Assembly: GCF_014695915.1 (NCBI RefSeq)
Contig: NZ_JACJPF010000107.1
Location: 1 to 64,000 of the forward strand
Length of the DNA stretch: 64,000 nucleotides
Origin: Trichocoleus sp. FACHB-40
GTDB lineage: Bacteria; Cyanobacteriota; Cyanobacteriia; Cyanobacteriales; FACHB-T130
Direction of reading: 5' to 3'
Position numbers and translations under genes: made by a program. Within the stretch, counting starts at the first letter, position 1; every line of letters begins with the position of its first letter. Of the stretch, positions 1-64,000 are shown in pieces. Under the pieces are notes generated by a model. That model did not search any database and was not told where the DNA came from. It saw nothing but the letters and a program-made list of their open reading frames with translations.

Positions 1-162
1 CAACGCAATCATATTGGTTTGGCGATTCGAGCGTTTCTACGCCTGGAGATGCATTGGTTCAATACTGGCATTAGTTGGTATGAATCTAAAGTCAGCATTG
101 TTCGTGAGGCTGTGCGCTCTTATTTAGCAGCTCCTTGGTTGACTCTTCCAGCAACTGCGTAA
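1..162 (+). CDS. Transposase C-terminal part (cut by window edge)
   Basis: The frame is open from the first base to TAA at 160-162 and encodes the last 53 residues of a protein (RNHIGLAIRAFLRLE, then GISWYESK). This resembles the C-terminal tail of DDE transposases common in cyanobacteria. The catalytic residues lie outside the window, so the IS family cannot be assigned. The stop codon lies inside a terminal-repeat-like sequence (TGCGTAAGTCCTGAC, 156-170), as expected when a transposase reads to the IS edge. Just beyond, on the other strand, is a cut nuclease-like gene. Confidence 0.7.
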   Translation, partial: QRNHIGLAIRAFLRLEMHWFNTGISWYESKVSIVREAVRSYLAAPWLTLPATA

Positions 163-170
163 GTCCTGAC
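1..170 (+). mobile_element. Right end of an insertion sequence
   Basis: The transposase tail runs into a probable terminal inverted repeat, read inward as GTCAGGACTTACGCA on the minus strand (170 to 156). I know the AGGACTTACGCA end from several cyanobacterial IS elements. The left end, target duplication and full length lie outside the window. The boundary near 170 is inferred from where the interrupted minus-strand gene stops making sense as a PD-(D/E)XK domain. Confidence 0.6.
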
Positions 171-361
171 TCAATTAAAACCAGCTCTCCATCTAGGTCA
201 TAGCCAAAAGCATCAACTTCCCAATTTGCTCCCGTTTTCTTGCCAGGAAAAGAACATTTTTCAGCTTCTATTCTATTTAGATCAAGATAAGGGCAAATAC
301 GATCATCATTAAGAATTTCTCTGGTCAAATTTTCATATTCTTGTGAGTTATTGTTTGGCAT
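171..361 (-). pseudogene. PD-(D/E)XK nuclease-like gene fragment truncated by the IS
   Basis: About 63 residues remain from ATG 361, which follows a GAGAG ribosome-site-like sequence. An upstream TTG at 379 is possible but less likely. The visible pattern is GxxWEVDAFGYD, a short turn, then ELVLIE, which resembles the D...(E)xK core of restriction-endonuclease-like folds where ECK would follow. Translation continues for about 30 residues into antisense transposase sequence, so the C-terminal half is lost at the IS junction near 170. Family assignment rests on this one motif and is tentative. The intact gene's function is unknown. Confidence 0.5.
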
Positions 362-860
362 AATCAGCTCTCTGGACAAGTTTAAATAGCCTCAAACTAG
401 GACAGCCAGGCTTTCTGTATAAGGCAAGGAAACAACGATCCCATGATTCTACTTGGGAGCCAGTGCGCGATCGCTCTTTTCCAGATTAGTACATAAACAC
501 TAATGAGTAGGAAACCAATTCATAAAAATGTAATCTGTTAACTCCTACAAGCATTGCAGAGACACGATTGCATGATTCTACTTCCGAGACAGTGCGCGAT
601 CGCATCCTTCATTTATTCTTCCCACGTACAGCTAAAAAATCCCATCTAGCTGTACCAAAATTACTGGCTGGGTTTTAAACACCAGATGCGATCGCCCCAC
701 CCTACTGATATTGATTGTAAAAGCGCGATCGCTCTCAATTTGATTACCACTTTCGACGGATGAACATCTTTCAGAAAATTTCAACACTTGTGACATAACT
801 AACAGCAAAAATTCTGTAGTTACGCATTCTTATGTGTGCCGTGTCCAAGGAGAAAATAAA
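362..860. other. Intergenic region with a diverged repeat pair
   Basis: No convincing gene is visible. Two related stretches of about 40 bp occur at 436-475 and 564-603. They share CATGATTCTACTT, a short variable part and CAGTGCGCGATCGC. At least four HIP1-type GCGATCGC or CGATCGC sites are present. The end of the region carries the leader of the small gene starting at 861. Confidence 0.5.
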
Positions 861-1103
861 ATGTTTTCACAACCCAAGCACGTTGATGCAGTTGGCGCTG
901 ACACCACAGGTAGTGGTTTTCTCACCCCTGATGCTGGCCCTGATACTTCACGCGCCGACTATGCTGATAATCAGGCAGATACGAATGACTCTAGCCACGA
1001 TTATGACAACGTTGATGAACAAATTCCCGATACTTCACTAAAAGAATCTCAGGCTAACGTTGCCGATCATCAAATGAGGATTATCGGTCGTACATCAGGT
1101 TGA
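861..1103 (+). CDS. Small acidic hypothetical protein (80 aa)
   Basis: The ATG at 861 is preceded by AAGGAGAAAATAAA, a strong ribosome-binding site, so I prefer it to the ATG at 834 in the same frame. The product is hydrophilic and rich in Asp, Asn and Ser, with no membrane segment or signal peptide, and is probably disordered. I recognise no family. The stop lies 5 bp from the 3' end of the convergent tRNA-Pro gene, leaving no room for a separate terminator. The Shine-Dalgarno sequence is the main support for a real gene. Confidence 0.5.
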   Translation: MFSQPKHVDAVGADTTGSGFLTPDAGPDTSRADYADNQADTNDSSHDYDNVDEQIPDTSLKESQANVADHQMRIIGRTSG

Positions 1104-1107
1104 AAAA

Positions 1108-1181
1108 TCGGGATGACTGGATTCGAACCAGCGGCCCCTTCGTCCCGAACGAAGTGCGCTACCAAACTGCGCCACATCCCG
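1108..1181 (-). tRNA. tRNA-Pro (anticodon CGG)
   Basis: Read on the minus strand, a 7-bp acceptor stem CGGGATG pairs with CATCCCG and is followed by discriminator A. The anticodon stem-loop is CTTCG-TTCGGGA-CGAAG, giving anticodon CGG. The T arm contains GGTTCGAATCC. The length is 74 nt, with no encoded CCA and no sign of an intron. The 3' end faces the small acidic gene. Confidence 0.96.
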
Positions 1182-1317
1182 TTACCATAAAGGCAATCTT
1201 AATCCACGATATCACGCCGAATCCCTTTTCACCAACCCACAGCAAGGGAAATTAACTCAAGCAGTAAGAATGCTTGATACTATTAACTCTGTATGACTAC
1301 AGTGGGAAAAGCGGGTC

Positions 1318-2196
1318 GTGGCAGTTAAACCAGAATGGTTGCGGGTGAAAGCGCCTCAGTGGGAGCGCGTTGGCAATGTTAAAGAAATATTGCGGGATTT
1401 GGGGCTAAATACAGTTTGCGAAGAAGCATCTTGTCCCAATATTGGGGAGTGTTTTAACGCCGGGACAGCAACTTTCTTAATTATGGGGCCTGCCTGCACG
1501 AGAGCTTGTCCTTACTGCGATATAGATTTTGAGAAGAAGCCGCAACCGCTAGACGCTACGGAACCGGAAAGATTAGCGGAAGCTGTCCGACGGCTACGAC
1601 TAAATCATGTGGTGATTACTTCTGTGAACCGGGACGATTTACCAGATGGTGGTGCGTCTCAGTTTGTTCGCTGCATTGAAGCGGTTCGCGCCACCTCGCC
1701 AAAGACGACAATTGAGGTGCTGATTCCTGACTTGTGTAGTAACTGGGAAGCGCTGGAGAAAATTCTGCAAGCTGCGCCAGAGGTGCTGAATCATAATACA
1801 GAAACAGTTCCGAGTCTGTATCGGCGGGTGCGTCCTCAAGGAAATTATGCGCGATCGCTCGAATTGTTGCGTCTAACTCGTCAGATTGCACCTTGGGTTT
1901 ATACTAAATCTGGCTTGATGGTGGGACTGGGAGAAACTGATGCCGAAATTCGGCAAGTTATGCAGGATTTGCGCGATGTAGACTGCGATATCTTGACTAT
2001 CGGGCAATATCTGCAACCCACTCAGAAGCATTTAAAAGTTGATAGCTTCGTGACACCAGCCCAGTTTGACGCTTGGAGACAGTTTGGAGAATCGGTGGGA
2101 TTTTTGCAAGTCGTCGCCTCTCCCCTCACCCGTAGCTCTTATCATGCTGAACAGGTACGCGAATTGATGCAACGCTATCCCCGAAGCAAATTTTAA
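1318..2196 (+). CDS. lipA: Lipoyl synthase
   Basis: This radical SAM enzyme inserts two sulfur atoms into protein-bound octanoyl groups to make the lipoyl cofactor of 2-oxoacid dehydrogenases and the glycine cleavage system. Both iron-sulfur sites are visible: the auxiliary cluster [12 protein letters not shown] (Cys34, Cys39, Cys45) and the radical SAM motif CTRACPYC (Cys60, Cys64, Cys67). The C-terminal RSSYHAEQ provides the conserved serine region that ligates the auxiliary cluster. At 292 aa the length is normal. The start is GTG 1318; an in-frame stop at 1294 blocks any long extension. Many cyanobacteria carry two lipA copies; only this one is in the window. gpsA follows after 80 bp. Confidence 0.95.
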
Positions 2197-2276
2197 ATTT
2201 CTAGAGGCGAAGTATTGCTGCTGATAATTGGCTGGGATAAGTTAAAATTTCTGCTTGGCAATGCTTCGCCCTAACG

Positions 2277-3218
2277 GTGATTAATCCAAAATCCAAAATC
2301 CAAAATCCAAAATCGATAGTCATTCTGGGATCTGGTGCCTGGGGTACAACATTGGCATCTCTAGCCTCTAAGAATGGCTATGACGTGCGTTTGTGGTCGC
2401 GTCAGGGTTCTGTGCTACTAGAGGACATTCTAGAGGGCGCACATATTGTTTTATCAGCCATCTCGATGAAAGGTGTCGCCTCGGTGGTGGCGCAAGTACA
2501 ATCTTTGCCTGTCTCCCCAGATACCATCTTTGTAACAGCGACCAAAGGGTTAGATCCAGCTACCACAAGTACACCTTCGCAAATTTGGCAAGCGGCGTTC
2601 CCCACAAATCCCGTCGTTGTTCTGTCTGGCCCGAATCTTTCTAAAGAAATTCAACAGGGGTTGCCAGCAGCTACCGTGGTAGCCAGCACAGATGCGATCG
2701 CTGCTTCATCCGTGCAAGCGGTATTCTCTTCCCCAAGTTTTCGGGTTTATACCAATGCTGACCCTTTGGGAGTCGAACTGGGTGGTACGCTGAAAAACGT
2801 CATGGCGATCGCTGCTGGCACCTGCGACGGTTTACAACTAGGAACCAATGCCAAAGCCGCTTTATTAACCCGTGGCTTGACCGAAATCATCCGCATTGGC
2901 AACCACTGGGGCGCACAAACTGAAACGTTTTATGGTTTATCAGGACTTGGGGACTTACTCGCCACCTGCAACAGCAGCCTCAGCCGCAATTATCAGGTTG
3001 GTTATTCTTTGGCTCAAGGCAAGACGCTTTCTGAGGTTTTAGCTGAATTGGAAGGGACAGCTGAAGGTGTCAACACCACCTCAGTTTTGATTCAAAGAGC
3101 CAACGCAAAAGGAATTTCTGTTCCCATATCTTACCAGGTTTACCGCCTACTCCAAGGAGAAATTACCCCGCTCTCTGCGGTTGAGGCATTGATGCTTAGA
3201 GACAGCAAGCCAGAGTGA
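2277..3218 (+). CDS. gpsA: NAD(P)H-dependent glycerol-3-phosphate dehydrogenase
   Basis: The enzyme reduces dihydroxyacetone phosphate to sn-glycerol 3-phosphate for phospholipid synthesis. The Rossmann motif GSGAWG lies near residue 18. The catalytic lysine segment (GGTLKNVMAIAAG) and the NTKAALLTRG-like segment (NAKAALLTRGL) are intact. The length is 313 aa. The GTG start at 2277 is followed at once by four copies of the heptad CCAAAAT, so about the first 13 residues (INPKSKIQNPKS) are repeat-derived. The native start was probably closer to IVILGSG; either the repeat supplies the start or a start inside it is used. HIP1 sites occur inside the gene. Confidence 0.93.
   Translation: MINPKSKIQNPKSIVILGSGAWGTTLASLASKNGYDVRLWSRQGSVLLEDILEGAHIVLSAISMKGVASVVAQVQSLPVSPDTIFVTATKGLDPATTSTPSQIWQAAFPTNPVVVLSGPNLSKEIQQGLPAATVVASTDAIAASSVQAVFSSPSFRVYTNADPLGVELGGTLKNVMAIAAGTCDGLQLGTNAKAALLTRGLTEIIRIGNHWGAQTETFYGLSGLGDLLATCNSSLSRNYQVGYSLAQGKTLSEVLAELEGTAEGVNTTSVLIQRANAKGISVPISYQVYRLLQGEITPLSAVEALMLRDSKPE
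2284..2315 (+). repeat. Heptad repeat (CCAAAAT)n forming the gpsA N-terminus
   Basis: About four tandem copies of a 7-bp unit lie between the GTG codon of gpsA and its first conserved beta strand. The same unit, in both orientations, recurs just after gpsA at 3230-3300. Confidence 0.85.
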
Positions 3219-3697
3219 TCTGATACAAGGATTTTGGATTTTGCATTAAGGATTTTGGATTGAAAAAAGGTCTTTTCCCAATCCAAAATCCCCAGCCCCC
3301 AATCCCCAGTCAGGGAACTTGTGCGAACAATATTCTTTCTAATAAGAGGTAATTCTTCAGGAAATGCTCTTGCTAGTGATGTAGATTAACCTAGCGTATT
3401 GACCCAAGTCACTACTCTGGGATTGATAGCTGCTTATACTAGCTCCTAAAGATAGAAATCTGAATCCTTCTGGAGACAGGTTTCTGGAAGTCAAATTGTC
3501 CTAGTGTCAGCGCCAGCAGTTGATAGCGATGCGTGTACTAGGTGTCAAAGGAGCGGGGTCAAATAGAAACCCTGTTGGTGGGTGCGAGAAGTAATTAAAA
3601 GAACAATAAGCAGTAGTAGTTTCGTCTTGGAGAATGGGAATCCTAAATAAGTAGTGACTAACTGAAAGATTATTCCGGTCGCAATTGAGAGATCCCT
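3219..3697 (+). other. Intergenic region and long leader of sigC
   Basis: No gene is visible in these 479 bp. The first 100 bp (about 3230-3316) hold GATTTTGG/CCAAAATC heptads in inverted arrangement followed by CCCCAGT-type heptads, which could fold into a hairpin and end gpsA transcription. The rest is probably promoter and leader of sigC. I could not assign a promoter with confidence. Confidence 0.5.
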
Positions 3698-4969
3698 ATG
3701 CCAGCCACCCCTTTCTATACAGAGACAGAATTTGAACCGATCGCTCCTGACTTCAGCTTTGGGCTGTCAAGTCACGGCGACGACGATCGACCACCAGTAG
3801 ACGATCTCAGTGAGCCTGAGATCGAAATGATAGACGCTCTTGATGAGCAACTCGACGAGTCCCGCCCCTCAGCAAGTGCCAGTCGTCGTACAACCGATTT
3901 GGTGCGCTTATACCTTCAGGAAATTGGTCGGGTTCGTTTACTAGGGCGAGATGAAGAAGTCTCGGAAGCTCAAAAAGTCCAGCGTCATATGCGTTTGCTG
4001 GAATTGAGAAGTGACGCTGCGACTAAGGGTGATGAAGTAATTAAACCCTATGTCCATCTGATTAATGTTCACGATCGTCTGGCTTCTCAACTAGGGCATC
4101 GTCCTTCTTTGGAACGCTGGGCGGCAGAAGCTGGTATTGAAGTAAGCAACCTGAAGCCCAGTTTGGCAGCAGGAAAGCGACGCTGGGCAGAGATAGCTAT
4201 TCTGAATGTCGAGGAACTAGAGGCGATTCAGAATACTGGCATCCGCGCCAAAGAACACATGATCAAGGCTAACTTGCGCTTGGTGGTGTCGGTAGCGAAA
4301 AAATATCAAAATCGCGGCTTGGAATTGTTGGATTTAGTTCAGGAAGGAACTCTCGGACTAGAACGGGCGGTAGAGAAGTTCGATCCGACAAAGGGTTATC
4401 GGTTTAGCACCTATGCTTATTGGTGGATTCGTCAGGGGATTACGCGCGCGATCGCTACTCAAAGCCGCACCATCCGCCTTCCAGTTCACATCACCGAAAA
4501 GCTCAACAAAATCAAGAAAGCTCAGCGAAAAATTTCTCAAGAAAAAGGTCGCACCGCCACCATTGAAGATATCGGTCATGAGTTAGACATGACAGCCGAA
4601 CAGGTGCGGGAAGTTTTGCTGCGCGTCCCCCGCTCTGTCTCTTTAGAAATTAAAGTTGGTAAGGAGAAAGACACTGAACTAGGCGACTTGCTAGAAACAG
4701 ATAGCATATCTCCCGAAGAAGTGTTAATGCGAGAAGCTTTACACCGCGATTTGCAGAATTTGCTTGACGATCTCACCAGCCGAGAGAGAGATGTGATTCA
4801 GATGCGGTTTGGCTTAGGAGATGGTCATCCTTATTCCTTGGCAGAAATTGGTCGCGCTTTGGATTTGTCTAGGGAACGAGTCCGGCAAATTGAAGCCAAA
4901 GCCCTACAGAAGTTGCGGCAACCCAAGCGCCGCAACCGCGTGCGAGATTATCTAGAATCTTTGGGGTAA
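3698..4969 (+). CDS. sigC: Group 2 RNA polymerase sigma factor SigC
   Basis: This sigma-70 factor directs RNA polymerase to promoters; cyanobacterial group 2 factors are non-essential and act in stress, stationary-phase or carbon/nitrogen responses. Region 1.2 (TDLVRLYLQEIGRVRLL) starts near residue 65 after an acidic N-terminus. Region 2 spans about 185-255 with YRFSTYAYWWIRQGITRAI. Region 4 (ERDVIQMRFGL and SLSRERVRQIEAKAL-like sequence) is near the C-terminus. The start MPATPFYTE and the 423-aa length match what I remember of the Nostoc SigC type rather than SigA or SigB. It is monocistronic, with a long leader and a clear downstream hairpin. Confidence 0.88.
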   Translation: MPATPFYTETEFEPIAPDFSFGLSSHGDDDRPPVDDLSEPEIEMIDALDEQLDESRPSASASRRTTDLVRLYLQEIGRVRLLGRDEEVSEAQKVQRHMRLLELRSDAATKGDEVIKPYVHLINVHDRLASQLGHRPSLERWAAEAGIEVSNLKPSLAAGKRRWAEIAILNVEELEAIQNTGIRAKEHMIKANLRLVVSVAKKYQNRGLELLDLVQEGTLGLERAVEKFDPTKGYRFSTYAYWWIRQGITRAIATQSRTIRLPVHITEKLNKIKKAQRKISQEKGRTATIEDIGHELDMTAEQVREVLLRVPRSVSLEIKVGKEKDTELGDLLETDSISPEEVLMREALHRDLQNLLDDLTSRERDVIQMRFGLGDGHPYSLAEIGRALDLSRERVRQIEAKALQKLRQPKRRNRVRDYLESLG

Positions 4970-4977
4970 AAGAACAT

Positions 4978-5026
4978 AAAAGGTAAAAGGCAATCATCGA
5001 ATTCTTTCTTTTGCCTTTTACCTTTT
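4978..5026 (+). terminator. Hairpin terminator after sigC
   Basis: Arms AAAAGGTAAAAGGCA (4978-4992) and TGCCTTTTACCTTTT (5012-5026) are perfectly complementary around a 19-nt loop, 9 bp after the sigC stop, and are followed by T-rich sequence. The arms are built from a heptad (AAAAGGT/AAAAGGC). Confidence 0.75.
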
Positions 5027-5159
5027 ATCTTTTACATGATTGCCTTTTAAGTAGTTTCGTCAAAAGTGAAAAAGCAATCATGTAAAAGACATAATTCTTT
5101 ACTTCTGCTTTTTCCGGTTTCCTTCTATACTTTCCTGCTTCTTGACTGCTTTGCTTATT

Positions 5160-5238
5160 AATTATCATTCTCAATAAGATAACTTTGTTGCAAATATTCT
5201 GGCAATTCGCTATCCTTCTCAATAGGGCTACTTTCTTG
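5160..5238 (+). promoter_or_regulatory. furA upstream region: Fur-box-like site and duplicated element
   Basis: AATTATCATTCTCAATAAG at 5160-5178 resembles an A/T-rich Fur box, consistent with the autoregulation known for cyanobacterial FurA. A 26-bp stretch at 5165-5190 recurs at 5213-5238 with 20 of 26 matches (shared core CTTTCTCAATA-like and ACTTT.TTG). The second copy ends 11 bp before the furA ATG, over its ribosome-binding region. Confidence 0.5.
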
Positions 5239-5249
5239 AGAAGGTAAAT

Positions 5250-5705
5250 ATGTCATTTTATACAGCAACCTCCCTCAAGGCTGAACTCAATGAGCGGGGC
5301 TGGCGTTTAACTCCCCAGCGGGAAACTATCCTGAATGTGTTTCAACATCTCCCCAGAGGTCAGCATCTCAGTGCGGAAGACCTATACGAGCTGCTGCACA
5401 GCGAAAGTGAGGATATCAGCCTATCCACCATTTACCGAACTCTAAAGTTAATGGCTCGGCTGGGCATTCTACGCGAACTAGAACTGGCGGAAGGACATAA
5501 GCATTACGAACTCAATCAACCTTACCCGCATCACCACCATCATTTGATCTGTGTTCGGTGTAACAAGACGATTGAATTCAAGAATGACTCGATATTAAAA
5601 ACAGGCACCCGAACCGCCAAAAAAGAGGGGTATCATCTGCTTGACTGTCAGTTGACGATTCACGCCGTCTGTCCGTCTTGCCAACGGGCGTTACTGCCAA
5701 TTTAA
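5250..5705 (+). CDS. furA: Ferric uptake regulator FurA
   Basis: This is the DNA-binding metalloregulator of iron homeostasis. It has 151 residues, with the winged helix in residues 1-85 and the dimerisation and metal domain with PHHHHH at 93-98. Cysteines fall at 101, 104 (CVRC), 133, 141 and 144 (CPSC), the same positions as in FurA of Anabaena sp. PCC 7120, where they also give heme binding and redox control. The ATG at 5250 follows AGAAGG. The N-terminus SLKAELNERGWRLTPQRE separates it from the Zur and PerR paralogs. A convergent peptidoglycan-binding protein gene ends 81 bp downstream, matching the alr1690-furA arrangement known to produce an antisense RNA in Anabaena. Confidence 0.93.
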   Translation: MSFYTATSLKAELNERGWRLTPQRETILNVFQHLPRGQHLSAEDLYELLHSESEDISLSTIYRTLKLMARLGILRELELAEGHKHYELNQPYPHHHHHLICVRCNKTIEFKNDSILKTGTRTAKKEGYHLLDCQLTIHAVCPSCQRALLPI

Positions 5706-5756
5706 GCAAATAGGGGCAGTAGCTAGTACAGCGATGGGAAAACAGCCGCTAAACGA

Positions 5757-5781
5757 GCGATTAGCTTTTAAAGCTAATCGC
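5757..5781. terminator. Palindrome between convergent furA and peptidoglycan-binding gene
   Basis: GCGATTAGCTTT is followed after one base by its reverse complement AAAGCTAATCGC. The symmetrical position between two convergent stops suggests a bidirectional terminator. If it is leaky leftward-going transcripts would run antisense to furA. Confidence 0.6.
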
Positions 5782-5786
5782 CAAAG

Positions 5787-6947
5787 TTAGAAGCGTCCCT
5801 TCACAATGTCATCAGCACTGAGTCCATAGTCACGCTGTGCAGCTTCGACAGCTGCTTTGGTTTGCTTATCGAAAACACCATTTAACGGGCCGTTATAAAA
5901 GCCATTTTCTTTCAAACGCTTTTGCAAGGACAGCATACTGGAGCGATCGCTTGCTTTTGCGCTTGCCTTCTGTAATGCTGCTAAAGTATTTGGCCCCACA
6001 ACCCCATCAGCAGGTAAGCGTTGTTCTTGCTGAAACTTGGTGACAGCATCTTTAGTTTCTTGGTCGAAGTAACCAGTTAACCGACCTTGATAGTATTCCA
6101 TTTGCCGCAGCTGTCGCTGGACGGCTGCTACCTGTTGGCTGGTTTGACCGAATTGCACGAATGGGCCAGTAGAAACAACGGCTGGTTTTGCCGCAGTCCG
6201 AAACTCTCCATTTCCCACACCCAGTAAAGCCGCCTGAGTGTCTGTACCTGCAACGCCATCAACAGGCATTCCCGCCACTTTCTGAAATTGGGTAACGGCT
6301 GCTTTAGTTAACGGACCATAATAGCCAGTGGCATTCGCCTTCAAGTAACCCCGTTTTTGCAACTGCTGCTGAAGGGCGGCTACCTCTGCACCCTTGTCCC
6401 CTTCCTGCAAAGCGCCACGGCGACGGTTGCTCACCTGTGGAGGGTTCCTCACCTGCGGACGAGTGACCCGTTGACGGTTCACCTGCGGACGGTTAACTAG
6501 CAGACGGTTGCTCACCTGCTGACGGTTACTTGCCTGTGTTTGGTTATTCCTCCTTGGAATGCTTAAAGCTGCCTCAGTTTGCGGCCCTACAATGCCATCT
6601 GGTGCTAGTCCTTTAGCTTTTTGGAATTGGATCACCGCCTCTGTGGTCAAGGGACCAAAATTTCCAGTGGCATTTGCCCTGAAGTAGCCTAGCTGTTGCA
6701 AACGTTTCTGGAGGGTAACTACCTCTGAACCACTTTCCCCAGGCTGAAGCGTTGCCAACGCGACCGATGCCATTCCCAAATAGCTTAAGCTAACTGCCAG
6801 CGATAGCATATACATACTCGCCGTGCTGGAAAGCTTTTTGCACTCCAGTCCCTGAAAAAACTTCTGGTTATTGAGGGCAGAAACTTGCTTGATGTTGACG
6901 GGTTCCTCGTAGGCAAGAGCAAGATGGATATAGGCAAGAGTTTCCAT
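5787..6947 (-). CDS. Exported peptidoglycan-binding protein with four PG_binding_1 domains
   Basis: The protein has 386 aa. The N-terminus METLAYIHLALAYEE is shared with the next two genes and precedes a hydrophobic segment at about 42-65 (ASMYMLSLAVSLSYLGMASVALA) ending in an ALA site, so it is probably exported with a long cytoplasmic N-region. Four PG_binding_1 repeats follow, each with LQxxLxxLGY, GxxGxxTxxAVxxFQ and DGxxGxxTxxAL elements, at about 68-130, 182-243, 262-322 and 332-385. Between repeats 1 and 2 lies an Arg/Gln/Asn-rich linker with recurring VNRPQV-like units. No catalytic domain is present. By position it corresponds to alr1690 of Anabaena, convergent to furA. Confidence 0.85.
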   Translation of the reverse strand: METLAYIHLALAYEEPVNIKQVSALNNQKFFQGLECKKLSSTASMYMLSLAVSLSYLGMASVALATLQPGESGSEVVTLQKRLQQLGYFRANATGNFGPLTTEAVIQFQKAKGLAPDGIVGPQTEAALSIPRRNNQTQASNRQQVSNRLLVNRPQVNRQRVTRPQVRNPPQVSNRRRGALQEGDKGAEVAALQQQLQKRGYLKANATGYYGPLTKAAVTQFQKVAGMPVDGVAGTDTQAALLGVGNGEFRTAAKPAVVSTGPFVQFGQTSQQVAAVQRQLRQMEYYQGRLTGYFDQETKDAVTKFQQEQRLPADGVVGPNTLAALQKASAKASDRSSMLSLQKRLKENGFYNGPLNGVFDKQTKAAVEAAQRDYGLSADDIVKGRF

Positions 6948-7205
6948 AATTATCTAGGGCTTCTTTTGATAGCAAGTTTAGCAGGTCAATTTCAACAAAT
7001 AGACACACTTATAGTAACTATCAGCGGGACTCTTTCACTGCATCCAGCCGATAAGATTGTATAAGCGCATATTGCCTTTCAGCACTGCTTCGGGTTGAAG
7101 ATATTCTTGCATTCAAATAGGAAGCCTTAGTTTTCTGGCATCTTATATTTTTTACCGCCAGTCTAGCTAGTCGATTAAGAGGCTTGTAAATATATCATAT
7201 TTTTG

Positions 7206-8159
7206 CTATTGGCGATAGACTACCCGTGCATCAAGTCCACACGAGCGCAAAAACTCGGACTGACTTTCAGCCCTGTTGTAGTCAGGAAATGCGCCTGTTT
7301 GAACGTAATTCCCTAATCTCGAATCTGTCCTAAAATTCACAGAACCAACACGCAAACGCAAACACTGGCGCACGTCATCCAGTTCGTTTTCGCTCCCTGG
7401 TACGATCACTACATAGGAAAGGGGACGATTTCTAGCAACAGCACGACGGACTCCCAATTCGTCCAGGGTTTCCCGATCGAGACGACCGTCAGCGAATATA
7501 TCCCTATCTCTTTGAAACTCCCTGATCGCCTGCCTGGTTCGTGAACCAATAATTCCATCGATGGGGCCAGGGTTGTAACCCAACTGTCTTAACCGTAGCT
7601 GAACACTCCTATTAAAAGCGCGATCGCCTTCTCGAAATATGTCTCTTTCACCAAGGTTGTTGGTATCTAATGGTCTGTCAAAATTAGAAAAATCGTCTCT
7701 GATACCCGGCAATACGTCATTTCCAAACTCAAAATTGTATTGTTGGCTCTGGGGCCGCCTAACGTTAAATAATGCTGCCCTGGTTGCCGAACCAACCTCG
7801 CCATCCGGTGCCAGTCCATTATTTCTCTGGAATTCGATTACAGCTGCTCTGGTCTGCGAACCAAAAAAGCCAGTAATAGATCCCCTGAAGTAGTTCAAAT
7901 CTTGCAAACGTCTTTGGACCTCTGCCACTTCCGGATCTCTGCTTCCTTGCTGAAGCACCCTCTGTGCCAACGCATCGGAGGCCATGCCCAACACCACCAA
8001 AGAAACGGCCAGCGATAGAAAATGAATACTCGCTCTGCTAGAAAGCTTTTTCCAATTCAGTCCGGCAAAAAGTTTCTGGTTGTTCCAGATAGGAGAAAAA
8101 CTGGCTTCCTTGGGTGTCTCGTAGGCTAAGGAAATATGAAGATATGCTAGAGTTTCCAC
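7206..8159 (-). CDS. Exported peptidoglycan-binding protein with SPOR-like C-terminus
   Basis: The protein has 317 aa and is the second of three tandem paralogs. It begins METLAYLHISLAYET and has a signal-like segment KLSSRASIHFLSLAVSLVVLGMASDALA split over about 38-65. Two PG_binding_1 domains follow (about 72-132 and 180-238). The C-terminal 70 residues (YVVIVPGS ... YVQTGAFPDYNRAESQSEFL) look like a SPOR-type domain, which binds denuded glycan strands. The linker at about 133-178 is Asp/Asn/Arg-rich. It is separated from its neighbours by 258 and 70 bp, so each gene may have its own promoter. It is probably a cell-wall structural or sensing protein, as no enzyme domain is visible. Confidence 0.82.
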   Translation of the reverse strand: METLAYLHISLAYETPKEASFSPIWNNQKLFAGLNWKKLSSRASIHFLSLAVSLVVLGMASDALAQRVLQQGSRDPEVAEVQRRLQDLNYFRGSITGFFGSQTRAAVIEFQRNNGLAPDGEVGSATRAALFNVRRPQSQQYNFEFGNDVLPGIRDDFSNFDRPLDTNNLGERDIFREGDRAFNRSVQLRLRQLGYNPGPIDGIIGSRTRQAIREFQRDRDIFADGRLDRETLDELGVRRAVARNRPLSYVVIVPGSENELDDVRQCLRLRVGSVNFRTDSRLGNYVQTGAFPDYNRAESQSEFLRSCGLDARVVYRQ

Positions 8160-8229
8160 GGTTATTGCAGTATATTTATCTCGCCAGTCTAGCCGAAAAA
8201 ATTCATCAAATAGCTATTCCTAAGAGTTG

Positions 8230-9093
8230 CTACCGTAAGTAAACAACCCTTGCTTGCAACCCACGAGATCGCAGCATTTCCGCTTGGCCTTCGGCGCTAG
8301 ACGGATTGGGAAATGTCCCTGCATAAATATCTGCATCCTGCCTCGAATCCTTTGGATACGCATTAGACACGTATTGGCGCACTTGTAAAAGCGTCTCGGC
8401 ACTTTCAGGGATGACTACGACCAAGTAGGGAGAATTTGAACTTCCAAGGTATCCCGCTGCAAACCAGGTTTCCTTCCCAACAATGCCGTCAACACGTAAA
8501 CCTCTTTCTACCTGAAAACGCTTCACCGCTCGGGCCGTTTGCCCGCCATATTTCCCATCGATAGGGCCTTTGTAGAACCCGGCAGCTTTCAACCTTTGCT
8601 GCGCTTCTATGACTTGGGAACCGCGATCGCCTATTCGCAGTCCGCGCACGCTGACACTCAAGCCTTCTGATTGCTTAGTTTTTGTCTTTTTGCCGCCCTC
8701 CATGTGACGCTTCAGCGCCGCTAGAGTTTGCGTACCCGCTATGCCGTCAGCAGCTAAGCCATTAGCTGCCTGAAACCGCTTTACGGCAGCTTGGGTTAAC
8801 TTGCCATAATATCCAGTTACAGGCCCTTTATAGTATTTTGCCGCCATCAAGTTATTTTGCAGCGCCGTCACTTCTGCACCCCTGTCCTCTATTTGCATGG
8901 CGCTAGCGCTGGCGATCGCGCTTAGGATAGCTAGATTCAGCGCCAGCGATAGCATATAGATACTCGCTTTGCTGGAAAGCTTATGCCAGTTTAGTCCCTC
9001 AAAAAGTTTCAACTTCTTCAGGACAGGCGGAGTACCAGCGTCTGTAGTTTCCTCGTAGGCTACTGCCAGATGAAGATATGCAAGGGTTTCCAT
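8230..9093 (-). CDS. Exported peptidoglycan-binding protein with SPOR-like C-terminus
   Basis: The protein has 287 aa and is the third paralog of the tandem set. It begins METLAYLHLAVAYEE. The membrane or signal segment (ASIYMLSLALNLAIL) lies at about 44-58, with a probable cleavage site at ASASA. Two PG_binding_1 domains lie at about 68-128 and 150-208, followed by the SPOR-like tail (YLVVVIPESAETLLQVRQYV, then AGTFPNPSSAEGQAEMLRSRG). It is closest in layout to the middle paralog. A 600-bp gap upstream probably holds its promoter. Confidence 0.82.
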   Translation of the reverse strand: METLAYLHLAVAYEETTDAGTPPVLKKLKLFEGLNWHKLSSKASIYMLSLALNLAILSAIASASAMQIEDRGAEVTALQNNLMAAKYYKGPVTGYYGKLTQAAVKRFQAANGLAADGIAGTQTLAALKRHMEGGKKTKTKQSEGLSVSVRGLRIGDRGSQVIEAQQRLKAAGFYKGPIDGKYGGQTARAVKRFQVERGLRVDGIVGKETWFAAGYLGSSNSPYLVVVIPESAETLLQVRQYVSNAYPKDSRQDADIYAGTFPNPSSAEGQAEMLRSRGLQARVVYLR

Positions 9094-9692
9094 TATTGTC
9101 CTGCAAAACCAAAACCAATAGGCGCTAATCCACCTTATAGATGTTTTAGCTGCTGTTTTCGGCTTATTTTACGACAATTTAAGGGTTTATAGTTACTTAC
9201 TTCAGGGATAGTTTATTAAAAATGATAATTGACGGTGTTACTTTGGATAAAATCTGTCCCTTCACACCCATTTAAACTAAACTCTTGGAATCAAAAACTC
9301 AGGAAAGCAGCACTGGTAAAGCAGTAATTACCATAACTGCCAGGGAATGTTGACCTTGAGTTAGGGGCAAATAAGCGAAGCTTCTCTTTTCTCAAGCCTG
9401 CTATAACAGCAGATCCCAGTTTCTTGTTAGAGTTTTTGTCATACATAATTTGTTATCCATCGGTAAGGTGGAAAATGGCTGTAAGTAATGGTTTTTCAAC
9501 CTGCCACCCGCTCTTTACCTGCTGGAAAAGTTGCCAGAATATGGCAATTAAAATTTAGCTAATTTTAACATACTGCTCATTTCTTAGGGACGCGGCAATG
9601 CCATGTCCCGACGTAGCGCACCCAAGATGCCTGCGCTACGTCGGGGAGAGAAAAATCCCCATTGAAAATTTTAAATTTGCTGGTTGCTACGT
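9094..9692. other. Intergenic region containing a strong palindrome
   Basis: No gene is supported in these 600 bp between the start of the third peptidoglycan-binding gene and the stop of the SH3 gene. It contains the promoter side of the former and a 14-bp perfect inverted repeat (9606-9645, separate entry). ATG-led frames through the palindrome have no ribosome site or family signal. Confidence 0.5.
9606..9645. repeat. Perfect 14-bp inverted repeat
   Basis: CCCGACGTAGCGCA and TGCGCTACGTCGGG are exact reverse complements around a loop of about 11 bp. There is no run of T on either side, so it is not a typical intrinsic terminator. It may be a dispersed palindromic repeat or a structured 3' end of the ycf46-SH3 transcript. 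Confidence 0.7.
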
Positions 9693-10157
9693 TTATTCTG
9701 AGTCAACTCGCTTAACGTTACCAGCTTTGATCCAACCTTGTTGTTCGCCATTTTCTAGGCGTACCTGCTGCCACCTTTTATCGTCGCTTTCTTTTATAAC
9801 CACAACTCGCTGATTGAATCCAACCCCACCAACGCGGCTGGCTTCCAGACTGGGGTTCTCCCGTAGACTCAAGCCTTCTGGCCAGGTGACACTGGCTATG
9901 TAGGCTCCTGGTTCTAGCGGAGTCGAGGCTGTAGGAGTGGGACTGGCTGGAGCAGAGGACGCTGGTGTTGGCTTTTTGGACGCGCTGGCTGCCGCCTTGG
10001 CTTTCAGCACCGATTTATCGTTTGCATACATCGGTTTCGCGGGCGGTGTTGAGAGTTTAGTCAGGAAGTAATAAGCAGTGGCACCACCAGCCACCAGCAA
10101 AAGGGAGATCGCCAGGAAAAAACCTATTAGAAATTTTACTAACCCCGAAAAACTCAT
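9693..10157 (-). CDS. Membrane-anchored SH3-like (SH3b) domain protein
   Basis: The protein has 154 aa. One transmembrane helix lies at about 8-32, followed by an Ala/Pro/Ser/Thr-rich linker to about residue 80 and a bacterial SH3 domain (WPEGLSLRENPSLEASRVGG ... GWIKAGNVKRV). SH3b domains usually bind cell-wall peptides. Its ATG overlaps the TGA of the upstream ATPase gene by 4 bp (ATGA), so the two genes are translationally coupled. The role is unknown; the coupling suggests it works with, or is co-regulated with, the Ycf46 ATPase. Confidence 0.75.
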   Translation of the reverse strand: MSFSGLVKFLIGFFLAISLLLVAGGATAYYFLTKLSTPPAKPMYANDKSVLKAKAAASASKKPTPASSAPASPTPTASTPLEPGAYIASVTWPEGLSLRENPSLEASRVGGVGFNQRVVVIKESDDKRWQQVRLENGEQQGWIKAGNVKRVDSE

Positions 10158-11683
10158 GAGGGTGATTCCGGTTGTTGCAACTTATGAAAGCGACTACTCA
10201 AACTACAGTGTCTCGAAGCCATACGGGCTTTACCTGCGGCTGCCCAATCTTGTAGAAACTGGATTTGCTCGCTTGCAGTCCGCGCCAGAGGGACAATCTG
10301 GCTGGCGGCTTCTAGAATATCATCTACGGTGAAGTCTCGGTTCTGGCTAAATCCAATGTGCATTGCTTCTATAAGCGTTTGCTCAATTTCTGCCCCGGAA
10401 AAGTCCGGTGTCTCGTATGCCAGCCGATCTAAATCGTAGCTATTCAAGTTGTGAGGCCGCAGTCGGGATAAGTGTACCGCAAAAATGGCACGACGTTCCT
10501 CTGTTTCTGGCAAACCGACAAAAAAGATTTCATCAAATCTGCCTTTCCGGAGCATTTCCGGCGGTAAAGCCTGAATATTGTTAGCGGTGGCAACTACAAA
10601 AACTGGGGAGGTTTTTTCTGCCAGCCAGGTAATAAAGGTGCCAAAAACGCGGTTGCTGGTTCCGGCATCTCCTTTACCATCCATTCCAGAGAAGGCTTTG
10701 TCAATTTCATCTATCCATAGTACACAGGGAGCTAAGGCTTCTGCGAGTTGAATCATCTGTCTGGTGCGAGATTCTGATTCTCCCACCAATCCCCCAAAGA
10801 GTCGCCCAACGTCTAGGCGCAATAGGGGTAGGTGCCAGTGATGGGCGATCGCTTTTGCTGTTAGAGATTTCCCAGTTCCCTGAATTCCCACCAGCAGTAA
10901 ACCTCTGGGATAAGGTAAACCATATTGCCTAGCTCGTTCTGAGAAGGCACCGCCTCGCCGCAGCAGCCAGTCTTTCAGGTTATCTAAACCGCCAATATCA
11001 GAAATTTTCTCAGTTGTCGGATAAAACTCTAATATTTGCGTCTGACGAATGCTCTGACGCTTTTCTTCTAGCACCAGTTCCACGTCTTCGGGACGCAGTT
11101 CGCCGTGGGTTGCGATCGCGCGTGCCAAAACCCGTCGAATCCGATCCATTGACAAACCTTGGCAGGAACGCACCAGTTCATCCAAGACTTTGCCGCCGAG
11201 AGATTTACCTGTCGCACCTAGCAGACGCTCTACTTCGTTCTTAATTTCTGCTGGTGCTGGCAGGGGAAATTCTATGACTGTCAAAACTTCGCCCAAGTCT
11301 GAGGGAATATTAACTTGCGGCGACACAATAACAATGTTTTTTGGCTGGGATTTCAGCCGCCGCGATAAATTCCGAAGTTTTCTGGAGACGGAAATATCTT
11401 CTAAAAAGCGGTGAAAATCTCTCAAAAGGAAGATTGCAGGGGAGGCTGCGGGTAATTTTTCTACAAATTCTAATGCTTGTAGGGGATTACGACGACCGAA
11501 CCCGGCATCGTTGGGGTTGCCTTGGTAGCCATCAACAAAATCCCAGATATAGACTGCGCGCTCGCCCGTTCGTTGAGCGCACTGTGCGATCACCGCTTCT
11601 ACTCGCTCCTCTTCGGGAGTCGGAATATAAATTGCCGGATAACGGGCGCGTAGGAGCAGTTCAAACTCGTCACTGAAGCTCAT
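10154..11683 (-). CDS. ycf46: Ycf46-type AAA+ ATPase
   Basis: The protein has 509 aa. An N-terminal degenerate AAA-like half (start [21 protein letters not shown]) is followed by an active AAA+ module. Walker A GIQGTGKS is near residue 267, Walker [12 protein letters not shown] near 323, and sensor and arginine-finger sequences ([14 protein letters not shown]) follow. Ycf46 proteins occur in cyanobacteria and in some algal plastid genomes; one has been linked to inorganic carbon use in Synechocystis, but the molecular role is not settled. It overlaps the SH3 gene by 4 bp and lies downstream of the yidC-jag cluster on the same strand. A remodelling or chaperone function is inference. Confidence 0.85.
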
Positions 11684-11698
11684 ATTGTTGTTAAGAAG

Positions 11699-11752
11699 GC
11701 TAATGGCTAATGGCTATTTACTCGCTTGTTCTAAATCCATTAGCCATTAGCC
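11699..11752. repeat. Heptad inverted repeat between DUF177 and ycf46 genes
   Basis: GGCTAATGGCTAATGG (11699-11714) pairs exactly with CCATTAGCCATTAGCC (11737-11752). The arms are copies of the heptad TGGCTAA. More heptads (TAATGAC) follow to about 11775. It could act as a terminator or attenuator between the two genes. Confidence 0.7.
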
Positions 11753-11771
11753 AATAACTAATGACTAATGA

Positions 11772-12278
11772 CTATTTGGGCAGTTGTCTCTTGAGCGCTT
11801 CTAAAGCCTCCCAACGCCGATCTGAGGCCATTTCGGAGGCATTTTTATCGCCTGCTTGAATTCCCGAACAGTTTTTGTCACAGAGATTTCTGGGAGGAAT
11901 TGCTAGACACAGCTGTTCGTACAACCAAACATCGGGGTGAAAATCACCGTATGGCGACAGCATTTCCACCAAATCTTCTAGCGGTGTCTCCCGTTCCAAA
12001 GGCCCGCTATCAGGTTTTTCTGCCGCTTCATCTAGCCAAATCATTTCTGAGGTATTAAGGGCTAGGCGGTGGTTATACTGTTGCAAGCAGCGGTGGCAGG
12101 TGAGTGTGGTAATTGCTTCTGCAACAGCAGAAACCTCAAGGTAATTTCCTTGATGGGTAACTTTTATCTGTCCGCGCACTGGGGTTAAGGTTTCCAGTTC
12201 CGGTAAAAACTCATCAATTTCTATTACTTCGGTGCGCTCTGGCGCTTTTGTCAATCCCGGAATATAAACCGTCTTCAT
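11772..12278 (-). CDS. YceD family protein (DUF177)
   Basis: The protein has 168 aa. The DUF177 pattern is clear: a TLTCHRCLQQY segment (two Cys) in the middle and a CLAIPPRNLCDKNCSGI segment (Cys-rich, metal-binding-like) before the C-terminus. Family members are encoded near rpmF in many bacteria, and the plant homolog is needed for 23S rRNA accumulation in plastids. The link to ribosome production fits the rpmH-rnpA neighbourhood. It starts with ATG 78 bp after the jag stop. Confidence 0.85.
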   Translation of the reverse strand: MKTVYIPGLTKAPERTEVIEIDEFLPELETLTPVRGQIKVTHQGNYLEVSAVAEAITTLTCHRCLQQYNHRLALNTSEMIWLDEAAEKPDSGPLERETPLEDLVEMLSPYGDFHPDVWLYEQLCLAIPPRNLCDKNCSGIQAGDKNASEMASDRRWEALEALKRQLPK

Positions 12279-12301
12279 AGTGATTCAGCCATCCTTCTTA
12301 C

Positions 12302-12357
12302 AAAATTAAAAATGAAAAATTAAAAACTTAAGCTTTTAATTTTTCATTTTTAATTTT
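12302..12357. terminator. A/T-rich long inverted repeat after jag
   Basis: A 24-bp arm (12302-12325) made of AAAATTAAAAATGAAAAATT-type sequence pairs with 12334-12357 across an 8-bp loop. It overlaps the first base of the jag stop codon region. It probably terminates or attenuates transcription between jag and the DUF177 gene, and belongs to the same class of heptad-like intergenic repeats. Confidence 0.6.
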
Positions 12358-12872
12358 TAACTCCTCAGCCGCACAACCAACCTTCGATCTGGCTCCTGAC
12401 CTCGACTGTAGGTTTCTAAATCTTCGCTCTCTTGAAAATAGGTATGAACTTGACGACGTTCGGCTGAAGACAATGATTTCATTTCATATTCTTGACCAGT
12501 TTGGCGCACCTGCCCTGCGGCATATTCAGCCATTTCCAGTAGTTCTGCTTGCCGCTTTTGCCGATAGCCGTCGAGTTCAATGGTGTACGCTGTTTGATTT
12601 TCCCGATCTTGGCCAAGGTTCAAAATCGAATTAGCAAGATACTGGATGGCATCAAGAGCAGTACCTTCAGTGCCAATTAAGGCTTGAATTTGTGCTGGTG
12701 TTAGTTTGGTTTCGTCGATAGTCAACCAGTAGCTTACTCCTGATTCTTCTGTTGGCGAGTCAATTGCTGGCTCGATCGCTTGCTTTTCGACTGTAACGCC
12801 TGTGGGAAATTTCCCTAACCGCAGAAGTTCTTCCAGCCACTGTTGACCCCGCTGCATTATGCGATCGCTCAT
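12357..12872 (-). CDS. khpB: Jag/KhpB RNA-binding protein (KH and R3H domains)
   Basis: The protein has 171 aa. The central KH domain (LIGTEGTALDAIQYLANSIL) carries the GxxG-type loop, and the C-terminal R3H domain shows MKSLSSAERRQVHTYF and an RRLVV end. It lacks the long N-terminal Jag-N domain of Firmicutes, as is usual in cyanobacteria. Its start lies 2 bp after the yidC stop, so the two are co-transcribed. It is presumed to bind RNA, perhaps transcripts for membrane or envelope proteins. Confidence 0.88.
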   Translation of the reverse strand: MSDRIMQRGQQWLEELLRLGKFPTGVTVEKQAIEPAIDSPTEESGVSYWLTIDETKLTPAQIQALIGTEGTALDAIQYLANSILNLGQDRENQTAYTIELDGYRQKRQAELLEMAEYAAGQVRQTGQEYEMKSLSSAERRQVHTYFQESEDLETYSRGQEPDRRLVVRLRS

Positions 12873-12874
12873 GG

Positions 12875-14038
12875 CTAACTCGAAGCTTTTTTCTTAGATC
12901 GACCGGGTTCAAAGGGAAGTGCCTCTCTTTCCTTTGATTTTGTTTCTTTTTCTGTTTCTTTTTCTTGCACCTCTACCATTTTCTGGATATTTTCTGGCAG
13001 TGGTTCCCGCGACAGAATAAATGTCTGAGCGGTCTGAAAAATGTTGGCAATGACCATGTACATCAGCACTCCAGCTGGCAAGGGGAAGAACAAAAACATT
13101 CCCGAAAACAGGACTGGGGTGATTTTGTTTACCGTCGCTTGCTGTGCGTTTGCGTCGCCTGAACCGCTGTTCTGTCCAGAGAGAACTTGGTTGATATACA
13201 AACTGATGCCAAAAAACAGCACCATTCCGATGATATCCCAGTGGATAGTTCCGTCGTCATCAAAAGCGCCCACACGACCAAGCGCATCAATAAATAGGAA
13301 TCCCTTATCTGCCGCCAGTCCCGGAACTATTCCCTGAATAGTTGCTTCCCCAGGCTGTAAAGCTTCCAGGGTGCCATCTTCATTCAACCGCACCCGATCC
13401 TCGCCTTTTGTCACCTTCCAATGAGGCACCAGCTTGGTTTCGGGATAGTCGGTGAGTAGTTGGGACAGGGGTTTTCCCTCAACACTTTGAAATTCTACTT
13501 TGGTTTTTTCCCCAATCGCAAGGCGATTGCCCCCAGGCAGCAAAGCTGCAATCGGAGCATGAACGCCATCGGTAAAGTAAATGTTTTGCGGTTTGGTTAC
13601 AAAAGCTTGCGGTTGGATGCGTTCAATTTGTTCTTGAGGAAATATTTCCAGGTTGACGGAGTAGTTTACATCAGAAAACGGCGAACCCCGCAAAGTGGCG
13701 AACAAGGCAAACAGAACTGGCATTTGCACCAACACAGGGAAACATCCTGCCAAAGGGTTGCCAAACTCTTTGAACAGCTTGCTCATTTCTTCCTGCTGTT
13801 TTGCCGGATCGTCTTTGTAGAGTTTCTGAATCTCTTCTTGCCGCTTTTTCATCAGCGGTTGAGTAACTTTCATCCGCCGCATATTGCGAATAGAGCCTGC
13901 ACTCAGTGGATAGAGTGCAAAGCGAATCACAAGTGTCAGCGCCACGATGGCGAGACCATAGCTTGGCACAATCCCGTAGAAGAAATCCAGGATTGGCAGC
14001 ATGACATTATTGGAGAGAAACCCGATACCAAAGTCCAT
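12875..14038 (-). CDS. yidC: Membrane protein insertase YidC
   Basis: The protein has 387 aa and inserts proteins into the plasma and thylakoid membranes, alone or with Sec. The first helix region has [10 protein letters not shown] with the conserved Arg; the cytoplasmic loop ([20 protein letters not shown]) and the [16 protein letters not shown] helix follow. Two to three more helices lie at about 265-350, and the tail is Lys/Glu-rich. Between the helices, at about 150-250, is an inserted segment with a bacterial Ig-like (BIG2) look: [20 protein letters not shown]. It is the central gene of the rpmH-rnpA-yidC-jag cluster. Confidence 0.95.
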
Positions 14039-14213
14039 TCGTTCTGAGTCAAAGAGGGCGCTAGTAACTTGAAGTGAATCTAATCTAAATTTATCTAATG
14101 TTTCTCGTTTTGGGGGTTGTATAGCATCACAAAAGCTTCCCTGGCGCTGAATTTAGATTTTAAATGTCATAAATTTCATTGTTCCATCTAAAATTCTTCA
14201 GCAAGGAAGAATG

Positions 14214-14612
14214 CTACCCTAACGACTTGGAGGAACCACCCGGTTTCCCGGTTCTGGCATCTACATTCTCGGTGATGTAATCATAAATTTCCCGGAATCT
14301 AGGCAGGGATCTGAGTTCTAGACGGCTACCATCTCTGAGGGTTAGCACCATGTCACCCCAGAGTCCGAGTCCTCTGGGAACTTTAACGGCCTTGACGATT
14401 TCTGAGTAGATGATGTCGGTGCGATCGCGCCCCATCCAACCACCTGTCACCGATATCCGGCGATCGGTAATCCGGTAGCGCAACCACAGCGATCGCACAA
14501 TCGCACCTACTGTCAGCGGCAAACAGATTACTGTGAATCCCAACAGAATATTTATAATCAAATCGCCAATATGCGGCCCACCTTCATAAAAGGTTTCCTC
14601 TTTAATCGCCAT
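14214..14612 (-). CDS. Bacterial PH-domain membrane protein
   Basis: The protein has 132 aa. A hydrophobic segment at about 16-42 (DLIINILLGFTVICLPLTVG) is followed by a bPH2-like beta-rich domain: WLRYRITDRRISVTGGWMGR, then IIYSEIVKAVKVPRGLGLWGDM. Its ATG lies inside the 3' end of rnpA (11-bp overlap), so the two are coupled. This gene is regularly found between rnpA and yidC in cyanobacteria. The function is unknown; membrane-linked assembly is a guess. Confidence 0.8.
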   Translation of the reverse strand: MAIKEETFYEGGPHIGDLIINILLGFTVICLPLTVGAIVRSLWLRYRITDRRISVTGGWMGRDRTDIIYSEIVKAVKVPRGLGLWGDMVLTLRDGSRLELRSLPRFREIYDYITENVDARTGKPGGSSKSLG

Positions 14613-14982
14613 CTAGTACCTCTGCTTGTGCCAACAACTGCTCTAATTCTCGCAAAATTTGACCATAATCGCACTCAACTGCTGTCGGTCGCACCACCAC
14701 TACTAACCTCCAGCCTGGTGATAGTCGGGGCAACAGACAGCGAAAAGCTGCTCGAATTCGTCGCTTGATGCGGTTCCGGATTACTGCTCGTTTGCTGACT
14801 TTTAAGCTGATAGATATTCCTATCCGTGTCGGCACCTTACCAGTTCCCACACCAGTTGCGCCCCCAAGCGGCGACCTTAGTGCTCGTAAAGTTAAGTGAG
14901 TGGTATTGCGCCGCACTCCACTCTGATACACGGCTGTAAAATCTCGCCGATGCCGGAGTCGATTTGCTTTCGATAATGCCAC
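14602..14982 (-). CDS. rnpA: Ribonuclease P protein component
   Basis: The protein has 126 aa and assists the RNase P RNA in 5' maturation of tRNAs. The signature KRAVIRNRIKRRIRAAFR is present and the start LSKANRLRHRRDF is typical. A Gly/Thr-rich segment at about 37-52 (SPLGGATGVGTGKVPTRIG) lies where most family members have a shorter loop. It lies 73 bp after rpmH, in the usual order. Confidence 0.93.
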   Translation of the reverse strand: MALSKANRLRHRRDFTAVYQSGVRRNTTHLTLRALRSPLGGATGVGTGKVPTRIGISISLKVSKRAVIRNRIKRRIRAAFRCLLPRLSPGWRLVVVVRPTAVECDYGQILRELEQLLAQAEVLDGD

Positions 14983-15055
14983 TGGAAACTTCCTTACCTC
15001 GGTGGCTTGGAGAAGGTTGAAGGCGAAATTAATTCATCCTTCATCCTCCATCTTC

Positions 15056-15193
15056 CTAAACGCTAAGGCGATAACGTCCTTTTTTTCTCCGGGCTTTGAT
15101 AACGTTCTGACCGTTTGTGGTACGCATCCGCGCCCGAAAACCGGATGTTCTTTTTTGTTTGCGGTTAGTGCCGCCGAGAGTCCGCTGAGTCAT
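15056..15193 (-). CDS. rpmH: 50S ribosomal protein L34
   Basis: The protein has 45 aa and reads [15 protein letters not shown] at its start and [14 protein letters not shown] at its end, the standard bL34 pattern ([10 protein letters not shown] in the middle). It is the first gene of the minus-strand cluster with rnpA. Start ATG is at 15191-15193 and stop TAG at 15056-15058. The A/T-rich region upstream (15194-15260) should hold the operon promoter. Confidence 0.95.
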
Positions 15194-15384
15194 CGGTGAT
15201 TACTCCTATAGCAATTGATGCTGTAAAAAAAAGTCACAATTCTCTAGCTTAGCACCAAATCTCTGCGAGTGCCTTTTACCCAATGGCTGGAAGGCTCTCT
15301 CCGTAAAGGCAAAATGCCTACAATAATTTGCTCTCTCAGTCCTCTTGCCTGCGCCAAGGACGTGAGAGAAGTTGCTTTTCGTTG

Positions 15385-15918
15385 TTAATTAATACTCAAA
15401 ATCCAGGTGCCGAGGTAACGCGGCAACGGTACATCACCGGGAGTGAGGATGGCAGCATTGAAATAATAAACTCCCCCAAAAGGCGGGTTCTTCACGTTAG
15501 AGAACACCAATTCTACATTGTTCCCAGCCGGAACTGGCTCCTCCATATAAATTAGAACCTTGTGATTTTCTTTGTCCCAGTTAACCTCTCGAATGGGAAA
15601 CTTTTTACCTTTGACACGCACCTCCATGCTTTTAGTGTCAAACTTCCCTTTGTAGTAGTCCGGATAAGAAACGATAAACTGGGCAGCGCCTAATTCCATT
15701 TTCTTACCGGGAATCTTCAGCCGATAGCGATCCCAATTATCCGATTGACCGCCGAAATCCAAAAAGTAGGACAATTGATTTTGCCGCTCTACACCACTAA
15801 AGATGGTTAATCCAGGCAGATTCTGCGCCTGAGTCAGGGTGGAAAACCCCGCAAGCAAGCAACCAGTCGCCGCCAGAGCAGTCAGGAGGCGTCGTGTAGA
15901 GGATTTTATGGACAACAT
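15385..15918 (-). CDS. Exported DUF2808 protein
   Basis: The protein has 177 aa. A signal peptide with an AQA cleavage site is near residue 31 (LLAGFSTLTQAQ). The mature part has the DUF2808 pattern: YRLKIPGKKMELGAAQFIVS, YYKGKFD, VNWDKENHKVLIYMEEPVPAG and a final GVYYFNAAILTPGDVPLPRY. The family is almost restricted to cyanobacteria and is predicted to be periplasmic. No function is established. It is alone on its strand between rpmH and the divergent pnt operon. Confidence 0.85.
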   Translation of the reverse strand: MLSIKSSTRRLLTALAATGCLLAGFSTLTQAQNLPGLTIFSGVERQNQLSYFLDFGGQSDNWDRYRLKIPGKKMELGAAQFIVSYPDYYKGKFDTKSMEVRVKGKKFPIREVNWDKENHKVLIYMEEPVPAGNNVELVFSNVKNPPFGGVYYFNAAILTPGDVPLPRYLGTWILSIN

Positions 15919-16479
15919 AGGCTGATTCCCTCAACTGTAGATAGTGAGATAGTGGGCTGGGCGTTACTAAACTTTACTGTTTTTGACTGTATCAGGTATT
16001 TCACAATACCTGATGAATCGGTGCTTGTGACGCGGAAAGCTTATAAAAAGTGCCTCCCGTTGGGGACGCGGGGACGTGGGAGATTTTTGTTTGGTGGCCA
16101 AGCGCATGAGCATCTATGGCGAAGAGAGCTGCTGCATCACCGATCTCGCTTAACAGCCATCTTTTTATTGACTAATGTATACCATTGTATAGTTTTTTAT
16201 TTAATTTTTTGAATAAATTTGACAAAATCAACAGCAACCAGAGGTTTCAATTAATCTTAACTGACGGCACAGAAGCTAATAGCCACCGAAAATTTTTAGG
16301 GCAAGCTTTTCCATCATTAAGATGAAAGTTTTTTAAAATTGTCTAGAAGTGTGTGGATATTACAAAGAATGTGCGATCGCGCTCAATCCAAATTCATAAG
16401 ACAAAATTAAAGATACGGATTGGGATTTAAGAATTAACATAGGATTCCAAAGGGCGGGAAAAATTGATTGGGAGAATTC
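15919..16479. other. Divergent intergenic region (DUF2808 gene / pntA)
   Basis: No gene is supported in these 560 bp. It must contain the promoters of the DUF2808 gene and the pnt operon. The right half is A/T-rich and includes HIP1 at about 16375. The pntA ribosome site GGGAG is at 16470-16474. Confidence 0.5.
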
Positions 16480-17625
16480 ATGAGAATATCGGTTGCTAAA
16501 GAAGTTGAAGTTGGTGAACATCGCGTTGCTCTGGTGCCTGACACTGTAGGCAAGTTGGTCAAACAGGGTTTAGAAGTATGGGTAGAGGCGGGTGCTGGCG
16601 AGCAGGCATTTTTCTCTAATGAAGCCTATGAAGCAGCCGGAGCAAAGATTGTCGGCGATACAGCGGCTTTGTGGGGTGAGGCGGATGTCCTACTAAAAGT
16701 TAATCCGCCGGCATTGCATGAAGTTCACCAGATGAAGGAAGGAAGCGCCTTGGTTGGGTTTCTCAATCCTCTAGGGAACCCAACATTGGTGCAACGTTTA
16801 GCCGAGCAGAAAGTAACAGCTTTCAGTATGGAGATGATTCCCCGCACCAGTAGGGCGCAAAGCATGGATGCTTTGTCGTCTCAGGCGGGGGTGGCAGGTT
16901 ATAAGGCGGTATTGATTGCGGCGGCGGCTTTGCCGAAGTTTTTCCCAATGTTGACGACAGCAGCAGGTACAATCGCACCAGCGAAGGTGTTTGTGATGGG
17001 CGCAGGTGTGGCGGGACTGCAAGCGATCGCTACCGCTAGACGACTTGGCGCTGTAGTAGAAGCTTTTGATATTCGCCCAGCGGTGAAGGAAGAAGTACAA
17101 AGCTTGGGAGCCAAATTCGTCGAAGTCAAACTGGAAGAAGAGACTGTGGCGGCTGGAGGCTATGCTAAAGAAGTTTCTGAAGCATCCAAGCAGCGGACTC
17201 AGGAAGTCGTAGCCGAACACGTCGCCCAGTCGGATGTGGTAATCACCACCGCCCAAGTACCGGGTAGAAAAGCACCCATACTTGTGACTGAGGAAATGGT
17301 AGCTCGAATGAAGCCTGGTTCGGTAATTGTAGATTTGGCAGCCGACCAAGGCGGAAACTGTGCTTGTACCCAAGCAGGGAAAGATGTCCAGCGCAACGGC
17401 GTGACGATTATTGGGCCGATTAATTTACCTTCATCTCTGCCAGTTAACGCCAGTCAAATGTATTCCAAAAACGTTTTGACTTTGGTGCAATACCTGATTA
17501 AAGACGGTACATTGCAGTTGAATTTTGAAGATGACATCACCAACAGCACTTGTGTCGCCCATGCTGGAGAGATTCGCAATCAACGGGTAAAAGATGCGAT
17601 CGCTCAAATAACAGTCAACGCATAG
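16480..17625 (+). CDS. pntA: NAD(P) transhydrogenase subunit alpha part 1
   Basis: This is the soluble NAD(H)-binding domain I of the proton-translocating transhydrogenase, which couples hydride transfer between NADH and NADP+ to proton flow. It has 381 aa from ATG 16480, which follows GGGAGAATTC; an upstream TTG at 16468 is in frame but poorer. It shows RVALVPDTV near the start, the RAQSMDALSSQAGVAGYKAV loop and the nucleotide-binding GAGVAGLQAIATARRLGA segment, with VDLAADQGGN following. The split of alpha into two genes is normal in cyanobacteria. Confidence 0.95.
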   Translation: MRISVAKEVEVGEHRVALVPDTVGKLVKQGLEVWVEAGAGEQAFFSNEAYEAAGAKIVGDTAALWGEADVLLKVNPPALHEVHQMKEGSALVGFLNPLGNPTLVQRLAEQKVTAFSMEMIPRTSRAQSMDALSSQAGVAGYKAVLIAAAALPKFFPMLTTAAGTIAPAKVFVMGAGVAGLQAIATARRLGAVVEAFDIRPAVKEEVQSLGAKFVEVKLEEETVAAGGYAKEVSEASKQRTQEVVAEHVAQSDVVITTAQVPGRKAPILVTEEMVARMKPGSVIVDLAADQGGNCACTQAGKDVQRNGVTIIGPINLPSSLPVNASQMYSKNVLTLVQYLIKDGTLQLNFEDDITNSTCVAHAGEIRNQRVKDAIAQITVNA

Positions 17626-17649
17626 TAATGGGGACTGGGAACAAGGAAT

Positions 17650-17682
17650 TTCTGGTTCCCAGTCCCAGGCTGGAAACCAGAA
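17650..17682. repeat. Imperfect palindrome of the GTTCCCAG/CTGGAAAC family
   Basis: Arm TTCTGGTTCCCAG (17650-17662) pairs with CTGGAAACCAGAA (17670-17682) with one mismatch. Related palindromes occur at 46046-46074 and, more diverged, at 51602-51631. This is a dispersed intergenic repeat lying between pntA and the second alpha gene. Confidence 0.65.
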
Positions 17683-17750
17683 TATAGAGGCTAGAGCCTC
17701 TTATTGAGACTGGTGCAAGATGTAAGTTTAATGAAAGGATTTGGGAACTG

Positions 17751-18041
17751 ATGACAGAAGCATTGATTGCCGCTTTGTTCGTGTTTGTGTTGGCATCTTT
17801 TACTGGATTTGAAATTATCAACAAAGTACCGCCAACGCTCCATACTCCCCTCATGTCTGGGGCAAATGCGATTTCTGGAATTGCCGTGATTGGGGCACTG
17901 CTCGTCTCTGGAGAGCGCGATACAAATCTCAGCGTCATTTTGGGCTTGATAGCCGTGGTGCTGGCAACCATTAACGTTGTAGGTGGTTTCTTGGTGACAG
18001 ATCGGATGTTGCAAATGTTCAAGAAAAAAGCGGCTAGCTAA
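17751..18041 (+). CDS. pntA2: NAD(P) transhydrogenase subunit alpha part 2
   Basis: The protein has 96 aa and is the membrane part of the alpha subunit, with three hydrophobic stretches (about 3-22, 35-55 and 62-85). The HTPLMSGANAISGI segment is strongly conserved in the proton channel. It ends with the basic MLQMFKKKAAS. It lies in the pnt operon between part 1 and pntB. Confidence 0.92.
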   Translation: MTEALIAALFVFVLASFTGFEIINKVPPTLHTPLMSGANAISGIAVIGALLVSGERDTNLSVILGLIAVVLATINVVGGFLVTDRMLQMFKKKAAS

Positions 18042-18101
18042 TGGCTAATGGAAAAACAAATTAGCCATTAGCAATCATTCAACTAACAACTAACAACTGA
18101 T

Positions 18102-19502
18102 ATGACCGATTTTCTGCCAACTGGAATACAACTGACTTATTTAGTCGCAGCATCTTTATTCATTTTGGGGTTGAAAAAACTGGGTTCGCCAGCAACAGCT
18201 CGTCAAGGCAACTTATGGGCAGCTATAGGGATGCTGCTGGCGGTGGTGGCAACGCTGCTGGATCGGCAAGTGTTGAACTACCAGATGATTTTGGTGGGTT
18301 TGCTGATTGGTTCCGTGTTGGGAGCGATCGCAGCCTATAAAGTAGAAATGACCGATATGCCCCAAATGGTCGGTTTACTCAACGGATTAGGAGGTGCTGC
18401 ATCTGCCCTCGTTGCCGTGGCAGAATTTGGGCGGTTAGTGGGACATCAAGCCATACCCATCGATGCCAACATCTCGATCATCAGTAGTGTGTTTATCGGT
18501 GGTGTCACCTTCACTGGCAGTATGGTTGCCTTTGCCAAATTGCAAGGACTCATCAGCGGTAGCCCAATTACATTTCCCTTGCAGCAACCAATTAATGCTC
18601 TCCTTTTGGCAGGCTTTTTTGTTGCCACCGCCTATCTGCTAATCGATCCGCAAAACCTGCCCGTATTCGTGGGCATGGTTGGTATCTCCTTACTATTGGG
18701 CGTGCTGTTCGTTATTCCTATCGGCGGCGGCGATATGCCAGTAGTAATCTCCCTGTTGAACTCCCTATCCGGAGTAGCAGCAGCCGCCGCAGGTTTTGTG
18801 GTGATGAACAATATGCTGATCATCGCTGGTGCCTTGGTGGGCGCATCTGGATTAATCCTTACCGAGATTATGTGTAAGGCGATGAACCGCTCTTTAGCCA
18901 GCGTACTATTCGGTGCCTTTGGCAAAGCTGGCTCGTCTGGCGGCACTGGTGCAGCAGCAGGGGGCGATAAATCTGTCCGCACTGTCGATCCAGAAGAAGG
19001 GGCGATGATGTTGGGCTATGCTCGTTCTGTCGTGATTGTTCCCGGCTACGGTATGGCGGTGGCGCAAGCGCAGCACGCTGTCCGCGAATTAGCTGACGGC
19101 TTGGAAAAGCTGGGCGTTGAGGTGAAGTATGCGATTCACCCAGTTGCTGGGCGGATGCCTGGACACATGAACGTACTATTGGCAGAGGCAAATGTGCCTT
19201 ATCCGCAGCTGTACGACATGGATGATATTAATCCCCAGTTTGAGCAGACTGATGTTGCCTTAGTTATTGGGGCAAATGATGTGGTAAATCCATCTGCTCG
19301 TCACGATTCTGGGAGTCCTATCTACGGAATGCCAATTTTGGAAGTAGATAAGGCGAAGCACACGATTGTGATTAAGCGGGGGATGAGTGCGGGTTTTGCT
19401 GGTGTGGATAATGAGCTTTTCTACAAAGACAAAACCATGATGCTTTTTGGTAGTGCGCGGGATGTGGTTGCGAAGCTGGTTGCTGAGGTGAAGCAACTTT
19501 AG
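18102..19502 (+). CDS. pntB: NAD(P) transhydrogenase subunit beta
   Basis: The protein has 466 aa. Nine or so membrane helices in residues 1-265 form the proton channel (MPQMVGLLNGLGGAASALVA, with the conserved polar loop). The C-terminal NADP(H)-binding domain III starts near 295, with VIVPGYGMAVAQAQ and AIHPVAGRMPGHMNVLLAE. The interior is free of stops and the length is typical. A strong terminator follows 53 bp after the stop. Confidence 0.95.
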   Translation: MTDFLPTGIQLTYLVAASLFILGLKKLGSPATARQGNLWAAIGMLLAVVATLLDRQVLNYQMILVGLLIGSVLGAIAAYKVEMTDMPQMVGLLNGLGGAASALVAVAEFGRLVGHQAIPIDANISIISSVFIGGVTFTGSMVAFAKLQGLISGSPITFPLQQPINALLLAGFFVATAYLLIDPQNLPVFVGMVGISLLLGVLFVIPIGGGDMPVVISLLNSLSGVAAAAAGFVVMNNMLIIAGALVGASGLILTEIMCKAMNRSLASVLFGAFGKAGSSGGTGAAAGGDKSVRTVDPEEGAMMLGYARSVVIVPGYGMAVAQAQHAVRELADGLEKLGVEVKYAIHPVAGRMPGHMNVLLAEANVPYPQLYDMDDINPQFEQTDVALVIGANDVVNPSARHDSGSPIYGMPILEVDKAKHTIVIKRGMSAGFAGVDNELFYKDKTMMLFGSARDVVAKLVAEVKQL

Positions 19503-19555
19503 GAACACCGCAAAGACACATTAGCGGATGCGCTCTATAGGGCGAAGGAAGAAGT

Positions 19556-19588
19556 AAAAAAGGCTTGCTGGCGGCAAGCCTTTTTTTT
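19556..19588 (+). terminator. Intrinsic terminator of the pnt operon
   Basis: Stem AGGCTTGC/GCAAGCCT with a 5-nt loop (19561-19581) is preceded by a run of A and followed by seven to eight T. This is a canonical rho-independent terminator, possibly bidirectional. Confidence 0.9.
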
Positions 19589-20373
19589 GCTAGAGCAGCT
19601 AAAAAAGCTGGAGATTGGTTCAAGGTGTAGAATATTCAGGCGGTTAATAAGCCTGCTTGACTTTTACAGCAAGCATAAAAATGAAGTAGAAAAACCCGTT
19701 TTTGGCAACCTTATTTTTTAGTTTAAATTGAATCTATTTTTGTGGTTTAGGGAAAGCATCAAACTCAGCCAAGAGATAAATTAAGCAATTTTCACAGAAA
19801 GCAGGGCTAAAATAAAGGTAGAATAAAGTTCTGTCCGTATGCAACTCGATCGGAAATAGGCGTGATACATTGAGAATATCGGCGGCTTCCAAGGAAGTAA
19901 AATCAGGGTTTAATTGCTATAGGGATACGCCACTTGAGTCAGCTATCATCAATTCGATGACTGACTGCTCTCAGTAAGGTTTGCGATGATTTGGAAGTGC
20001 GATCGCTCGCTTTGAAATCATCTCCCACTATTTCTATTGTGGGTTGTTAAATTCTAAGACTTGAGCCATATCTTGGGAATAGCATCTACCTCCGGTTCGC
20101 AAGCAAAGGCTCATCTCCAGCCTACCCTGGCATCAAAAACCGCTCCTTGTTGCTCAAGCCTACTCGCCTTAGAAAGGAAATATCCGTTTTAAGTTTTGAG
20201 TTACATATTTTAAATCAATCAAAACCAACAAAGGTGTATAAACAGCTTGCAGCACGGGTTTTAAACTTTTGTGCCAGATGTTTAGTGGGATGAAAGATAG
20301 GTTAGGCTAGGTTAACTATAAGCATCTGCTACATTCTCCAAAGCACTGATATGGCATTTTGCATGAAAGCAGC
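19589..20373. other. Long intergenic region upstream of the serpin gene
   Basis: About 785 bp have no supported gene on either strand. Only one HIP1-type site is seen (about 19997). Nothing resembles a tRNA or a known riboswitch. It probably contains the serpin promoter and a long leader; a small RNA cannot be excluded. Confidence 0.45.
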
Positions 20374-21720
20374 ATGAAACAGATCATCGCGGGTTTCACC
20401 GCCGCTTTAGTAGGTTTGACGACCACTTTGGCTGGTTCCGCTTTGGCTTGTGAGCCTGGTATCCCTCTGAGTAATAAAACCTCCTCTGCCAATGCAGATG
20501 CTACCGCTACCCTGCCCTTAAAGCTTCGCCCTCAGACTCGGACTCCCATAATAATCAGCCAAAACCCATCGGAAAGTGGACAAGCTACAAGAGAGCTGTC
20601 TGCTGAGGTAAATACTGTGGTAGAGGGTAACAACGCCTTCGCCTTCGACTTATATAACAAGCTGCGTAATCAACAAGGGAATTTATTTTTCTCTCCCTAC
20701 AGCATCTCAACAGCACTGGCTATGACCTACGCCGGAGCTAGGGGGCCAACGGCAACAGAGATGGCTACGGTTCTCCACTTCACTAATAAGCCAGAAAACC
20801 TACATTCGAGTTTTGCCACGCTCATAACTAAACTGATCTCTAGTAACCCCCAGGGGTATCAACTAAGCATTGCCAATCGGCTTTGGGGTCAGAAGGGATA
20901 CGGCTTTAGCGATGCCTTCCTCAAAACTAGCCAGAATAACTATGGGGCGGGGTTAGAGCAGGTAGACTTCGCTGGTGCTACTGAACAGGCTCGTGGCACT
21001 ATCAATAGCTGGGTGGCAAAAAAGACCCAAAACAAGATTGAAAACCTGATTGAACAGGGCATTCTCACCTCGAATACGAAGCTGGTACTGACAAACGCCA
21101 TCTACTTTAAGGGCGCTTGGGCAAGTCAGTTTAACCCAAAAGATACCAAACAGGAAGCATTCAGTGTCACGGCAACTCAGCAAGTCAAGGTGCCGATGAT
21201 GTACCAAGAAGCGGCGGTTCCCTTTGCAGATTTAGAGGAGCTGCAACTCTTGGAGCTGCCCTATGCTGATTCGGACATATCTATGGTAGTTCTCTTGCCG
21301 AAAAAAGTTAATGGGGTGGAACAACTAGAGCAGCAGCTAACGCCAGACAACCTCCAGAAGTGGTTATCGTCGGTTCGAGATGGGGGTAATGTTAAGATTT
21401 GGCTACCCAAGTTCAAGGTAGATTCAGGGATTGAGCTAAGCGATGTACTCTCAAGCATGGGAATGGCGATCGCTTTCAGTAAAACAGCCGATTTCTCTGG
21501 TATTAGCCCCAAGAAAGGACTCTCGATCTCGAAAATAATTCACAAAACTTTTGTGGATGTGGATGAGTTGGGGACTGAGGCAGCTGCGACTACAGGTGTT
21601 TTAATGGCAAGGGGCGGATCTGGGCAGTTTCGGGCAGATCATCCGTTTGTGTTTTTGATTCGGGATAATCGCTCTGAGAGCATTCTATTCGTGGGTCGTA
21701 TGGTAAACCCGCTAGAGTAG
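20374..21720 (+). CDS. Exported serpin family protease inhibitor
   Basis: The protein has 448 aa. The ATG at 20374 starts a signal peptide ending in GSALAC near residue 25, cleavable by signal peptidase I (SALA) or possibly lipidated at Cys. After a Thr/Ser-rich linker the serpin fold starts near residue 85 (NAFAFDLYNKL, then NLFFSPYSISTALAM). Breach and shutter elements are present (FKGAWASQF, LPKFKVDSG). The reactive-loop hinge is DELGTEAAATTGVLMARGG near 400-420, followed by FRADHPFVFLIRDN. The small-residue hinge suggests an inhibitory serpin acting by loop insertion. The P1 residue cannot be fixed (Met, Ala or Arg candidates). The target is unknown. Confidence 0.9.
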   Translation: MKQIIAGFTAALVGLTTTLAGSALACEPGIPLSNKTSSANADATATLPLKLRPQTRTPIIISQNPSESGQATRELSAEVNTVVEGNNAFAFDLYNKLRNQQGNLFFSPYSISTALAMTYAGARGPTATEMATVLHFTNKPENLHSSFATLITKLISSNPQGYQLSIANRLWGQKGYGFSDAFLKTSQNNYGAGLEQVDFAGATEQARGTINSWVAKKTQNKIENLIEQGILTSNTKLVLTNAIYFKGAWASQFNPKDTKQEAFSVTATQQVKVPMMYQEAAVPFADLEELQLLELPYADSDISMVVLLPKKVNGVEQLEQQLTPDNLQKWLSSVRDGGNVKIWLPKFKVDSGIELSDVLSSMGMAIAFSKTADFSGISPKKGLSISKIIHKTFVDVDELGTEAAATTGVLMARGGSGQFRADHPFVFLIRDNRSESILFVGRMVNPLE

Positions 21721-21992
21721 TCCGTTGTAGCAATTCAAGGCTTGGGTGGGATACATCTGTTGGGGCATGGCATTGTCCCAACCAAGGTGGCGGCAACTTT
21801 ATAACCGCAATATATTCCACCCAACCCTTGAAACACTATATTTCATCAGTTAAGCGTCATTAGTTATGAGTCATTGACAATCGACAACTGAGAACTAACT
21901 AAATTTGCTGCCAATGACGCAATAAACCGAGAAAATAAAAGATAGAGGCTTCCCAAGGTGAAGCTATATCTTGAATTAGGAGTCTGGCAGCT

Positions 21993-24974
21993 GTGGTTGT
22001 ACAAATATCTTCTGATAGTAGTTACGAATTAAAAACCCAAGAAATTGCCAAACAGCTGTTGGCAGCAACTAGAGAAAATAAATCCTTTTTTGCCCAAATG
22101 CGCGACCAAATGCGCTGGGATGATAAATTACTTGCTTGGGCGATGGCTAGCCCTGGTTTGCGGGTGCAGTTGTTTCGCTTTATTGATACTTTGCCAGCAC
22201 TACGTAGCAAACCGGAAGTTGCGCGTCACTTGCAGGAATATCTGGGGGATGAGTCGGTTGAACTACCAACTGCTCTCAAGGGGATGCTCAACTTTGCTTC
22301 TCCAGATTCTATGCCTGGTACTGTTGCGGCGACAACTGTGAATACAGCGGTTGAAACTTTGGCGCATAAGTACATTGCTGGAGAAAATATTAAGCAGGTA
22401 ATTAAGACGGTTGAGAGTTTGCGGAAGCAAAAAATGGCTTTCACCATTGACCTTTTGGGTGAGGCTGTGATTACGGAAGCTGAGGCGCAGTCTTATCTTG
22501 ACCGTTATTTGGAATTGATGGAGCAGTTGACGGATGCGGCTAAGTCGTGGTCAACTGTGGAGGCAATTGACAAGGCAGATGGGGAAGATTTACCAAAGGT
22601 ACAAGTATCTGTTAAGTTAACGGCGTTTTACTCGCAGTTTGACCCGTTAGATGCTAAAGGAAGTGAGGAGCGAGTAAGCGATCGCATCCGCCTCCTACTA
22701 CGTCGCGCCGCACAGTTGGGTGCTGCTGTTCACTTCGATATGGAACAGTATGCTTACAAAGACATTACTGTGTCTATCCTGAAAAAACTGTTGCTGGAAG
22801 ATGAGTTTCGCAGTCGTACCGATGTCGGGATAACAATTCAGGCGTATCTGCGGGACAGCGAACAAGATGTAAAAGATTTGATTCCCTGGCTAAAAGAACG
22901 CGGTTATCCCCTGACGGTGCGCTTGGTGAAGGGCGCGTACTGGGATCAGGAGACAATCAAATCGATGCAGAAGGATTGGCCTGTGCCAGTTTATAGCGAC
23001 AAAGCGGCAACTGATGCCAATTTTGAGAAGATTACCCAATTGTTGCTGGAAAATCACGAGTATCTTTATTCGGCAATTGGCAGTCATAACGTGCGATCGC
23101 AAGCACGGGCGATCGCGATCGCCGAAACTCTCAAAGTTCCCCGCCGTCGCTTTGAAATGCAAGTCCTCTACGGTATGGGCGATAAACTGGCAAAATCTTT
23201 AGTTGATAAAGGCTATCGAGTACGAGTTTATTGTCCTTATGGCGACTTGCTGCCGGGAATGGCTTATTTAATTCGCCGTTTGCTGGAAAATACGGCTAAT
23301 AGTTCATTTTTACGGCAAAATCTGGAAGAACGCCCAGTAGAGGAATTGTTAGCGCCGCCTACCCCCTCTAACTCCGCGGTCAACGGGGTAGGGGGGACAA
23401 ACGGAGCGTTCCCGAATGCGGCTGATACAGATTATGCTGAAATTGAGGCGAGAGCGCGATCGCAACAAGCTTATGCTACTGTGCGCCCCCAACTGGGTAA
23501 AACTTATTTGCCGTTGATTAATGGCGAATATGTAAACACAGCAGAAAGAGTTGATTCTGTCAACCCGTCAAATCCTAGCGAAATTATTGGCAAAGTCGGA
23601 CTGATTAGCATCGAACAGGCAGAACAAGCGATTCAAGCGGCAAAAGCAGCATTCCCCGGTTGGCGGAAGACACCAGTCAGACAGCGGGCTGGTGTGTTGC
23701 GGAAAGCAGCAGATTTGATGGAACTCCGTCGCGCCGAATTATCAGCTTGGGTGGTGTTGGAAGTTGGCAAGGCGGTAAGAGAAGCTGATGGGGAAGTTTC
23801 GGAGGCGATTGACTTTTGTCGCTACTACGCCGACGAAATGGAACGGCTGGATGAAGGGTATAACTACGATATTGCTGGGGAAACCAACCGTTATATTTAT
23901 CAGCCGCGAGGCGTGACGGTGGTGATTTCGCCTTGGAATTTCCCGATAGCGATCGCGACTGGGATGGCGGTGGCGGCGCTTGTTACGGGAAATTGTACTT
24001 TACTCAAGCCTGCGGAAACATCTTCTGTAATTGCTGCCAAAATAACTGAAATCTTGGTTGAGGCGGGGATACCGAAAGGTGTGTTTCAATACGTACCGGG
24101 GAGAGGTTCCCAAGCTGGTGCTTACATGGTGAAGCATCCCGACGTTCACCTGATTGCCTTTACCGGATCTCAAGAAGTTGGTTGTCGGATCTACGCCGAT
24201 GCTGCGATTTTACAACCAGGGCAGAAACACCTGAAGCGGGTAATTGCCGAGATGGGCGGTAAGAATGGCATCATCGTAGACGAAAGTGCCGATTTAGACC
24301 AAGCTGTTGCGGGTGTGGTGTATTCAGCTTTTGGTTACAGCGGACAGAAGTGTTCAGCTTGTTCGCGGGTAATTGTGCTGGAACCAGTTTATGAGGCTTT
24401 TGTGGCGCGTTTGGTGGAAGCAACGCGAAGTCTCAACGTTGGGGAAGCCCACTTGCCCAGTACGCAAGTAGGCCCTGTGATTGATGCAACAGCTCAAGCC
24501 CGTATTCGTGACTATATCGAGAAAGGTCGCGCCGAAGCCAAACTTGCTTTAGAAATGCCTTCCCCTGATAACGGCTATTTTGTCGGCCCTACGATTTTCA
24601 CGGAAGTACCGCCAGAGGCGACAATTGTCCAAGAAGAAATTTTTGGGCCAGTTGTGGCAGTCATGCGGGTGAAGAATTTTGAGGAAGCGATCGCAGTTGC
24701 CAATAACACCAATTTTGCCCTGACTGGTGGCTTGTATTCCCGCACACCTTCCCACATTGAACAAGCGCAAGCTGAGTTTGAAGTCGGCAACCTTTACATT
24801 AATCGTGGCATCACTGGCGCGATTGTCTCAAGGCAACCCTTCGGCGGCTTCAAGCTTTCCGGTGTTGGTTCCAAGGCTGGCGGCCCCGACTACTTGCTGC
24901 AATTCCTCGAACCTCGTGTAATCACTGAAAATATCCAACGCCAAGGTTTTGCGCCAATTGAAGGTGTAGATTAA
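21993..24974 (+). CDS. putA: Bifunctional proline dehydrogenase / L-glutamate-gamma-semialdehyde dehydrogenase
   Basis: The enzyme oxidises proline to glutamate in two steps with a FAD domain and an NAD domain. It has 993 aa from GTG 21993. The PRODH barrel occupies about 90-450 (VSVKLTAFYSQFDPLD, RLVKGAYWD, YGMGD, RVYCPYGDLLPGMAYLIRR). The ALDH domain occupies about 505-985, with general base EMGGKN near 753 and catalytic Cys in SGQKCSACSR near 785. No N-terminal DNA-binding domain is present, so it is not a PutA repressor. A Gly/Asn/Pro-rich stretch at about 454-472 between the domains comes from a G/C palindromic insert. A terminator follows directly. Confidence 0.93.
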   Translation: MVVQISSDSSYELKTQEIAKQLLAATRENKSFFAQMRDQMRWDDKLLAWAMASPGLRVQLFRFIDTLPALRSKPEVARHLQEYLGDESVELPTALKGMLNFASPDSMPGTVAATTVNTAVETLAHKYIAGENIKQVIKTVESLRKQKMAFTIDLLGEAVITEAEAQSYLDRYLELMEQLTDAAKSWSTVEAIDKADGEDLPKVQVSVKLTAFYSQFDPLDAKGSEERVSDRIRLLLRRAAQLGAAVHFDMEQYAYKDITVSILKKLLLEDEFRSRTDVGITIQAYLRDSEQDVKDLIPWLKERGYPLTVRLVKGAYWDQETIKSMQKDWPVPVYSDKAATDANFEKITQLLLENHEYLYSAIGSHNVRSQARAIAIAETLKVPRRRFEMQVLYGMGDKLAKSLVDKGYRVRVYCPYGDLLPGMAYLIRRLLENTANSSFLRQNLEERPVEELLAPPTPSNSAVNGVGGTNGAFPNAADTDYAEIEARARSQQAYATVRPQLGKTYLPLINGEYVNTAERVDSVNPSNPSEIIGKVGLISIEQAEQAIQAAKAAFPGWRKTPVRQRAGVLRKAADLMELRRAELSAWVVLEVGKAVREADGEVSEAIDFCRYYADEMERLDEGYNYDIAGETNRYIYQPRGVTVVISPWNFPIAIATGMAVAALVTGNCTLLKPAETSSVIAAKITEILVEAGIPKGVFQYVPGRGSQAGAYMVKHPDVHLIAFTGSQEVGCRIYADAAILQPGQKHLKRVIAEMGGKNGIIVDESADLDQAVAGVVYSAFGYSGQKCSACSRVIVLEPVYEAFVARLVEATRSLNVGEAHLPSTQVGPVIDATAQARIRDYIEKGRAEAKLALEMPSPDNGYFVGPTIFTEVPPEATIVQEEIFGPVVAVMRVKNFEEAIAVANNTNFALTGGLYSRTPSHIEQAQAEFEVGNLYINRGITGAIVSRQPFGGFKLSGVGSKAGGPDYLLQFLEPRVITENIQRQGFAPIEGVD
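23356..23402. repeat. Palindromic G/C-rich insert in putA interdomain linker
   Basis: A CTACCCCCTCTAAC-type arm is followed by CCGCGG and a GGGGTAGGGGGG-type arm, giving an imperfect hairpin. It is read in frame as APPTPSNSAVNGVGGTNGA. The codon content differs from the flanking sequence, suggesting a repeat inserted in the linker. Confidence 0.6.
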
Positions 24975-24982
24975 AAAGTTTA

Positions 24983-25021
24983 TTCCCCATGCAAGTAGCT
25001 ATTTACATGGGGAATTTTTTG
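24983..25021 (+). terminator. Terminator after putA
   Basis: TTCCCCATG (24983-24991) pairs with CATGGGGAA (25006-25014), loop about 14 nt, followed by seven T. It starts 9 bp after the putA stop. Confidence 0.85.
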
Positions 25022-25067
25022 ATCTAGATTGATCCAGAAGAATTTTTTAATACAGGAAAAAGAACCT

Positions 25068-25177
25068 ATGGATATAAATGTTGTAGCTGTTCCAGTGCTA
25101 ATGTTACTGGCGGGATATCCTCATGGATATAAATGTTGTAGCTGTTCCAGTGCTAATGTTACTGGCGGGATATCCTC
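25068..25177 (+). repeat. Exact 55-bp tandem duplication at the start of the next gene
   Basis: Bases 25068-25122 and 25123-25177 are identical, each starting ATGGATATAAATG and ending GGGATATCCTC. The unit length is not a multiple of three, so the first ATG is out of frame with the downstream gene and soon meets a stop. Confidence 0.97.
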
Positions 25178-25674
25178 AAGTAGGGTTAAATAACACAGAG
25201 TTACAGAAGCAGCAAACTAAAGTTCCTTTGTATGAGGAGCTAAATATTCAGAAAATAAAAAAGCTACCAGAAAAGGCTTTTGTTAAAAAGCAGTTATTGG
25301 CAGAAACAAAACAAAATCAGTCAGATAGACAGGCAATAAGAGAGTTGGTCAATAAACAATTCAAGGCTTTAAATGAGAAAAATATAGTAGCTTATATGGA
25401 TACGGTTGATAAACAATCTCCTGGTTATGACCTCACTAAAGAATTATTAATGGAAGTTTACAAAACCTATGACTTAAAATATCAACTGAATAGTCTGGAG
25501 TTTATTCGTATATCTGCTAATGAAGCAAGGGTAAGGATGATTCAGACAACTACGAAGCTGAAAGGCCCTGAGTTTAGGAATAATACGTTAACATCAATAA
25601 ATATACTGAAGAAAAGAAACGGTCAATGGAAAATGGATTCGACAGAAACAGAAAAAATTGAGTACCTAAATTAG
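25123..25674 (+). CDS. Hypothetical protein with NTF2/SnoaL-like domain
   Basis: The protein has 183 aa from the second copy of a duplicated start. The N-terminus (VVAVPVLMLLAGYP) is a short hydrophobic segment that may be a weak or damaged signal. From about residue 65 the pattern RQAIRELVNKQFKALNEKNI, a DTVDKQSP segment and a final KKRNGQWKMDST fits an NTF2-like fold. The ribosome-binding sequence (GAAAAAGAACCT) lies before the first copy at 25068, whose frame ends early; the intact frame now starts 55 bp further on. The stop overlaps the start region of the glycosyltransferase gene. A/T content is higher than in neighbouring genes. No function is assigned. Confidence 0.6.
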   Translation: MDINVVAVPVLMLLAGYPQVGLNNTELQKQQTKVPLYEELNIQKIKKLPEKAFVKKQLLAETKQNQSDRQAIRELVNKQFKALNEKNIVAYMDTVDKQSPGYDLTKELLMEVYKTYDLKYQLNSLEFIRISANEARVRMIQTTTKLKGPEFRNNTLTSINILKKRNGQWKMDSTETEKIEYLN

Positions 25675-25675
25675 G

Positions 25676-28324
25676 TTGCAGCTGGATTTTGTGGCTGATA
25701 AAGATAAACGCACTCGGTTTAATCCACTACTGGTTTTGGGGATAATTTGGCTGGTTGGGGCGGTATGCGATCGCATTTGGTTTGCCCTTGACCGTTCGGT
25801 GCCATCCTGGGATCAGGCAGATTACTTGACAGGCTCTTTAAATTATTGGAAAGCTTTACAACATCCCCAGTGGTTTTCTGGGGAATGGTGGGAGAGTTTT
25901 TGGCAACTTTCCTCAAAAGTGCCGCCTTTAACCTATATTGCTACGGCTATAGTTCAAAATCTCTTTGGGACGGGGCCAGATAGCGCCACATTAGTGAATC
26001 TGCTATTTAGTGCGATTCTGCTGGCTTCTGTATATGGTTTGGGTGTGCAGCTGTTTAGCGTTGAAGTTGGTTTATGGGCGGCTGGATTGTGCCAGTTGTT
26101 ACCGGGTCTTTATCGGTATCGTCTGGATTTTCTGCTGGATTTTCCATTGACGGCTGTTGTCACGTTGAGTTTTTATTGTCTGACGGCGTGGAGGAGTAGT
26201 CGCAATATTTTGCGCTTAACCTCTCCTTTAAAAAGGGAGGGGAGTCCAATTTCCCCTCACTTTTTAGGGGACGGGATTGAATCATTCGGTCAGCCCCTTC
26301 CGAGAAGTATTGAGAGTAGTCGAACCGCAGAGGCGCAGAGGACGCAGAGAAGAGAGTGGTTTTGGGCGGCGGCGTTTGGGCTTTCTTTGGGGCTGGCGTT
26401 GATGGTGAAGCAGACGGCGCTGTTTTTTCTGTTGGCTCCGGTGTTGTGGGTGGGTGTTGGTGTAATTCGGCACCGAGCATGGGGACGATTAGCTCAGCTG
26501 GTTTTCTCGTTGTTGCTGTCGGTGTTGGTGTTTGGCCCTTGGTATCGCGCTAATTGGTTGCTGATGCTGACATCGGGGAAGCGGGCGACGGTGGATTCAG
26601 CGATCGCAGAAGGAGATCCCGCGCTGAATACGCTAGAAGCTTGGACTTATTATTGGAAAATTCTGCCTTATCATGTTTCCTGGCCTTTGTTGCTCGTCCC
26701 GATCGTAGGATTGTTGATTTATTGGGGTCGCGCAGCATTTAGCAATCAGAAGGCTCAGCTTGGTAACGAGAATAAATCCAAAATCGGCTGGTTGGCTGTT
26801 TTTTGGGTGGGATCTTATTTGCTTTGTTCGCTAAATATTAATAAAGATTCTCGCTATGTGTTGCCTTATTTGCCAGTAGTTGCGCTATTTCTGGCTTATG
26901 GTTTGACGCGCTGGGTTGGTCGCTGGAATTACATCCGTTGGGGAACGATTAGTCTGGCGGTGCTGTTGATGTTTATTAACTGGTTCCCCGCGGAAGGTAC
27001 GGTATGGAAAAATTTCGCGCAAGCCCTCAGTCCCTATGCTCAGCACCCAGTTTATTTAGAAAAAGAATTACCTCACCCCCAGGTAATTAAAGAAATCATT
27101 CAAACCGAGCCTTATTTACGTTCGACGTTGGGAGTGTTGCCATCGACTGCCAATATTAATCAGCACAATTTTAATTATTATGGGGCGTTGCAACATTTTC
27201 AGGTGTATGGGCGACAGGTGGGGACGAGAAAGAAGCAAGTAGTTCAAGATGCGCGATCGCTTTCCTGGTTCCTAACTAAAACTGGCAAGCAAGGATCTGT
27301 TCCCGATGCTCAGGCTACCATTGTCCAAACTGTCGAGCAAGGTTCAGATTTTCAGCTGCATAAAACTTGGAATTTATCCGAAAACAGTAGTCTGAAACTT
27401 TATCATCAAAAATCGCCACCCGTACAGGTACAACCGCTATCGGAACCACAAAATAAGGTCAAGTTAGTACATGTAAAAGTACCAGAAATTGCCCTGCCTG
27501 GGGTGCCTGTCCCTGTAACCTACGAGTGGACTGGTTCCTGGGAACAGTTGCAATCTGGCATCGTGTTGCTAACTTGGCGTAGCGAAGAGAATACGGAAAA
27601 TCCAAAATCTCAATGGTTACACGATCGCGCTATTGGGATGGGAAATTTATATCCAGAAATTCTGCCGGATAAATTATTAGCTAAAGGTTTTCGAGTCATT
27701 GAACAGACTGCAATGCTGCCAAAAGCTGATACATCTGCTGGGATTTACACCCTGGAGGCGACATACCTGAACCGAAAAACTGGTGAAACTTACCCCATAC
27801 AAGTGCCGCCAGTGACTCTCAAGATTGACGCTGCTGCTGGTGCTACACCTGCGCCTGAGTTGGATTTAGGGACTCAGTTGCGGACTTTAGCCGCTACTTT
27901 ACCCCAAGGGACAGCCGCCCTAGAGCAGATTTTTGCGGAAACTGGGCGAATTAATCAGTATGACCCGATTCAAGACTATCTGGTGCAAGCGCAGTTGGCT
28001 TTGGAGTATCGACTGCAACGGGAACCAAACCGAGATTTGGCATATGCGCTGGCTTTGTCAAGGGTTTTGAAGCGACAAGCTAAAGATGCGATCGCATCCC
28101 TTGAACGAGTGGTGCGACTAGACTCTGAAAATCCCTATGCTTATGCTTATCTTGCCTTTGTTCATCTGTACGAATGGCATCCCAAAAAGGCTCAAAACGT
28201 GCTGAAGCCAGCTGTTGCACTCAACCCTAACCTACTCGAAATTAAAGCCTTAAACGGCGTTGCAGCGCTTATGCAGGGCAATTTCTTAAAAGCTTGGCAC
28301 ATCGTTCAGGAAATTAGAAAGTAA
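25676..28324 (+). CDS. GT39-like membrane glycosyltransferase with C-terminal TPR region
   Basis: The protein has 882 aa from TTG 25676, one base after the preceding stop. The first luminal loop carries DRSVPSWDQADYL, like the acidic DxD-type site of ArnT/PMT-family enzymes that take sugar from polyprenyl phosphates. About ten membrane helices follow to residue 440. A soluble beta-rich part (about 590-720) and two or three TPR-like units (AYALALSRVLKRQAKDAIAS, PYAYAYLAFVHLYEWHPKKA) end the protein. At about 178-223 a repeat-derived insert (PLKREGSPISPHFLGDG, then EAQRTQRRE) interrupts a membrane segment region. The acceptor is unknown. Confidence 0.75.
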   Translation: MQLDFVADKDKRTRFNPLLVLGIIWLVGAVCDRIWFALDRSVPSWDQADYLTGSLNYWKALQHPQWFSGEWWESFWQLSSKVPPLTYIATAIVQNLFGTGPDSATLVNLLFSAILLASVYGLGVQLFSVEVGLWAAGLCQLLPGLYRYRLDFLLDFPLTAVVTLSFYCLTAWRSSRNILRLTSPLKREGSPISPHFLGDGIESFGQPLPRSIESSRTAEAQRTQRREWFWAAAFGLSLGLALMVKQTALFFLLAPVLWVGVGVIRHRAWGRLAQLVFSLLLSVLVFGPWYRANWLLMLTSGKRATVDSAIAEGDPALNTLEAWTYYWKILPYHVSWPLLLVPIVGLLIYWGRAAFSNQKAQLGNENKSKIGWLAVFWVGSYLLCSLNINKDSRYVLPYLPVVALFLAYGLTRWVGRWNYIRWGTISLAVLLMFINWFPAEGTVWKNFAQALSPYAQHPVYLEKELPHPQVIKEIIQTEPYLRSTLGVLPSTANINQHNFNYYGALQHFQVYGRQVGTRKKQVVQDARSLSWFLTKTGKQGSVPDAQATIVQTVEQGSDFQLHKTWNLSENSSLKLYHQKSPPVQVQPLSEPQNKVKLVHVKVPEIALPGVPVPVTYEWTGSWEQLQSGIVLLTWRSEENTENPKSQWLHDRAIGMGNLYPEILPDKLLAKGFRVIEQTAMLPKADTSAGIYTLEATYLNRKTGETYPIQVPPVTLKIDAAAGATPAPELDLGTQLRTLAATLPQGTAALEQIFAETGRINQYDPIQDYLVQAQLALEYRLQREPNRDLAYALALSRVLKRQAKDAIASLERVVRLDSENPYAYAYLAFVHLYEWHPKKAQNVLKPAVALNPNLLEIKALNGVAALMQGNFLKAWHIVQEIRK
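26211..26352. repeat. Dispersed repeat inserted in frame in the glycosyltransferase gene
   Basis: The stretch has TCCTTTAAAAAGGGAGGGGA, CCCCTCACTTTTTAGGGG and then GAACCGCAGAGGCGCAGAGG followed by ACGCAGAG units. I know the GCAGAGGCGCAGAGG type as a common intergenic cyanobacterial repeat. Here it is inside a coding region and the frame stays open. Confidence 0.7.
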
Positions 28325-28363
28325 AAGGAAAAAACATATAACTTTTTTTTCCTTTTGCCTTCT

Positions 28364-31300
28364 TTAGAAATAACGCATTAAAACTAATTCTAGTTGTTGG
28401 ACACCAACTGGCTTGCTGAGATAATCGTCAGCACCAGCATTTAGACAACGCTCTTTATCATCTGCCATCGCCATAGCTGTCACTATCACCACAGGTAGTT
28501 CTGCTATATCCGGTTCCTGCCGCAATTGTGTCAGCAGATCCAACCCACTAATACCACCTGTTAAATTGAAATCTAACAAAATCAGATGAGGCTTGAATGT
28601 TCGCACCCTGCTGATAAAATTTGCACCATCTATTAAAATTTCTACTGTATAACCAATCGATTTTAGATAGTCATTCAACAGCATCCCGCTGTTTTTATCA
28701 TCTTCTACAATTAAAATTTTTCCTTGCTCGTTACTTTTAAGCTTTTGTCCATTACTTGATGATTCATGACTGATGATTGATGATTGATAATTTATGACAG
28801 ATGAAGAATCACTGCCCAAATCCGGTATATCAATAGTAAATGTACTGCCTTTTCCTAGCGTTGAAGAAACTCTCACATCTCCGCCATGAAGTCGGGCTAA
28901 ACTGCGAGTCAGAGACAACCCCAAACCCGTGCCTGTAAACTGTCGGTTTAGTCCACTGTCCAATTGACGAAATGGCTGAAACAATAACGGCAGCTTTTCT
29001 GGGGCAATACCGATGCCCGTATCTGCTACGGTAAATGCCATGCCTTCAGGCTGCTTTTGTACAATTAATTTTACTGATCCTGCTGGTGTGAACTTAATCG
29101 CATTAGACAGCAAATTCAGCAACATCTGCTTCAAACGCCGCTCATCGGCTAGGCAGATATTAACATTTGGATCAATTTCGCAGGTGAGTTGCAGCCCCCT
29201 TTCTAAGGCCTGCTCTCGCATAATTGTAACTGCGTATTCGCACAAATTCTCGACGTTCACAGCGGTTAAAGTGAGTTGTTCTTTGCCCGCTTCGACTTTA
29301 GAAAGGTCAAGAATATCGTTAATCAGCGCCAAGAGATGTTCGCCGCTGCTATGAATGCAGGCAGTGTATTGTTTTTGTTTTTGATTGAGAGTGCCAAATA
29401 TTTCTTGTAGCAGGAGGTTGGACAGTCCCAAGATGGAGTTGAGGGGTGTCCGCAGTTCGTGGCTGATCGTTGCCAAAAATTCACTTTTTGCGCGACTTCC
29501 AGCTTCAGCGGCATCATACGCTTGACGCAATTCGATTTCTGTCTGGATGCGATCGCTTATGTCATAAACTACCGCTTGTAGCACTTGCTGGTTCCCCAAC
29601 TCGATTGCACTCAGCATCACTTCTGTAGGGAAATCTGTGCCATCTTTACGCCGATGAATCCAATCAAAACGACAGCTGCCTTCTTTTAAAGCAGTGGCTA
29701 TGCGATCGCAAGCAAGGCTAAAAGAGTCGTTACCATCAGGTTGAGTCGGTGGAGAAAACTCGCTGGGATGTTTGCCGCAAAACTCCTCTAAGTCAGCGCA
29801 ACCTAATAACTCTAGCGTCGCGCTGTTGCAATCGAAAAATCCTGTTTCATCCAGCAGCATGACTGCGGCGCTGGTTGATTCATAAAGTGTGCGAAATTTG
29901 GTTTCTGATTCTCGCAGTGCTTTCTCCGCCTGTTTGCCTTTGGTGATGTCTCGCGTTGTATTCACCGCCAGCAAAACTTCTCCAGCTTCATCAAAGATAG
30001 TCGATCCAGAAAGACTCACCCACTTCTGTTCCCCATTCGGACAATCTACAATTAGCTCGTGATTGGTAAAAATTTCTCCTCGAATTGCTCTACTGATAGG
30101 TAGTTCCTCAACAGTTGGACAGGAACCATCGGGATTGCGAATTTGTAATTTAGCTAAATAGTCAGTGAAGTGAGGTGCTAATCCCGTCTTAGAGTTAGGT
30201 TTTTTAACTTGTCCCTCAAGTCCATATATCTGCGTCGCTGCCGGATTAAACATCACTGCCTGACCATCAGGTTGACTGACAACAATCCCCTCTTGAATTG
30301 AATTGAGGATTGCCTCTAGCAGTGCTTTTTCCCGTCCTAACTGCTGGGTGCGCTCTTGCACGAGGTTTTCTAACTGTTCTAGTTCTCGCGCATTGTAAAG
30401 AGCGATCGCTGTCTGCTGTGCTAGTTGTTGTAGCAGTTGGATTTGTGAGTTACTAAATAAATTTTCCCCCTGAATATACCCGACAATTAGATTGCCGTAG
30501 TATTGGTTCCTAACAAAAATCGGAGCCATCAAGACAGCGGGAATATTCAAAACTAAAGATTCACCATTCAAAATTTCCGCATTTTTTATTTTTATTTTTT
30601 CATTTTGAATTGTCATCGGACGATTTTGTAGTAACTCGTCCCTCACCGTTTCCCAGCCTTCAAAGAGCAGCGTTTTTCCCTGCCAAGCTAGGAAATTTCG
30701 CCTTTGGTCGCCCTCTGACAAATCAGACCAATATTCGGCTTCAATTAAAAATTGTTTTGATTCAGGCAAGTCGCGGGCTACCATGCAGAAATCGCCGCCC
30801 ATCGGTTCGAGAGTTTGCCGGACAATTTCCTGCACGACAAATTGAGGATCGAGATTGGAATTCAGGGCGGTGGTAATGCGGTTTATTAAGGCTTCCCGTT
30901 CCAGCTGGTGTTGCAACGCTTGCTGAGTTTGTTGGAGTCGTAGTTGCATCCGCTGTCTTTCAATGGCATAGCTTACGGCACGGATCAACCCATGACCGTC
31001 TGTATAACCTTTTACGAGATAATCTTGCGCTCCTTCTTGCAAAGCTTTGAGGGCGATCGCTTCATCAGTTAGTCCTGACATGACTACAATCGGGATGTCT
31101 GGTGCCGCACTGCGGACTCGCATCACCGTTTCTAACCCGTTGCCATCGGGTAACGACAAATCCAACAAAATTACCCCTACACAAGGCGTTGTCTTCTCTT
31201 GGTCAGAAGGGTTAGGCTGCTTGGCGAGGCAAACCTGGCACTCTTCCAGATTAACTACATGGAGCAGCTTTATCTGCGTAGCATTCATTTCCCGCAACAT

Positions 31301-31372
31301 TTCCCGAACCAAACGGGCATCGCCAACGTTATCCTCCACCAGCAAAACGGTGATGGGTTCTTTGATCTGCAT
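28364..31372 (-). CDS. Hybrid sensor histidine kinase, REC-GAF-PAS-PAS-HisKA-HATPase-REC
   Basis: The protein has 1002 aa and no membrane segment. The receiver at 1-140 has VLLVEDN, phospho-acceptor LLDLSLPDG and YLVKG. A GAF domain lies at about 165-340, PAS domains at about 350-475 and 490-615 (second: FRTLYESTSAAVMLLDETGF). The kinase core has SHELRTPLN (His near 637), an N-box LSNAIKF, and GIGIAP and GTGLGLSLTR. A second receiver at about 885-1000 has ILIVEDD and LLDFNLTGG. It is a cytoplasmic phosphorelay hub; the ligand is unknown. Two short inserts look repeat-derived: a Lys/Asn/Ile stretch near 255-275 and INYQSSIISHESS near 865. Confidence 0.88.
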   Translation of the reverse strand: MQIKEPITVLLVEDNVGDARLVREMLREMNATQIKLLHVVNLEECQVCLAKQPNPSDQEKTTPCVGVILLDLSLPDGNGLETVMRVRSAAPDIPIVVMSGLTDEAIALKALQEGAQDYLVKGYTDGHGLIRAVSYAIERQRMQLRLQQTQQALQHQLEREALINRITTALNSNLDPQFVVQEIVRQTLEPMGGDFCMVARDLPESKQFLIEAEYWSDLSEGDQRRNFLAWQGKTLLFEGWETVRDELLQNRPMTIQNEKIKIKNAEILNGESLVLNIPAVLMAPIFVRNQYYGNLIVGYIQGENLFSNSQIQLLQQLAQQTAIALYNARELEQLENLVQERTQQLGREKALLEAILNSIQEGIVVSQPDGQAVMFNPAATQIYGLEGQVKKPNSKTGLAPHFTDYLAKLQIRNPDGSCPTVEELPISRAIRGEIFTNHELIVDCPNGEQKWVSLSGSTIFDEAGEVLLAVNTTRDITKGKQAEKALRESETKFRTLYESTSAAVMLLDETGFFDCNSATLELLGCADLEEFCGKHPSEFSPPTQPDGNDSFSLACDRIATALKEGSCRFDWIHRRKDGTDFPTEVMLSAIELGNQQVLQAVVYDISDRIQTEIELRQAYDAAEAGSRAKSEFLATISHELRTPLNSILGLSNLLLQEIFGTLNQKQKQYTACIHSSGEHLLALINDILDLSKVEAGKEQLTLTAVNVENLCEYAVTIMREQALERGLQLTCEIDPNVNICLADERRLKQMLLNLLSNAIKFTPAGSVKLIVQKQPEGMAFTVADTGIGIAPEKLPLLFQPFRQLDSGLNRQFTGTGLGLSLTRSLARLHGGDVRVSSTLGKGSTFTIDIPDLGSDSSSVINYQSSIISHESSSNGQKLKSNEQGKILIVEDDKNSGMLLNDYLKSIGYTVEILIDGANFISRVRTFKPHLILLDFNLTGGISGLDLLTQLRQEPDIAELPVVIVTAMAMADDKERCLNAGADDYLSKPVGVQQLELVLMRYF

Positions 31373-31613
31373 GGGCTTTACTTCGCTTGTTGTGCTAGGG
31401 GTTTTAGCCTGGGTATGGTCAGATATTCTTTAAGCAGCATTACAATGATCAGTCATGAATTTTAGATTCATTACACAATATTCAAGATGGTAATGTAACA
31501 TTTCGCATGGTGATTCTATGTATTTTAAATATTTGGGCGTGTCAATAATGTGGGAAGCATTACCAACGGAATTTATTTGAGGTGTTCCTCTGGCTTTTTT
31601 GAATTTTTTGTCC

Positions 31614-33860
31614 CTAATTTATTATAGGAAGAGTGAAATAGAAAGTAGAACCTTTGCCTAACTCAGACTCTACCCAAATTTTACCTTGATGCCTGTTGAC
31701 AATTTTCTGGCAAATTGCCAGTCCTATGCCATTTCCCGGATAGTCAGATTTTGTGTGCAAGCGCCCAAAGATAACAAAGATGCGCGCGGCGTACTGCGGA
31801 TCGATGCCGATGCCGTTATCCCTAACAGAAAACACCCATTCCTTGTCACCCAAACGAGCTTCGATATGAATGCGAGGGCTTTGCTGGGAGAACTTGATAG
31901 CATTGCTAATTAGATTTTGCAACAGTTGCGTCAGCCCAGCAGCGTTACCTAGCACCACTGGCAGGGGATTGTGAGTCACCACTGCCCCACTTTCGGCGAT
32001 CGCAGCAGTTAGATTTGCGATCGCTAACAGCAAAACTTTCTGGCAGTTCACCGCGTCAAATGTTTCGGCCCGATGCCCCACCTGGTAAAACGCCAGCAAG
32101 TCTTTAATCAGCTGTTGCATCCGGTTAGCACCTTCAACCGCATAACTAATGAAATCATCAGCATCATCATCCAGCTTGCCTTTATAGCGTCTTGCCAAAA
32201 GCTGCGTGTAGCTGGCAACCATTCGTAGAGGTTCCTGCAAATCGTGAGAAGCGATATAAGCAAACTGTTCCAAGTGGGAATTAGCGATCGCTAACTCTTC
32301 GGCTCGTTGCGTCAACTGTTCTTCAGCGGCTTTGCGGTCAGTAATATCCCTAAAAAAGGCGATATTGTAGGGAATCTGATTGTAGATAATGACTTTAGAG
32401 CCAATGTCTGCAAAAAAGATACTTCCGTCTTTTCGTAAGCACGGAATATTTTTGCTATGTCTAATTGTTTCTTTCTCTTTTTCCCGAAGCTTTTCCCATA
32501 TAACATCTAACTGATCTGGTGGATGAATATCCTTTACAGACATTGATAATAATTCGCTTTCTGAATATCCCAACATATTACAGATTGCTGCATTGGCACG
32601 AAGAAACTTTTTTGTCTCTCGATCGGTAATTAGCAGTCCATCCACCATCCCATCATAAATTGCCTGGAGTTGCCCTTTCGATTCTCGCAGCTCCTGCTCA
32701 GCTTGGATGCGATCGCTAATGTCTTCAATCACACAAATGAAATATTCTGGTGTTGGGAAGGGGATTGGGGATTGGGGATTGGGAATTGGGAATTGCTGAT
32801 GGGGAGGACTCTTACCCAGTCCCTTGTCCCCAGTCCCTTGTCCCCAGCTCCCAGTCCCCAGTCCCCTTCCCAACGACACAGTTAAATTAATCCAGACGGT
32901 TGAGCCATCTTTACAGATATAACGCTTCTCCATCGAGTAAGTCTCAATTTCGCCAGCCAGCAATCGATCAACTAACGCCAAGTCTGCTTCCAAGTCATCC
33001 GGGTGAGTAATATCCTGAAAAGTTAGCTCTAGCAGTTCCTCGCGGGTATAACCCACAATTTCGCAAAGCTTTTGGTTAACTCGTAGCCAGCGACCATCTA
33101 TCCCCACATGGGCAATGCCAACAGCCGCTTGCTCAAAGGTCGCGCGAAAGCGCTGTTCGCTCTCAAAAAGCGCCTGCTGCACCTGTTGCAACTCTAAAAT
33201 TTGAGCTGCTAGTAAATTTTCTCGCCTGTGTTTTTCCTGCTGAATTTTTTCGTTGTAGTCAGCAAAGAAATCCGCCAAGTCAGGTTCCTCTTCCAACAAG
33301 GCGGTTAGATGAGACTCAGCTCGTAGGTCGGCTTTATATGACAGCTCTGGATAACTTTCTACCCACTGGTGGCACATTTTGATGTAACCCAGAAACGCCA
33401 CCAAGTGAGCGTAATTAGTTGATCCTAACAACTGACGCAACTGGTTTCGATAAGCTGCTGCACTCTCAGGCTTCAGGAAAATTAAAATCGCATAGTCGTA
33501 AAGGCTTTGCTCAGATTGGAGGAGTGCGGTAGATTCTTCTGTATTCTCGATTTCTGATTCCCGATTTCCCGTAGGTGGTGGCGTTTCCAGTAGTTTTAGC
33601 AATTCCTTGGCTGTCATTCCTAAAGGTCGCAAGGCACAACTATGGCAAACGATGCAGTAGGGAACTGAGCAATAGCGCGACAGGTAAGCAAAAAGCTTTT
33701 CCTTGAATAAAGATGGCAACGGATTATTGACATAAGCCGATAGAGTCTGTTGCCAAAGGTTTTCCAGAATCTGCGGTGTATCGAGTGCAGGTTCAAAAAA
33801 CGGGGGGAAAAAACCGAATTTTCCTTCTATTTCTGCTTTGATTTCGTCGCTTGTTCGCAC
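31614..33860 (-). CDS. AhpD-like/PAS/PAS sensor histidine kinase
   Basis: The protein has 748 aa. Residues 1-100 resemble an AhpD/carboxymuconolactone decarboxylase helical domain with CSVPYCIVCHSCAL (CxxCH near residues 69-73), followed by helices to about 195 and a coiled coil to 230. PAS 1 lies at about 232-390, split by a heptad-repeat insert at about 328-368. PAS 2 lies at about 395-505. The kinase core has ASHDLQEPLR (His near 537), the type found in cyanobacterial phytochrome-class kinases, NLISNAIKFS, DNGIGID and GNGIGLAICQKIV. It has no receiver domain. A redox or peroxide-linked input is an inference from the CxxCH motif. Confidence 0.82.
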   Translation of the reverse strand: MRTSDEIKAEIEGKFGFFPPFFEPALDTPQILENLWQQTLSAYVNNPLPSLFKEKLFAYLSRYCSVPYCIVCHSCALRPLGMTAKELLKLLETPPPTGNRESEIENTEESTALLQSEQSLYDYAILIFLKPESAAAYRNQLRQLLGSTNYAHLVAFLGYIKMCHQWVESYPELSYKADLRAESHLTALLEEEPDLADFFADYNEKIQQEKHRRENLLAAQILELQQVQQALFESEQRFRATFEQAAVGIAHVGIDGRWLRVNQKLCEIVGYTREELLELTFQDITHPDDLEADLALVDRLLAGEIETYSMEKRYICKDGSTVWINLTVSLGRGLGTGSWGQGTGDKGLGKSPPHQQFPIPNPQSPIPFPTPEYFICVIEDISDRIQAEQELRESKGQLQAIYDGMVDGLLITDRETKKFLRANAAICNMLGYSESELLSMSVKDIHPPDQLDVIWEKLREKEKETIRHSKNIPCLRKDGSIFFADIGSKVIIYNQIPYNIAFFRDITDRKAAEEQLTQRAEELAIANSHLEQFAYIASHDLQEPLRMVASYTQLLARRYKGKLDDDADDFISYAVEGANRMQQLIKDLLAFYQVGHRAETFDAVNCQKVLLLAIANLTAAIAESGAVVTHNPLPVVLGNAAGLTQLLQNLISNAIKFSQQSPRIHIEARLGDKEWVFSVRDNGIGIDPQYAARIFVIFGRLHTKSDYPGNGIGLAICQKIVNRHQGKIWVESELGKGSTFYFTLPIIN
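32752..32878. repeat. Heptad palindromic element inside the histidine kinase gene
   Basis: A G-rich arm of GGGGATT/GGGAATT units is followed by GGAGGACTCTTACCCAGTCC and a C-rich arm of CCCCAGT/CCCTTGT units. On the coding (minus) strand it reads as LGTGSWGQGTGDKGLG, then IPNPQSPIP. It has the same architecture as the arrays at 47875 and 53138. Confidence 0.85.
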
Positions 33861-34278
33861 TGCTAAAAGCCTCCTTTATCTGGTGGGAATGCCCCACGGG
33901 TACGACTTGTCTTCTGCTGGCGAGCGCCGGCAGTTTAGAATCCTCCTGCCGCCAACCCTAATTTAACTTCCTGATCCCGATGATCTTTCGGTGTTTTGCT
34001 GCATTCTTAGTGCTTGATATACCCTTAACAAATGATCCCCAGGATAGATGAGCCGACTTGTTGCTTAGTTTTATCTTTATTTATGACACCAGTTTCGCCG
34101 CCTACTTTTTGTGTAACGGCATCAGTATCTCGCCATAAAATGTTACCGTCAACCCAACTCTTGCTGGTCGGGGATCTTAAGATAAATTTAACATTTTTAA
34201 ATTGGTATCCCATCATACATTAGCTTGAGTTGGTACTGAGTCAGTGGTGTACGTTTTTTAAATAGGGAGTTTAATAAA
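33861..34278. other. Intergenic region between kinase and zinc-ribbon genes
   Basis: No gene is well supported in these 418 bp. Open frames of about 62 codons exist on both strands at 34025-34223 and lie over one another, with no clear ribosome site on either. The right end holds the leader of the zinc-ribbon gene (AGGGAG before ATG 34279). Confidence 0.4.
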
Positions 34279-34461
34279 ATGCGACTAAATACTTGTCATT
34301 GTTGCGGTAGCCCCCTCCTGCGTCATGCGCGGCAAAATGGTGTTTATTGGTTTTGTACCTCATGTCGTCAAGAAATGCTACCCGTAGTTATCGAGAAGAC
34401 GTCCCCTAGTGAAGTCAAAGTCGTTCAATTATCGCGGACTTTAAAACTTGTAAATACTTAA
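34279..34461 (+). CDS. Small zinc-ribbon protein (60 aa)
   Basis: Two CxxC pairs form a zinc ribbon: CHCCGSPLLRH near residues 6-9 and FCTSCRQEM near 26-29. ATAGGGAGT lies before the ATG. The C-terminal half is polar (EKTSPSEVKVVQLSR). Similar small proteins are widespread in cyanobacteria and have no known role. It is alone, with a heptad-containing spacer (AAAAGGT units) before the dehydrogenase gene. Confidence 0.7.
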   Translation: MRLNTCHCCGSPLLRHARQNGVYWFCTSCRQEMLPVVIEKTSPSEVKVVQLSRTLKLVNT

Positions 34462-34619
34462 AGTAAGGCGAAAAGTAAAAGGTAAAAGGCACAAGGTATA
34501 CGGATGAACAATAACGGTCAGAATGCTTTTCATCCTTAATGCTAGATGATTTCTTGTTTTTACCTTTTTTAAATCTGCCCTGATAAAATCAGCTAGGACA
34601 CGGTTAGGGGCAGAGCATA

Positions 34620-35660
34620 ATGCTAGCGGCTGTACTTTATGGACAAGAAGATTTACGCCTGGAACGGGTAGCTGACCCTACGCCAGCTGCTGGTGAGGTG
34701 GTGATTCAAGTGGCAGCGGCAACGACTTGTGGTACAGACCTGAAGGTTTGGCGGCGGGGAGGTCATGCGAAAATGCTGAAGCCTCCCACTTTGTTTGGCC
34801 ACGAGGCTGCTGGGCGGATTGTGGCGGTGGGTGAAGGTATCAGCGCTTCGCAGGTAGGAGTTCGCGTAGTTGCTAATAACTCGGCTCCATGTACAAATTG
34901 TTTTTTTTGTCAACGTCAGGAATATTCTCTCTGCCCTAATTTAACTTGGAATAACGGCACCTTTGCAGAATATCTAAAAATTCCCGCCCAGATTGTGCAG
35001 CATAACCTGTTGCCGATTCCCCCAGACTTGCCAGATGCGCTGGCGGCGATGACTGAACCTCTAGCTTGCGTGCTGCACGGGGTAGCGCGTTCTAATGTGA
35101 AACCTGGAGATAGGGTAGTAGTGTTGGGAGATGGGGCAATTGGGCTGATGTTTGTAGCCAAATTAGCATCTGACTCTTCAGCGGAAGTCATACTATTTGG
35201 CGGCAATGACCAGCGGTTGCAGATTGGGAAAAAATTGGGGGCAACTCAAACGTTTAATTACCACAAGCAGGCAGATATAGCAAGTGTGGTAAAAGAGCTA
35301 ACGGATGGCATGGGTGCGGATGTGGTGATTGAGGCAACAGGTGTGCCGAGTGTTTGGGAGAGCGCGATCGCATCTGCTCGTCCCGGTGCTACCGTAAACT
35401 TATTCGGCGGTTGTCCGCGAGATACCACCATCACTGTAAATACAGAACAGCTACACTACAGCGAACTCACTTTAAAAGGCGTTTTTCACAACACGCCAAA
35501 GTATGTCCGAGATGCTTTATCCTTGTTGGCGAGTCGGACAATTCCCTTTGAGTTGCTAATCAGCGAACATCAGCCTTTAAAGAATTTAGAGCAAGTATTC
35601 CAAGATATGAAGAATCGTAAGGTGATTAAGGTCGCCATCGACCCCAGCGTGGCATCTTAG
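34620..35660 (+). CDS. Zinc-dependent MDR alcohol dehydrogenase
   Basis: The protein has 346 aa, of the medium-chain dehydrogenase class (threonine/sorbitol dehydrogenase branch). Catalytic zinc ligands are Cys in TTCGTDLKVW (about 37), His-Glu in LFGHEAAG (about 60) and Glu in MTEPLAC (about 145). The structural zinc lobe is APCTNCFFCQRQEYSLC (four Cys). The NAD(P) motif GDGAIGL is near 172. The substrate cannot be told from sequence. It starts at ATG 34620 after a GGGGCAGAGC leader and is probably monocistronic. Confidence 0.85.
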   Translation: MLAAVLYGQEDLRLERVADPTPAAGEVVIQVAAATTCGTDLKVWRRGGHAKMLKPPTLFGHEAAGRIVAVGEGISASQVGVRVVANNSAPCTNCFFCQRQEYSLCPNLTWNNGTFAEYLKIPAQIVQHNLLPIPPDLPDALAAMTEPLACVLHGVARSNVKPGDRVVVLGDGAIGLMFVAKLASDSSAEVILFGGNDQRLQIGKKLGATQTFNYHKQADIASVVKELTDGMGADVVIEATGVPSVWESAIASARPGATVNLFGGCPRDTTITVNTEQLHYSELTLKGVFHNTPKYVRDALSLLASRTIPFELLISEHQPLKNLEQVFQDMKNRKVIKVAIDPSVAS

Positions 35661-35743
35661 AAGTAGTAACAACACCTAACGACTAAAGTCGCCCTTGTAC
35701 TACTAATGAATTGTTTTTTTTCTGGGAAAGTTTTAAGGATTAG

Positions 35744-36334
35744 ATGAAAAGCGTCAAATTGTTATCAGTTTTATCCCTGGGAATTTTACTAGCATTGGGA
35801 GCCAGTCGTGCCGATGCTTTACCGGGACAGAGAACAGAAGAGGTGACTGCATGGATTAATTCTAATCCCACTCTTCGCCCTGCTGTTGGTGATGGGCTAA
35901 TCGTGCAAAAGAGTAATACGCCTGCCCAAAGATTTACCTTTCAAGCAACTGTGTTCTCGCCGGGCAGAATTACTTCTATCAGAGAGCGCGGTACAATTCG
36001 CAGCGAACGCTTTAATTTTTATGACCAAATTAATGGCGTTACTCCCGAACGCCTGAAGGAATCTTTGCGGGTAATTTATGGCCCAGATATCTATCAAGAT
36101 TACGACCGTTCGAGACTTGTGTATGAATATCCCACGCCCCTAAGTGTAGACTTATCTCGTCGTCAGGCACTGCCGCTTTTGAGAGCGCAGCAGGGACAAT
36201 TACGATTAGGAGAGAGATTTGCTTACTGGATGGAAATTGTCAACACCAAGGAAGGTAAGGCTTACAACGGTCAAATGACAGTTTTCCTCAGAGAAGATTT
36301 AGATAAGATGGAAACTGAATTACGCGATCGCTAA
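35744..36334 (+). CDS. Exported hypothetical protein
   Basis: The protein has 196 aa. A signal peptide with cleavage near ADA-L (residue 26) is followed by a soluble domain with no recognised family: FTFQATVFSPGRITSIRERG, YGPDIYQDYDRSRLVYEYP and RLGERFAYWMEIV. I believe it is conserved in cyanobacteria but cannot name a function. TAAGGAT is upstream of the ATG. Heptad repeats (AGTCATT) follow the stop at 36340-36375. Confidence 0.7.
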   Translation: MKSVKLLSVLSLGILLALGASRADALPGQRTEEVTAWINSNPTLRPAVGDGLIVQKSNTPAQRFTFQATVFSPGRITSIRERGTIRSERFNFYDQINGVTPERLKESLRVIYGPDIYQDYDRSRLVYEYPTPLSVDLSRRQALPLLRAQQGQLRLGERFAYWMEIVNTKEGKAYNGQMTVFLREDLDKMETELRDR

Positions 36335-36392
36335 ATCCCAGTCATTAGTCATTAGTCTTAAACTAATGACTAACGATAAATAACAGCTGTAA

Positions 36393-36692
36393 CTACTTGT
36401 CCTTATCCTTTTTTTTCCCCTTTCCTTTTCCCTCTGAAGGTGTATCAGTAGTTTGTTCAACAGTTGATGACTGTGGAATTGGTGACTGTACTGTTTGGGT
36501 TGACGCTGCTGGTGAAGGTGAGATTGATGCTGCTGGCGATGGTGAGATTGACGCTGCTGGTGATGGCTGCGGAGTATCAGATGGTTTTAGCGCAACAACT
36601 AAGCCAGTTACAGCAGTGAGAATCGCCGCAGTTGAAGTTATGATGCCCGGAAGCGTGTGAAACCATCCTTGTGCTTTTGGTTCGTCAGACAT
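36393..36692 (-). CDS. Membrane-anchored low-complexity protein
   Basis: The protein has 99 aa. One transmembrane helix (about 13-36, IITSTAAILTAVTGLVVAL) is followed by three copies of SPAASI-type octapeptides and a Thr/Ser/Gln linker, ending in a GKGKGKKKDKDK tail. The start MSDEPKAQGWFHTLPG and the repeat-plus-basic tail recur in several cyanobacterial proteins I have seen annotated as hypothetical. The repeat is a 24-bp minisatellite (about 36505-36570), so its copy number may vary. Confidence 0.65.
   Translation of the reverse strand: MSDEPKAQGWFHTLPGIITSTAAILTAVTGLVVALKPSDTPQPSPAASISPSPAASISPSPAASTQTVQSPIPQSSTVEQTTDTPSEGKGKGKKKDKDK
36505..36570. repeat. 24-bp minisatellite in the membrane-anchored protein gene
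   Basis: Nearly three copies of a 24-bp unit (GACGCTGCTGGTGATGG with GTGAGATT) encode the PSPAASIS octapeptide. The unit length is a multiple of three, so copy changes preserve the frame. Confidence 0.85.
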
Positions 36693-36866
36693 AAGTTTAG
36701 TTCTAGAATTTCCTCTTTCCTGAATACGGCTAATTACTCGCCGTTCCGAATAAACGAATGCGAGTATAACAAATGTTATCCTATGGCGAGAATGGGAAAT
36801 TTACTTAGGGAGAAAGAGAATGCGATCGCATCTTTCTTTCATTTCTCCTTCAACAGCTAACCAATA

Positions 36867-37261
36867 TCACCACCTTACAACTGACAACCCATGAACTTCT
36901 CTGAAATGCTCATCACGCGATACCAACGTTAATTGGTATTGCTGGGTAATAGCAGCAATCCAAATATTATTTTCAGGGATAGGTCGCCCTTTCTGTCTTA
37001 AAATATTTTTTATTTGCCCATACTCGTGTGCTGTTGCTGTGTCGCACACCAGTACAGCACTGCTAGTTGCAAACTCATCTATTCATGCCAAGTTAGCTGC
37101 TACACGGGCCGACTTTCGAGCGCCATAATAAAGTAAAGTTCGCCTAACACAATACTTGCGACAAATACAGCCTCAGCCTCAACTATATGCTGCTGAACTG
37201 AAGTGTCCTGTGCAAAGAGGGCAATGACAATATTAGTATCTAGCAGGAACCTACCATTCAT
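36867..37261 (-). pseudogene. VapC-type PIN toxin, broken by frameshift and nonsense mutation
   Basis: From ATG 37261 the frame gives MNGRFLLDTNIVIALFAQD, the PIN start with catalytic Asp, and continues to GELYF near 37120. There a two-base excess (or one-base loss) shifts the frame, after which YGARKSARVAANLA and then a TGA in place of an expected Arg codon (about 37083) are read. The C-terminal third (ENNIWIAAITQQ, TLVSRDEHF) remains open from 37049 and keeps PIN residues. A functional toxin is therefore not made unless the defects are sequencing errors. The antitoxin gene overlaps its start. Confidence 0.8.
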
Positions 37262-37481
37262 TCAAATCTACCTGTTCGCAGCCTTCTTTTATTGCCTGTG
37301 CCATAAGATTTAGATCATCTGCTGGGATAGCGCCAGCAAAGGGCAAAAGTTTTTTACCTGGAACACCAACAGGCTTTGTCATTACTAAAAATCGAGCAAA
37401 GTCCAGCACTTGCTGTTGTTGCTGCGAACTCAACTTGTTTAACTGATTAATAATTTCTTTCTCAACAGATGGGTTAGCCAT
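37251..37481 (-). CDS. VapB-like antitoxin (DUF2281 type)
   Basis: The protein has 76 aa from ATG 37481, which follows AGCAGGACAC; a TTG nine codons upstream is also in frame. The N-half is a helix-rich LNKLSSQQQQQVLDFARFLV, typical of DUF2281 antitoxins. The C-terminal PFAGAIPADDLNLMAQAIKEG is the toxin-neutralising tail paired with VapC. The stop overlaps the start of the broken toxin gene by 11 bp, the usual coupled layout. It may persist as an orphan antitoxin. Confidence 0.8.
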   Translation of the reverse strand: MANPSVEKEIINQLNKLSSQQQQQVLDFARFLVMTKPVGVPGKKLLPFAGAIPADDLNLMAQAIKEGCEQVDLNEW

Positions 37482-37991
37482 AATGTGTCCTGCTGATTCA
37501 ACGGTCAAGCTTTCAATTGCGGCATCTGGTTTATTTTAGGGCGATCGCTCTCGTCAAGACTAAGATTGATGCAATTGAACCTAGTGGCGAGACAGCAAGC
37601 GATCGCGCTAATGTCCTACTTCGCTAACGTGTACTCTTTTCAGGTCAAACTTAGTCTGAGCGATTTATAGCATTTATTCCCTCAAGATAGATGTCTTCGA
37701 GAGGGAGCAATCGCGCTTTTGTTCGCATCTTTCTTCAACAACTCATCAGCCCCACCCAACACGAGTAACTGGTAGCAACCGGATGCTAGAAGCCTGAAGC
37801 AAACAGTGCACCGCTACGTCAAGGCAAAACCAGAGTTATTTCGCTTGTTTCGTTTATTGCGTTCCTTTCGCAAGATTGTTATTATAATATAAGTGATATT
37901 ACTTATGGCAATCCAACTCCTCGTTTGGAAAAGTAGGACATCCTTTTCGTAAATACGCGCTTTTATATTAGATAGTGCGAGGCCAATCTGT
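37482..37991. other. Intergenic region between the two toxin-antitoxin loci
   Basis: No gene is supported. The right end holds an A/T-rich stretch with an interrupted palindrome TAAGTGATATTACTTA (37890-37905), a candidate operator for the divergent or downstream HTH-PIN pair. Two HIP1 sites lie near 37542 and 37600. Confidence 0.45.
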
Positions 37992-38468
37992 ATGAAATTC
38001 TCTACGTACCCAATCTCTGAACCCATTGCGCCTACGGAAGAAGACGTTACTCTTGCACAAGTCAGTAGCCGGAAATTGGCATCTTACTTACAAAATAAAG
38101 GAGCTTCTCGTACTATCGCAGTAGTGATGCAAGATGACACTACGGGCGAGAAAGTTACTTTACCGCCGGAAGCGTTTCGTCTGCTCGTTGATATTTTGGC
38201 ACAGATGGCAGAAGGCAATGCCATAACACTTATACCGATACACGCAGAACTCACCACTCAAGAAGCTGCTGACATCCTGAATGTTTCCCGTCCTTATTTA
38301 GTAGGGTTGCTAGAGTCTGGAGAAATCCCTTTCCGTAAAGTTGGGACACGCCGTCGGGTGCGTTACCAAGATTTAATGAACTACAAAAATCGAATTGACG
38401 CGGCACGCAGGCAAACTCTTGACGAACTGGCTGCACAAGCTCAAGAACTTAACATGGGATACGAGTGA
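37992..38468 (+). CDS. Excisionase-type HTH antitoxin
   Basis: The protein has 158 aa. The C-terminal half is an excisionase/MerR-like DNA-binding motif: ELTTQEAADILNVSRPYLVG, then EIPFRKVGTRRRVRYQDL. The N-half has a variable beta-rich part. The stop lies 3 bp before the PIN gene start. This two-gene layout (HTH antitoxin, PIN toxin) is frequent in cyanobacteria and proteobacteria. It probably represses its own promoter. Confidence 0.8.
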   Translation: MKFSTYPISEPIAPTEEDVTLAQVSSRKLASYLQNKGASRTIAVVMQDDTTGEKVTLPPEAFRLLVDILAQMAEGNAITLIPIHAELTTQEAADILNVSRPYLVGLLESGEIPFRKVGTRRRVRYQDLMNYKNRIDAARRQTLDELAAQAQELNMGYE

Positions 38469-38471
38469 ATC

Positions 38472-39041
38472 TTGGCAAATTTCACGGCTGTCTATGATGC
38501 GTGTGTCCTATATCCAGCACCGCTTCGTGATTTGTTAATGGAGCTTGCGCTCACGGACTTGTTTAGAGCGCGTTGGACAGATGCGATTCACGACGAGTGG
38601 ATACGAAATGTTCTGAAGAACCGTCCCGATCTCACACTCGAACAGCTCACCAGAACTAAAAATCTGATGAATGCCAACGTCCGAGATTGCCTTGTGACAG
38701 GTTACGAGGCAATTATCGCAGGGTTGCAACTGCCAGATCCGGACGATCGCCATGTTTTGGCAGCAGCAATCCGGTGTAATGCTAGTGTAATTGTCACTTT
38801 TAACTTAGACGACTTTCCCACCCAAGCACTTGCATCTTACAGCGTTGAGGCTCAGCACCCAGATGCGTTCATCCTACACCTGCTTGACCTTAAACCAGCA
38901 GCAGTCTGTGAAGCGGCACGAAGACAAAGGAACAGGCTTAAAAATCCACCTAAGACACTTGATGAATACCTGGATACGCTTCTAAAGCAAGGACTTCCAC
39001 AGTCAACTGCTACACTACGGGAGTTGTGTTATGAGATATAG
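38472..39041 (+). CDS. PIN-domain ribonuclease toxin
   Basis: The protein has 189 aa from TTG 38472. PIN acidic residues are visible: FTAVYDACVLYPAPLRD (first Asp), DEW near residue 37, and PDPDDRHVLAAAI plus FNLDDFP for the last group. The C-terminal extension (KTLDEYLDTLLKQGLP) is usual in this larger PIN subfamily. It follows the HTH antitoxin with no spacer, and both genes look intact, unlike the VapBC remnant nearby. Confidence 0.8.
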   Translation: MANFTAVYDACVLYPAPLRDLLMELALTDLFRARWTDAIHDEWIRNVLKNRPDLTLEQLTRTKNLMNANVRDCLVTGYEAIIAGLQLPDPDDRHVLAAAIRCNASVIVTFNLDDFPTQALASYSVEAQHPDAFILHLLDLKPAAVCEAARRQRNRLKNPPKTLDEYLDTLLKQGLPQSTATLRELCYEI

Positions 39042-39085
39042 CGTTGTAGGCGGTACAGGTGCATGAGCGAAGCTTTCCATACTCT

Positions 39086-42000
39086 CTAAAGTGTCACGCC
39101 TTCAATTTCTGCATCTGATAACTCATACAATTCGCGCAACTTCTGCAATTTGTCCTCATCGGGTTGCCAGAAACCACGACCATTTGCTTCTATCATTCTA
39201 CCGACAATATTGCGGAAGGCTTCGGGATTGGCTTCTTGCAATTTCTTCGCCATTTCTGCATCTAAAGCATAGGTATCTGCTGCTTGGTCGTAAACCCAAT
39301 TATCGGTAAAATCAGCAGTAGCACCCCAACCAATTAGTGCTGTCATGCGCTGCGAGATTTCGTAAGCACCACCTGAACCTTGATTCGCCATTGCTTGCGC
39401 CCATTTAGGGTTAAGCAACTTAGTGCGATACTCCATTCGCAGCAAGTCTTCTAATTTGCGGGGTGTCGTATCTTTCGAGAAACTTTCGACAAAACTGGCG
39501 TTAACTTTTTTACCTTGTTGTTTTTCTGCTGCCCTTTTCAAGCCGCCAGTGTTGGCGTAATATTCTTGAATATCGGTGATACCATATTCTACAGAGTCGA
39601 TTTCTTGGACAATGCGATCGCATTTATCCAACAACTGCGTCAAAACCTCTGGTCTAGCTTGACCTTTATCTTTTCTACCGTAACTAAAAACATTGCGACT
39701 TTGCCAAGTATCGCCCAACTCATCACCTGATTCCCAACTGGAAGCGACAACTTGATCGTTTACCAAAGAACCAAAATCACCCGCAGGATTAGAAAATAAT
39801 CTCGCCGTTACATTCTCTACACCCTTGGCTTTTAAGGCTAAAGCGTGCTTGCGAACAAAGTTTTTATCTTCCGGTTCCTCAGCATCAGCAGCACGTTGAA
39901 ATAAATCATCAAGTAGTTCGATAATATTTACAAAGCTATCGCGAAAAATGCCAGAAAGATTCCCTAAAACATCGATACGAGGATGATTTAACTGGGATAA
40001 AGGTTTTAATTCGTAACGGACAATCCTGCCAGTTCCTTCTTTCACTGGTTCAGCGCCTACTAATTCCAGCAAAATTCCCAGAGATTCACCCTTAGTTTTA
40101 ATCGCATCCAAACCCCACAACATTACCGCTACAGTTTCCGGATATTGACCATTTTCCTGAAAGTGTTGGTCAATAATTTTTTTAGCAATTTCTCGACCTT
40201 TTTCATAAGCCGCAGGTGAAGGCATTCTATAAGGATCTAAAGCATGAATATTGCGACCAGTCGGCAACACACCAGCACCATCTCTTAACAAATCGCCCCC
40301 CGGTGCAGGCGGAATATATTCCCCATTAAGCCCTCTGATAAGATTCCTTAATTCTTCCCCAGTTTGCACCAACAAATCCCGAATCTGTATAACCTCCTCC
40401 TCTCTACGTTCTGGGGGTCTCGACGGTTCAGTTCCTTCTACAATCCCGCGCACAATACCCTCTGATAACTCCTCGCCAAAATAAGCCTCAAGGTACGACA
40501 CCATCTCCTCTGAATTAGGCGCTTCACCCAACGTATGCAACCCAGATGAAAAAAGCCGATTTTCCAGAACTTGCAGATACTCGTACAACCGCACCAAATA
40601 ACTATTAAAGACATCAGCACTAAACATCCTGGCATTTTCAGGAGTAAAGGCAATTCCTAAACGTTTCGCATCCTCAAAGGGACAATCTGCATCCAAACCT
40701 ATATCTAAAATCTTTTTGCAGATGGCTTCTTTGAGAACGTAATTTTTATCTGTATCTTCCCGATATTCCGCGATTAATTCTCGCAACGTCACCAATTCCT
40801 TATACAACCCAGCCCGACCATAAGGCGGTACATTGTGAGAAATTATTACCCCATAGCCGCGACGCTTGGCCAAAATTGATTCGGAAGGATTATTTGCCGC
40901 ATATACATATAGATTCGGCAAATTTCCTAACAAAATATCTGGCCATGAATACCCAGTATTTCCCAGCGGAGATCCCGGCAACCATTCAACCGTTCCGTGC
41001 ATCCCAAAGTGAACAATGGCATCAGCTTGAAAATCATTTTGTAGCCACTTGTAGAAGGCAGCATATTGAGGATGTGGTGTCAAATCTCGCTCAAACATTA
41101 GCCGCATCGGGTCGCCAGAAATCCCCAATGGTGGCTGTACGCCTATCCAAATATTTCCTAGTTGTATCCCACCAATTTGAAATTCATCTCCATAAGTTTT
41201 GATACCAGTTCCGGTGAGAGATTTCCACTGTTTTTCGATGCGGGTTGTGAGTAGGTATCCTAGCCATTTTTCTAGGGCTTTGACGTTGACGGTTTTTACC
41301 CCTTCTACTTCTAAACATTTTATTGCCTTCTCTCCTTCAGCGGTGAGGGCTGGGGTGGGGTTCTCATCCGCTTCTTTCACTAATCGAATTAATTCTTCGC
41401 CGTCTTCTGGTAATTCCCCAATGTTGTAACCTTGGTCTTTGAGTGCATGGAGAAATTTAAGGAGACTACGTGGTACATTCAACAAAGCTGCTGTACCCGT
41501 TGCACCATATCCCGGCGGAAATCCATACAAAATTATGGCAATTTTGCGTTCAGCGGTAGACTTTTGTCGCAAGGAAATCCATTTTTTCAACCTTCCGATT
41601 AACCGCTGGACTCGTTCTGGAATTAAGTAAATATCTTCTCCTACCAAACCACCGAGAGGAACTGGATCAATCGCCCCGTCGAGTTCTGGTAAGGCATACA
41701 AAACGACACTTTGTAATCCGCCAACACCCTGCCGCGTCCAAGAATGGATATCTTGAATTAGTAGGGGTGCGGCAACGATATAAGGTACATTCTTGGCGGT
41801 GAGAATGCGTTTTGCTACTTCCACCTGTCGCCCTGCTTCCATCGACCCCGCAGGGCCACCTACGAGGGGAAAACCAATCGTAGAAACAATGGCATCCACT
41901 GGCACTGCTTGATCACACAGCGAAGGAGTTTCAATATTACCGAGTTTTCGTTGGGCGATTTCGTAATTAGTTGTTATCCAATCTCGCACCGCCACATGGC

Positions 42001-42868
42001 CTTCAACTCCGTTGATAAAAATTGGTAAAGGTATTAACCCAGCTTTCTCAAACTGGCGAATTAACTGAGGGATGTAAGGCTGTTTTGTAATTACGTGTTT
42101 GCGATAAAGCAGAATTCCAACAACTGGGGATTGGGAATTGGGAATTGGGAAATCTTCCTTCCCCAGTCCCCAGTCCCTAGTCCCCAGTCCCCAGTCCCGT
42201 TGATACCAATCTAAATATGCCTTTGGTGATTCAAAAAATTCTTGATGATCCGGATGCAGTAATCCCATGTTGGGGGTTTCAACTGGCGGCGGGATTTCTC
42301 CTACCTTCAGCCCCAAATATTTCTCTACTATAGTCCAGAACATAGAGGCAACATTTTCTGTTCCTCCAGCGTTCCAATAACCGTAGATAATTAGCCAGTT
42401 GCGTAAGTCTTGTACTTTTTGCACTGGCACGAATTTTAATAATTTTGGCCCAACTTTTAAAAAGCTAATATAACCAGCAAGTTTGTCTTCTTCTCGCCCG
42501 TTGCTGAATTTATCGAGAATAAATTTCACAGGTTTGGGCATTCCCTTGGGATTGTCGCCAATTTTGAAGGCACCTATCTGAGTGAGGCTCATCAATTCCA
42601 AGGCTGACTCGAAGACGAGGCGAATGGGGATGTGTTGTGCGCGATCACGCAACCACAAAACTTGGTCATAATCAAATAGCAGACTGCCAAAGAAGACATC
42701 TGCCCCCTGGAGTGCGGCTTCTACGGCTTCTGGTTCCGTTGTGAGAGCGCGATCGCTAAACACCCGGATATCCAGTTCCCGACAGCTTGCTTGTGCCAGA
42801 TCAGCCGCTTTCCGGTACAGGTCAGCGTTGAAAGATTCAAACCCAGCAATTAGAACAATGCGTTTCAT
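39086..42868 (-). CDS. cobN: CobN/ChlH-type large chelatase subunit
   Basis: The protein has 1260 aa. It starts with a ChlH-like N-terminal domain (MKRIVLIAGFESFNADLYRK, then FESALELMSLTQIGAF) and continues with the chelatase core (VVGILLYRKH, GGPAGSMEAGRQVEVA, HFGMHGTVEWLPG, WGLDAIKTKGES, GGAYEISQRM). It is shorter than the canonical magnesium chelatase ChlH (about 1330 aa) and matches the second paralog in cyanobacteria, usually assigned to cobalt insertion. Metal choice cannot be decided from sequence. Residues about 222-248 are heptad-repeat-derived (WGLGTRDWGLG, IPNSQSP), lying just before the conserved VGILLYRKH. No chlI/chlD or cobS gene is nearby. Confidence 0.8.
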   Translation of the reverse strand: MKRIVLIAGFESFNADLYRKAADLAQASCRELDIRVFSDRALTTEPEAVEAALQGADVFFGSLLFDYDQVLWLRDRAQHIPIRLVFESALELMSLTQIGAFKIGDNPKGMPKPVKFILDKFSNGREEDKLAGYISFLKVGPKLLKFVPVQKVQDLRNWLIIYGYWNAGGTENVASMFWTIVEKYLGLKVGEIPPPVETPNMGLLHPDHQEFFESPKAYLDWYQRDWGLGTRDWGLGKEDFPIPNSQSPVVGILLYRKHVITKQPYIPQLIRQFEKAGLIPLPIFINGVEGHVAVRDWITTNYEIAQRKLGNIETPSLCDQAVPVDAIVSTIGFPLVGGPAGSMEAGRQVEVAKRILTAKNVPYIVAAPLLIQDIHSWTRQGVGGLQSVVLYALPELDGAIDPVPLGGLVGEDIYLIPERVQRLIGRLKKWISLRQKSTAERKIAIILYGFPPGYGATGTAALLNVPRSLLKFLHALKDQGYNIGELPEDGEELIRLVKEADENPTPALTAEGEKAIKCLEVEGVKTVNVKALEKWLGYLLTTRIEKQWKSLTGTGIKTYGDEFQIGGIQLGNIWIGVQPPLGISGDPMRLMFERDLTPHPQYAAFYKWLQNDFQADAIVHFGMHGTVEWLPGSPLGNTGYSWPDILLGNLPNLYVYAANNPSESILAKRRGYGVIISHNVPPYGRAGLYKELVTLRELIAEYREDTDKNYVLKEAICKKILDIGLDADCPFEDAKRLGIAFTPENARMFSADVFNSYLVRLYEYLQVLENRLFSSGLHTLGEAPNSEEMVSYLEAYFGEELSEGIVRGIVEGTEPSRPPERREEEVIQIRDLLVQTGEELRNLIRGLNGEYIPPAPGGDLLRDGAGVLPTGRNIHALDPYRMPSPAAYEKGREIAKKIIDQHFQENGQYPETVAVMLWGLDAIKTKGESLGILLELVGAEPVKEGTGRIVRYELKPLSQLNHPRIDVLGNLSGIFRDSFVNIIELLDDLFQRAADAEEPEDKNFVRKHALALKAKGVENVTARLFSNPAGDFGSLVNDQVVASSWESGDELGDTWQSRNVFSYGRKDKGQARPEVLTQLLDKCDRIVQEIDSVEYGITDIQEYYANTGGLKRAAEKQQGKKVNASFVESFSKDTTPRKLEDLLRMEYRTKLLNPKWAQAMANQGSGGAYEISQRMTALIGWGATADFTDNWVYDQAADTYALDAEMAKKLQEANPEAFRNIVGRMIEANGRGFWQPDEDKLQKLRELYELSDAEIEGVTL
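42122..42200. repeat. Heptad palindromic element inside cobN
   Basis: GGGGATT/GGGAATT units are followed by a short AAATCTTCC spacer and CCCCAGT/CCCTAGT units. Read on the minus strand it encodes WGLGTRDWGLG and IPNSQSP, in frame with the gene. Confidence 0.85.
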
Positions 42869-43237
42869 GCCGTACAGTTAAAAGGTTCCTAGTCTCGATC
42901 TTAAGCAGGAATTGCTATTGCAGGGTATAACTAGCGATCGCCTCCCCTGCGGTCATCATAAGCAATTTCACCCATTCGCCCAGATAAAGTCTGGAACTGA
43001 ATCAATCTGATTTGTGCTTTCTTCCTGATGTGCCAGCAGCCGTTTCGTAGTAGCCGCTATTGCCTCTTGCCCTACTTATTTAAGACAAAATTAATATTAT
43101 CTTGTAACAAAATATAACTGTTTAAGTGAAAATAATGGACAGAAAATAAGGTAAAGGTTTTACTATAAAAGTTGCCCTAAACTTTCGGAAACTTAGTTCA
43201 ACAGAAAATTTGTCATCTCTCAAAGGAGCTAACTGCA
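42869..43237. other. Divergent intergenic region (cobN / amidase)
   Basis: No gene is supported in these 369 bp. The promoters for both divergent genes must be here; the right half is A/T-rich. I looked for a cobalamin riboswitch upstream of cobN and did not find its core box. The amidase ribosome site AAAGGAG is at about 43221-43227. Confidence 0.45.
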
Positions 43238-44164
43238 ATGGAATACGGAATTGATATCGGGCATAATTGTTCTCCCGACACGGGAGCCAGAGGAATTAGA
43301 GTTGAAGATGTGATGACAATGGAGGTGGGGACTAGAGTTATATCCAAGTTAAAATCTCAGGGGCATCAAGTTGTAGAATGCAAGCCTAAAAGTGCGAGTA
43401 GTGTAGGCAATTCCCTATTGCAAAGATGCAATATAGCCAACGCTAATAGAGTGAACCTATTTGTATCTATTCACTTTAATGCTTTTAACCGTGTAGCTAA
43501 GGGAACGGAAGTATTTGCAGCCAGCGATACAGGCCGAAAGATTGCCCAGCCCATACTAGACAATATAGTTAAATTGGGATATTTCAACAGAGGCGTTAAA
43601 GATGGTTCGCACTTGTATGTAATAAAAAATACAAATATGCCCGCCATTCTGGTTGAGTGTTGTTTCTGCGACAACCAAGAAGATATGAATCGGTACAATC
43701 CAGAAGCTTTGGCGAATGCTATTGTCACCGGATTAACTGGAAAATCTCCAACGCCTCCCGCTCCAAACCCAGCTAAAGATAACGAGATAATCAAACTACA
43801 GCAAACCTTAAATAGGTTAAAAATAACCGATAGCAGTGGCAAAAAGTTGGTAGAAGATGGAACAATAGACCATGAAACTAGAGCAGCTACCCAAAAGTTT
43901 CAGTCCATTGTAGACATCACTGAAAATGGAATTGCCGGCCCTACTACGTGGATTGCACTTAATCAGATTCTTGCCAAGCCAATACTAAGAGCAAATCATG
44001 CTGGCGGTACAGCTGTAAAATACCTGCAATACCGCATAGGTGCAGAAACAGATGGCGTTTTTGGTCCGGGTACAGAGGCAGCAGTTGAGAGATTTCAAAA
44101 ACAAAATGGCTTAACTGCTGATGGCATTCTGGGGCCGCAAAGCTGGGTTAAATTAATAGGTTAA
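43238..44164 (+). CDS. N-acetylmuramoyl-L-alanine amidase with two PG-binding domains
   Basis: The protein has 308 aa. Amidase_3 domain at about 1-170: the first zinc His in YGIDIGHN, NLFVSIHFNAF with the second His, and the catalytic Glu in PAILVECCF. Two PG_binding_1 domains follow: about 185-245 (IKLQQTLNRLKI, GIAGPTTWIAL) and 255-307 (VKYLQYRIGAETDGVFGPGT, FQKQNGLTADGILGP). It has no signal peptide, so export is not explained. Phage-type endolysins share this layout, but no phage genes are close. It is followed by a second signal-less wall hydrolase. Confidence 0.85.
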   Translation: MEYGIDIGHNCSPDTGARGIRVEDVMTMEVGTRVISKLKSQGHQVVECKPKSASSVGNSLLQRCNIANANRVNLFVSIHFNAFNRVAKGTEVFAASDTGRKIAQPILDNIVKLGYFNRGVKDGSHLYVIKNTNMPAILVECCFCDNQEDMNRYNPEALANAIVTGLTGKSPTPPAPNPAKDNEIIKLQQTLNRLKITDSSGKKLVEDGTIDHETRAATQKFQSIVDITENGIAGPTTWIALNQILAKPILRANHAGGTAVKYLQYRIGAETDGVFGPGTEAAVERFQKQNGLTADGILGPQSWVKLIG

Positions 44165-44312
44165 AGCGGCGTACAACTTTACTGGGGTAATACCTCCCTT
44201 CTTTCAAGGGGTAGCTTAGAAAAAAGCGACTAACGTTTTGCCCCGCCAACCGCCCATAAATTGGGAGTTAAGGTATTGCCCACCCTACTACTGTTCAACT
44301 CAGGTAAAATCT

Positions 44313-45386
44313 ATGGCTTTCAATATCAGTGTTCTAAAATTGCCTACAATCAAAATTGGCTCTAATGGTTCAGCTGTTAGTGCTTGGCAGAGCTATTTGA
44401 AAGAAGCTGAATATCCGATTGGGACTGTTGATGGAGACTTTGGCAAAATAAGTGATACCGCTACCCGCAGCTATCAACAAAGAAATAATTTGCCCGTCAC
44501 TGGAGTTGTAGATAATACAACTTATACCAAAGCTTTGAGCGACGGGTTTATTTATAAAGTTCCAAATCTTACGGCGGCATTGTTGTTAGCTTACCTGCGC
44601 TTTGGTGATCCAGAGGTAAAAGATTTACAAAAGTCTTTGAATACTATCTTGGTTCCAGATTTGGGAGTAGACGGAGACTTCGGTGCCAGAAGTACGCAGG
44701 GCTTAGCTCAAGCTTACCTACAAAGAGATGTGCGCTTGCGTAGCGAATTAGAGGAGCTGCTTTCTGCAACTACTAAGCAGAAACTGGGAGCAGACTTTAC
44801 CGAAGCAATGGATATTCTCATCAACTATGCTAAAAGAATTAGATTTCGTTTGAGTGGACAACATTGGTATGACTTTTTTCCAACAAGCAAGTCTATTTCT
44901 GATTTAGCTTCTCCATTCCGCGAAAAGGTACTAGGATTTCAAAAAGCTTTAATCGACGCAGGCGCTCAAACAATTATCGCCGCCACTTATCGACCTCCAC
45001 AACGAGCTTATTTGATGCACTATGCTGCTAGAATTTCACGAGGAAGTATTAAGGCAGAGGATGTGCCGCGCTTTCCGGGAGTTGACATTCAATGGGTACA
45101 TTACACAAATGCGGTGTCGGTGAAAGCGGCAGAATTGATGGTAGATGCTTATGGGATTGGCGGTAATCCTGTTGCTCTCAAATCTCTTCATACTGAAAGG
45201 TTGGCGATTGATTGGAATATTACCTGGGATGGTATCCTAAAAATTAAAAGACGAGATGGAACCATCTTTAATATCAGCGCTCCTACTAACGGTGCCAGCA
45301 ATACTATTTTGCACAATGTTGGTGCTTCTTATGGTGTGTATAAGCTATTGAACGATCCTCCACATTGGTCATATAACGGTCGCTAA
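44313..45386 (+). CDS. Peptidoglycan-binding protein with M15-like peptidase domain
   Basis: The protein has 357 aa from ATG 44313 (CAGGTAAAATCT before it); a TTG at 44238 is in frame but has no ribosome site. Residues about 10-75 and 90-150 are PG_binding_1 repeats (SAVSAWQSYLKEAEYPIGTV, GDFGKISDTATRSYQQ). The C-terminal domain resembles D-Ala-D-Ala metallopeptidases: the motif SLHTERLAIDW supplies His and Asp zinc ligands, and NDPPHWSY the last His. The usual Gly in H-x-x-G-x-A-x-D is replaced by Arg, so activity should not be assumed. There is no signal peptide. A terminator follows at 45433. Confidence 0.78.
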   Translation: MAFNISVLKLPTIKIGSNGSAVSAWQSYLKEAEYPIGTVDGDFGKISDTATRSYQQRNNLPVTGVVDNTTYTKALSDGFIYKVPNLTAALLLAYLRFGDPEVKDLQKSLNTILVPDLGVDGDFGARSTQGLAQAYLQRDVRLRSELEELLSATTKQKLGADFTEAMDILINYAKRIRFRLSGQHWYDFFPTSKSISDLASPFREKVLGFQKALIDAGAQTIIAATYRPPQRAYLMHYAARISRGSIKAEDVPRFPGVDIQWVHYTNAVSVKAAELMVDAYGIGGNPVALKSLHTERLAIDWNITWDGILKIKRRDGTIFNISAPTNGASNTILHNVGASYGVYKLLNDPPHWSYNGR

Positions 45387-45432
45387 AAAGGCTCTCATGC
45401 GCTCCCCCTAATCGTGTTACAAAAGGGGCAGG

Positions 45433-45466
45433 AAAAAGGCAAAAATTAAGAAGTTTTTGCCTTTTT
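45433..45466 (+). terminator. Terminator after the M15-like gene
   Basis: AAAAAGGCAAAAA (45433-45445) pairs perfectly with TTTTTGCCTTTTT (45454-45466) across an 8-nt loop. The A/T flanks give it terminator character in both directions. Confidence 0.8.
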
Positions 45467-45577
45467 ACTTCTAGCGATCGCATTTACAAAAAATGTTTTA
45501 TCTGCTGTTGGGGTTGGCTACAATTATTCTTAACGAAAAGCAAAGACGTAATATATCCCATCCTACGCTCTCGTGCC

Positions 45578-46021
45578 ATGCAACCTCAAAGAATTAACCT
45601 TCGCTCAATCATCATCCGCAGTACAACGATAGCGCTGCTGGCGCTAGTGGCTGGGTGTGACTTACTGGAGCCACCCGTAGCATCACAAACTACGCCAAAC
45701 CAACCCGCCGCGCCTCCCATTTCAGCAGAGGTGGGTTTAGCCAAACATCTCAAAAAAATTGGAGCGAAATTTTACGGTGCTTACTGGTGTCCTCACTGCA
45801 CGGATCAAAAGCAAATGTTTGGTGAAGAAGCAGTGAAGCAAATAAACTATATTGAGTGCGATGCTGGCGGTAAAAATCCGCGCCCAGACCTCTGCAAAAA
45901 AGCTGAAATTGAAGGCTATCCCACCTGGGAAATTCAGGGAAAGCAATACACAGGTGTGCTGGCTTTGCAGAAACTTGCTGATATATCCGGGTATGAAGGC
46001 GATCGCAACTTCAAAAACTAA
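45578..46021 (+). CDS. Thioredoxin-fold lipoprotein
   Basis: The protein has 147 aa. Signal peptide with lipobox LVAGC (Cys27) indicates a lipoprotein at the plasma or thylakoid membrane surface. The domain carries CPHC (Cys71, Cys74) in FYGAYWCPHCTDQK, a DsbA-like rather than TrxA-like active site, plus conserved Cys in NYIECDAGG and DLCKKAEIEGYP. The pattern matches the thioredoxin-like tail found fused to VKOR in cyanobacteria (LTO1-type), here as a stand-alone protein. It may oxidise disulfides of exported proteins. Confidence 0.78.
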   Translation: MQPQRINLRSIIIRSTTIALLALVAGCDLLEPPVASQTTPNQPAAPPISAEVGLAKHLKKIGAKFYGAYWCPHCTDQKQMFGEEAVKQINYIECDAGGKNPRPDLCKKAEIEGYPTWEIQGKQYTGVLALQKLADISGYEGDRNFKN

Positions 46022-46045
46022 ACCCTATAACTCCCAGCATTTTTC

Positions 46046-46074
46046 CTCGTTCCCAGTCTCAGGCTGGAAACGAG
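46046..46074. repeat. Palindrome of the GTTCCCAG/CTGGAAAC family
   Basis: CTCGTTCCCAG (46046-46056) and CTGGAAACGAG (46064-46074) pair with one mismatch around CTCAGG. It is related to the palindrome at 17650 and lies between two convergent genes. Confidence 0.65.
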
Positions 46075-46102
46075 AAATGTTTCCTTTAACAATTAGCCAT
46101 TA

Positions 46103-47131
46103 TTATTTTGGCTGAACTTGAACTTGATACTGAGAAGGAATCTTTTCCACTCTTCCAGCTTGCGCTAAGGCTTGATAAATCGCAGCCGCAACCTCAGCTC
46201 TCGTAGCCGCCTGAGTTGGTTTTAGCAAGTTGGTTTTTGGGTAATTTACCACAAGACCGGATGCCGTAGCTGCTGCGACCCCTGGCTTGGCGTAATTAGG
46301 AATCTGCGGAGCATCTTGATAAGCCTGTAAAACTTGGGCAGGATTAGCCGGTGGTGCCAGCCCTAAGCCACTGGCAAGGGCAACGAAGACTTGCGCTTTG
46401 GGAATTTCTTGATTGGGGAGAAAGATATTATTTGGATACCCTTTTAAAAAACCCGTTGTAGCAGCTTGCTTAATCGCTGCGTTTGCCCACAATCCAGCTG
46501 GAACATCTTTAAAATTAGGTGCGTTTTGAGCTGATTGTTTGTTAAAAGCCTTCTGCAAAATTGCAGCAAATTCGGCTCTAGTTATCGGTCTATCCGGGCG
46601 AAAAGTGCGATCGGTAAAACCGGCGACGATGTTACGCTGAGCCATTGCCTGTATGTAAGGACGCGCCCAGTAATTAGCAGGAATATCGGTGAAGTTGAGC
46701 GCCCTCGCGGGGGGTGAAGCTGTGGGTGTTGGGGAGGGAGTCGCAGACACAGTTGAGGAAGGAGCTACGGCCACTGGGGCAGGAGCTACGACCACTGGGG
46801 CGGGAGCTAAGGGTATGGTTCTCGAAGCCGCTGTGGGGTCTACTGGTATCGGTACGACTGGGGTGAGGTTTCCCGAGGCTTCTGGCGTTGAGGGATCTAT
46901 GGCTTGGGGAAGGGGCGACTCTTGTGGCAATACGGGCGGTAGTGGGGCTGCTGGCGTGGGACTCGCAGTGGCGTTAGGAATCGGCAAGCCTGTCAGATTC
47001 AACCCTTCATCTTTTCTACCTATCACCCAAAAGAAAATCGCGCCAATGGCGGCAAAGGCTACAACAATGCCTATCAACTCATCAAAGCCTAGTTGAGAGG
47101 ATCTTGGATCGGGGGGCGGTGGATTCGTCAT
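46103..47131 (-). CDS. SLH-domain membrane-anchored protein
   Basis: The protein has 342 aa from ATG 47131, which follows GAAGGATGGCAA; a TTG seven codons upstream is less likely. A single transmembrane helix lies at about 18-38 (LIGIVVAFAAIGAIFFWV), followed by a Pro/Ala/Ser/Thr-rich linker to about 140. Three S-layer-homology units follow: FTDIPANYWARPYIQAMAQR, FKDVPAGLWANAAIKQAA and a weaker YQDAPQIPNYAKPGVAAA unit, each with later TRAEFAAI/TRAEVAAA elements. SLH domains in cyanobacteria tether the envelope layers. It is probably anchored in the plasma membrane. Confidence 0.85.
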   Translation of the reverse strand: MTNPPPPDPRSSQLGFDELIGIVVAFAAIGAIFFWVIGRKDEGLNLTGLPIPNATASPTPAAPLPPVLPQESPLPQAIDPSTPEASGNLTPVVPIPVDPTAASRTIPLAPAPVVVAPAPVAVAPSSTVSATPSPTPTASPPARALNFTDIPANYWARPYIQAMAQRNIVAGFTDRTFRPDRPITRAEFAAILQKAFNKQSAQNAPNFKDVPAGLWANAAIKQAATTGFLKGYPNNIFLPNQEIPKAQVFVALASGLGLAPPANPAQVLQAYQDAPQIPNYAKPGVAAATASGLVVNYPKTNLLKPTQAATRAEVAAAIYQALAQAGRVEKIPSQYQVQVQPK

Positions 47132-47218
47132 TTGCCATCCTTCATGCAGCAAATAGCTTATAACCCAAAGCGGTAAGCCTAGTCATCCTCCTAGAGTAAA
47201 ATTAAACATTTTGCATTT

Positions 47219-47818
47219 TTAATTTTTGACTTGACTACCGTGGCTGCGAGGATCGTCAGGGGTGGCTTTTGCTGGGGTGACGGGCGCTTCAAAGGCAGAT
47301 AGTTGCCCTGCTTGGGTATAAGGTAGGGGTAAGGCAGCAACTAAAGCTTCAATGTTTGCCTGCATAATGGGACGAGGCATTTCACCAAGGGTTTGAGCGA
47401 TCGCTTCCCCATTTTTCCCAAAATACACGAAATGCGGAATGCCATCGACTCGGTAGCGCAGCATCTCTGGCAACCACTTGTTATTATCCACGTTCAGCAT
47501 CACAAAGTTCACAGAGTCCGCGTACTCTTGTTTGAGTTCGCCCAAATCCTTTGCCATCGCCTGACAGCTAGTACACCAGTTGGCATAAAATTCCATTAGC
47601 GTCGGCTTACCATTACTCAAAGCCACTTCTAACGGTGCGGATGTTTGCGCCTGTGCGTCGAGGGAAACTGAACTTGTCTCGGTTCGCAGTCCGAAAAATA
47701 GGGCAACGGTGAGGATAATTGCTACCATTGCAATCAAGAAATTTCTGATGCGTTTCCCGCCGTCTGCTGGCGGCTGGGTTTGGGGAGTTACAGTTGTTTC
47801 AGGTGAATTCACAGGCAT
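47219..47818 (-). CDS. txlA: Membrane-anchored thioredoxin TxlA/HCF164 type
   Basis: The protein has 199 aa. One membrane helix lies at about 24-43 and the thioredoxin domain has WCTSCQ (Cys82, Cys85), FYANWC before it and the cis-Pro segment VDGIPHFVYFG. The plastid homolog HCF164 relays reducing power into the thylakoid lumen for cytochrome assembly. The Pro/Thr-rich N-terminus is cytosolic. It lies 87 bp after the SLH gene start on the same strand. Confidence 0.88.
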   Translation of the reverse strand: MPVNSPETTVTPQTQPPADGGKRIRNFLIAMVAIILTVALFFGLRTETSSVSLDAQAQTSAPLEVALSNGKPTLMEFYANWCTSCQAMAKDLGELKQEYADSVNFVMLNVDNNKWLPEMLRYRVDGIPHFVYFGKNGEAIAQTLGEMPRPIMQANIEALVAALPLPYTQAGQLSAFEAPVTPAKATPDDPRSHGSQVKN

Positions 47819-47869
47819 TGAAGATTTTGTTTACGATTTGTATATAAGCTTCCTTTAGTTTACTAAGGG

Positions 47870-47985
47870 GATTAGGAATTAGGGATTAGGGATTGGGGAT
47901 TGGGGATTGGAAGGACTCTTACCCAGTCCAAGAGTCCCCAGTTTTTAATCCCTAGCCCCCAGTCCCCAGTCCCCAGCCCATCCCC
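47870..47985. repeat. Heptad palindromic element upstream of the NIL-ferredoxin gene
   Basis: GGGGATT/GGGATTA units are followed by the spacer AAGGACTCTTACCCAGTCC and CCCCAGT/CCCTAGC units ending 4 bp before the GTG start of the downstream gene. The leader of that gene can therefore form a long hairpin. Confidence 0.85.
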
Positions 47986-47989
47986 TGCT

Positions 47990-48394
47990 GTGAAAAAACG
48001 AGTAACGCTGACTTTTCCGAAACGCGCAATACAAATGCCAGTGACTTATCGACTGGCTAAAGATTTTAATGTTGCGGCGAATATTATTCGCGCTCAGGTG
48101 GCACCGAATCAAATTGGTAAGCTGGTAGTGGAACTTTTGGGCGATATTGATGCGCTGGATGCGGCGATTGATTGGATGCGATCGCAAGATATCAGCGTTT
48201 CCTTTGCCAGTCGGGAGATTGTTATTGATGAAGATGTCTGCGTTGATTGCGGACTTTGTACTGGTGTTTGCCCTACGGAAGCCCTTACTTTAGATCCGCA
48301 GACATTCCGGCTAACGTTTATGCGATCGCGCTGCATTGTCTGCGAACAGTGTATTCCTACTTGTCCCGTTCAAGCAATTTCCACCAATCTTTAA
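47990..48394 (+). CDS. NIL-domain ferredoxin
   Basis: The protein has 134 aa from GTG 47990. An earlier in-frame ATG at 47900 would add 30 repeat-encoded residues (PSPQSPVPSPSP) and is unlikely. The NIL substrate-binding domain (about 5-75) is followed by two 4Fe-4S motifs CVDCGLCTGVCP and CIVCEQCIPTCP. NIL domains also occur in methionine ABC transporters. The protein is common in cyanobacteria and is suggested to work in sulfur assimilation, but its role is not established. A long heptad hairpin lies right upstream. Confidence 0.82.
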   Translation: MKKRVTLTFPKRAIQMPVTYRLAKDFNVAANIIRAQVAPNQIGKLVVELLGDIDALDAAIDWMRSQDISVSFASREIVIDEDVCVDCGLCTGVCPTEALTLDPQTFRLTFMRSRCIVCEQCIPTCPVQAISTNL

Positions 48395-48434
48395 TATCGA
48401 TTATTCACACCCTCCCCCATTTGAATACTTATGT

Positions 48435-49349
48435 TTATTCAAGGGGAATTGTGTATACCCATTCACGGTAATTATCGTCTCGATTTTCGGTAATTGCTGT
48501 CAGTTTCTCCCTAAGCTTTTCAGTTATGGGTCTAGTTGTTGATAACTCGTAGTTTTCAATTCTTTTTACTGGGGTTATCTTAGCAGCAGTCCCACTTAAA
48601 AACACTTCGTCAGCAATCAAAAGCTCAGATTTATCAACGGGCCTTTCTATAGTTTTAATTCCCATATCTTGAGCGATTGTAAGAATGCTCTCTCTAGTTA
48701 TGCCTTCTAAAATATCTTGTTCAACTCCAGGGGTAATTAGTTGCCCATTTCTCACAATAAAAATATTCATCCCCGAAGCTTCACAGACTTTGCCTTGAGA
48801 ATTCATTAAAATCCCTTCGTCAAAACCGGATTCTACAGCTTCAGTTTTGGCTAGAGAAGAAGTAATATAAGCTCCTGTAATTTTACCTTTCAGGGGAAAG
48901 CTGCGATCTTCTTGTCGATACCAAGAACTAATGCGACAGCTTACTCCTTCAGGAGACATATAATCTCCTAACTCTAATCCATAAACGAAAAACTGTTTTT
49001 CAATGTTATGAAGTCTGGGAGCAATACCTATATCTGAGGTGTAGATAAAAGGTCGAATATAAAAAGACTTACTTGGCTTATTAACTCGGACAAAATCGAC
49101 TATAGTATTTTCGATTTTATCCGCTGGCAAATCGTAGCAAAGAAACTTAGCACTCTGACTCAATCTTTGACAATGACGGTCTAATCTAAACAGCAAAATT
49201 TGTTGATGGTTTTGGGGATCGGGGATGCCGCGCAATCCTCCAAAGGCTCCGGTTCCATAATGCAAAGCATGGGTAGCGATGGAAATATTTGCCTCAGCAA
49301 AAGGCACAAATTTGTTTTGGAAGTAAGCAAAGGGTAAAGAATTAAGCAT
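48435..49349 (-). CDS. ilvE: Branched-chain amino acid aminotransferase
   Basis: The protein has 304 aa. It is a fold-type IV PLP enzyme that catalyses the last step of Val, Leu and Ile synthesis. The cofactor lysine is Lys156 in PLKGKITGAYITSS; the ALHYGTGAFGG start and the EASGMNIFIV and ILEGITRESIL segments are typical. It is alone on its strand; surE is divergent, 146 bp away. Codon use is more A/T-rich than in neighbours such as surE. Confidence 0.9.
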   Translation of the reverse strand: MLNSLPFAYFQNKFVPFAEANISIATHALHYGTGAFGGLRGIPDPQNHQQILLFRLDRHCQRLSQSAKFLCYDLPADKIENTIVDFVRVNKPSKSFYIRPFIYTSDIGIAPRLHNIEKQFFVYGLELGDYMSPEGVSCRISSWYRQEDRSFPLKGKITGAYITSSLAKTEAVESGFDEGILMNSQGKVCEASGMNIFIVRNGQLITPGVEQDILEGITRESILTIAQDMGIKTIERPVDKSELLIADEVFLSGTAAKITPVKRIENYELSTTRPITEKLREKLTAITENRDDNYREWVYTIPLE

Positions 49350-49495
49350 ACTAAAAGTATCTGGTGAGTGTTATCACTATAGAATAATCTTACAAAATTT
49401 AACTATAAATTACTTTGATAGCGCTTGAATTATTTTTATAGTTCTGATTTTAGTATGGCTTGGCAGAACACTACAACACTACTCTCCAAATATCT

Positions 49496-50173
49496 ATGAC
49501 GTTCATTATCACCAACGACGACGGAATAGACGCTCCTGGTATCCGAGCGCTGTACAAGGCGATGAATGGCAATGGCGTAATTGTTGCTCCCTGTGACCAT
49601 CTATCGGGTTGCGGTCATCAGGTGACGACGACTAGAGCGATTCATCTCAAGCGACGCTCTAATGTTGAATATGCGATCGCAGGCACTCCCGCTGATTGCG
49701 TTCGCATTGCCTTGTCACATTTATGTCCAAATGTCAAATTCGTACTTTCAGGCATCAATGCTGGAGGCAACTTGGGAGTTGACTCTTACATCTCAGGCAC
49801 CGTGGCAGCTGTGCGCGAAGCGGCGATGCACCGAGTTCCGGGAATTGCCGTTTCTCATTATCGCAAAGGGAAGCGGAATGTTGATTGGGATGTGGCGGCG
49901 CGTTGGACAGCTGGAGTTTTAGCAGACTTACTGACTCGTACCATTGAACCGGGAAGCTTTTGGAACGTCAATTTACCACATTTGGAACCAGGAGATCCCG
50001 ATCCAGAAGTGGTATTTTGCGAACCCTGTAAGCGACCGTTGCCAGTAAATTACCGAATTGAAGGTGATGATTTTTACTATGTAGGAGAATATCAAAAACG
50101 CGATCGCACTCCCGGAAGTGATGTTGATGTTTGTTTTTCGGGCAAAATTGCTGTCACTCAACTCAGACTGTAA
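49496..50173 (+). CDS. surE: 5'/3'-nucleotidase SurE
   Basis: The protein has 225 aa from ATG 49496; an earlier in-frame start at 49460 would add 12 residues absent from the family. Metal-binding NDDGIDAPG at residues 7-15, SGINAGGNLG near 91 and SGTVAAVREA are intact. The enzyme dephosphorylates nucleoside monophosphates, with a role in stress survival. It is followed by two small genes and a CSP41b-like gene in a probable operon. Confidence 0.9.
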   Translation: MTFIITNDDGIDAPGIRALYKAMNGNGVIVAPCDHLSGCGHQVTTTRAIHLKRRSNVEYAIAGTPADCVRIALSHLCPNVKFVLSGINAGGNLGVDSYISGTVAAVREAAMHRVPGIAVSHYRKGKRNVDWDVAARWTAGVLADLLTRTIEPGSFWNVNLPHLEPGDPDPEVVFCEPCKRPLPVNYRIEGDDFYYVGEYQKRDRTPGSDVDVCFSGKIAVTQLRL

Positions 50174-50207
50174 GATGAGTTTTGGCAAAAATTTAGAATA
50201 ACAACTT

Positions 50208-50393
50208 GTGGAACCATCAGAATTACAGTATCTAATTCTTAACGCTCTGGACACCTTAGAACTACTTAGCAATGCGGTGTATGATGAAGAAACAGGAATT
50301 TGGGTAATTGAAACACCAAGCTCTGTATTACCTTATGCCCGACTCCTGCAAAATGGCGATATTGTTCCTATGAGATGGAGATCGGAACTATGA
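50208..50393 (+). CDS. Small hypothetical protein (61 aa)
   Basis: The GTG at 50208 starts MEPSELQYLILNALDTLELL, a helical polar protein of 61 aa with no recognised family. Its TGA overlaps the ATG of the next gene (ATGA at 50390), which strongly suggests that both are translated. It is 34 bp after surE. Confidence 0.55.
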   Translation: MEPSELQYLILNALDTLELLSNAVYDEETGIWVIETPSSVLPYARLLQNGDIVPMRWRSEL

Positions 50394-50671
50394 AAGAACT
50401 GACTGAAGTCCAGAAACAAGAGTCCGAAAGATTAAAAGAACTTTTTGCCCGATCTCGGCAACGCTATCTAGATGCTGGGGGAGATCCTCGAAAGCGTCCA
50501 ATGGGCCGTAAAGGTGATGACTACTTAACAGATTCAGAGAGAAAAGAAATATTTGCGATTGCACGACGTGGCGTTCAAATCATTGGCGATGAAGTTCACT
50601 GCGAAGGACGTTCGTGGAAAATTTCAGACAAATTGGCAAAAAATGAGGATGGTGCAGAATGCGAATCTTAA
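50390..50671 (+). CDS. Small charged hypothetical protein (93 aa)
   Basis: The ATG at 50390 follows GGAGATCGGAACT and overlaps the previous stop. The product is hydrophilic and Lys/Glu/Arg-rich: KELTEVQKQESERLKELFAR, GDPRKRPMGRKGDDY. Its last 13 bases overlap the start of the CSP41b-like gene. No function is recognised. Confidence 0.6.
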   Translation: MKELTEVQKQESERLKELFARSRQRYLDAGGDPRKRPMGRKGDDYLTDSERKEIFAIARRGVQIIGDEVHCEGRSWKISDKLAKNEDGAECES

Positions 50672-51594
50672 TGATGGGTGGAACCCGGTTTATTGGGGTT
50701 TATCTAACAAAAATGCTGGTGGAACAAGGGCATGAAGTCGTACTTTTTAATCGCGGCAACAAGCCTGCACCAGTTGAAGGTCTAAAACAAATTCATGGCG
50801 ATCGCACTGATGCCTCGCAACTAAAAGAAAAATTATATTCAGAAAATTTTGACGCTATCTTTGATAACAACGGGCGGGAACTAAGCGACACCCAACCTTT
50901 AGCAGAAATATTTAAAGACCGGGTGCAGCATTTTGTCTACATGAGTTCTGCTGGTGTTTATCTGAAGTCAGACCAAATGCCTCATGTAGAAGGCGATGCT
51001 GTCGATCCAAAAAGTCGTCACAAGGGCAAGTTTGAAACAGAAGCTTACCTGATCCAACAGGGATTACCTGTTACATCTATTCGTCCTACATATATTTACG
51101 GGCCTCAGAACTATAACGATTTGGAAGCTTGGTTTTTCGATCGGATTGTGCGGAATCGCCCGATTCCAATTCCCGGAAATGGCTTGCATATCACCCAGTT
51201 TGGTCATGTGAAAGACTTAGCGGCGGCGATGGCAGCAGTTTTGGGGAAATCTCAGGCAGTCGGGCAGATTTATAATGTGTCAGGCGATCGCTATGTCACC
51301 TTTGATGGGTTAGCGCGTGCTTGTGCTATTGCTGCTGGGAAGTCAGACCAAGATTTGCAAATTGTCCATTACGACGCGAAAAAGTTTGATTTTGGGAAAC
51401 GCAAGGCTTTTCCTATGAGAACTCAGCATTTCTTCGCTTCAGTTGATAAAGCCAAAACTGAACTAGGTTGGCATCCAGAATATGACTTAATTTCTGGGCT
51501 GAAAGACTCGTTCTTAAATGATTATCTCGCCTCTGGTCGCGACCAAACTGAGGTAGATTTCTCAGTTGATGATGAGATTTTAAAAGCAGCCTGA
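50659..51594 (+). CDS. CSP41b-like NAD-dependent epimerase family protein
   Basis: The protein has 311 aa. It begins with MRILMMGGTRFIG, a GGTRFIG variant of the Rossmann GxxGxxG. The atypical SDR features YMSSAGVYLKSDQ and IRPTYIYGPQNY follow, with FGHVKDLA and the C-terminal domain YHAKKFDFG-like. Plant CSP41b, the closest family I know, is an RNA-binding protein tied to plastid rRNA and transcripts; the cyanobacterial form may act likewise. The start overlaps the preceding small gene by 13 bp. Confidence 0.82.
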   Translation: MRILMMGGTRFIGVYLTKMLVEQGHEVVLFNRGNKPAPVEGLKQIHGDRTDASQLKEKLYSENFDAIFDNNGRELSDTQPLAEIFKDRVQHFVYMSSAGVYLKSDQMPHVEGDAVDPKSRHKGKFETEAYLIQQGLPVTSIRPTYIYGPQNYNDLEAWFFDRIVRNRPIPIPGNGLHITQFGHVKDLAAAMAAVLGKSQAVGQIYNVSGDRYVTFDGLARACAIAAGKSDQDLQIVHYDAKKFDFGKRKAFPMRTQHFFASVDKAKTELGWHPEYDLISGLKDSFLNDYLASGRDQTEVDFSVDDEILKAA

Positions 51595-51635
51595 TTTAAT
51601 TCTCGTTCCTGGGCTGTGGCCTGGGAATGAGAACC

Positions 51636-52160
51636 CTACCCTATCGGTTGAGCGCTTTTTTGAGGTAATACATAAATTGCGCCAGAAATCAAGGTAAGGA
51701 CAACAGAAACCCAGAAGGCAACCAAAGAGTAAATTTGCCATGAGTCAGGTAGGGGTGCGATGAGGAGTGCGATCGCGAGTATCTGACTGACTGTTTTCAG
51801 CTTCCCCCAAATATTGGCACCAGTGATGGTAGTTTGGTTAACGCGCCAACCTGCGATCGCTATCTCTCGTCCCAAAATCAAAAATACACCCCATGCTGGA
51901 ACTTGATTTAACCCAATCAGCGCCAGTAAAGGAGCTAACACCAATAATTTATCAACTAAAGGGTCAAGAAACTTACCCAAATCTGTAATTTGATTTAGTT
52001 TACGAGCTAAGTAGCCATCCAGCCAATCTGTAGCCGCCGCAACCAGGAAAATTGCCAGACTGATCCAGCGAGTTTCAGTTGTTGGGTTTTGCAGGAAATA
52101 GAGCAGAAATGGTAGAGATAACAAACGAGATAAAGTGATCCAGTTAGGCAGATTCATCAA
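51636..52160 (-). CDS. pgsA: CDP-diacylglycerol-glycerol-3-phosphate 3-phosphatidyltransferase
   Basis: The protein has 174 aa. It carries the full CDP-alcohol phosphatidyltransferase signature DWLDGYLARKLNQ, then GKFLDPLVDKLL (residues about 45-72). Four to five membrane helices are visible. It makes phosphatidylglycerol phosphate, needed for the photosystems. It is convergent with the CSP41b-like gene, with a diverged GTTCC palindrome at about 51602-51631 between them. Confidence 0.92.
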   Translation of the reverse strand: MMNLPNWITLSRLLSLPFLLYFLQNPTTETRWISLAIFLVAAATDWLDGYLARKLNQITDLGKFLDPLVDKLLVLAPLLALIGLNQVPAWGVFLILGREIAIAGWRVNQTTITGANIWGKLKTVSQILAIALLIAPLPDSWQIYSLVAFWVSVVLTLISGAIYVLPQKSAQPIG

Positions 52161-52210
52161 TAGTTATGATTTATGAGGTAGCCATTAATTACTACCGTCA
52201 TCATAAAACA

Positions 52211-52234
52211 AGAGACGCGATTTATCGCGTCTCT
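52211..52234. terminator. Perfect hairpin downstream of the sugar transferase gene
   Basis: AGAGACGCGA and TCGCGTCTCT form a 10-bp stem with a 4-nt TTTA loop, 22 bp beyond the stop of the minus-strand sugar transferase gene and 51 bp before pgsA. GAGACGCGATTTATCGCGTC is a repeat type often seen between cyanobacterial genes. Confidence 0.75.
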
Positions 52235-52255
52235 ACAATTCATAACTAAAAAATT

Positions 52256-52957
52256 TTAGCAAGCGCCTTTCTTATCCAAAACTGCCATTACAGTCTTGAA
52301 AATTAGGCTGATGTCGTAGATAACCGACCACTTGCGTTGGTAGTCGATGTCCATACGAACGATTTCTTCAAAGTCTTCCACAGTAGAACGACCGTTAGCT
52401 TGCCATTCGCCAGTGATTCCCGGCTTAACATTCAACCGTTCCCAGTGATGACCGTCGTAGTTCTTAACTTCATTGACTGTGGGTGGACGGGTTCCCACCA
52501 GACTCATATCCCCCATCAGAACATTCCAAAACTGAGGAAATTCGTCTAAGCTAGTGCGGCGCATAAATCTTCCCACGCGGGTAATGCGAGGGTCATTTTC
52601 ATTTTTAAAGATATGCCCTTTTGCCTGGTTCTTCACCAGATGCTGAAGCTTTTCTGCGCCAACAACCATAGAACGAAATTTCCAGATGCGGAATTGGCGA
52701 CCGTGCAGACCGCAACGAATCTGGCTGTAAAATACTGGGCCGGGGTTATCGAGTTGCATAGCGATCGCTACTGGAATTGCGATCGCAGCCGTAATCCCTA
52801 AACCTACAATGCCTCCTAAAATATCAATTAGGCGCTTCGCTTTGCTAGTAACCGATGGATGATGTTCGGCTTGTTTTTCACAATCAACTAAGTAGAGTTC
52901 ATCCATTTCTGGCGAAGCAACTTTTTTGGATTCCCGGAAGCGATAAGTAGTAATCAC
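52256..52957 (-). CDS. Bacterial sugar transferase (undecaprenyl-phosphate glycosyl-1-phosphate transferase type)
   Basis: The protein has 233 aa. One membrane helix (about 45-70, GIVGLGITAAIAIPVAIAM) is followed by the catalytic domain with GPVFYSQIRCGLHGR, IWKFRSM, SLDEFPQFWNVLMGDM and LVGTRPP. It lacks the extra N-terminal membrane region of WcaJ/WbaP, so it is the short PglC-like form. It starts exopolysaccharide or glycan assembly by loading the first sugar onto the lipid carrier. No other polysaccharide gene is next to it. Confidence 0.88.
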   Translation of the reverse strand: MITTYRFRESKKVASPEMDELYLVDCEKQAEHHPSVTSKAKRLIDILGGIVGLGITAAIAIPVAIAMQLDNPGPVFYSQIRCGLHGRQFRIWKFRSMVVGAEKLQHLVKNQAKGHIFKNENDPRITRVGRFMRRTSLDEFPQFWNVLMGDMSLVGTRPPTVNEVKNYDGHHWERLNVKPGITGEWQANGRSTVEDFEEIVRMDIDYQRKWSVIYDISLIFKTVMAVLDKKGAC

Positions 52958-53360
52958 AGTTCTGTAGTTGGTTTCTATAATTTAGGCTTTCTATATGTCA
53001 ATATAAGCAACACCCTTCCCACTTGGAATGTCCAAACCACTTATTTCACCGAATCTTTAAGGATATTCGGCTTTTATATATTTAGTGTTTACGCGGTTGA
53101 CAAAACTGCATTGATATGATTTCAGGGTTGCAAGTAGAGATTGGGGATTGGGAATTGGGGATTGGGGATTGGGAATTGGGAATTGGGGATTGGGGATTGG
53201 GGATTGGGAATTGGGAATTGGAATTCGGTAAGAATCTTGCCCAGTCCCCAGTCCCCAGCCCCTAGTCCCCAGCCCCTAGTCCCCAGCCCCTAGTCCCCAG
53301 CCCCTAGTCCCCAGTCCCCAGCCCCTAGTCCCCAGCCCCTAGTCCCCAGTCCCCCAATCC
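52958..53360. other. Intergenic region dominated by a heptad array
   Basis: Bases 52958-53137 hold the presumed promoter of the sugar transferase gene and no ORF. The rest is the heptad array described separately, running up to the stop of the giant Hsp70-like gene. Confidence 0.7.
53138..53357. repeat. Long heptad array in palindromic arrangement
   Basis: About eleven GGGGATT/GGGAATT units (53141-53225) are followed by the spacer GGTAAGAATCTTGCCCAGTC and about sixteen CCCCAGT/CCCCTAGT units (53240-53357). The two arms are complementary if G-T pairs are allowed in RNA. It is the largest member of the element family in the window and lies at the 3' end of the Hsp70-like gene. Confidence 0.92.
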
Positions 53361-56300
53361 CTAAATTATTGCCAGTTCTAACAAATTGACCGCTAGTGGG
53401 TCGTCCAGTTTTTGCTGAGTACCAGCCAGGACGCTACTTAAATAACGCCGCCAAGCCTCGCTTTGCTGTCCATTCATGCGATAAAGCTGCGTCGCCTCTT
53501 TCTCGAAAAGAGGTGCGGAAGCGATCGCCTGATAATCAGGATTTTGTGCCGAGGCGGGAGTTAGTAAACCCGAAGCGGTTTGTGACGGCACCAGACCAGC
53601 AGGCATCTGACCGTCCAAAAGTGCTATCACGCGAGAAAAGCAAACCCGTGTATTAATACCGCGATACTCTAGTATCTGCAAAATTTCCTCAACTGGAAGC
53701 GGTTGGGAGGGCAGTGCGCGTAAAAGTTCCAAAAGCAGAAAATAGTCGCTGTACTGCTGCGTTTGTTGTTCCAACAGTTGGGGATATAACGGTAAAGTAG
53801 CCAAACCGTAGGCAACCGGACTACAGCTTCGGGTTGCTTGTTCGCCTGACCAGACACGAAATGTCGTATCTGTGTCCCGAATCAAGATGGCTTTTGGTAA
53901 TTTTTGACGCAGCCATTGGGCGATTTCACCGATGGCAGCAGTTCCGCCAGTACAGATGATTTGCTTAATCCCTGATTCGCGTATTCCTGTCTGAATTAGC
54001 AGGGAATTTAGCTTCTGATTGAGTTGTTCAATAAACGGTTTGAACACCCGGTTTTCTAGGGCTTGGCGCGTCACCACGCAGGAATGTTCGCCCAGTTCCA
54101 GGGTATAGCTATCTTGGTGTTGAAGAATCCGTTTTAGATAACTAGCGGCTTCTAGGAGTTTTTGTCCTAGAGGGGAACTTTGCAACAGCGATGATAAGCG
54201 ATCGCGTGTCGCCAAATCCGGTTCACCCGCCTTAGGAAAGATGAGGGATGAAGAATGAAGAATAAATGAAGATTCTAATTTATCTTTTATTTTGCTGCCT
54301 TCATCCTGCAAAAGCAATTGACAGATAATGTCTTGGTCAATGGCATTACCCGCATAGGCAAAACTTTGGCAAGCAAAGTCGGAATGAGTTAAATCTTCCC
54401 GATTTTCCGGTAAATTTACCAAAGCGAGTTCTGTTGTGGTGGCACCAGCATTGATTGCTAAAGTGGGGCCTCGCCAGGGTACTTCTGGGAGTGTCGCACC
54501 TTCAATTCCTGCCAACACAGTAGCGATCGCATCCTCAAGAAAGAAAATTTGCTCTGGATGCCCCACCAGCTTCGCCTCCAGCAAGGCTTCCCGAATATTA
54601 AAGCGGTAGGTATCCCCCCACTGGGCAGGGCAACCCACAATCGCACCGCTTAAGCGGCTCATCGCTGCATTCAGCGTAGATGGCTTTAGACCAGCAGCAC
54701 CTACTAAATATGAAGGAGCTTGTTCTGAGGAAGATAGAGGGCTTTCCTCGCCTTGTAGGGGTGTCAGAGTAGCTAATAAAGCTTTCAACGAGCGCCCAAT
54801 CCAGCACAAAGAAATTGGCTGGTCAAGCGACCACTGCAACATTGGCTCCCAGTTTTTCCCGGAGACAGAATAGTAAGGAATGCCAACTTTCAAGTATGGC
54901 TTAAAGTTTTGGATGAATATCCCTTCTTTACTATTGGCAACCGATGTTGGAGCAACAGCGATCGCTGCTACTGATGATCCCGGAATATTCCCCTCTGGCC
55001 CTATGTAGGTTACAGATGGTAAACGAAAGCTGGTTTCGTTTGACTCTGGCTGTTGGGATTTCATCCAATAGATAGGATATCTTTCGCCAGTGGAGCAATT
55101 TAACAAAACTGCGGAAACACCAGTTGTCCCAAAGTCAATTCCTAAATACCAGGTATAGTTGCTGACATCTTCCGAGGCGGCTTTTTTTAAAGGATGAAGG
55201 ATTAAGGATGAAGGACTTTTAAGATCAAATCCGGTTAATTGTCCATCATTAAAACCCTTTACCCCGAACCCCTCTGCGTCTGTCCCCACTGGAGGCGGAG
55301 GCACACTATCTGGCAAAGTGAGGTTCTTCAGAAATGCTGGTTCAGCAAGCGGTGATATCAAAGGAACCGGGTTGAAGGACGAAGGATGAATAAAGTTTTC
55401 GGTAAAAATCTGAGATTCAAATATCGCTTCCACCGAAAAATCTGTTTCATCCTCCCTGCTTACGGCTTCCTCATTCGGAGTCACTATTTGTTTTTTTTTT
55501 TCCGAATCTGACGATGGGGGTATATCTAGATTCAAATCGTCGGACGTTAGAGTTGCCTCATTATCAAAAGCTTCGTTAAAGGCTTCGTCAAAGGATTCTT
55601 CTTGGGATGCGATCGCATCCTCTGGTGCGATCAGTTCCTCCAAGCGTAACAATTCCAACTCCCAATCCATATCATCTGATTGTGTTGTTTCTCCCCCATC
55701 GCTTTCTGGCGTTTCTTCCCAATCCCAGGAGGCTAAGTATTCATCATCAGAATCAGAAGGAATGGCGTTTTCTGTTTCCACCCGACTTAATTCTTCTAAA
55801 GATAATTCCACCGCTTCATCCCACCCATTGAATGTTTGCTGGCTGGAATTTGATTCAGGTGTTTCTGACAACTCCCAAGAAGCTAAGTATTCATCATCAG
55901 AAGCGATCGCGTTTTCTGTTTCCACCCGACTCAATTCTTTTAAAGATAATTCCACCGCTTCATCCCACTCATCGAATGTTTGCTGGCTGGAATTTGATTC
56001 CGGTGTTTCTGACAACTCCCAAGCAGCGATCGCATTTTCTGGTACTGCTGTCTGTTCTTCCTCCGCTGTTAATTCCTTAGCTGGAGGAAGCAGACCAATC
56101 ACCGTGTCTGGAGGTGGATAGAGCGGTTCCCAGGTGTATAATGACGCATCCCATTCAGACACAGATGGTTCTGTTTTCTCCGGCTGTTTAGGGGAATCTT
56201 CTTGGTGTAACGCTTCACTTTGAGACTGCGCCTGCTCATTTGGCACACCAGCAGACACATTCTCTGGAAAACTATCCAAGTTTAGATCGTCCCAATCCTC

Positions 56301-58559
56301 CATCAACACTTCATCCAGTGCTGTGTCTGCCACAGTTTCTTCAAATAAGTGAATTTCTTGATTTTCACTCCTGTGGATTTCGTCTAGTGCCAGTTCCTCT
56401 TGAGTAAAAGGCTGCTGCGCCATCAATTCCCCGGTTAACTCGGTTCCAAAAATCTCCTCTTGTTTAAGGAAATCGCTATCAGGTGCCTCTAATCTATACA
56501 GATTTTCACCTATCTGCTGAGCTGTCTCCAGAATTTCTGTTTGTTGCTCTCGGCGGCTAGTAGGTGTCTCGAAGCTAAAAAGGTCTTCACTCAGCAGTTG
56601 CAAAGTCTCTTGATCCAGCCAAAATTCTTCTGCTTGGCTACCAGAAGCATCTACTGCCAGCAGATCCTCGTCTGGCGAAGCTGGAATATAGGTATCTTCT
56701 GGTGGAGACAGGCTAGGTGTCTCTGTTTCTATTGCTTGCTGAGGTATGGTTGGCTCTATTTTCTGAATTTGAGTTATTTCTTGAACGGTAGTTTCTATAG
56801 CAGAACTCAGGGATTCATCTGTCAGCGCCTCCGGAAATAAATCAGCTAGCGACGAGATGACCAGATCCCCTGGTTCAACATCGCTATTGGCGGCTAAATT
56901 TGTTTCGGCGGCAAAGATTTCTTCACCCAAACGGCTAGCAATTTTGGAGGGTTGCTCTTGCTCATCTGCCGCGATGGGTGCGATCGCTTCTGTGTCTATC
57001 TGAAAAACGGTTGCTTCCCAATCTTCCGGAAACAAAGCATTTTCCCAAGGTCTTGTCTGTGGCTGTACAAATGTCGGCTCATCCGACGAATCTATCAGTC
57101 CGGCAAACAAAGCATCCTCTAAAGACTGTGTTGTAGGTTCTGTAATAGATTCGGGGGATTTTTCTGTTGCTCCTAGTCTCCCCCTCTCTCCTTCTTCCTG
57201 AGCCGTATGTTGTGACTTTTCCACCCCAGTCTCACTCAGCGGTTCCGCACCAAACAAACTATTAAAAAAAACGTCTAGTTCGTCTTCCCGTGTTTCAGGA
57301 GGCACGGGAATTACAGCATTCAGCTGTAGGAGGGTTGTCATATCATCGTCATCCAGACTATCCAGATTTAGAGCGGATATATCCATCTCCATCAGTCCTT
57401 CATCACTGTCGGCTGCTGCGGATGGCGATCGCTCCTGTCCCTGTACAACCCATGTGCTAATAGTCGGATTCCCCTCCGGACTTGGCTCCTCTACCAGTTC
57501 CACCGATCTAGCTGGCAGTTCAATACCTGGATACGGTAATTGTGTGGGAGGGTTGTCAGCATTAGGCGAGAAGCTTCTGTAATTTTGTGAAGGCGAGAAC
57601 GGAGCAATATTTGCCTCTCTCCAAGGTGCCTGGGTTGCAGATTGCCTGGGTTCCAGGTTGCCTGGGTTTTGCGGCCTTGTAGTCGCGTCTGGGGGTGACT
57701 GCAATTCAGAAATCCGCCTAGAGGAGGATTGCATTATGGTAGAGGCTTCTTGCTGTAACTGCTCACTCAGCTGATTTACCAACTCGGTAAACCTGACCTC
57801 ACTCTGCTGCCCCAAATTGTGAATCTTCTCCAGTCCTTGGAACAAAGACTCTTGATAGCTGTGAATATTGCGCTGTAGCGTCTCGAAGACGGAACAAATA
57901 GTAGAATCCAGCGTTATCAACAGTTGATCGGATCGCGCCTGTAGCATTTGCAGTTGTTCCAGGCGCTCACGAGGGTGTAGCGGTGCTGGATTGTTTATCT
58001 GGCTGCGGTCGTAGGCTGGGCCAGAGGCGGATGGTGGCGTTTGTTGGGATGTATACGCCAAATTCATAAATTGGGCTTCTAGATTCGTCAGGCTTTGAGC
58101 CATCTGTTGCGTCAGGGTTTCCTGCAAGCGACCAGAAAGCGCCTGCAAAAATTCGGAAATCATTTGCTGCTGGGATGCCTGTTGCTGGGTAAGAGTTCGA
58201 TAGTGCAGCCGGGAACTCTCCATCTGCCGAATTTCTGAAATTAGCGACTCCCGTTGTTGGCGCAGCCGCTCCATTTCCGCCTGTAAAGGCCCAATTAAGC
58301 CGGAGCGCAACGAGTGCATCTCTTTCTCAACCGCTTGCACAATTTGTCGCCCCGTTTCCTGCGATCGCTGGAGGTGCTGCTCTTCAACTACAGCATTGGA
58401 TTGCTGTTGTGCGGCTAAATAATTACGAACTTGCTCCAAAAGCCGCCGCTGCTCTTGGACATCGACCGATCTGAGCCAAGGACGACGGGAGCTGGCCTTT
58501 TGGAGGATGCTGTCAATGTCAGCGATGATTGTTGAAATTGAATCTGTTTCGTGAGTCAC
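53361..58559 (-). CDS. Giant coiled-coil protein with C-terminal Hsp70/actin-like ATPase domain
   Basis: The protein has about 1730 aa from GTG 58559 (after GGCGGGGGT); a TTG at 58649 would add 30 unlikely residues. Residues 1-310 are a coiled-coil region (DIDSILQKASSRRPWLRSVD, many Gln/Leu/Glu heptads). Residues about 310-1120 are acidic and disordered, with two to three repeats of about 48 aa (SETPESNSSQQTF, WDEAVELSLxELSRVETENAI). From about 1138 an Hsp70-like nucleotide-binding domain begins (YLGIDFGTTGVSAVLLN), with AINAGATTTELALV as phosphate 2 and ICTGGTAAIGE as the adenosine motif. No substrate-binding domain is evident. Several Ser/Leu-rich inserts (SSLILHP, SSFILHSSSLIF) look repeat-derived. 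A structural or cell-shape role is only a guess. Confidence 0.8.
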   Translation of the reverse strand: MTHETDSISTIIADIDSILQKASSRRPWLRSVDVQEQRRLLEQVRNYLAAQQQSNAVVEEQHLQRSQETGRQIVQAVEKEMHSLRSGLIGPLQAEMERLRQQRESLISEIRQMESSRLHYRTLTQQQASQQQMISEFLQALSGRLQETLTQQMAQSLTNLEAQFMNLAYTSQQTPPSASGPAYDRSQINNPAPLHPRERLEQLQMLQARSDQLLITLDSTICSVFETLQRNIHSYQESLFQGLEKIHNLGQQSEVRFTELVNQLSEQLQQEASTIMQSSSRRISELQSPPDATTRPQNPGNLEPRQSATQAPWREANIAPFSPSQNYRSFSPNADNPPTQLPYPGIELPARSVELVEEPSPEGNPTISTWVVQGQERSPSAAADSDEGLMEMDISALNLDSLDDDDMTTLLQLNAVIPVPPETREDELDVFFNSLFGAEPLSETGVEKSQHTAQEEGERGRLGATEKSPESITEPTTQSLEDALFAGLIDSSDEPTFVQPQTRPWENALFPEDWEATVFQIDTEAIAPIAADEQEQPSKIASRLGEEIFAAETNLAANSDVEPGDLVISSLADLFPEALTDESLSSAIETTVQEITQIQKIEPTIPQQAIETETPSLSPPEDTYIPASPDEDLLAVDASGSQAEEFWLDQETLQLLSEDLFSFETPTSRREQQTEILETAQQIGENLYRLEAPDSDFLKQEEIFGTELTGELMAQQPFTQEELALDEIHRSENQEIHLFEETVADTALDEVLMEDWDDLNLDSFPENVSAGVPNEQAQSQSEALHQEDSPKQPEKTEPSVSEWDASLYTWEPLYPPPDTVIGLLPPAKELTAEEEQTAVPENAIAAWELSETPESNSSQQTFDEWDEAVELSLKELSRVETENAIASDDEYLASWELSETPESNSSQQTFNGWDEAVELSLEELSRVETENAIPSDSDDEYLASWDWEETPESDGGETTQSDDMDWELELLRLEELIAPEDAIASQEESFDEAFNEAFDNEATLTSDDLNLDIPPSSDSEKKKQIVTPNEEAVSREDETDFSVEAIFESQIFTENFIHPSSFNPVPLISPLAEPAFLKNLTLPDSVPPPPVGTDAEGFGVKGFNDGQLTGFDLKSPSSLILHPLKKAASEDVSNYTWYLGIDFGTTGVSAVLLNCSTGERYPIYWMKSQQPESNETSFRLPSVTYIGPEGNIPGSSVAAIAVAPTSVANSKEGIFIQNFKPYLKVGIPYYSVSGKNWEPMLQWSLDQPISLCWIGRSLKALLATLTPLQGEESPLSSSEQAPSYLVGAAGLKPSTLNAAMSRLSGAIVGCPAQWGDTYRFNIREALLEAKLVGHPEQIFFLEDAIATVLAGIEGATLPEVPWRGPTLAINAGATTTELALVNLPENREDLTHSDFACQSFAYAGNAIDQDIICQLLLQDEGSKIKDKLESSFILHSSSLIFPKAGEPDLATRDRLSSLLQSSPLGQKLLEAASYLKRILQHQDSYTLELGEHSCVVTRQALENRVFKPFIEQLNQKLNSLLIQTGIRESGIKQIICTGGTAAIGEIAQWLRQKLPKAILIRDTDTTFRVWSGEQATRSCSPVAYGLATLPLYPQLLEQQTQQYSDYFLLLELLRALPSQPLPVEEILQILEYRGINTRVCFSRVIALLDGQMPAGLVPSQTASGLLTPASAQNPDYQAIASAPLFEKEATQLYRMNGQQSEAWRRYLSSVLAGTQQKLDDPLAVNLLELAII

Positions 58560-59096
58560 AAGGGAACCCCCGCCTAGAACGATTGCCCAGTTATCAAAAG
58601 CTACTATACTGCTACTGGCTATAATGTTAGACTGCGTGAGCGACAACAACTAAATTTCACAGGGTTCTACATCTACCGGGTGAAGTATTTCAAAACGGGT
58701 AATTATAAATGTAGATATATTCAGGAGCGATCGCCCTCAAGTGCCGCCAACCGCGTAACAAGTACGCGATCGCCATAAAATAAAGCGTTTGGAGTAGAAT
58801 GTGAGTTTTGCTTTTGAACGATCGGCAACTGGTAGTGAGTTTACCGTAGAGAGGATAATAACGGTAGAGTCATTTCTAAATAGGTGCCTCTTGCCTGGGA
58901 ATGGATTGGCACCTTCGTGCCTCTTGTCCAGCAAAATTGTCTTCGAGTGGGGCAACGCCACCTGCTGTACTATTCTGGCAGTATTGCTGAAAAGTCCAGC
59001 TCTTATTATTGCTCTGCGTTAAAACGCTACCAGCTAGCCCCGATGAAGTGGGCCACTAATTATCCGTTTAAAAGCGTTTACTTTTGCGATGGCCCG
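58560..59096. other. Divergent intergenic region (giant gene / Crp-family regulator)
   Basis: Frames on both strands are open for parts of this stretch but have no ribosome site or family similarity. HIP1 sites occur near 58729 and 58767. It probably holds both promoters and the leader of the regulator gene. Confidence 0.4.
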
Positions 59097-59804
59097 ATGG
59101 AAGACAGATACAACTCCCGCGAATCAAATTCTAATCTCAATTCGTTGATTGTCTCCGCTCCTTTGTTTACTGGCTTACCAGACATTGTTGTGCAGAAGGC
59201 AACGTCTCATGTCGTTACTCGTACTCATCCAGCAAATCAGGTGATTTTGCTGGAAAACGACTGGGGCGGCTCAGTATATTTTATTTTGGAGGGTTGGGCG
59301 AAAATTCGTACCTACAACCTCGATGGCAAAGAAGTTACTCTCAACATTCTTGGGAAAGGAGAACTCTTTGGCGAAATGGCAGCACTCGATGAGGTGCCTC
59401 GTTCTACGGATGTGATCACATTAACTCCCACAACGATTGGCAGTATGCCCGCTGCTGATTTCGTTCAGTTAATTAATAATGAACCCCTAGCAGGCGTGCG
59501 GTTGGCTCAGCTGATGGCAAAACGTCTGCGTCAAGTTAACCGTCGTCTCCGGTTGCGAGAATCGGACAGTATGTCGCGTGTAGCCGATACGTTGTTATTT
59601 CTCGCGGAAGGGCAGGGAAAAACTGCACAAAAAGGAATTAATATCCCGAACTTGCCTCATCGCGAATTAAGTAGTCTCAGCGGACTGGCGCGGGAAACAG
59701 TGACGCGGGTACTGACAAAGTTGGAGAAAAAAGGGCTGATTATGCGCGATCACGATATTCTCTGTATTCCCGATATGGGAGCCTTGGAACGACTAATCGT
59801 CTAA
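59097..59804 (+). CDS. Crp/Fnr family transcription regulator (cAMP-receptor-like)
   Basis: The protein has 235 aa from ATG 59097 (MEDRYN); the frame is open upstream to 58884, and ATG 59043 is an alternative, but the upstream part looks non-coding. The cyclic-nucleotide domain has VYFILEGWAKIRTY and the phosphate-binding cassette FGEMAALDEVPRSTDV, where Glu and Arg-Ser match cAMP-binding residues. The C-terminal helix-turn-helix is LPHRELSSLSGLARETVTRV. It differs from NtcA, lacking the NtcA recognition helix SHQAIAEAIGSTRVTV. It resembles the AnCrp type by my memory; this needs a tree. Confidence 0.8.
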   Translation: MEDRYNSRESNSNLNSLIVSAPLFTGLPDIVVQKATSHVVTRTHPANQVILLENDWGGSVYFILEGWAKIRTYNLDGKEVTLNILGKGELFGEMAALDEVPRSTDVITLTPTTIGSMPAADFVQLINNEPLAGVRLAQLMAKRLRQVNRRLRLRESDSMSRVADTLLFLAEGQGKTAQKGINIPNLPHRELSSLSGLARETVTRVLTKLEKKGLIMRDHDILCIPDMGALERLIV

Positions 59805-59995
59805 GGGAAACTTAGGCGTGGGGAGTGAGGCGAAAAGTTGGAAATAAATAACTTACAACTCATAACTTTGTTCCCAATCCCCTATTTATCAATAAAAAAT
59901 CTGGCTTTTCGGCAAAATCATCAATGGTGCCAGGGAACGATCCGCCTCAAAGTTAGATAAAGGTTAAATTAAAATCTGCCTGTTTTAAAATTTGC

Positions 59996-60823
59996 ATGAG
60001 CGATCCTTTTAAAGACGGTGAAGGCGATCGCCCCAGCGATCTGGAAACGGAAAATCAGCCGACCGGACTGGCGAACGCAGCAAGAAAAAGTACCACTGGC
60101 CCTGAAAGCTTTAATCCACAATTGTCTGGAGACACGGATAGAAGCGACACAACAGGGACAACCAGCGCCCCACCAGACAATTTTTCTGAAGTTAAGGTGA
60201 GTGCGAAGTCTCCCCTGATATTGGTGGAAACTGCCTTTTTAGCTAGTACCTCTAGCTTGATTTGGCTGATTAATTATTACTTTCCCCTGGGGCCGCTGTT
60301 GCGAATGTTTTTCCCGGTGCCAATTGCTTTGGCATACTTGCGCTGGGGATACCGCGCTGCTTGGATGGCGGCGTTGGTTACTGGGTTGCTGTTGTCGGTG
60401 CTGATGGGGCCTACCCGCAGTATTCTCTTTGTTATCCCCTATGCTTTGATGGGTGTCCAGCTGGGGGCTATGTGGAGGCGCGGGAGTAACTGGCTGTTCT
60501 CGATTGGTATAGGTGGGATTATTGGCACGTTTGGATTCTTTTTTCGGTTTTGGCTGCTGTCAATTTTACTAGGCGAAGACCTCTGGGTTTACACGACAAG
60601 CCAGGTGACGGAATTGGCAGAGTGGATATTTGTCAAGCTAGGGTTGCTCGCCCAACCGAGTCTTTATGTGGTTCAAGCGATCGCATTCGGCATGGTCATC
60701 CTGAGCAATATCATTTATCTATTCGTGGTGCATCTGGTGGCTTTGGTGCTACTGGATCGCTTAGGCAACCCAATCCCCCGTCCGCCAAACTGGGTACAAG
60801 TTTTATTAGATTATGAGGAATAA
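59996..60823 (+). CDS. DUF2232 membrane protein
   Basis: The protein has 275 aa. A polar, probably disordered N-terminus of about 75 residues precedes six or so hydrophobic segments (ILVETAFLASTSSLIWLINY to LVALVLLDRLG). FFPVPIALAYLRWGYRAAW is a typical DUF2232 motif. The family includes transporter-like membrane proteins; the cyanobacterial role is not known. It is followed 3 bp later by cobT, suggesting co-transcription. Confidence 0.82.
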   Translation: MSDPFKDGEGDRPSDLETENQPTGLANAARKSTTGPESFNPQLSGDTDRSDTTGTTSAPPDNFSEVKVSAKSPLILVETAFLASTSSLIWLINYYFPLGPLLRMFFPVPIALAYLRWGYRAAWMAALVTGLLLSVLMGPTRSILFVIPYALMGVQLGAMWRRGSNWLFSIGIGGIIGTFGFFFRFWLLSILLGEDLWVYTTSQVTELAEWIFVKLGLLAQPSLYVVQAIAFGMVILSNIIYLFVVHLVALVLLDRLGNPIPRPPNWVQVLLDYEE

Positions 60824-60826
60824 AGG

Positions 60827-62101
60827 ATGATGGGAGAAGAAAGACAAGGGACTGGGGACTGGGGACAAGGTACTGGGGAAGAGATACAAGGGAGATTTCC
60901 CAATCCCCAATCCCCAATCCCCAATCCCCAATCCTCAATCCCCAATCCCCAATCTCCAATCCCCATTAACGTCTACACTCAACACGAACAGGGACACCGC
61001 TGGCTCCAGCGATATCGAGGACAGCCAGCGGTGTTTGCTTGTATTTTAGGATTTACTGACACCGCCTTGATCCCCGGCATTTCTGCGGCTGGTGCAACGC
61101 CAGAAGATCGGCGATACACTGCGATCGCAGATGCTGAATTTTTGTATAACGGCCCTCGCCAACAGCCTCAATACCCTCTACCTCCCCTGCAAGCGGGAGC
61201 TTCACCAGTGCTAATCTCTCGCGCTGCAATCGAGGGTCTGAATATTCCAGTTTATTTATTTAATGCAGGTTTGCCCCAGCCGCCGAGTGTCCCAACAATT
61301 GATTTAGGGGGCTTTCCCGCCCGGTGTCTCAGTCAAGGAAATGCCCTGGAACTAACAACGGTCAAACATCTGCTCCAGCAGGGGCTTAGGTGGGGAGAAA
61401 AGCTGGCGGCAAATATTCCCAATGGGTATTTAATTCTGGGCGAGTGCGTGGTGGGGGGAACCACAACGGCTTTGGCTGTTTTAACTGGCTTGGGTTTCCC
61501 GGCTGTTGGTAAAGTCAACAGCAGCCACCCCAGTTGCAATCATTCTCAAAAGTGGGCTGTGGTGCAAGCTGGGCTACAAGCGGCGAGGATTGGGGAATGG
61601 GAAGACAAAAAAGTTGCTGCCTTCTCTTCCCCACTCCCCAGTCCCGGCGAAGCAATTGACCCTTTGCAGCTGGTGGCGGCAATTGGAGATCCGATGCAAG
61701 TTGTGGCGGCGGGGATGGCGATCGCTGCTAGTCGTAGCTGCGGTGTTTTGCTTGCTGGTGGGACGCAAATGCTGGCTGTATATGCCTTGATGCAGGCAAT
61801 ATCACGTCAATGTAACCTGTCCTGGCAACCAGAACAAGTAGTGGTAGGAACAACCCGCTGGGTGGCAGAAGACTCTACGGGCGACACTATTGGATTAGCA
61901 AAAACTATCAACCCAGTTTCCCTAATGGCTACTGGGCTAAGTTTTGCGGCTTCTCGTTACCCTCAACTGAGGGCTTATGAGCAAGGATATGTCAAAGAAG
62001 GTATGGGTGCAGGGGGATGCGCGATCGCAGCTACACTAACCCAAGGCTGGCACCAAAAGCAATTACTCTATGCTATTGAAACGTTAATAGAACGTTGTTG
62101 A
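60827..62101 (+). CDS. cobT: Nicotinate-nucleotide-dimethylbenzimidazole phosphoribosyltransferase (CobT family)
   Basis: The protein has 424 aa from ATG 60827 after GGAATAAAGG. Conserved segments: FACILGFTDTALIPGISAAG, TPEDRRYTAIADAEFL, GECVVGGTTTALAVLTGLG and VNSSHPSCNHSQKW, then AGGTQMLAVYAL. This is the archaeal/cyanobacterial CobT subfamily used in cobamide lower-ligand activation. Residues about 5-46 are heptad-repeat-encoded ([22 protein letters not shown]), lying between the start codon and the first conserved strand INVYTQHEQGHRW. A second, shorter repeat-like insert is at about 260-275 (WEDKKVAAFSSPLPSPG). Confidence 0.85.
   Translation: MMGEERQGTGDWGQGTGEEIQGRFPNPQSPIPNPQSSIPNPQSPIPINVYTQHEQGHRWLQRYRGQPAVFACILGFTDTALIPGISAAGATPEDRRYTAIADAEFLYNGPRQQPQYPLPPLQAGASPVLISRAAIEGLNIPVYLFNAGLPQPPSVPTIDLGGFPARCLSQGNALELTTVKHLLQQGLRWGEKLAANIPNGYLILGECVVGGTTTALAVLTGLGFPAVGKVNSSHPSCNHSQKWAVVQAGLQAARIGEWEDKKVAAFSSPLPSPGEAIDPLQLVAAIGDPMQVVAAGMAIAASRSCGVLLAGGTQMLAVYALMQAISRQCNLSWQPEQVVVGTTRWVAEDSTGDTIGLAKTINPVSLMATGLSFAASRYPQLRAYEQGYVKEGMGAGGCAIAATLTQGWHQKQLLYAIETLIERC
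60842..60966. repeat. Heptad palindromic element inside cobT 5' end
   Basis: GGGACTG/GGGGACAAGG units are followed by an AGAGATACAAGGG spacer and CCCAATC/CCCCAAT units. Orientation is reversed relative to the arrays at 32752 and 53138: the C/T pattern of one arm here matches the complement of the other there. The element is translated in frame. Confidence 0.88.
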
Positions 62102-62157
62102 GGTATTGAGTATTCAGTATGAAGTATAAATTTAACCTTTATCCTTCTGACTGTTGC

Positions 62158-62535
62158 TTAAGAGTGGATTCTTTTAGAAAGTAACTGTTCTTCCAAGGCG
62201 GCGATGCGATTATAAGCGGCTGTAAGTTGTGCGGTTAGGCGTTGGATTTGAATTTCCGGCGACAATTCCTTTTCACTACTCTTGAAGTTGCCGTCTAAAC
62301 CGTTGGTATCAACCAATACATCCTTATGCTCCATCACTGAAGTCATACTGCTGTAGCTTTGATACGAGTAGCGGCTATTATTGGCTCCTATCGGCGGGGG
62401 TGTACCAACTTGGACAGGCGCTTGCTTGCTTTGCGACAGAGAGTCAGAGACTTTCTGATTCAGCTGTTCGAGCATTTCGTACACGACATCAACTTTATGA
62501 CTTAAAACGACAATTTGCTTTTGAAGTGAATCCAT
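62158..62535 (-). CDS. Small coiled-coil hypothetical protein
   Basis: The protein has 125 aa. N-terminal coiled coil (MDSLQKQIVVLSHKVDVVYE, LEQLNQKVSDSL), a Ser/Tyr-rich middle (SRYSYQSYSSM) and a C-terminal coiled coil (IQRLTAQLTAAYNRIAALEE). The pattern of two short coiled coils is seen in some cyanobacterial hypothetical proteins. No function is assigned. It is convergent with cobT. Confidence 0.65.
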   Translation of the reverse strand: MDSLQKQIVVLSHKVDVVYEMLEQLNQKVSDSLSQSKQAPVQVGTPPPIGANNSRYSYQSYSSMTSVMEHKDVLVDTNGLDGNFKSSEKELSPEIQIQRLTAQLTAAYNRIAALEEQLLSKRIHS

Positions 62536-63016
62536 GCAATTTCCTGGTGTGTAACTTCTCCGATCTTCATGTTATGAAACAACAGTTCAAATAGCGTTTT
62601 ACTTATCAATTATTTAACTATTGGGTAAGATAAATTTTTTCACCAGGAGTTAAGCGTCTGTAAGACGCTGTATCCAGCATATAGATAGACATGACTGAGC
62701 GATTTCTTGGTTGCCCGATTAATAAACTATGACTGGAAAACTTGCGATTTGGAAGCTTTATGGTAAATTTCGCTCTTTTACGGCTATCTTGGTTGATTTT
62801 TATCTTCAACATTAAAAAATTTATTAGTTAAAAGCATGGTAAAAAAATATACTCAGTAAATACGAAAATGCAGGCTATGTATGATGTTCCGGCGGGGGCA
62901 AAAAAATATTGAATGTTATAAATATTGTCTGTACACAAGAACACAAAGTTATGTTAATTTAATCAAATAAGCAAAATCCTTTTTATTGACGTAAATTTAG
63001 CCATTTAGAAGAAAAA
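62536..63016. other. Intergenic region upstream of the CpcS-like lyase gene
   Basis: This is an A/T-rich stretch of 480 bp. A minus-strand frame of 64 codons at 62618-62812 (ATG 62812, ending in RRLTPGEKIYLTQ) could be a small gene, but there is no clear ribosome site and I do not recognise it. The rest is probably promoter of the lyase gene and of the coiled-coil gene. Confidence 0.4.
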
Positions 63017-63655
63017 ATGCTCAGCATAAGAGAGTTTTTTACCGCTTGCACAGGAGTATGGACAACCGAAAGAACGTATCATTCTGTCTTAAGCGGTCAG
63101 GTGGAACGCTCTTATACAGAATTTCGGGTAGAACCCCTGACGCTGGAACAAAAGCAGCCAACTTTCGAGTTTTACTCGTTAAATGGAATTAAGGTAGACA
63201 CTGATCAGGTGAAGGAAGATGATCATGTCTGTCCGGGGTTTGCGATCGCGTTTGATACCATCTCGGAAAAGGGCGAACAAGTAGCGATGAGTTTGAAGGC
63301 GCTATTTGTGCCAGATGCTTACGTGGTGTCAGAAGAATCGCCAGCCAAAAAGCCTTCTCTACCCATCGCCGCTGATGTTCCCGTCGGGGAAGAAGTCATT
63401 GAGGGTTTTTATCTGCGGGATGAGGGATACTCAGAACCAGGAGCGATTGTGGGGCGCTTTACTTATCAGCCTACTCGCCAAATCCTGGAAATGATAACTT
63501 ACTATCGCCGTTCCGTAGCAGTGGATCAAATGCGGATTGTAGAGGATGATATCCGCTTACGCACGATTATTACCTACGAACGCCCTCAAAACGGCGAACC
63601 ACCAACGGTTATTGAATTGGTAGGCTTTGGGGTAGAGCGGCGACAAAAAAATTAA
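63017..63655 (+). CDS. Phycobiliprotein chromophore lyase, CpcS/CpeS family
   Basis: The protein has 212 aa. It is a lipocalin-like lyase that attaches phycocyanobilin-type chromophores to cysteine of phycobiliproteins. It matches the family in FFTACTGVWTTERTYHSV at the N-terminus and the SLKALFVPDAYVVS, GRFTYQPTRQILEMITYY and ELVGFGVERR segments. At 212 aa it is somewhat longer than CpcS-1. The exact member (CpcS, CpcU, CpeS) cannot be chosen from sequence alone. No phycobiliprotein structural gene is in the window. Confidence 0.82.
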   Translation: MLSIREFFTACTGVWTTERTYHSVLSGQVERSYTEFRVEPLTLEQKQPTFEFYSLNGIKVDTDQVKEDDHVCPGFAIAFDTISEKGEQVAMSLKALFVPDAYVVSEESPAKKPSLPIAADVPVGEEVIEGFYLRDEGYSEPGAIVGRFTYQPTRQILEMITYYRRSVAVDQMRIVEDDIRLRTIITYERPQNGEPPTVIELVGFGVERRQKN

Positions 63656-63711
63656 AAAGAAAAAATTAAAAAGGCATTTTGCCTTTCTAGCCCCTGTTTT
63701 CACGACAGTTT

Positions 63712-64000
63712 ATGATAAATCGACGGTCTTTTCTGCTGGGTGCTGGAACCCTGGCAATGAGTCAGCTGCTTGCAAGTTGTGGGAGTTCCCAAAACCCAGC
63801 TTTAAGAGTCAAACTGCTGAAAAATTCCATTCCCGCTCAGCTATTAAATGAATTTCGCCAGAGCCTAAAGCAATCAGCTACTCTGGATTTTACGCCAGAA
63901 ACACAATTAAAAGAGTTATTTACCCGTCTGGAAACTTGGCACAAACCAGGGGAGACGGGAAAGGGTTGGATGCGGATACCCTTTATTACAAAGACACCAG
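63712..64000 (+). CDS. Solute-binding lipoprotein, N-terminal part (cut by window edge)
   Basis: The ATG at 63712 opens a frame with a Tat-like or Sec signal (INRRSFLLGAGTLAMSQLLA) and lipobox LLASC (Cys near 24), then VKLLKNSIPAQLLNEFRQSL and LKELFTRLETW. This is the start of a family-1-like extracellular solute-binding protein of the PotD/spermidine-binding class. The substrate cannot be predicted from 96 residues. A weak AAAGGCA/TGCCTTT hairpin precedes it at about 63670. Confidence 0.65.
   Translation, partial: MINRRSFLLGAGTLAMSQLLASCGSSQNPALRVKLLKNSIPAQLLNEFRQSLKQSATLDFTPETQLKELFTRLETWHKPGETGKGWMRIPFITKTP

Follow-up and report, generated by a model that had tools for sequence, protein, structure and literature searches.

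SepJ and the closest described systems

SepJ, also called FraG, helps to keep the cells of a filament attached to each other and is central to multicellular life in bacteria. There is disagreement about which side of the membrane its coil occupies. Passages of two sources describe it as a coil followed by a linker and a permease (PMC6282017, PMC6463045). Parts of the literature state that SepJ binds peptidoglycan although no signal peptide is evident in it, and that its coil was once considered extracellular, a placement later challenged (PMC12096826, PMC6463045); a section of a 2025 review proposes that this coil threads through the protein's own permease ring (PMC12096826). According to part of one study, the division protein ZipN, for which a DnaJ or J-like domain is reported, showed a very strong signal when paired with SepJ in two-hybrid assays and has a share in placing SepJ at the septum (PMC6391411).

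We describe here a gene for a giant protein in a stretch of 64,000 nucleotides from the cyanobacterium Trichocoleus sp. FACHB-40 (the whole stretch analysed, called the window below). The family to which it belongs joins two known parts, a SepJ-type coil and an Hsp70-like domain; the case for this anatomy is strong, and that for a septal role is moderate and indirect. Among the open-licence papers listed, no title concerned such a coil and Hsp70-like protein, and none of 10 out of 19 joined SepJ with DnaK; in two papers that name both SepJ and Hsp70, the Hsp70 passage deals with another subject.

Gene and domain organization

53361..58559, minus strand: the whole gene, 1732 aa with a GTG start (open reading frame, and start codon common to relatives)
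58320..58559, minus strand: residues 1-80, an N-terminal part common to the giant family (31-row alignment)

The giant gene is a real gene. It forms a single open frame of 1762 codons if counted from a TTG, and the GTG at 58559, with a GGGGG stretch ahead of it, leads to the product of 1732 aa. This GTG falls in the identical alignment column in 29 of 30 relatives, and one column later in the thirtieth. The domain order is a coil (residues 65-285), an acidic linker (286-1129), an Hsp70-like domain (about 1135-1590) and a conserved domain (about 1602-1720). One giant open frame with a coil, an acidic middle and an Hsp70-like domain had been described by an earlier sequence-only reading, and all of these are present. 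The Hsp70 domain had also been placed at the C-terminus; it does lie behind the coil and the acidic stretch, but not at the very end, as a domain of about 120 residues follows after about residue 1590.

Searches of Pfam and NCBIfam with the giant protein gave sub-threshold matches alone (PilM_2, HscA, DnaK), and the Pfam HSP70 model found 7 matches in the protein's own genome, the giant gene not among them. The C-terminal 579 residues gave two chance-level matches (E 1.4) among the sequences of solved structures. No membrane-like stretch was found by hydrophobicity (best 19-residue mean 1.34), and the Pfam scan gave no EamA match in the giant protein. Without a membrane-like stretch, the SepJ-type coil of this protein is expected in the cytoplasm, and the whole protein would thus be cytoplasmic.

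Relationship of the coil with SepJ

57705..58367, minus strand: coiled-coil domain homologous to the SepJ/FraG coil, residues about 65-285 (hhalign, profile searches, shuffles)

Profile comparisons establish homology between the coil of the giant protein and the one found in SepJ/FraG, a septal protein. Thus, the coil seen in the sequence-only reading is confirmed, though not as a generic one. Comparison of the two coils by hhalign gave 99.8%, with E 5.6e-28 and 30% identity over 189 columns. On the giant-coil profile, 25 real SepJ coils scored 54-108 bits, and 4000 heptad-preserving shuffles reached 16.8 bits at most. Also, both coils have in common a specific stretch around LDxTLxxxFxSLQxxxxSYQxxLSQxLxxMxxLxQQGE. 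SepJ rows mostly start aligning at profile positions 71-86, i.e. near the end of residues 1-80.

When the giant-coil profile (A4, 31 coils) was searched against 386 cyanobacterial genomes, 87 of them matched, 72 of these at two places; the search in the reverse direction matched 89 genomes, 70 at two places. These searches scored the best 5 and the best 7 candidates per genome, and two places may be pieces of one gene. The 25 second-place ORFs that were chosen by hand and fetched were 560-794 aa long and had the same coil, and the permease scan, which covered just these 25, found an EamA permease in all of them (25/25). Their size had raised the suspicion that this second match was HmpF; the EamA permease in the Pfam scan identifies these ORFs as SepJ. 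In three loci (L074, L075, L107), the SepJ ORF lies directly upstream of, and co-directional with, an ORF of 299-303 aa with a HetR_C match; alr2338, the SepJ/FraG gene of Anabaena PCC 7120, adjoins hetR. The SepJ gene of the window genome (L072:1860-3623, minus strand) has an IS4-type transposase gene adjoining it and lies on a contig that differs from that of hetR.

The giant protein and SepJ thus resemble each other in a homologous coil followed by a variable Pro/Ser/Thr-rich linker, and in their nearly identical genome sets. They differ in the end of the protein, a DMT/EamA permease in SepJ and an Hsp70-like domain in the giant, and the giant has an extra N-terminal part and is without a membrane-like stretch. 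In a tree of 65 coils, which is unrooted, the 25 SepJ rows lie on one side of a branch (100/100) with the giants excluded, so that the coils of SepJ and of the giants are separate and do not form one clade.

Other septal proteins were considered as the Nostoc member of the family. FraI and SepT were set aside, both being reported, in the portions of the literature available, with predicted transmembrane segments, unlike the giant. The structure-prediction program has a size limit that bears on multi-chain models of SepI. Part of one source describes SepI modelled with SepJ, with more than two SepI copies tried (PMC12096826). Such a trial would be difficult for a protein of 1200-1500 aa, which suggests that SepI is likely shorter than the giants' open frames (1167-1511 aa, f6 genomes). 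If SepI (Alr3364) were the Nostoc member, a septal phenotype would already be known, and the novelty would be reduced to the Hsp70-like half and the homology with SepJ.

Distribution in cyanobacteria

At E 0.001, the profile of the Hsp70-like half matched 125 of the 386 genomes. Many of the matches are weak and fall on ORFs of about 520-570 aa that are Hsp70-like but different from the giant; 76 genomes reached 300 bits. We set the cut-offs for presence ourselves: 300 bits for the Hsp70-like half, about 120 bits outside the giant ORF for SepJ, and any match for HetR_C. With these cut-offs, the Hsp70-like half is present in 76 genomes, the SepJ coil in 77 and HetR_C in 80. The giant and the SepJ coil occur together in 72 of the 386 genomes, and together with HetR in 69, counts that follow the species tree and carry no correction for kinship. 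HetR marks filamentous lineages. The genera named among the relatives, such as Nostoc, Cylindrospermum, Microseira, Symploca, Coleofasciculus, Leptolyngbya and Microcoleus, grow as filaments.

Five SepJ genomes are without a strong Hsp70-like half (G033, G045, G051, G197, G229), and one of them, G033, retains a divergent split form (L079). Conversely, four giant genomes have no SepJ at the cut-off (G111, G118, G123, G213): G118 has a partial SepJ match of 68.5 bits, and in G111 and G123 the giant is present as a short form (L080, L110), with no SepJ match. In G229, G197, G360, G185 and G289, a coil gene stands between a Crp-type gene and a sugar transferase (L102-L106); no Hsp70 half was found within the stretch fetched, and genome-wide matches were weak or absent. 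The switch thus looks dispensable in these loci. Also, shortened forms beside a Crp-type gene (L081, L114, L115) occur in genomes without a HetR match or a separate SepJ match, which indicates that the giant family is not only septal.

Relatives of the Hsp70-like half were found in 34 named contigs, all of them cyanobacterial. With the window, this makes 35 loci, of which 16 have the coil and the Hsp70-like half in one ORF and 15 in two same-strand ORFs; the other 4 allowed no assignment. The gap between the split ORFs is 10-408 bases in 13 of the 14 measured, and 2034 bases in L058, a doubtful case as the gap holds an ORF on the opposite strand; L042 is doubtful too, with two ORFs that overlap but differ in frame and a fused relative next to it (a possible frameshift). 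A frame split into separate genes, which had been seen as a danger to the sequence-only reading, is therefore real in 15 of 35 loci among the relatives, but not in the window gene. On the tree of states, labelled with 16 fused and 12 split rows (L042, L060 and L069 not among the split ones), at least 3 changes between fused and split are required, 2 of them forced by well-supported branches. The window protein is fused, yet groups with four split relatives (92/72; 95/92 with L038 included). One-gene and two-gene states in a conserved order suggest that the halves work together, and we regard them as a pair of modules that belong to each other.

The Hsp70-like domain

53790..55157, minus strand: Hsp70-type nucleotide-binding domain, residues about 1135-1590 (AlphaFold2 model, Foldseek, VIA)
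54450..54452, minus strand: codon of N1370, the residue that stands where Hsp70 has its phosphate-2 Asp (motif and strand order)

Structure prediction of the C-terminal 600 residues or so had been proposed by the sequence-only reading, and it returned the expected Hsp70-type fold: residues 1130-1732, modelled with AlphaFold2, reached a mean pLDDT of 85.1 and a pTM of 0.89. Foldseek placed DnaK and other Hsp70s at the top (best E 5.5e-14, to DnaK), all of the best 50 rows being Hsp70-type, and VIA gave Z 21.0-23.5 over 333-382 residues among the matches listed. The model thus supports an actin-type nucleotide-binding fold of the Hsp70 kind in the giant protein.

The catalytic set of Hsp70 comprises D8, K70, E171, D194 and D201 (E. 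coli numbering). These places were followed in a 33-row alignment (A1), made of the window protein and 32 of the 34 loci, with L060 and L069 omitted for an incomplete domain. The phosphate-1 Asp is conserved in 33/33 rows, the K70-like Lys in 31/33 and the E171-like Glu in 33/33. At the place of the phosphate-2 Asp, the residue is N in 17 rows, S in 10, H in 3, and D, E and T in 1 each, an assignment based on the motif, the predicted strand-turn-strand and conservation, and not on profile alignment. The D201 place is occupied by Glu in 32/33 rows. A local profile alignment to the three DnaKs of the genome (48%, E 1.8e-4) confirms the phosphate-1 Asp, the Lys and the Glu, and leaves the phosphate-2 motif unaligned; it was therefore dropped as a proof of the lost Asp.

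As the phosphate-2 Asp is found in just 1 of the 33 rows, true ATPase activity is doubtful. The domain has probably lost the normal ATPase chemistry of Hsp70, to judge from these residues, and may bind nucleotide with weak or no hydrolysis. For the Hsp70/actin-type ATPase first proposed, the fold was correct and the catalysis is doubtful. Likewise, a loss of ATP-binding residues in homologs, held to be fatal to that proposal, turned out to be partial, with one or two catalytic positions lost and the others conserved.

Compared with the nucleotide-binding domain of Hsp70/DnaK, the giant protein has the same fold, the same motif order and the same phosphate-1 Asp, Lys and Glu. In contrast, the DLGGGTFD-type phosphate-2 motif is replaced in the giants mostly by N/S-x-G-A-x-x-T-E, no beta-sandwich substrate-binding domain follows, and the giant protein stays under the Pfam and NCBIfam cut-offs; with a threshold of E 0.01, Pfam HSP70 matches 5 of the 33 members, the best at 2.1e-5. 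Another protein of the same genome, of 537 aa (L004), also has an Hsp70-like domain. Unlike the giant, it retains an intact phosphate-2 motif (DFGGGTLD), has no coil ahead, and matches the DnaK models far better, still below their cut-offs.

The C-terminal domain

53400..53756, minus strand: conserved C-terminal domain, residues about 1602-1720 (about 120 residues), with a weak winged-helix-like topology

Folded alone, this domain gave a mean pLDDT of 74.8 and a pTM of 0.66. Block means lie at 69-94 across its core (model residues 21-130), which is built of one hairpin and seven helices, a few of them short. In the model, the domain sits where the substrate-binding domain of Hsp70 would be and is predicted not to be its beta-sandwich; the absence of an Hsp70 substrate-binding domain, noticed in the sequence-only reading, therefore holds.

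Foldseek found no match at 0.001 (best E 0.16). Of the 50 VIA rows listed, nearly all were winged-helix-type DNA-binding proteins by title, at Z 5.9-8.1, a middling range, the best reaching Z 8.1 with an rmsd of 3.8 over 93 residues. These matches are too weak to establish a winged helix, and we retain the term winged-helix-like topology. Pfam gave no match on the domain of the window protein, and scattered weak matches among the 33 rows. The net charge of the region, between -8 and +2 in the 33 rows, favours protein binding over DNA binding, and we thus favour a role of this domain in contacting a protein.

The acidic linker

55173..57704, minus strand: acidic Pro/Ser/Thr-rich linker, residues 286-1129, of variable length (composition; lengths in relatives)
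56565..56705, minus strand: short conserved linker stretch, residues 619-665 (D-x-YIPASPxEDLL, then LxxxTLxxLSxDL)
55752..56027, minus strand: 144-bp in-frame tandem duplication yielding the SETPESNSSQQTF units (1.9 copies)

Residues 301-1130 have a net charge of -154 and 23% D+E, and the linker is expected to be disordered. The acidic SETPESNSSQQTF repeats described in the sequence-only reading are present, but only two are exact (ETPESNSSQQTF at residues 851 and 899), and the pair arises from one in-frame 144-bp duplication. A third, looser unit, ETPESD, follows them at residue 949. The conserved stretch at 619-665 is more telling than these repeats: it was detected in 24 of the 34 other loci (E 0.1 or better, with the low-complexity filter and the composition correction off). 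It found no match in the fused protein of L039, and the linker beyond about residue 679 matched nothing in relatives at E 0.001.

Possible functions

Our preferred reading, which we hold tentatively and at slightly less than even confidence, is that the giant protein resides in the cytoplasm, responds to nucleotide and acts as a partner of the septal machinery, at the cell-cell junctions of filamentous cyanobacteria. The N-terminal coil would mix with or dock on SepJ, or on itself, and the acidic linker would act as a long flexible spacer in which a single short conserved motif serves for docking. Nucleotide may bind to the Hsp70-like domain and alter its shape with no need for efficient hydrolysis, while the domain at the C-terminus could stand in for a substrate-binding domain and contact a protein partner. 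The whole would be a scaffold, its grip set by the nucleotide state, that may help septal complexes to be positioned, assembled or gated. The scaffold with a nucleotide switch put forward in the sequence-only reading thus stays a plausible idea. The strongest indirect point is the SepJ-type coil in a protein that is predicted to have no membrane-like stretch.

The neighbourhood of the gene brings in another reading.

58884..59804, plus strand: divergent Crp/Fnr-type regulator, its true start probably inside the ORF (same cluster in 28 of 35 loci)
52256..52957, minus strand: sugar transferase of the exopolysaccharide type, downstream of the giant gene (same cluster in 12 of 35 loci)

Other recurrent neighbours are a DUF2232 gene (21/35), a CobT-type gene (15/35) and pgsA (7/35), as counted in 35 loci, many of which reach contig ends. 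Further neighbours encode a transporter component, epimerases, SurE, a PRC/DUF2382 protein, a folate ligase and an Usp protein, and two recurrent neighbours have no Pfam match. None of the identified neighbours indicates a septal role. The regulator and the sugar transferase fit a scaffold for polarity or motility, in which the coil and the Hsp70-like switch would work with type IV pili and hormogonium polysaccharide, near the HmpF/DnaK1 network and under control of the Crp-type neighbour. Part of one study of Nostoc punctiforme points in the same direction, as it reports that DnaK1/DnaJ3 couple pilus motors to polysaccharide secretion and that HmpF is required for the placing of DnaK1 (PMC9239167). 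However, no pilus gene is among the identified recurrent neighbours, some clusters being without a Pfam name, and no Crp-type site was clearly enriched: for TGTGA-N6-TCACA between the giant gene and the regulator, the best counts in 23 intergenic stretches were equalled by at least 9 of 60 shuffles each. We consider this role unlikely.

A self-assembling cytoskeletal filament, in which the coil and the actin-like fold polymerise and the tie with SepJ is shared coil ancestry only, is quite improbable. Such a filament would have the coil and the actin-type fold in its favour, together with weak PilM_2 matches in 8 of the 33 members (E 0.01 or better). But on the window protein PilM_2 reaches 16.8 and 18.5 bits for a cut-off of 27, the 50 Foldseek rows listed are Hsp70-type, and the long acidic linker seems unlike known filament formers.

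The altered catalytic site in an Hsp70 fold also recalls a chaperone helper of the Hsp110 sort, which would bind ATP without need of hydrolysis and serve as exchange factor or holder for DnaK, placed by its coil. Hsp110 structures do appear among the fold matches (6gfa, Z 21.6; 2qxl), but this match says little, as all rows of the Hsp70 fold have almost equal Z; also, the substrate-binding domain is absent and the C-terminal domain is of another topology. Such a helper appears to us a long shot.

Lastly, the SepJ match as a generic coiled-coil pattern with no septal tie is very improbable: coiled coils are known to match falsely, the HMMER bias terms were about 2-49 bits for the SepJ rows and the genome searches scored few candidates per genome, but the shuffles stay far below the real SepJ coils and the conserved stretch is specific.

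The preferred reading, a cytoplasmic partner of the septal machinery, can be pushed further, to a septal control module made from worn-down chaperone parts, where a SepJ-type coil carried on a pseudo-ATPase Hsp70 would be read by the J-like domain of ZipN. It would form a cytoplasmic hetero-oligomer module for SepJ, part or all of the SepJ coil would be cytoplasmic at least during assembly, and nucleotide binding would release the coil or insert it through the permease ring. The J-like domain of ZipN and its signal with SepJ suggest a J-Hsp70-like pair. On the other side, the giant residues that face R167 and N170, the J-domain contacts of DnaK, are I/V and mostly V/L in the profile alignment. 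That these contacts are not conserved counts against a normal J-protein partner and weakens the idea of reading by ZipN. We regard this extended version as speculative and improbable.

Significance for filamentous cyanobacteria

The giant protein is an independent and apparently soluble copy of the SepJ-type coil, and a candidate partner of SepJ in nearly the same genomes. It makes testable the question of whether the SepJ coil mixes with a cytoplasmic coil. If the proposal is true, an altered Hsp70 would join the septal machinery where ZipN, with its J-like domain, meets SepJ. The giant family offers a new way into the question of how bacteria build their filaments.

The position of the coil gene was kept at five cyanobacterial loci, with the gene for the Crp/Fnr-type regulator on one side and the sugar transferase gene on the other, and no Hsp70-like half was found alongside it in the fetched stretch of each locus:

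L102:2474-5215, coil gene alone
L103:3745-5775, coil gene alone
L104:5361-6659, coil gene alone
L105:3237-4451, coil gene alone
L106:3496-4785, coil gene alone

Shortened forms of the giant family adjoin the same Crp-type gene as the giant at three other loci, and the Hsp70-like part was the sole part detected in two of them. A HetR_C profile search gave no match in the three genomes.

L081:4165-5832, shortened form, 555 aa
L114:2039-3286, shortened form, 415 aa
L115:1436-2635, shortened form, 399 aa

Both species of genus g11 presented SepJ and HetR matches. The Hsp70-like half was interrupted by an internal TAA in G233 (G233:C1:3805793-3807754), and the genome profile search found no match to it in G051.

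An IS4-type transposase gene adjoins sepJ in the window's genome:

L072:480-1682, IS4-type transposase gene

Window positions 60711-60959, which surround the start codon region of the CobT-type gene, carry short repeats of the [11 protein letters not shown] / [11 protein letters not shown] type; these may render the gene's listed N-terminus spurious.

The phosphate-2 motif is intact in a separate Hsp70-like protein:

L004:790-2400, Hsp70-like protein, 537 aa

The profile of the giant's Hsp70-like half weakly matched ORFs of about 520-570 aa across many genomes, and these may be kin of this protein.
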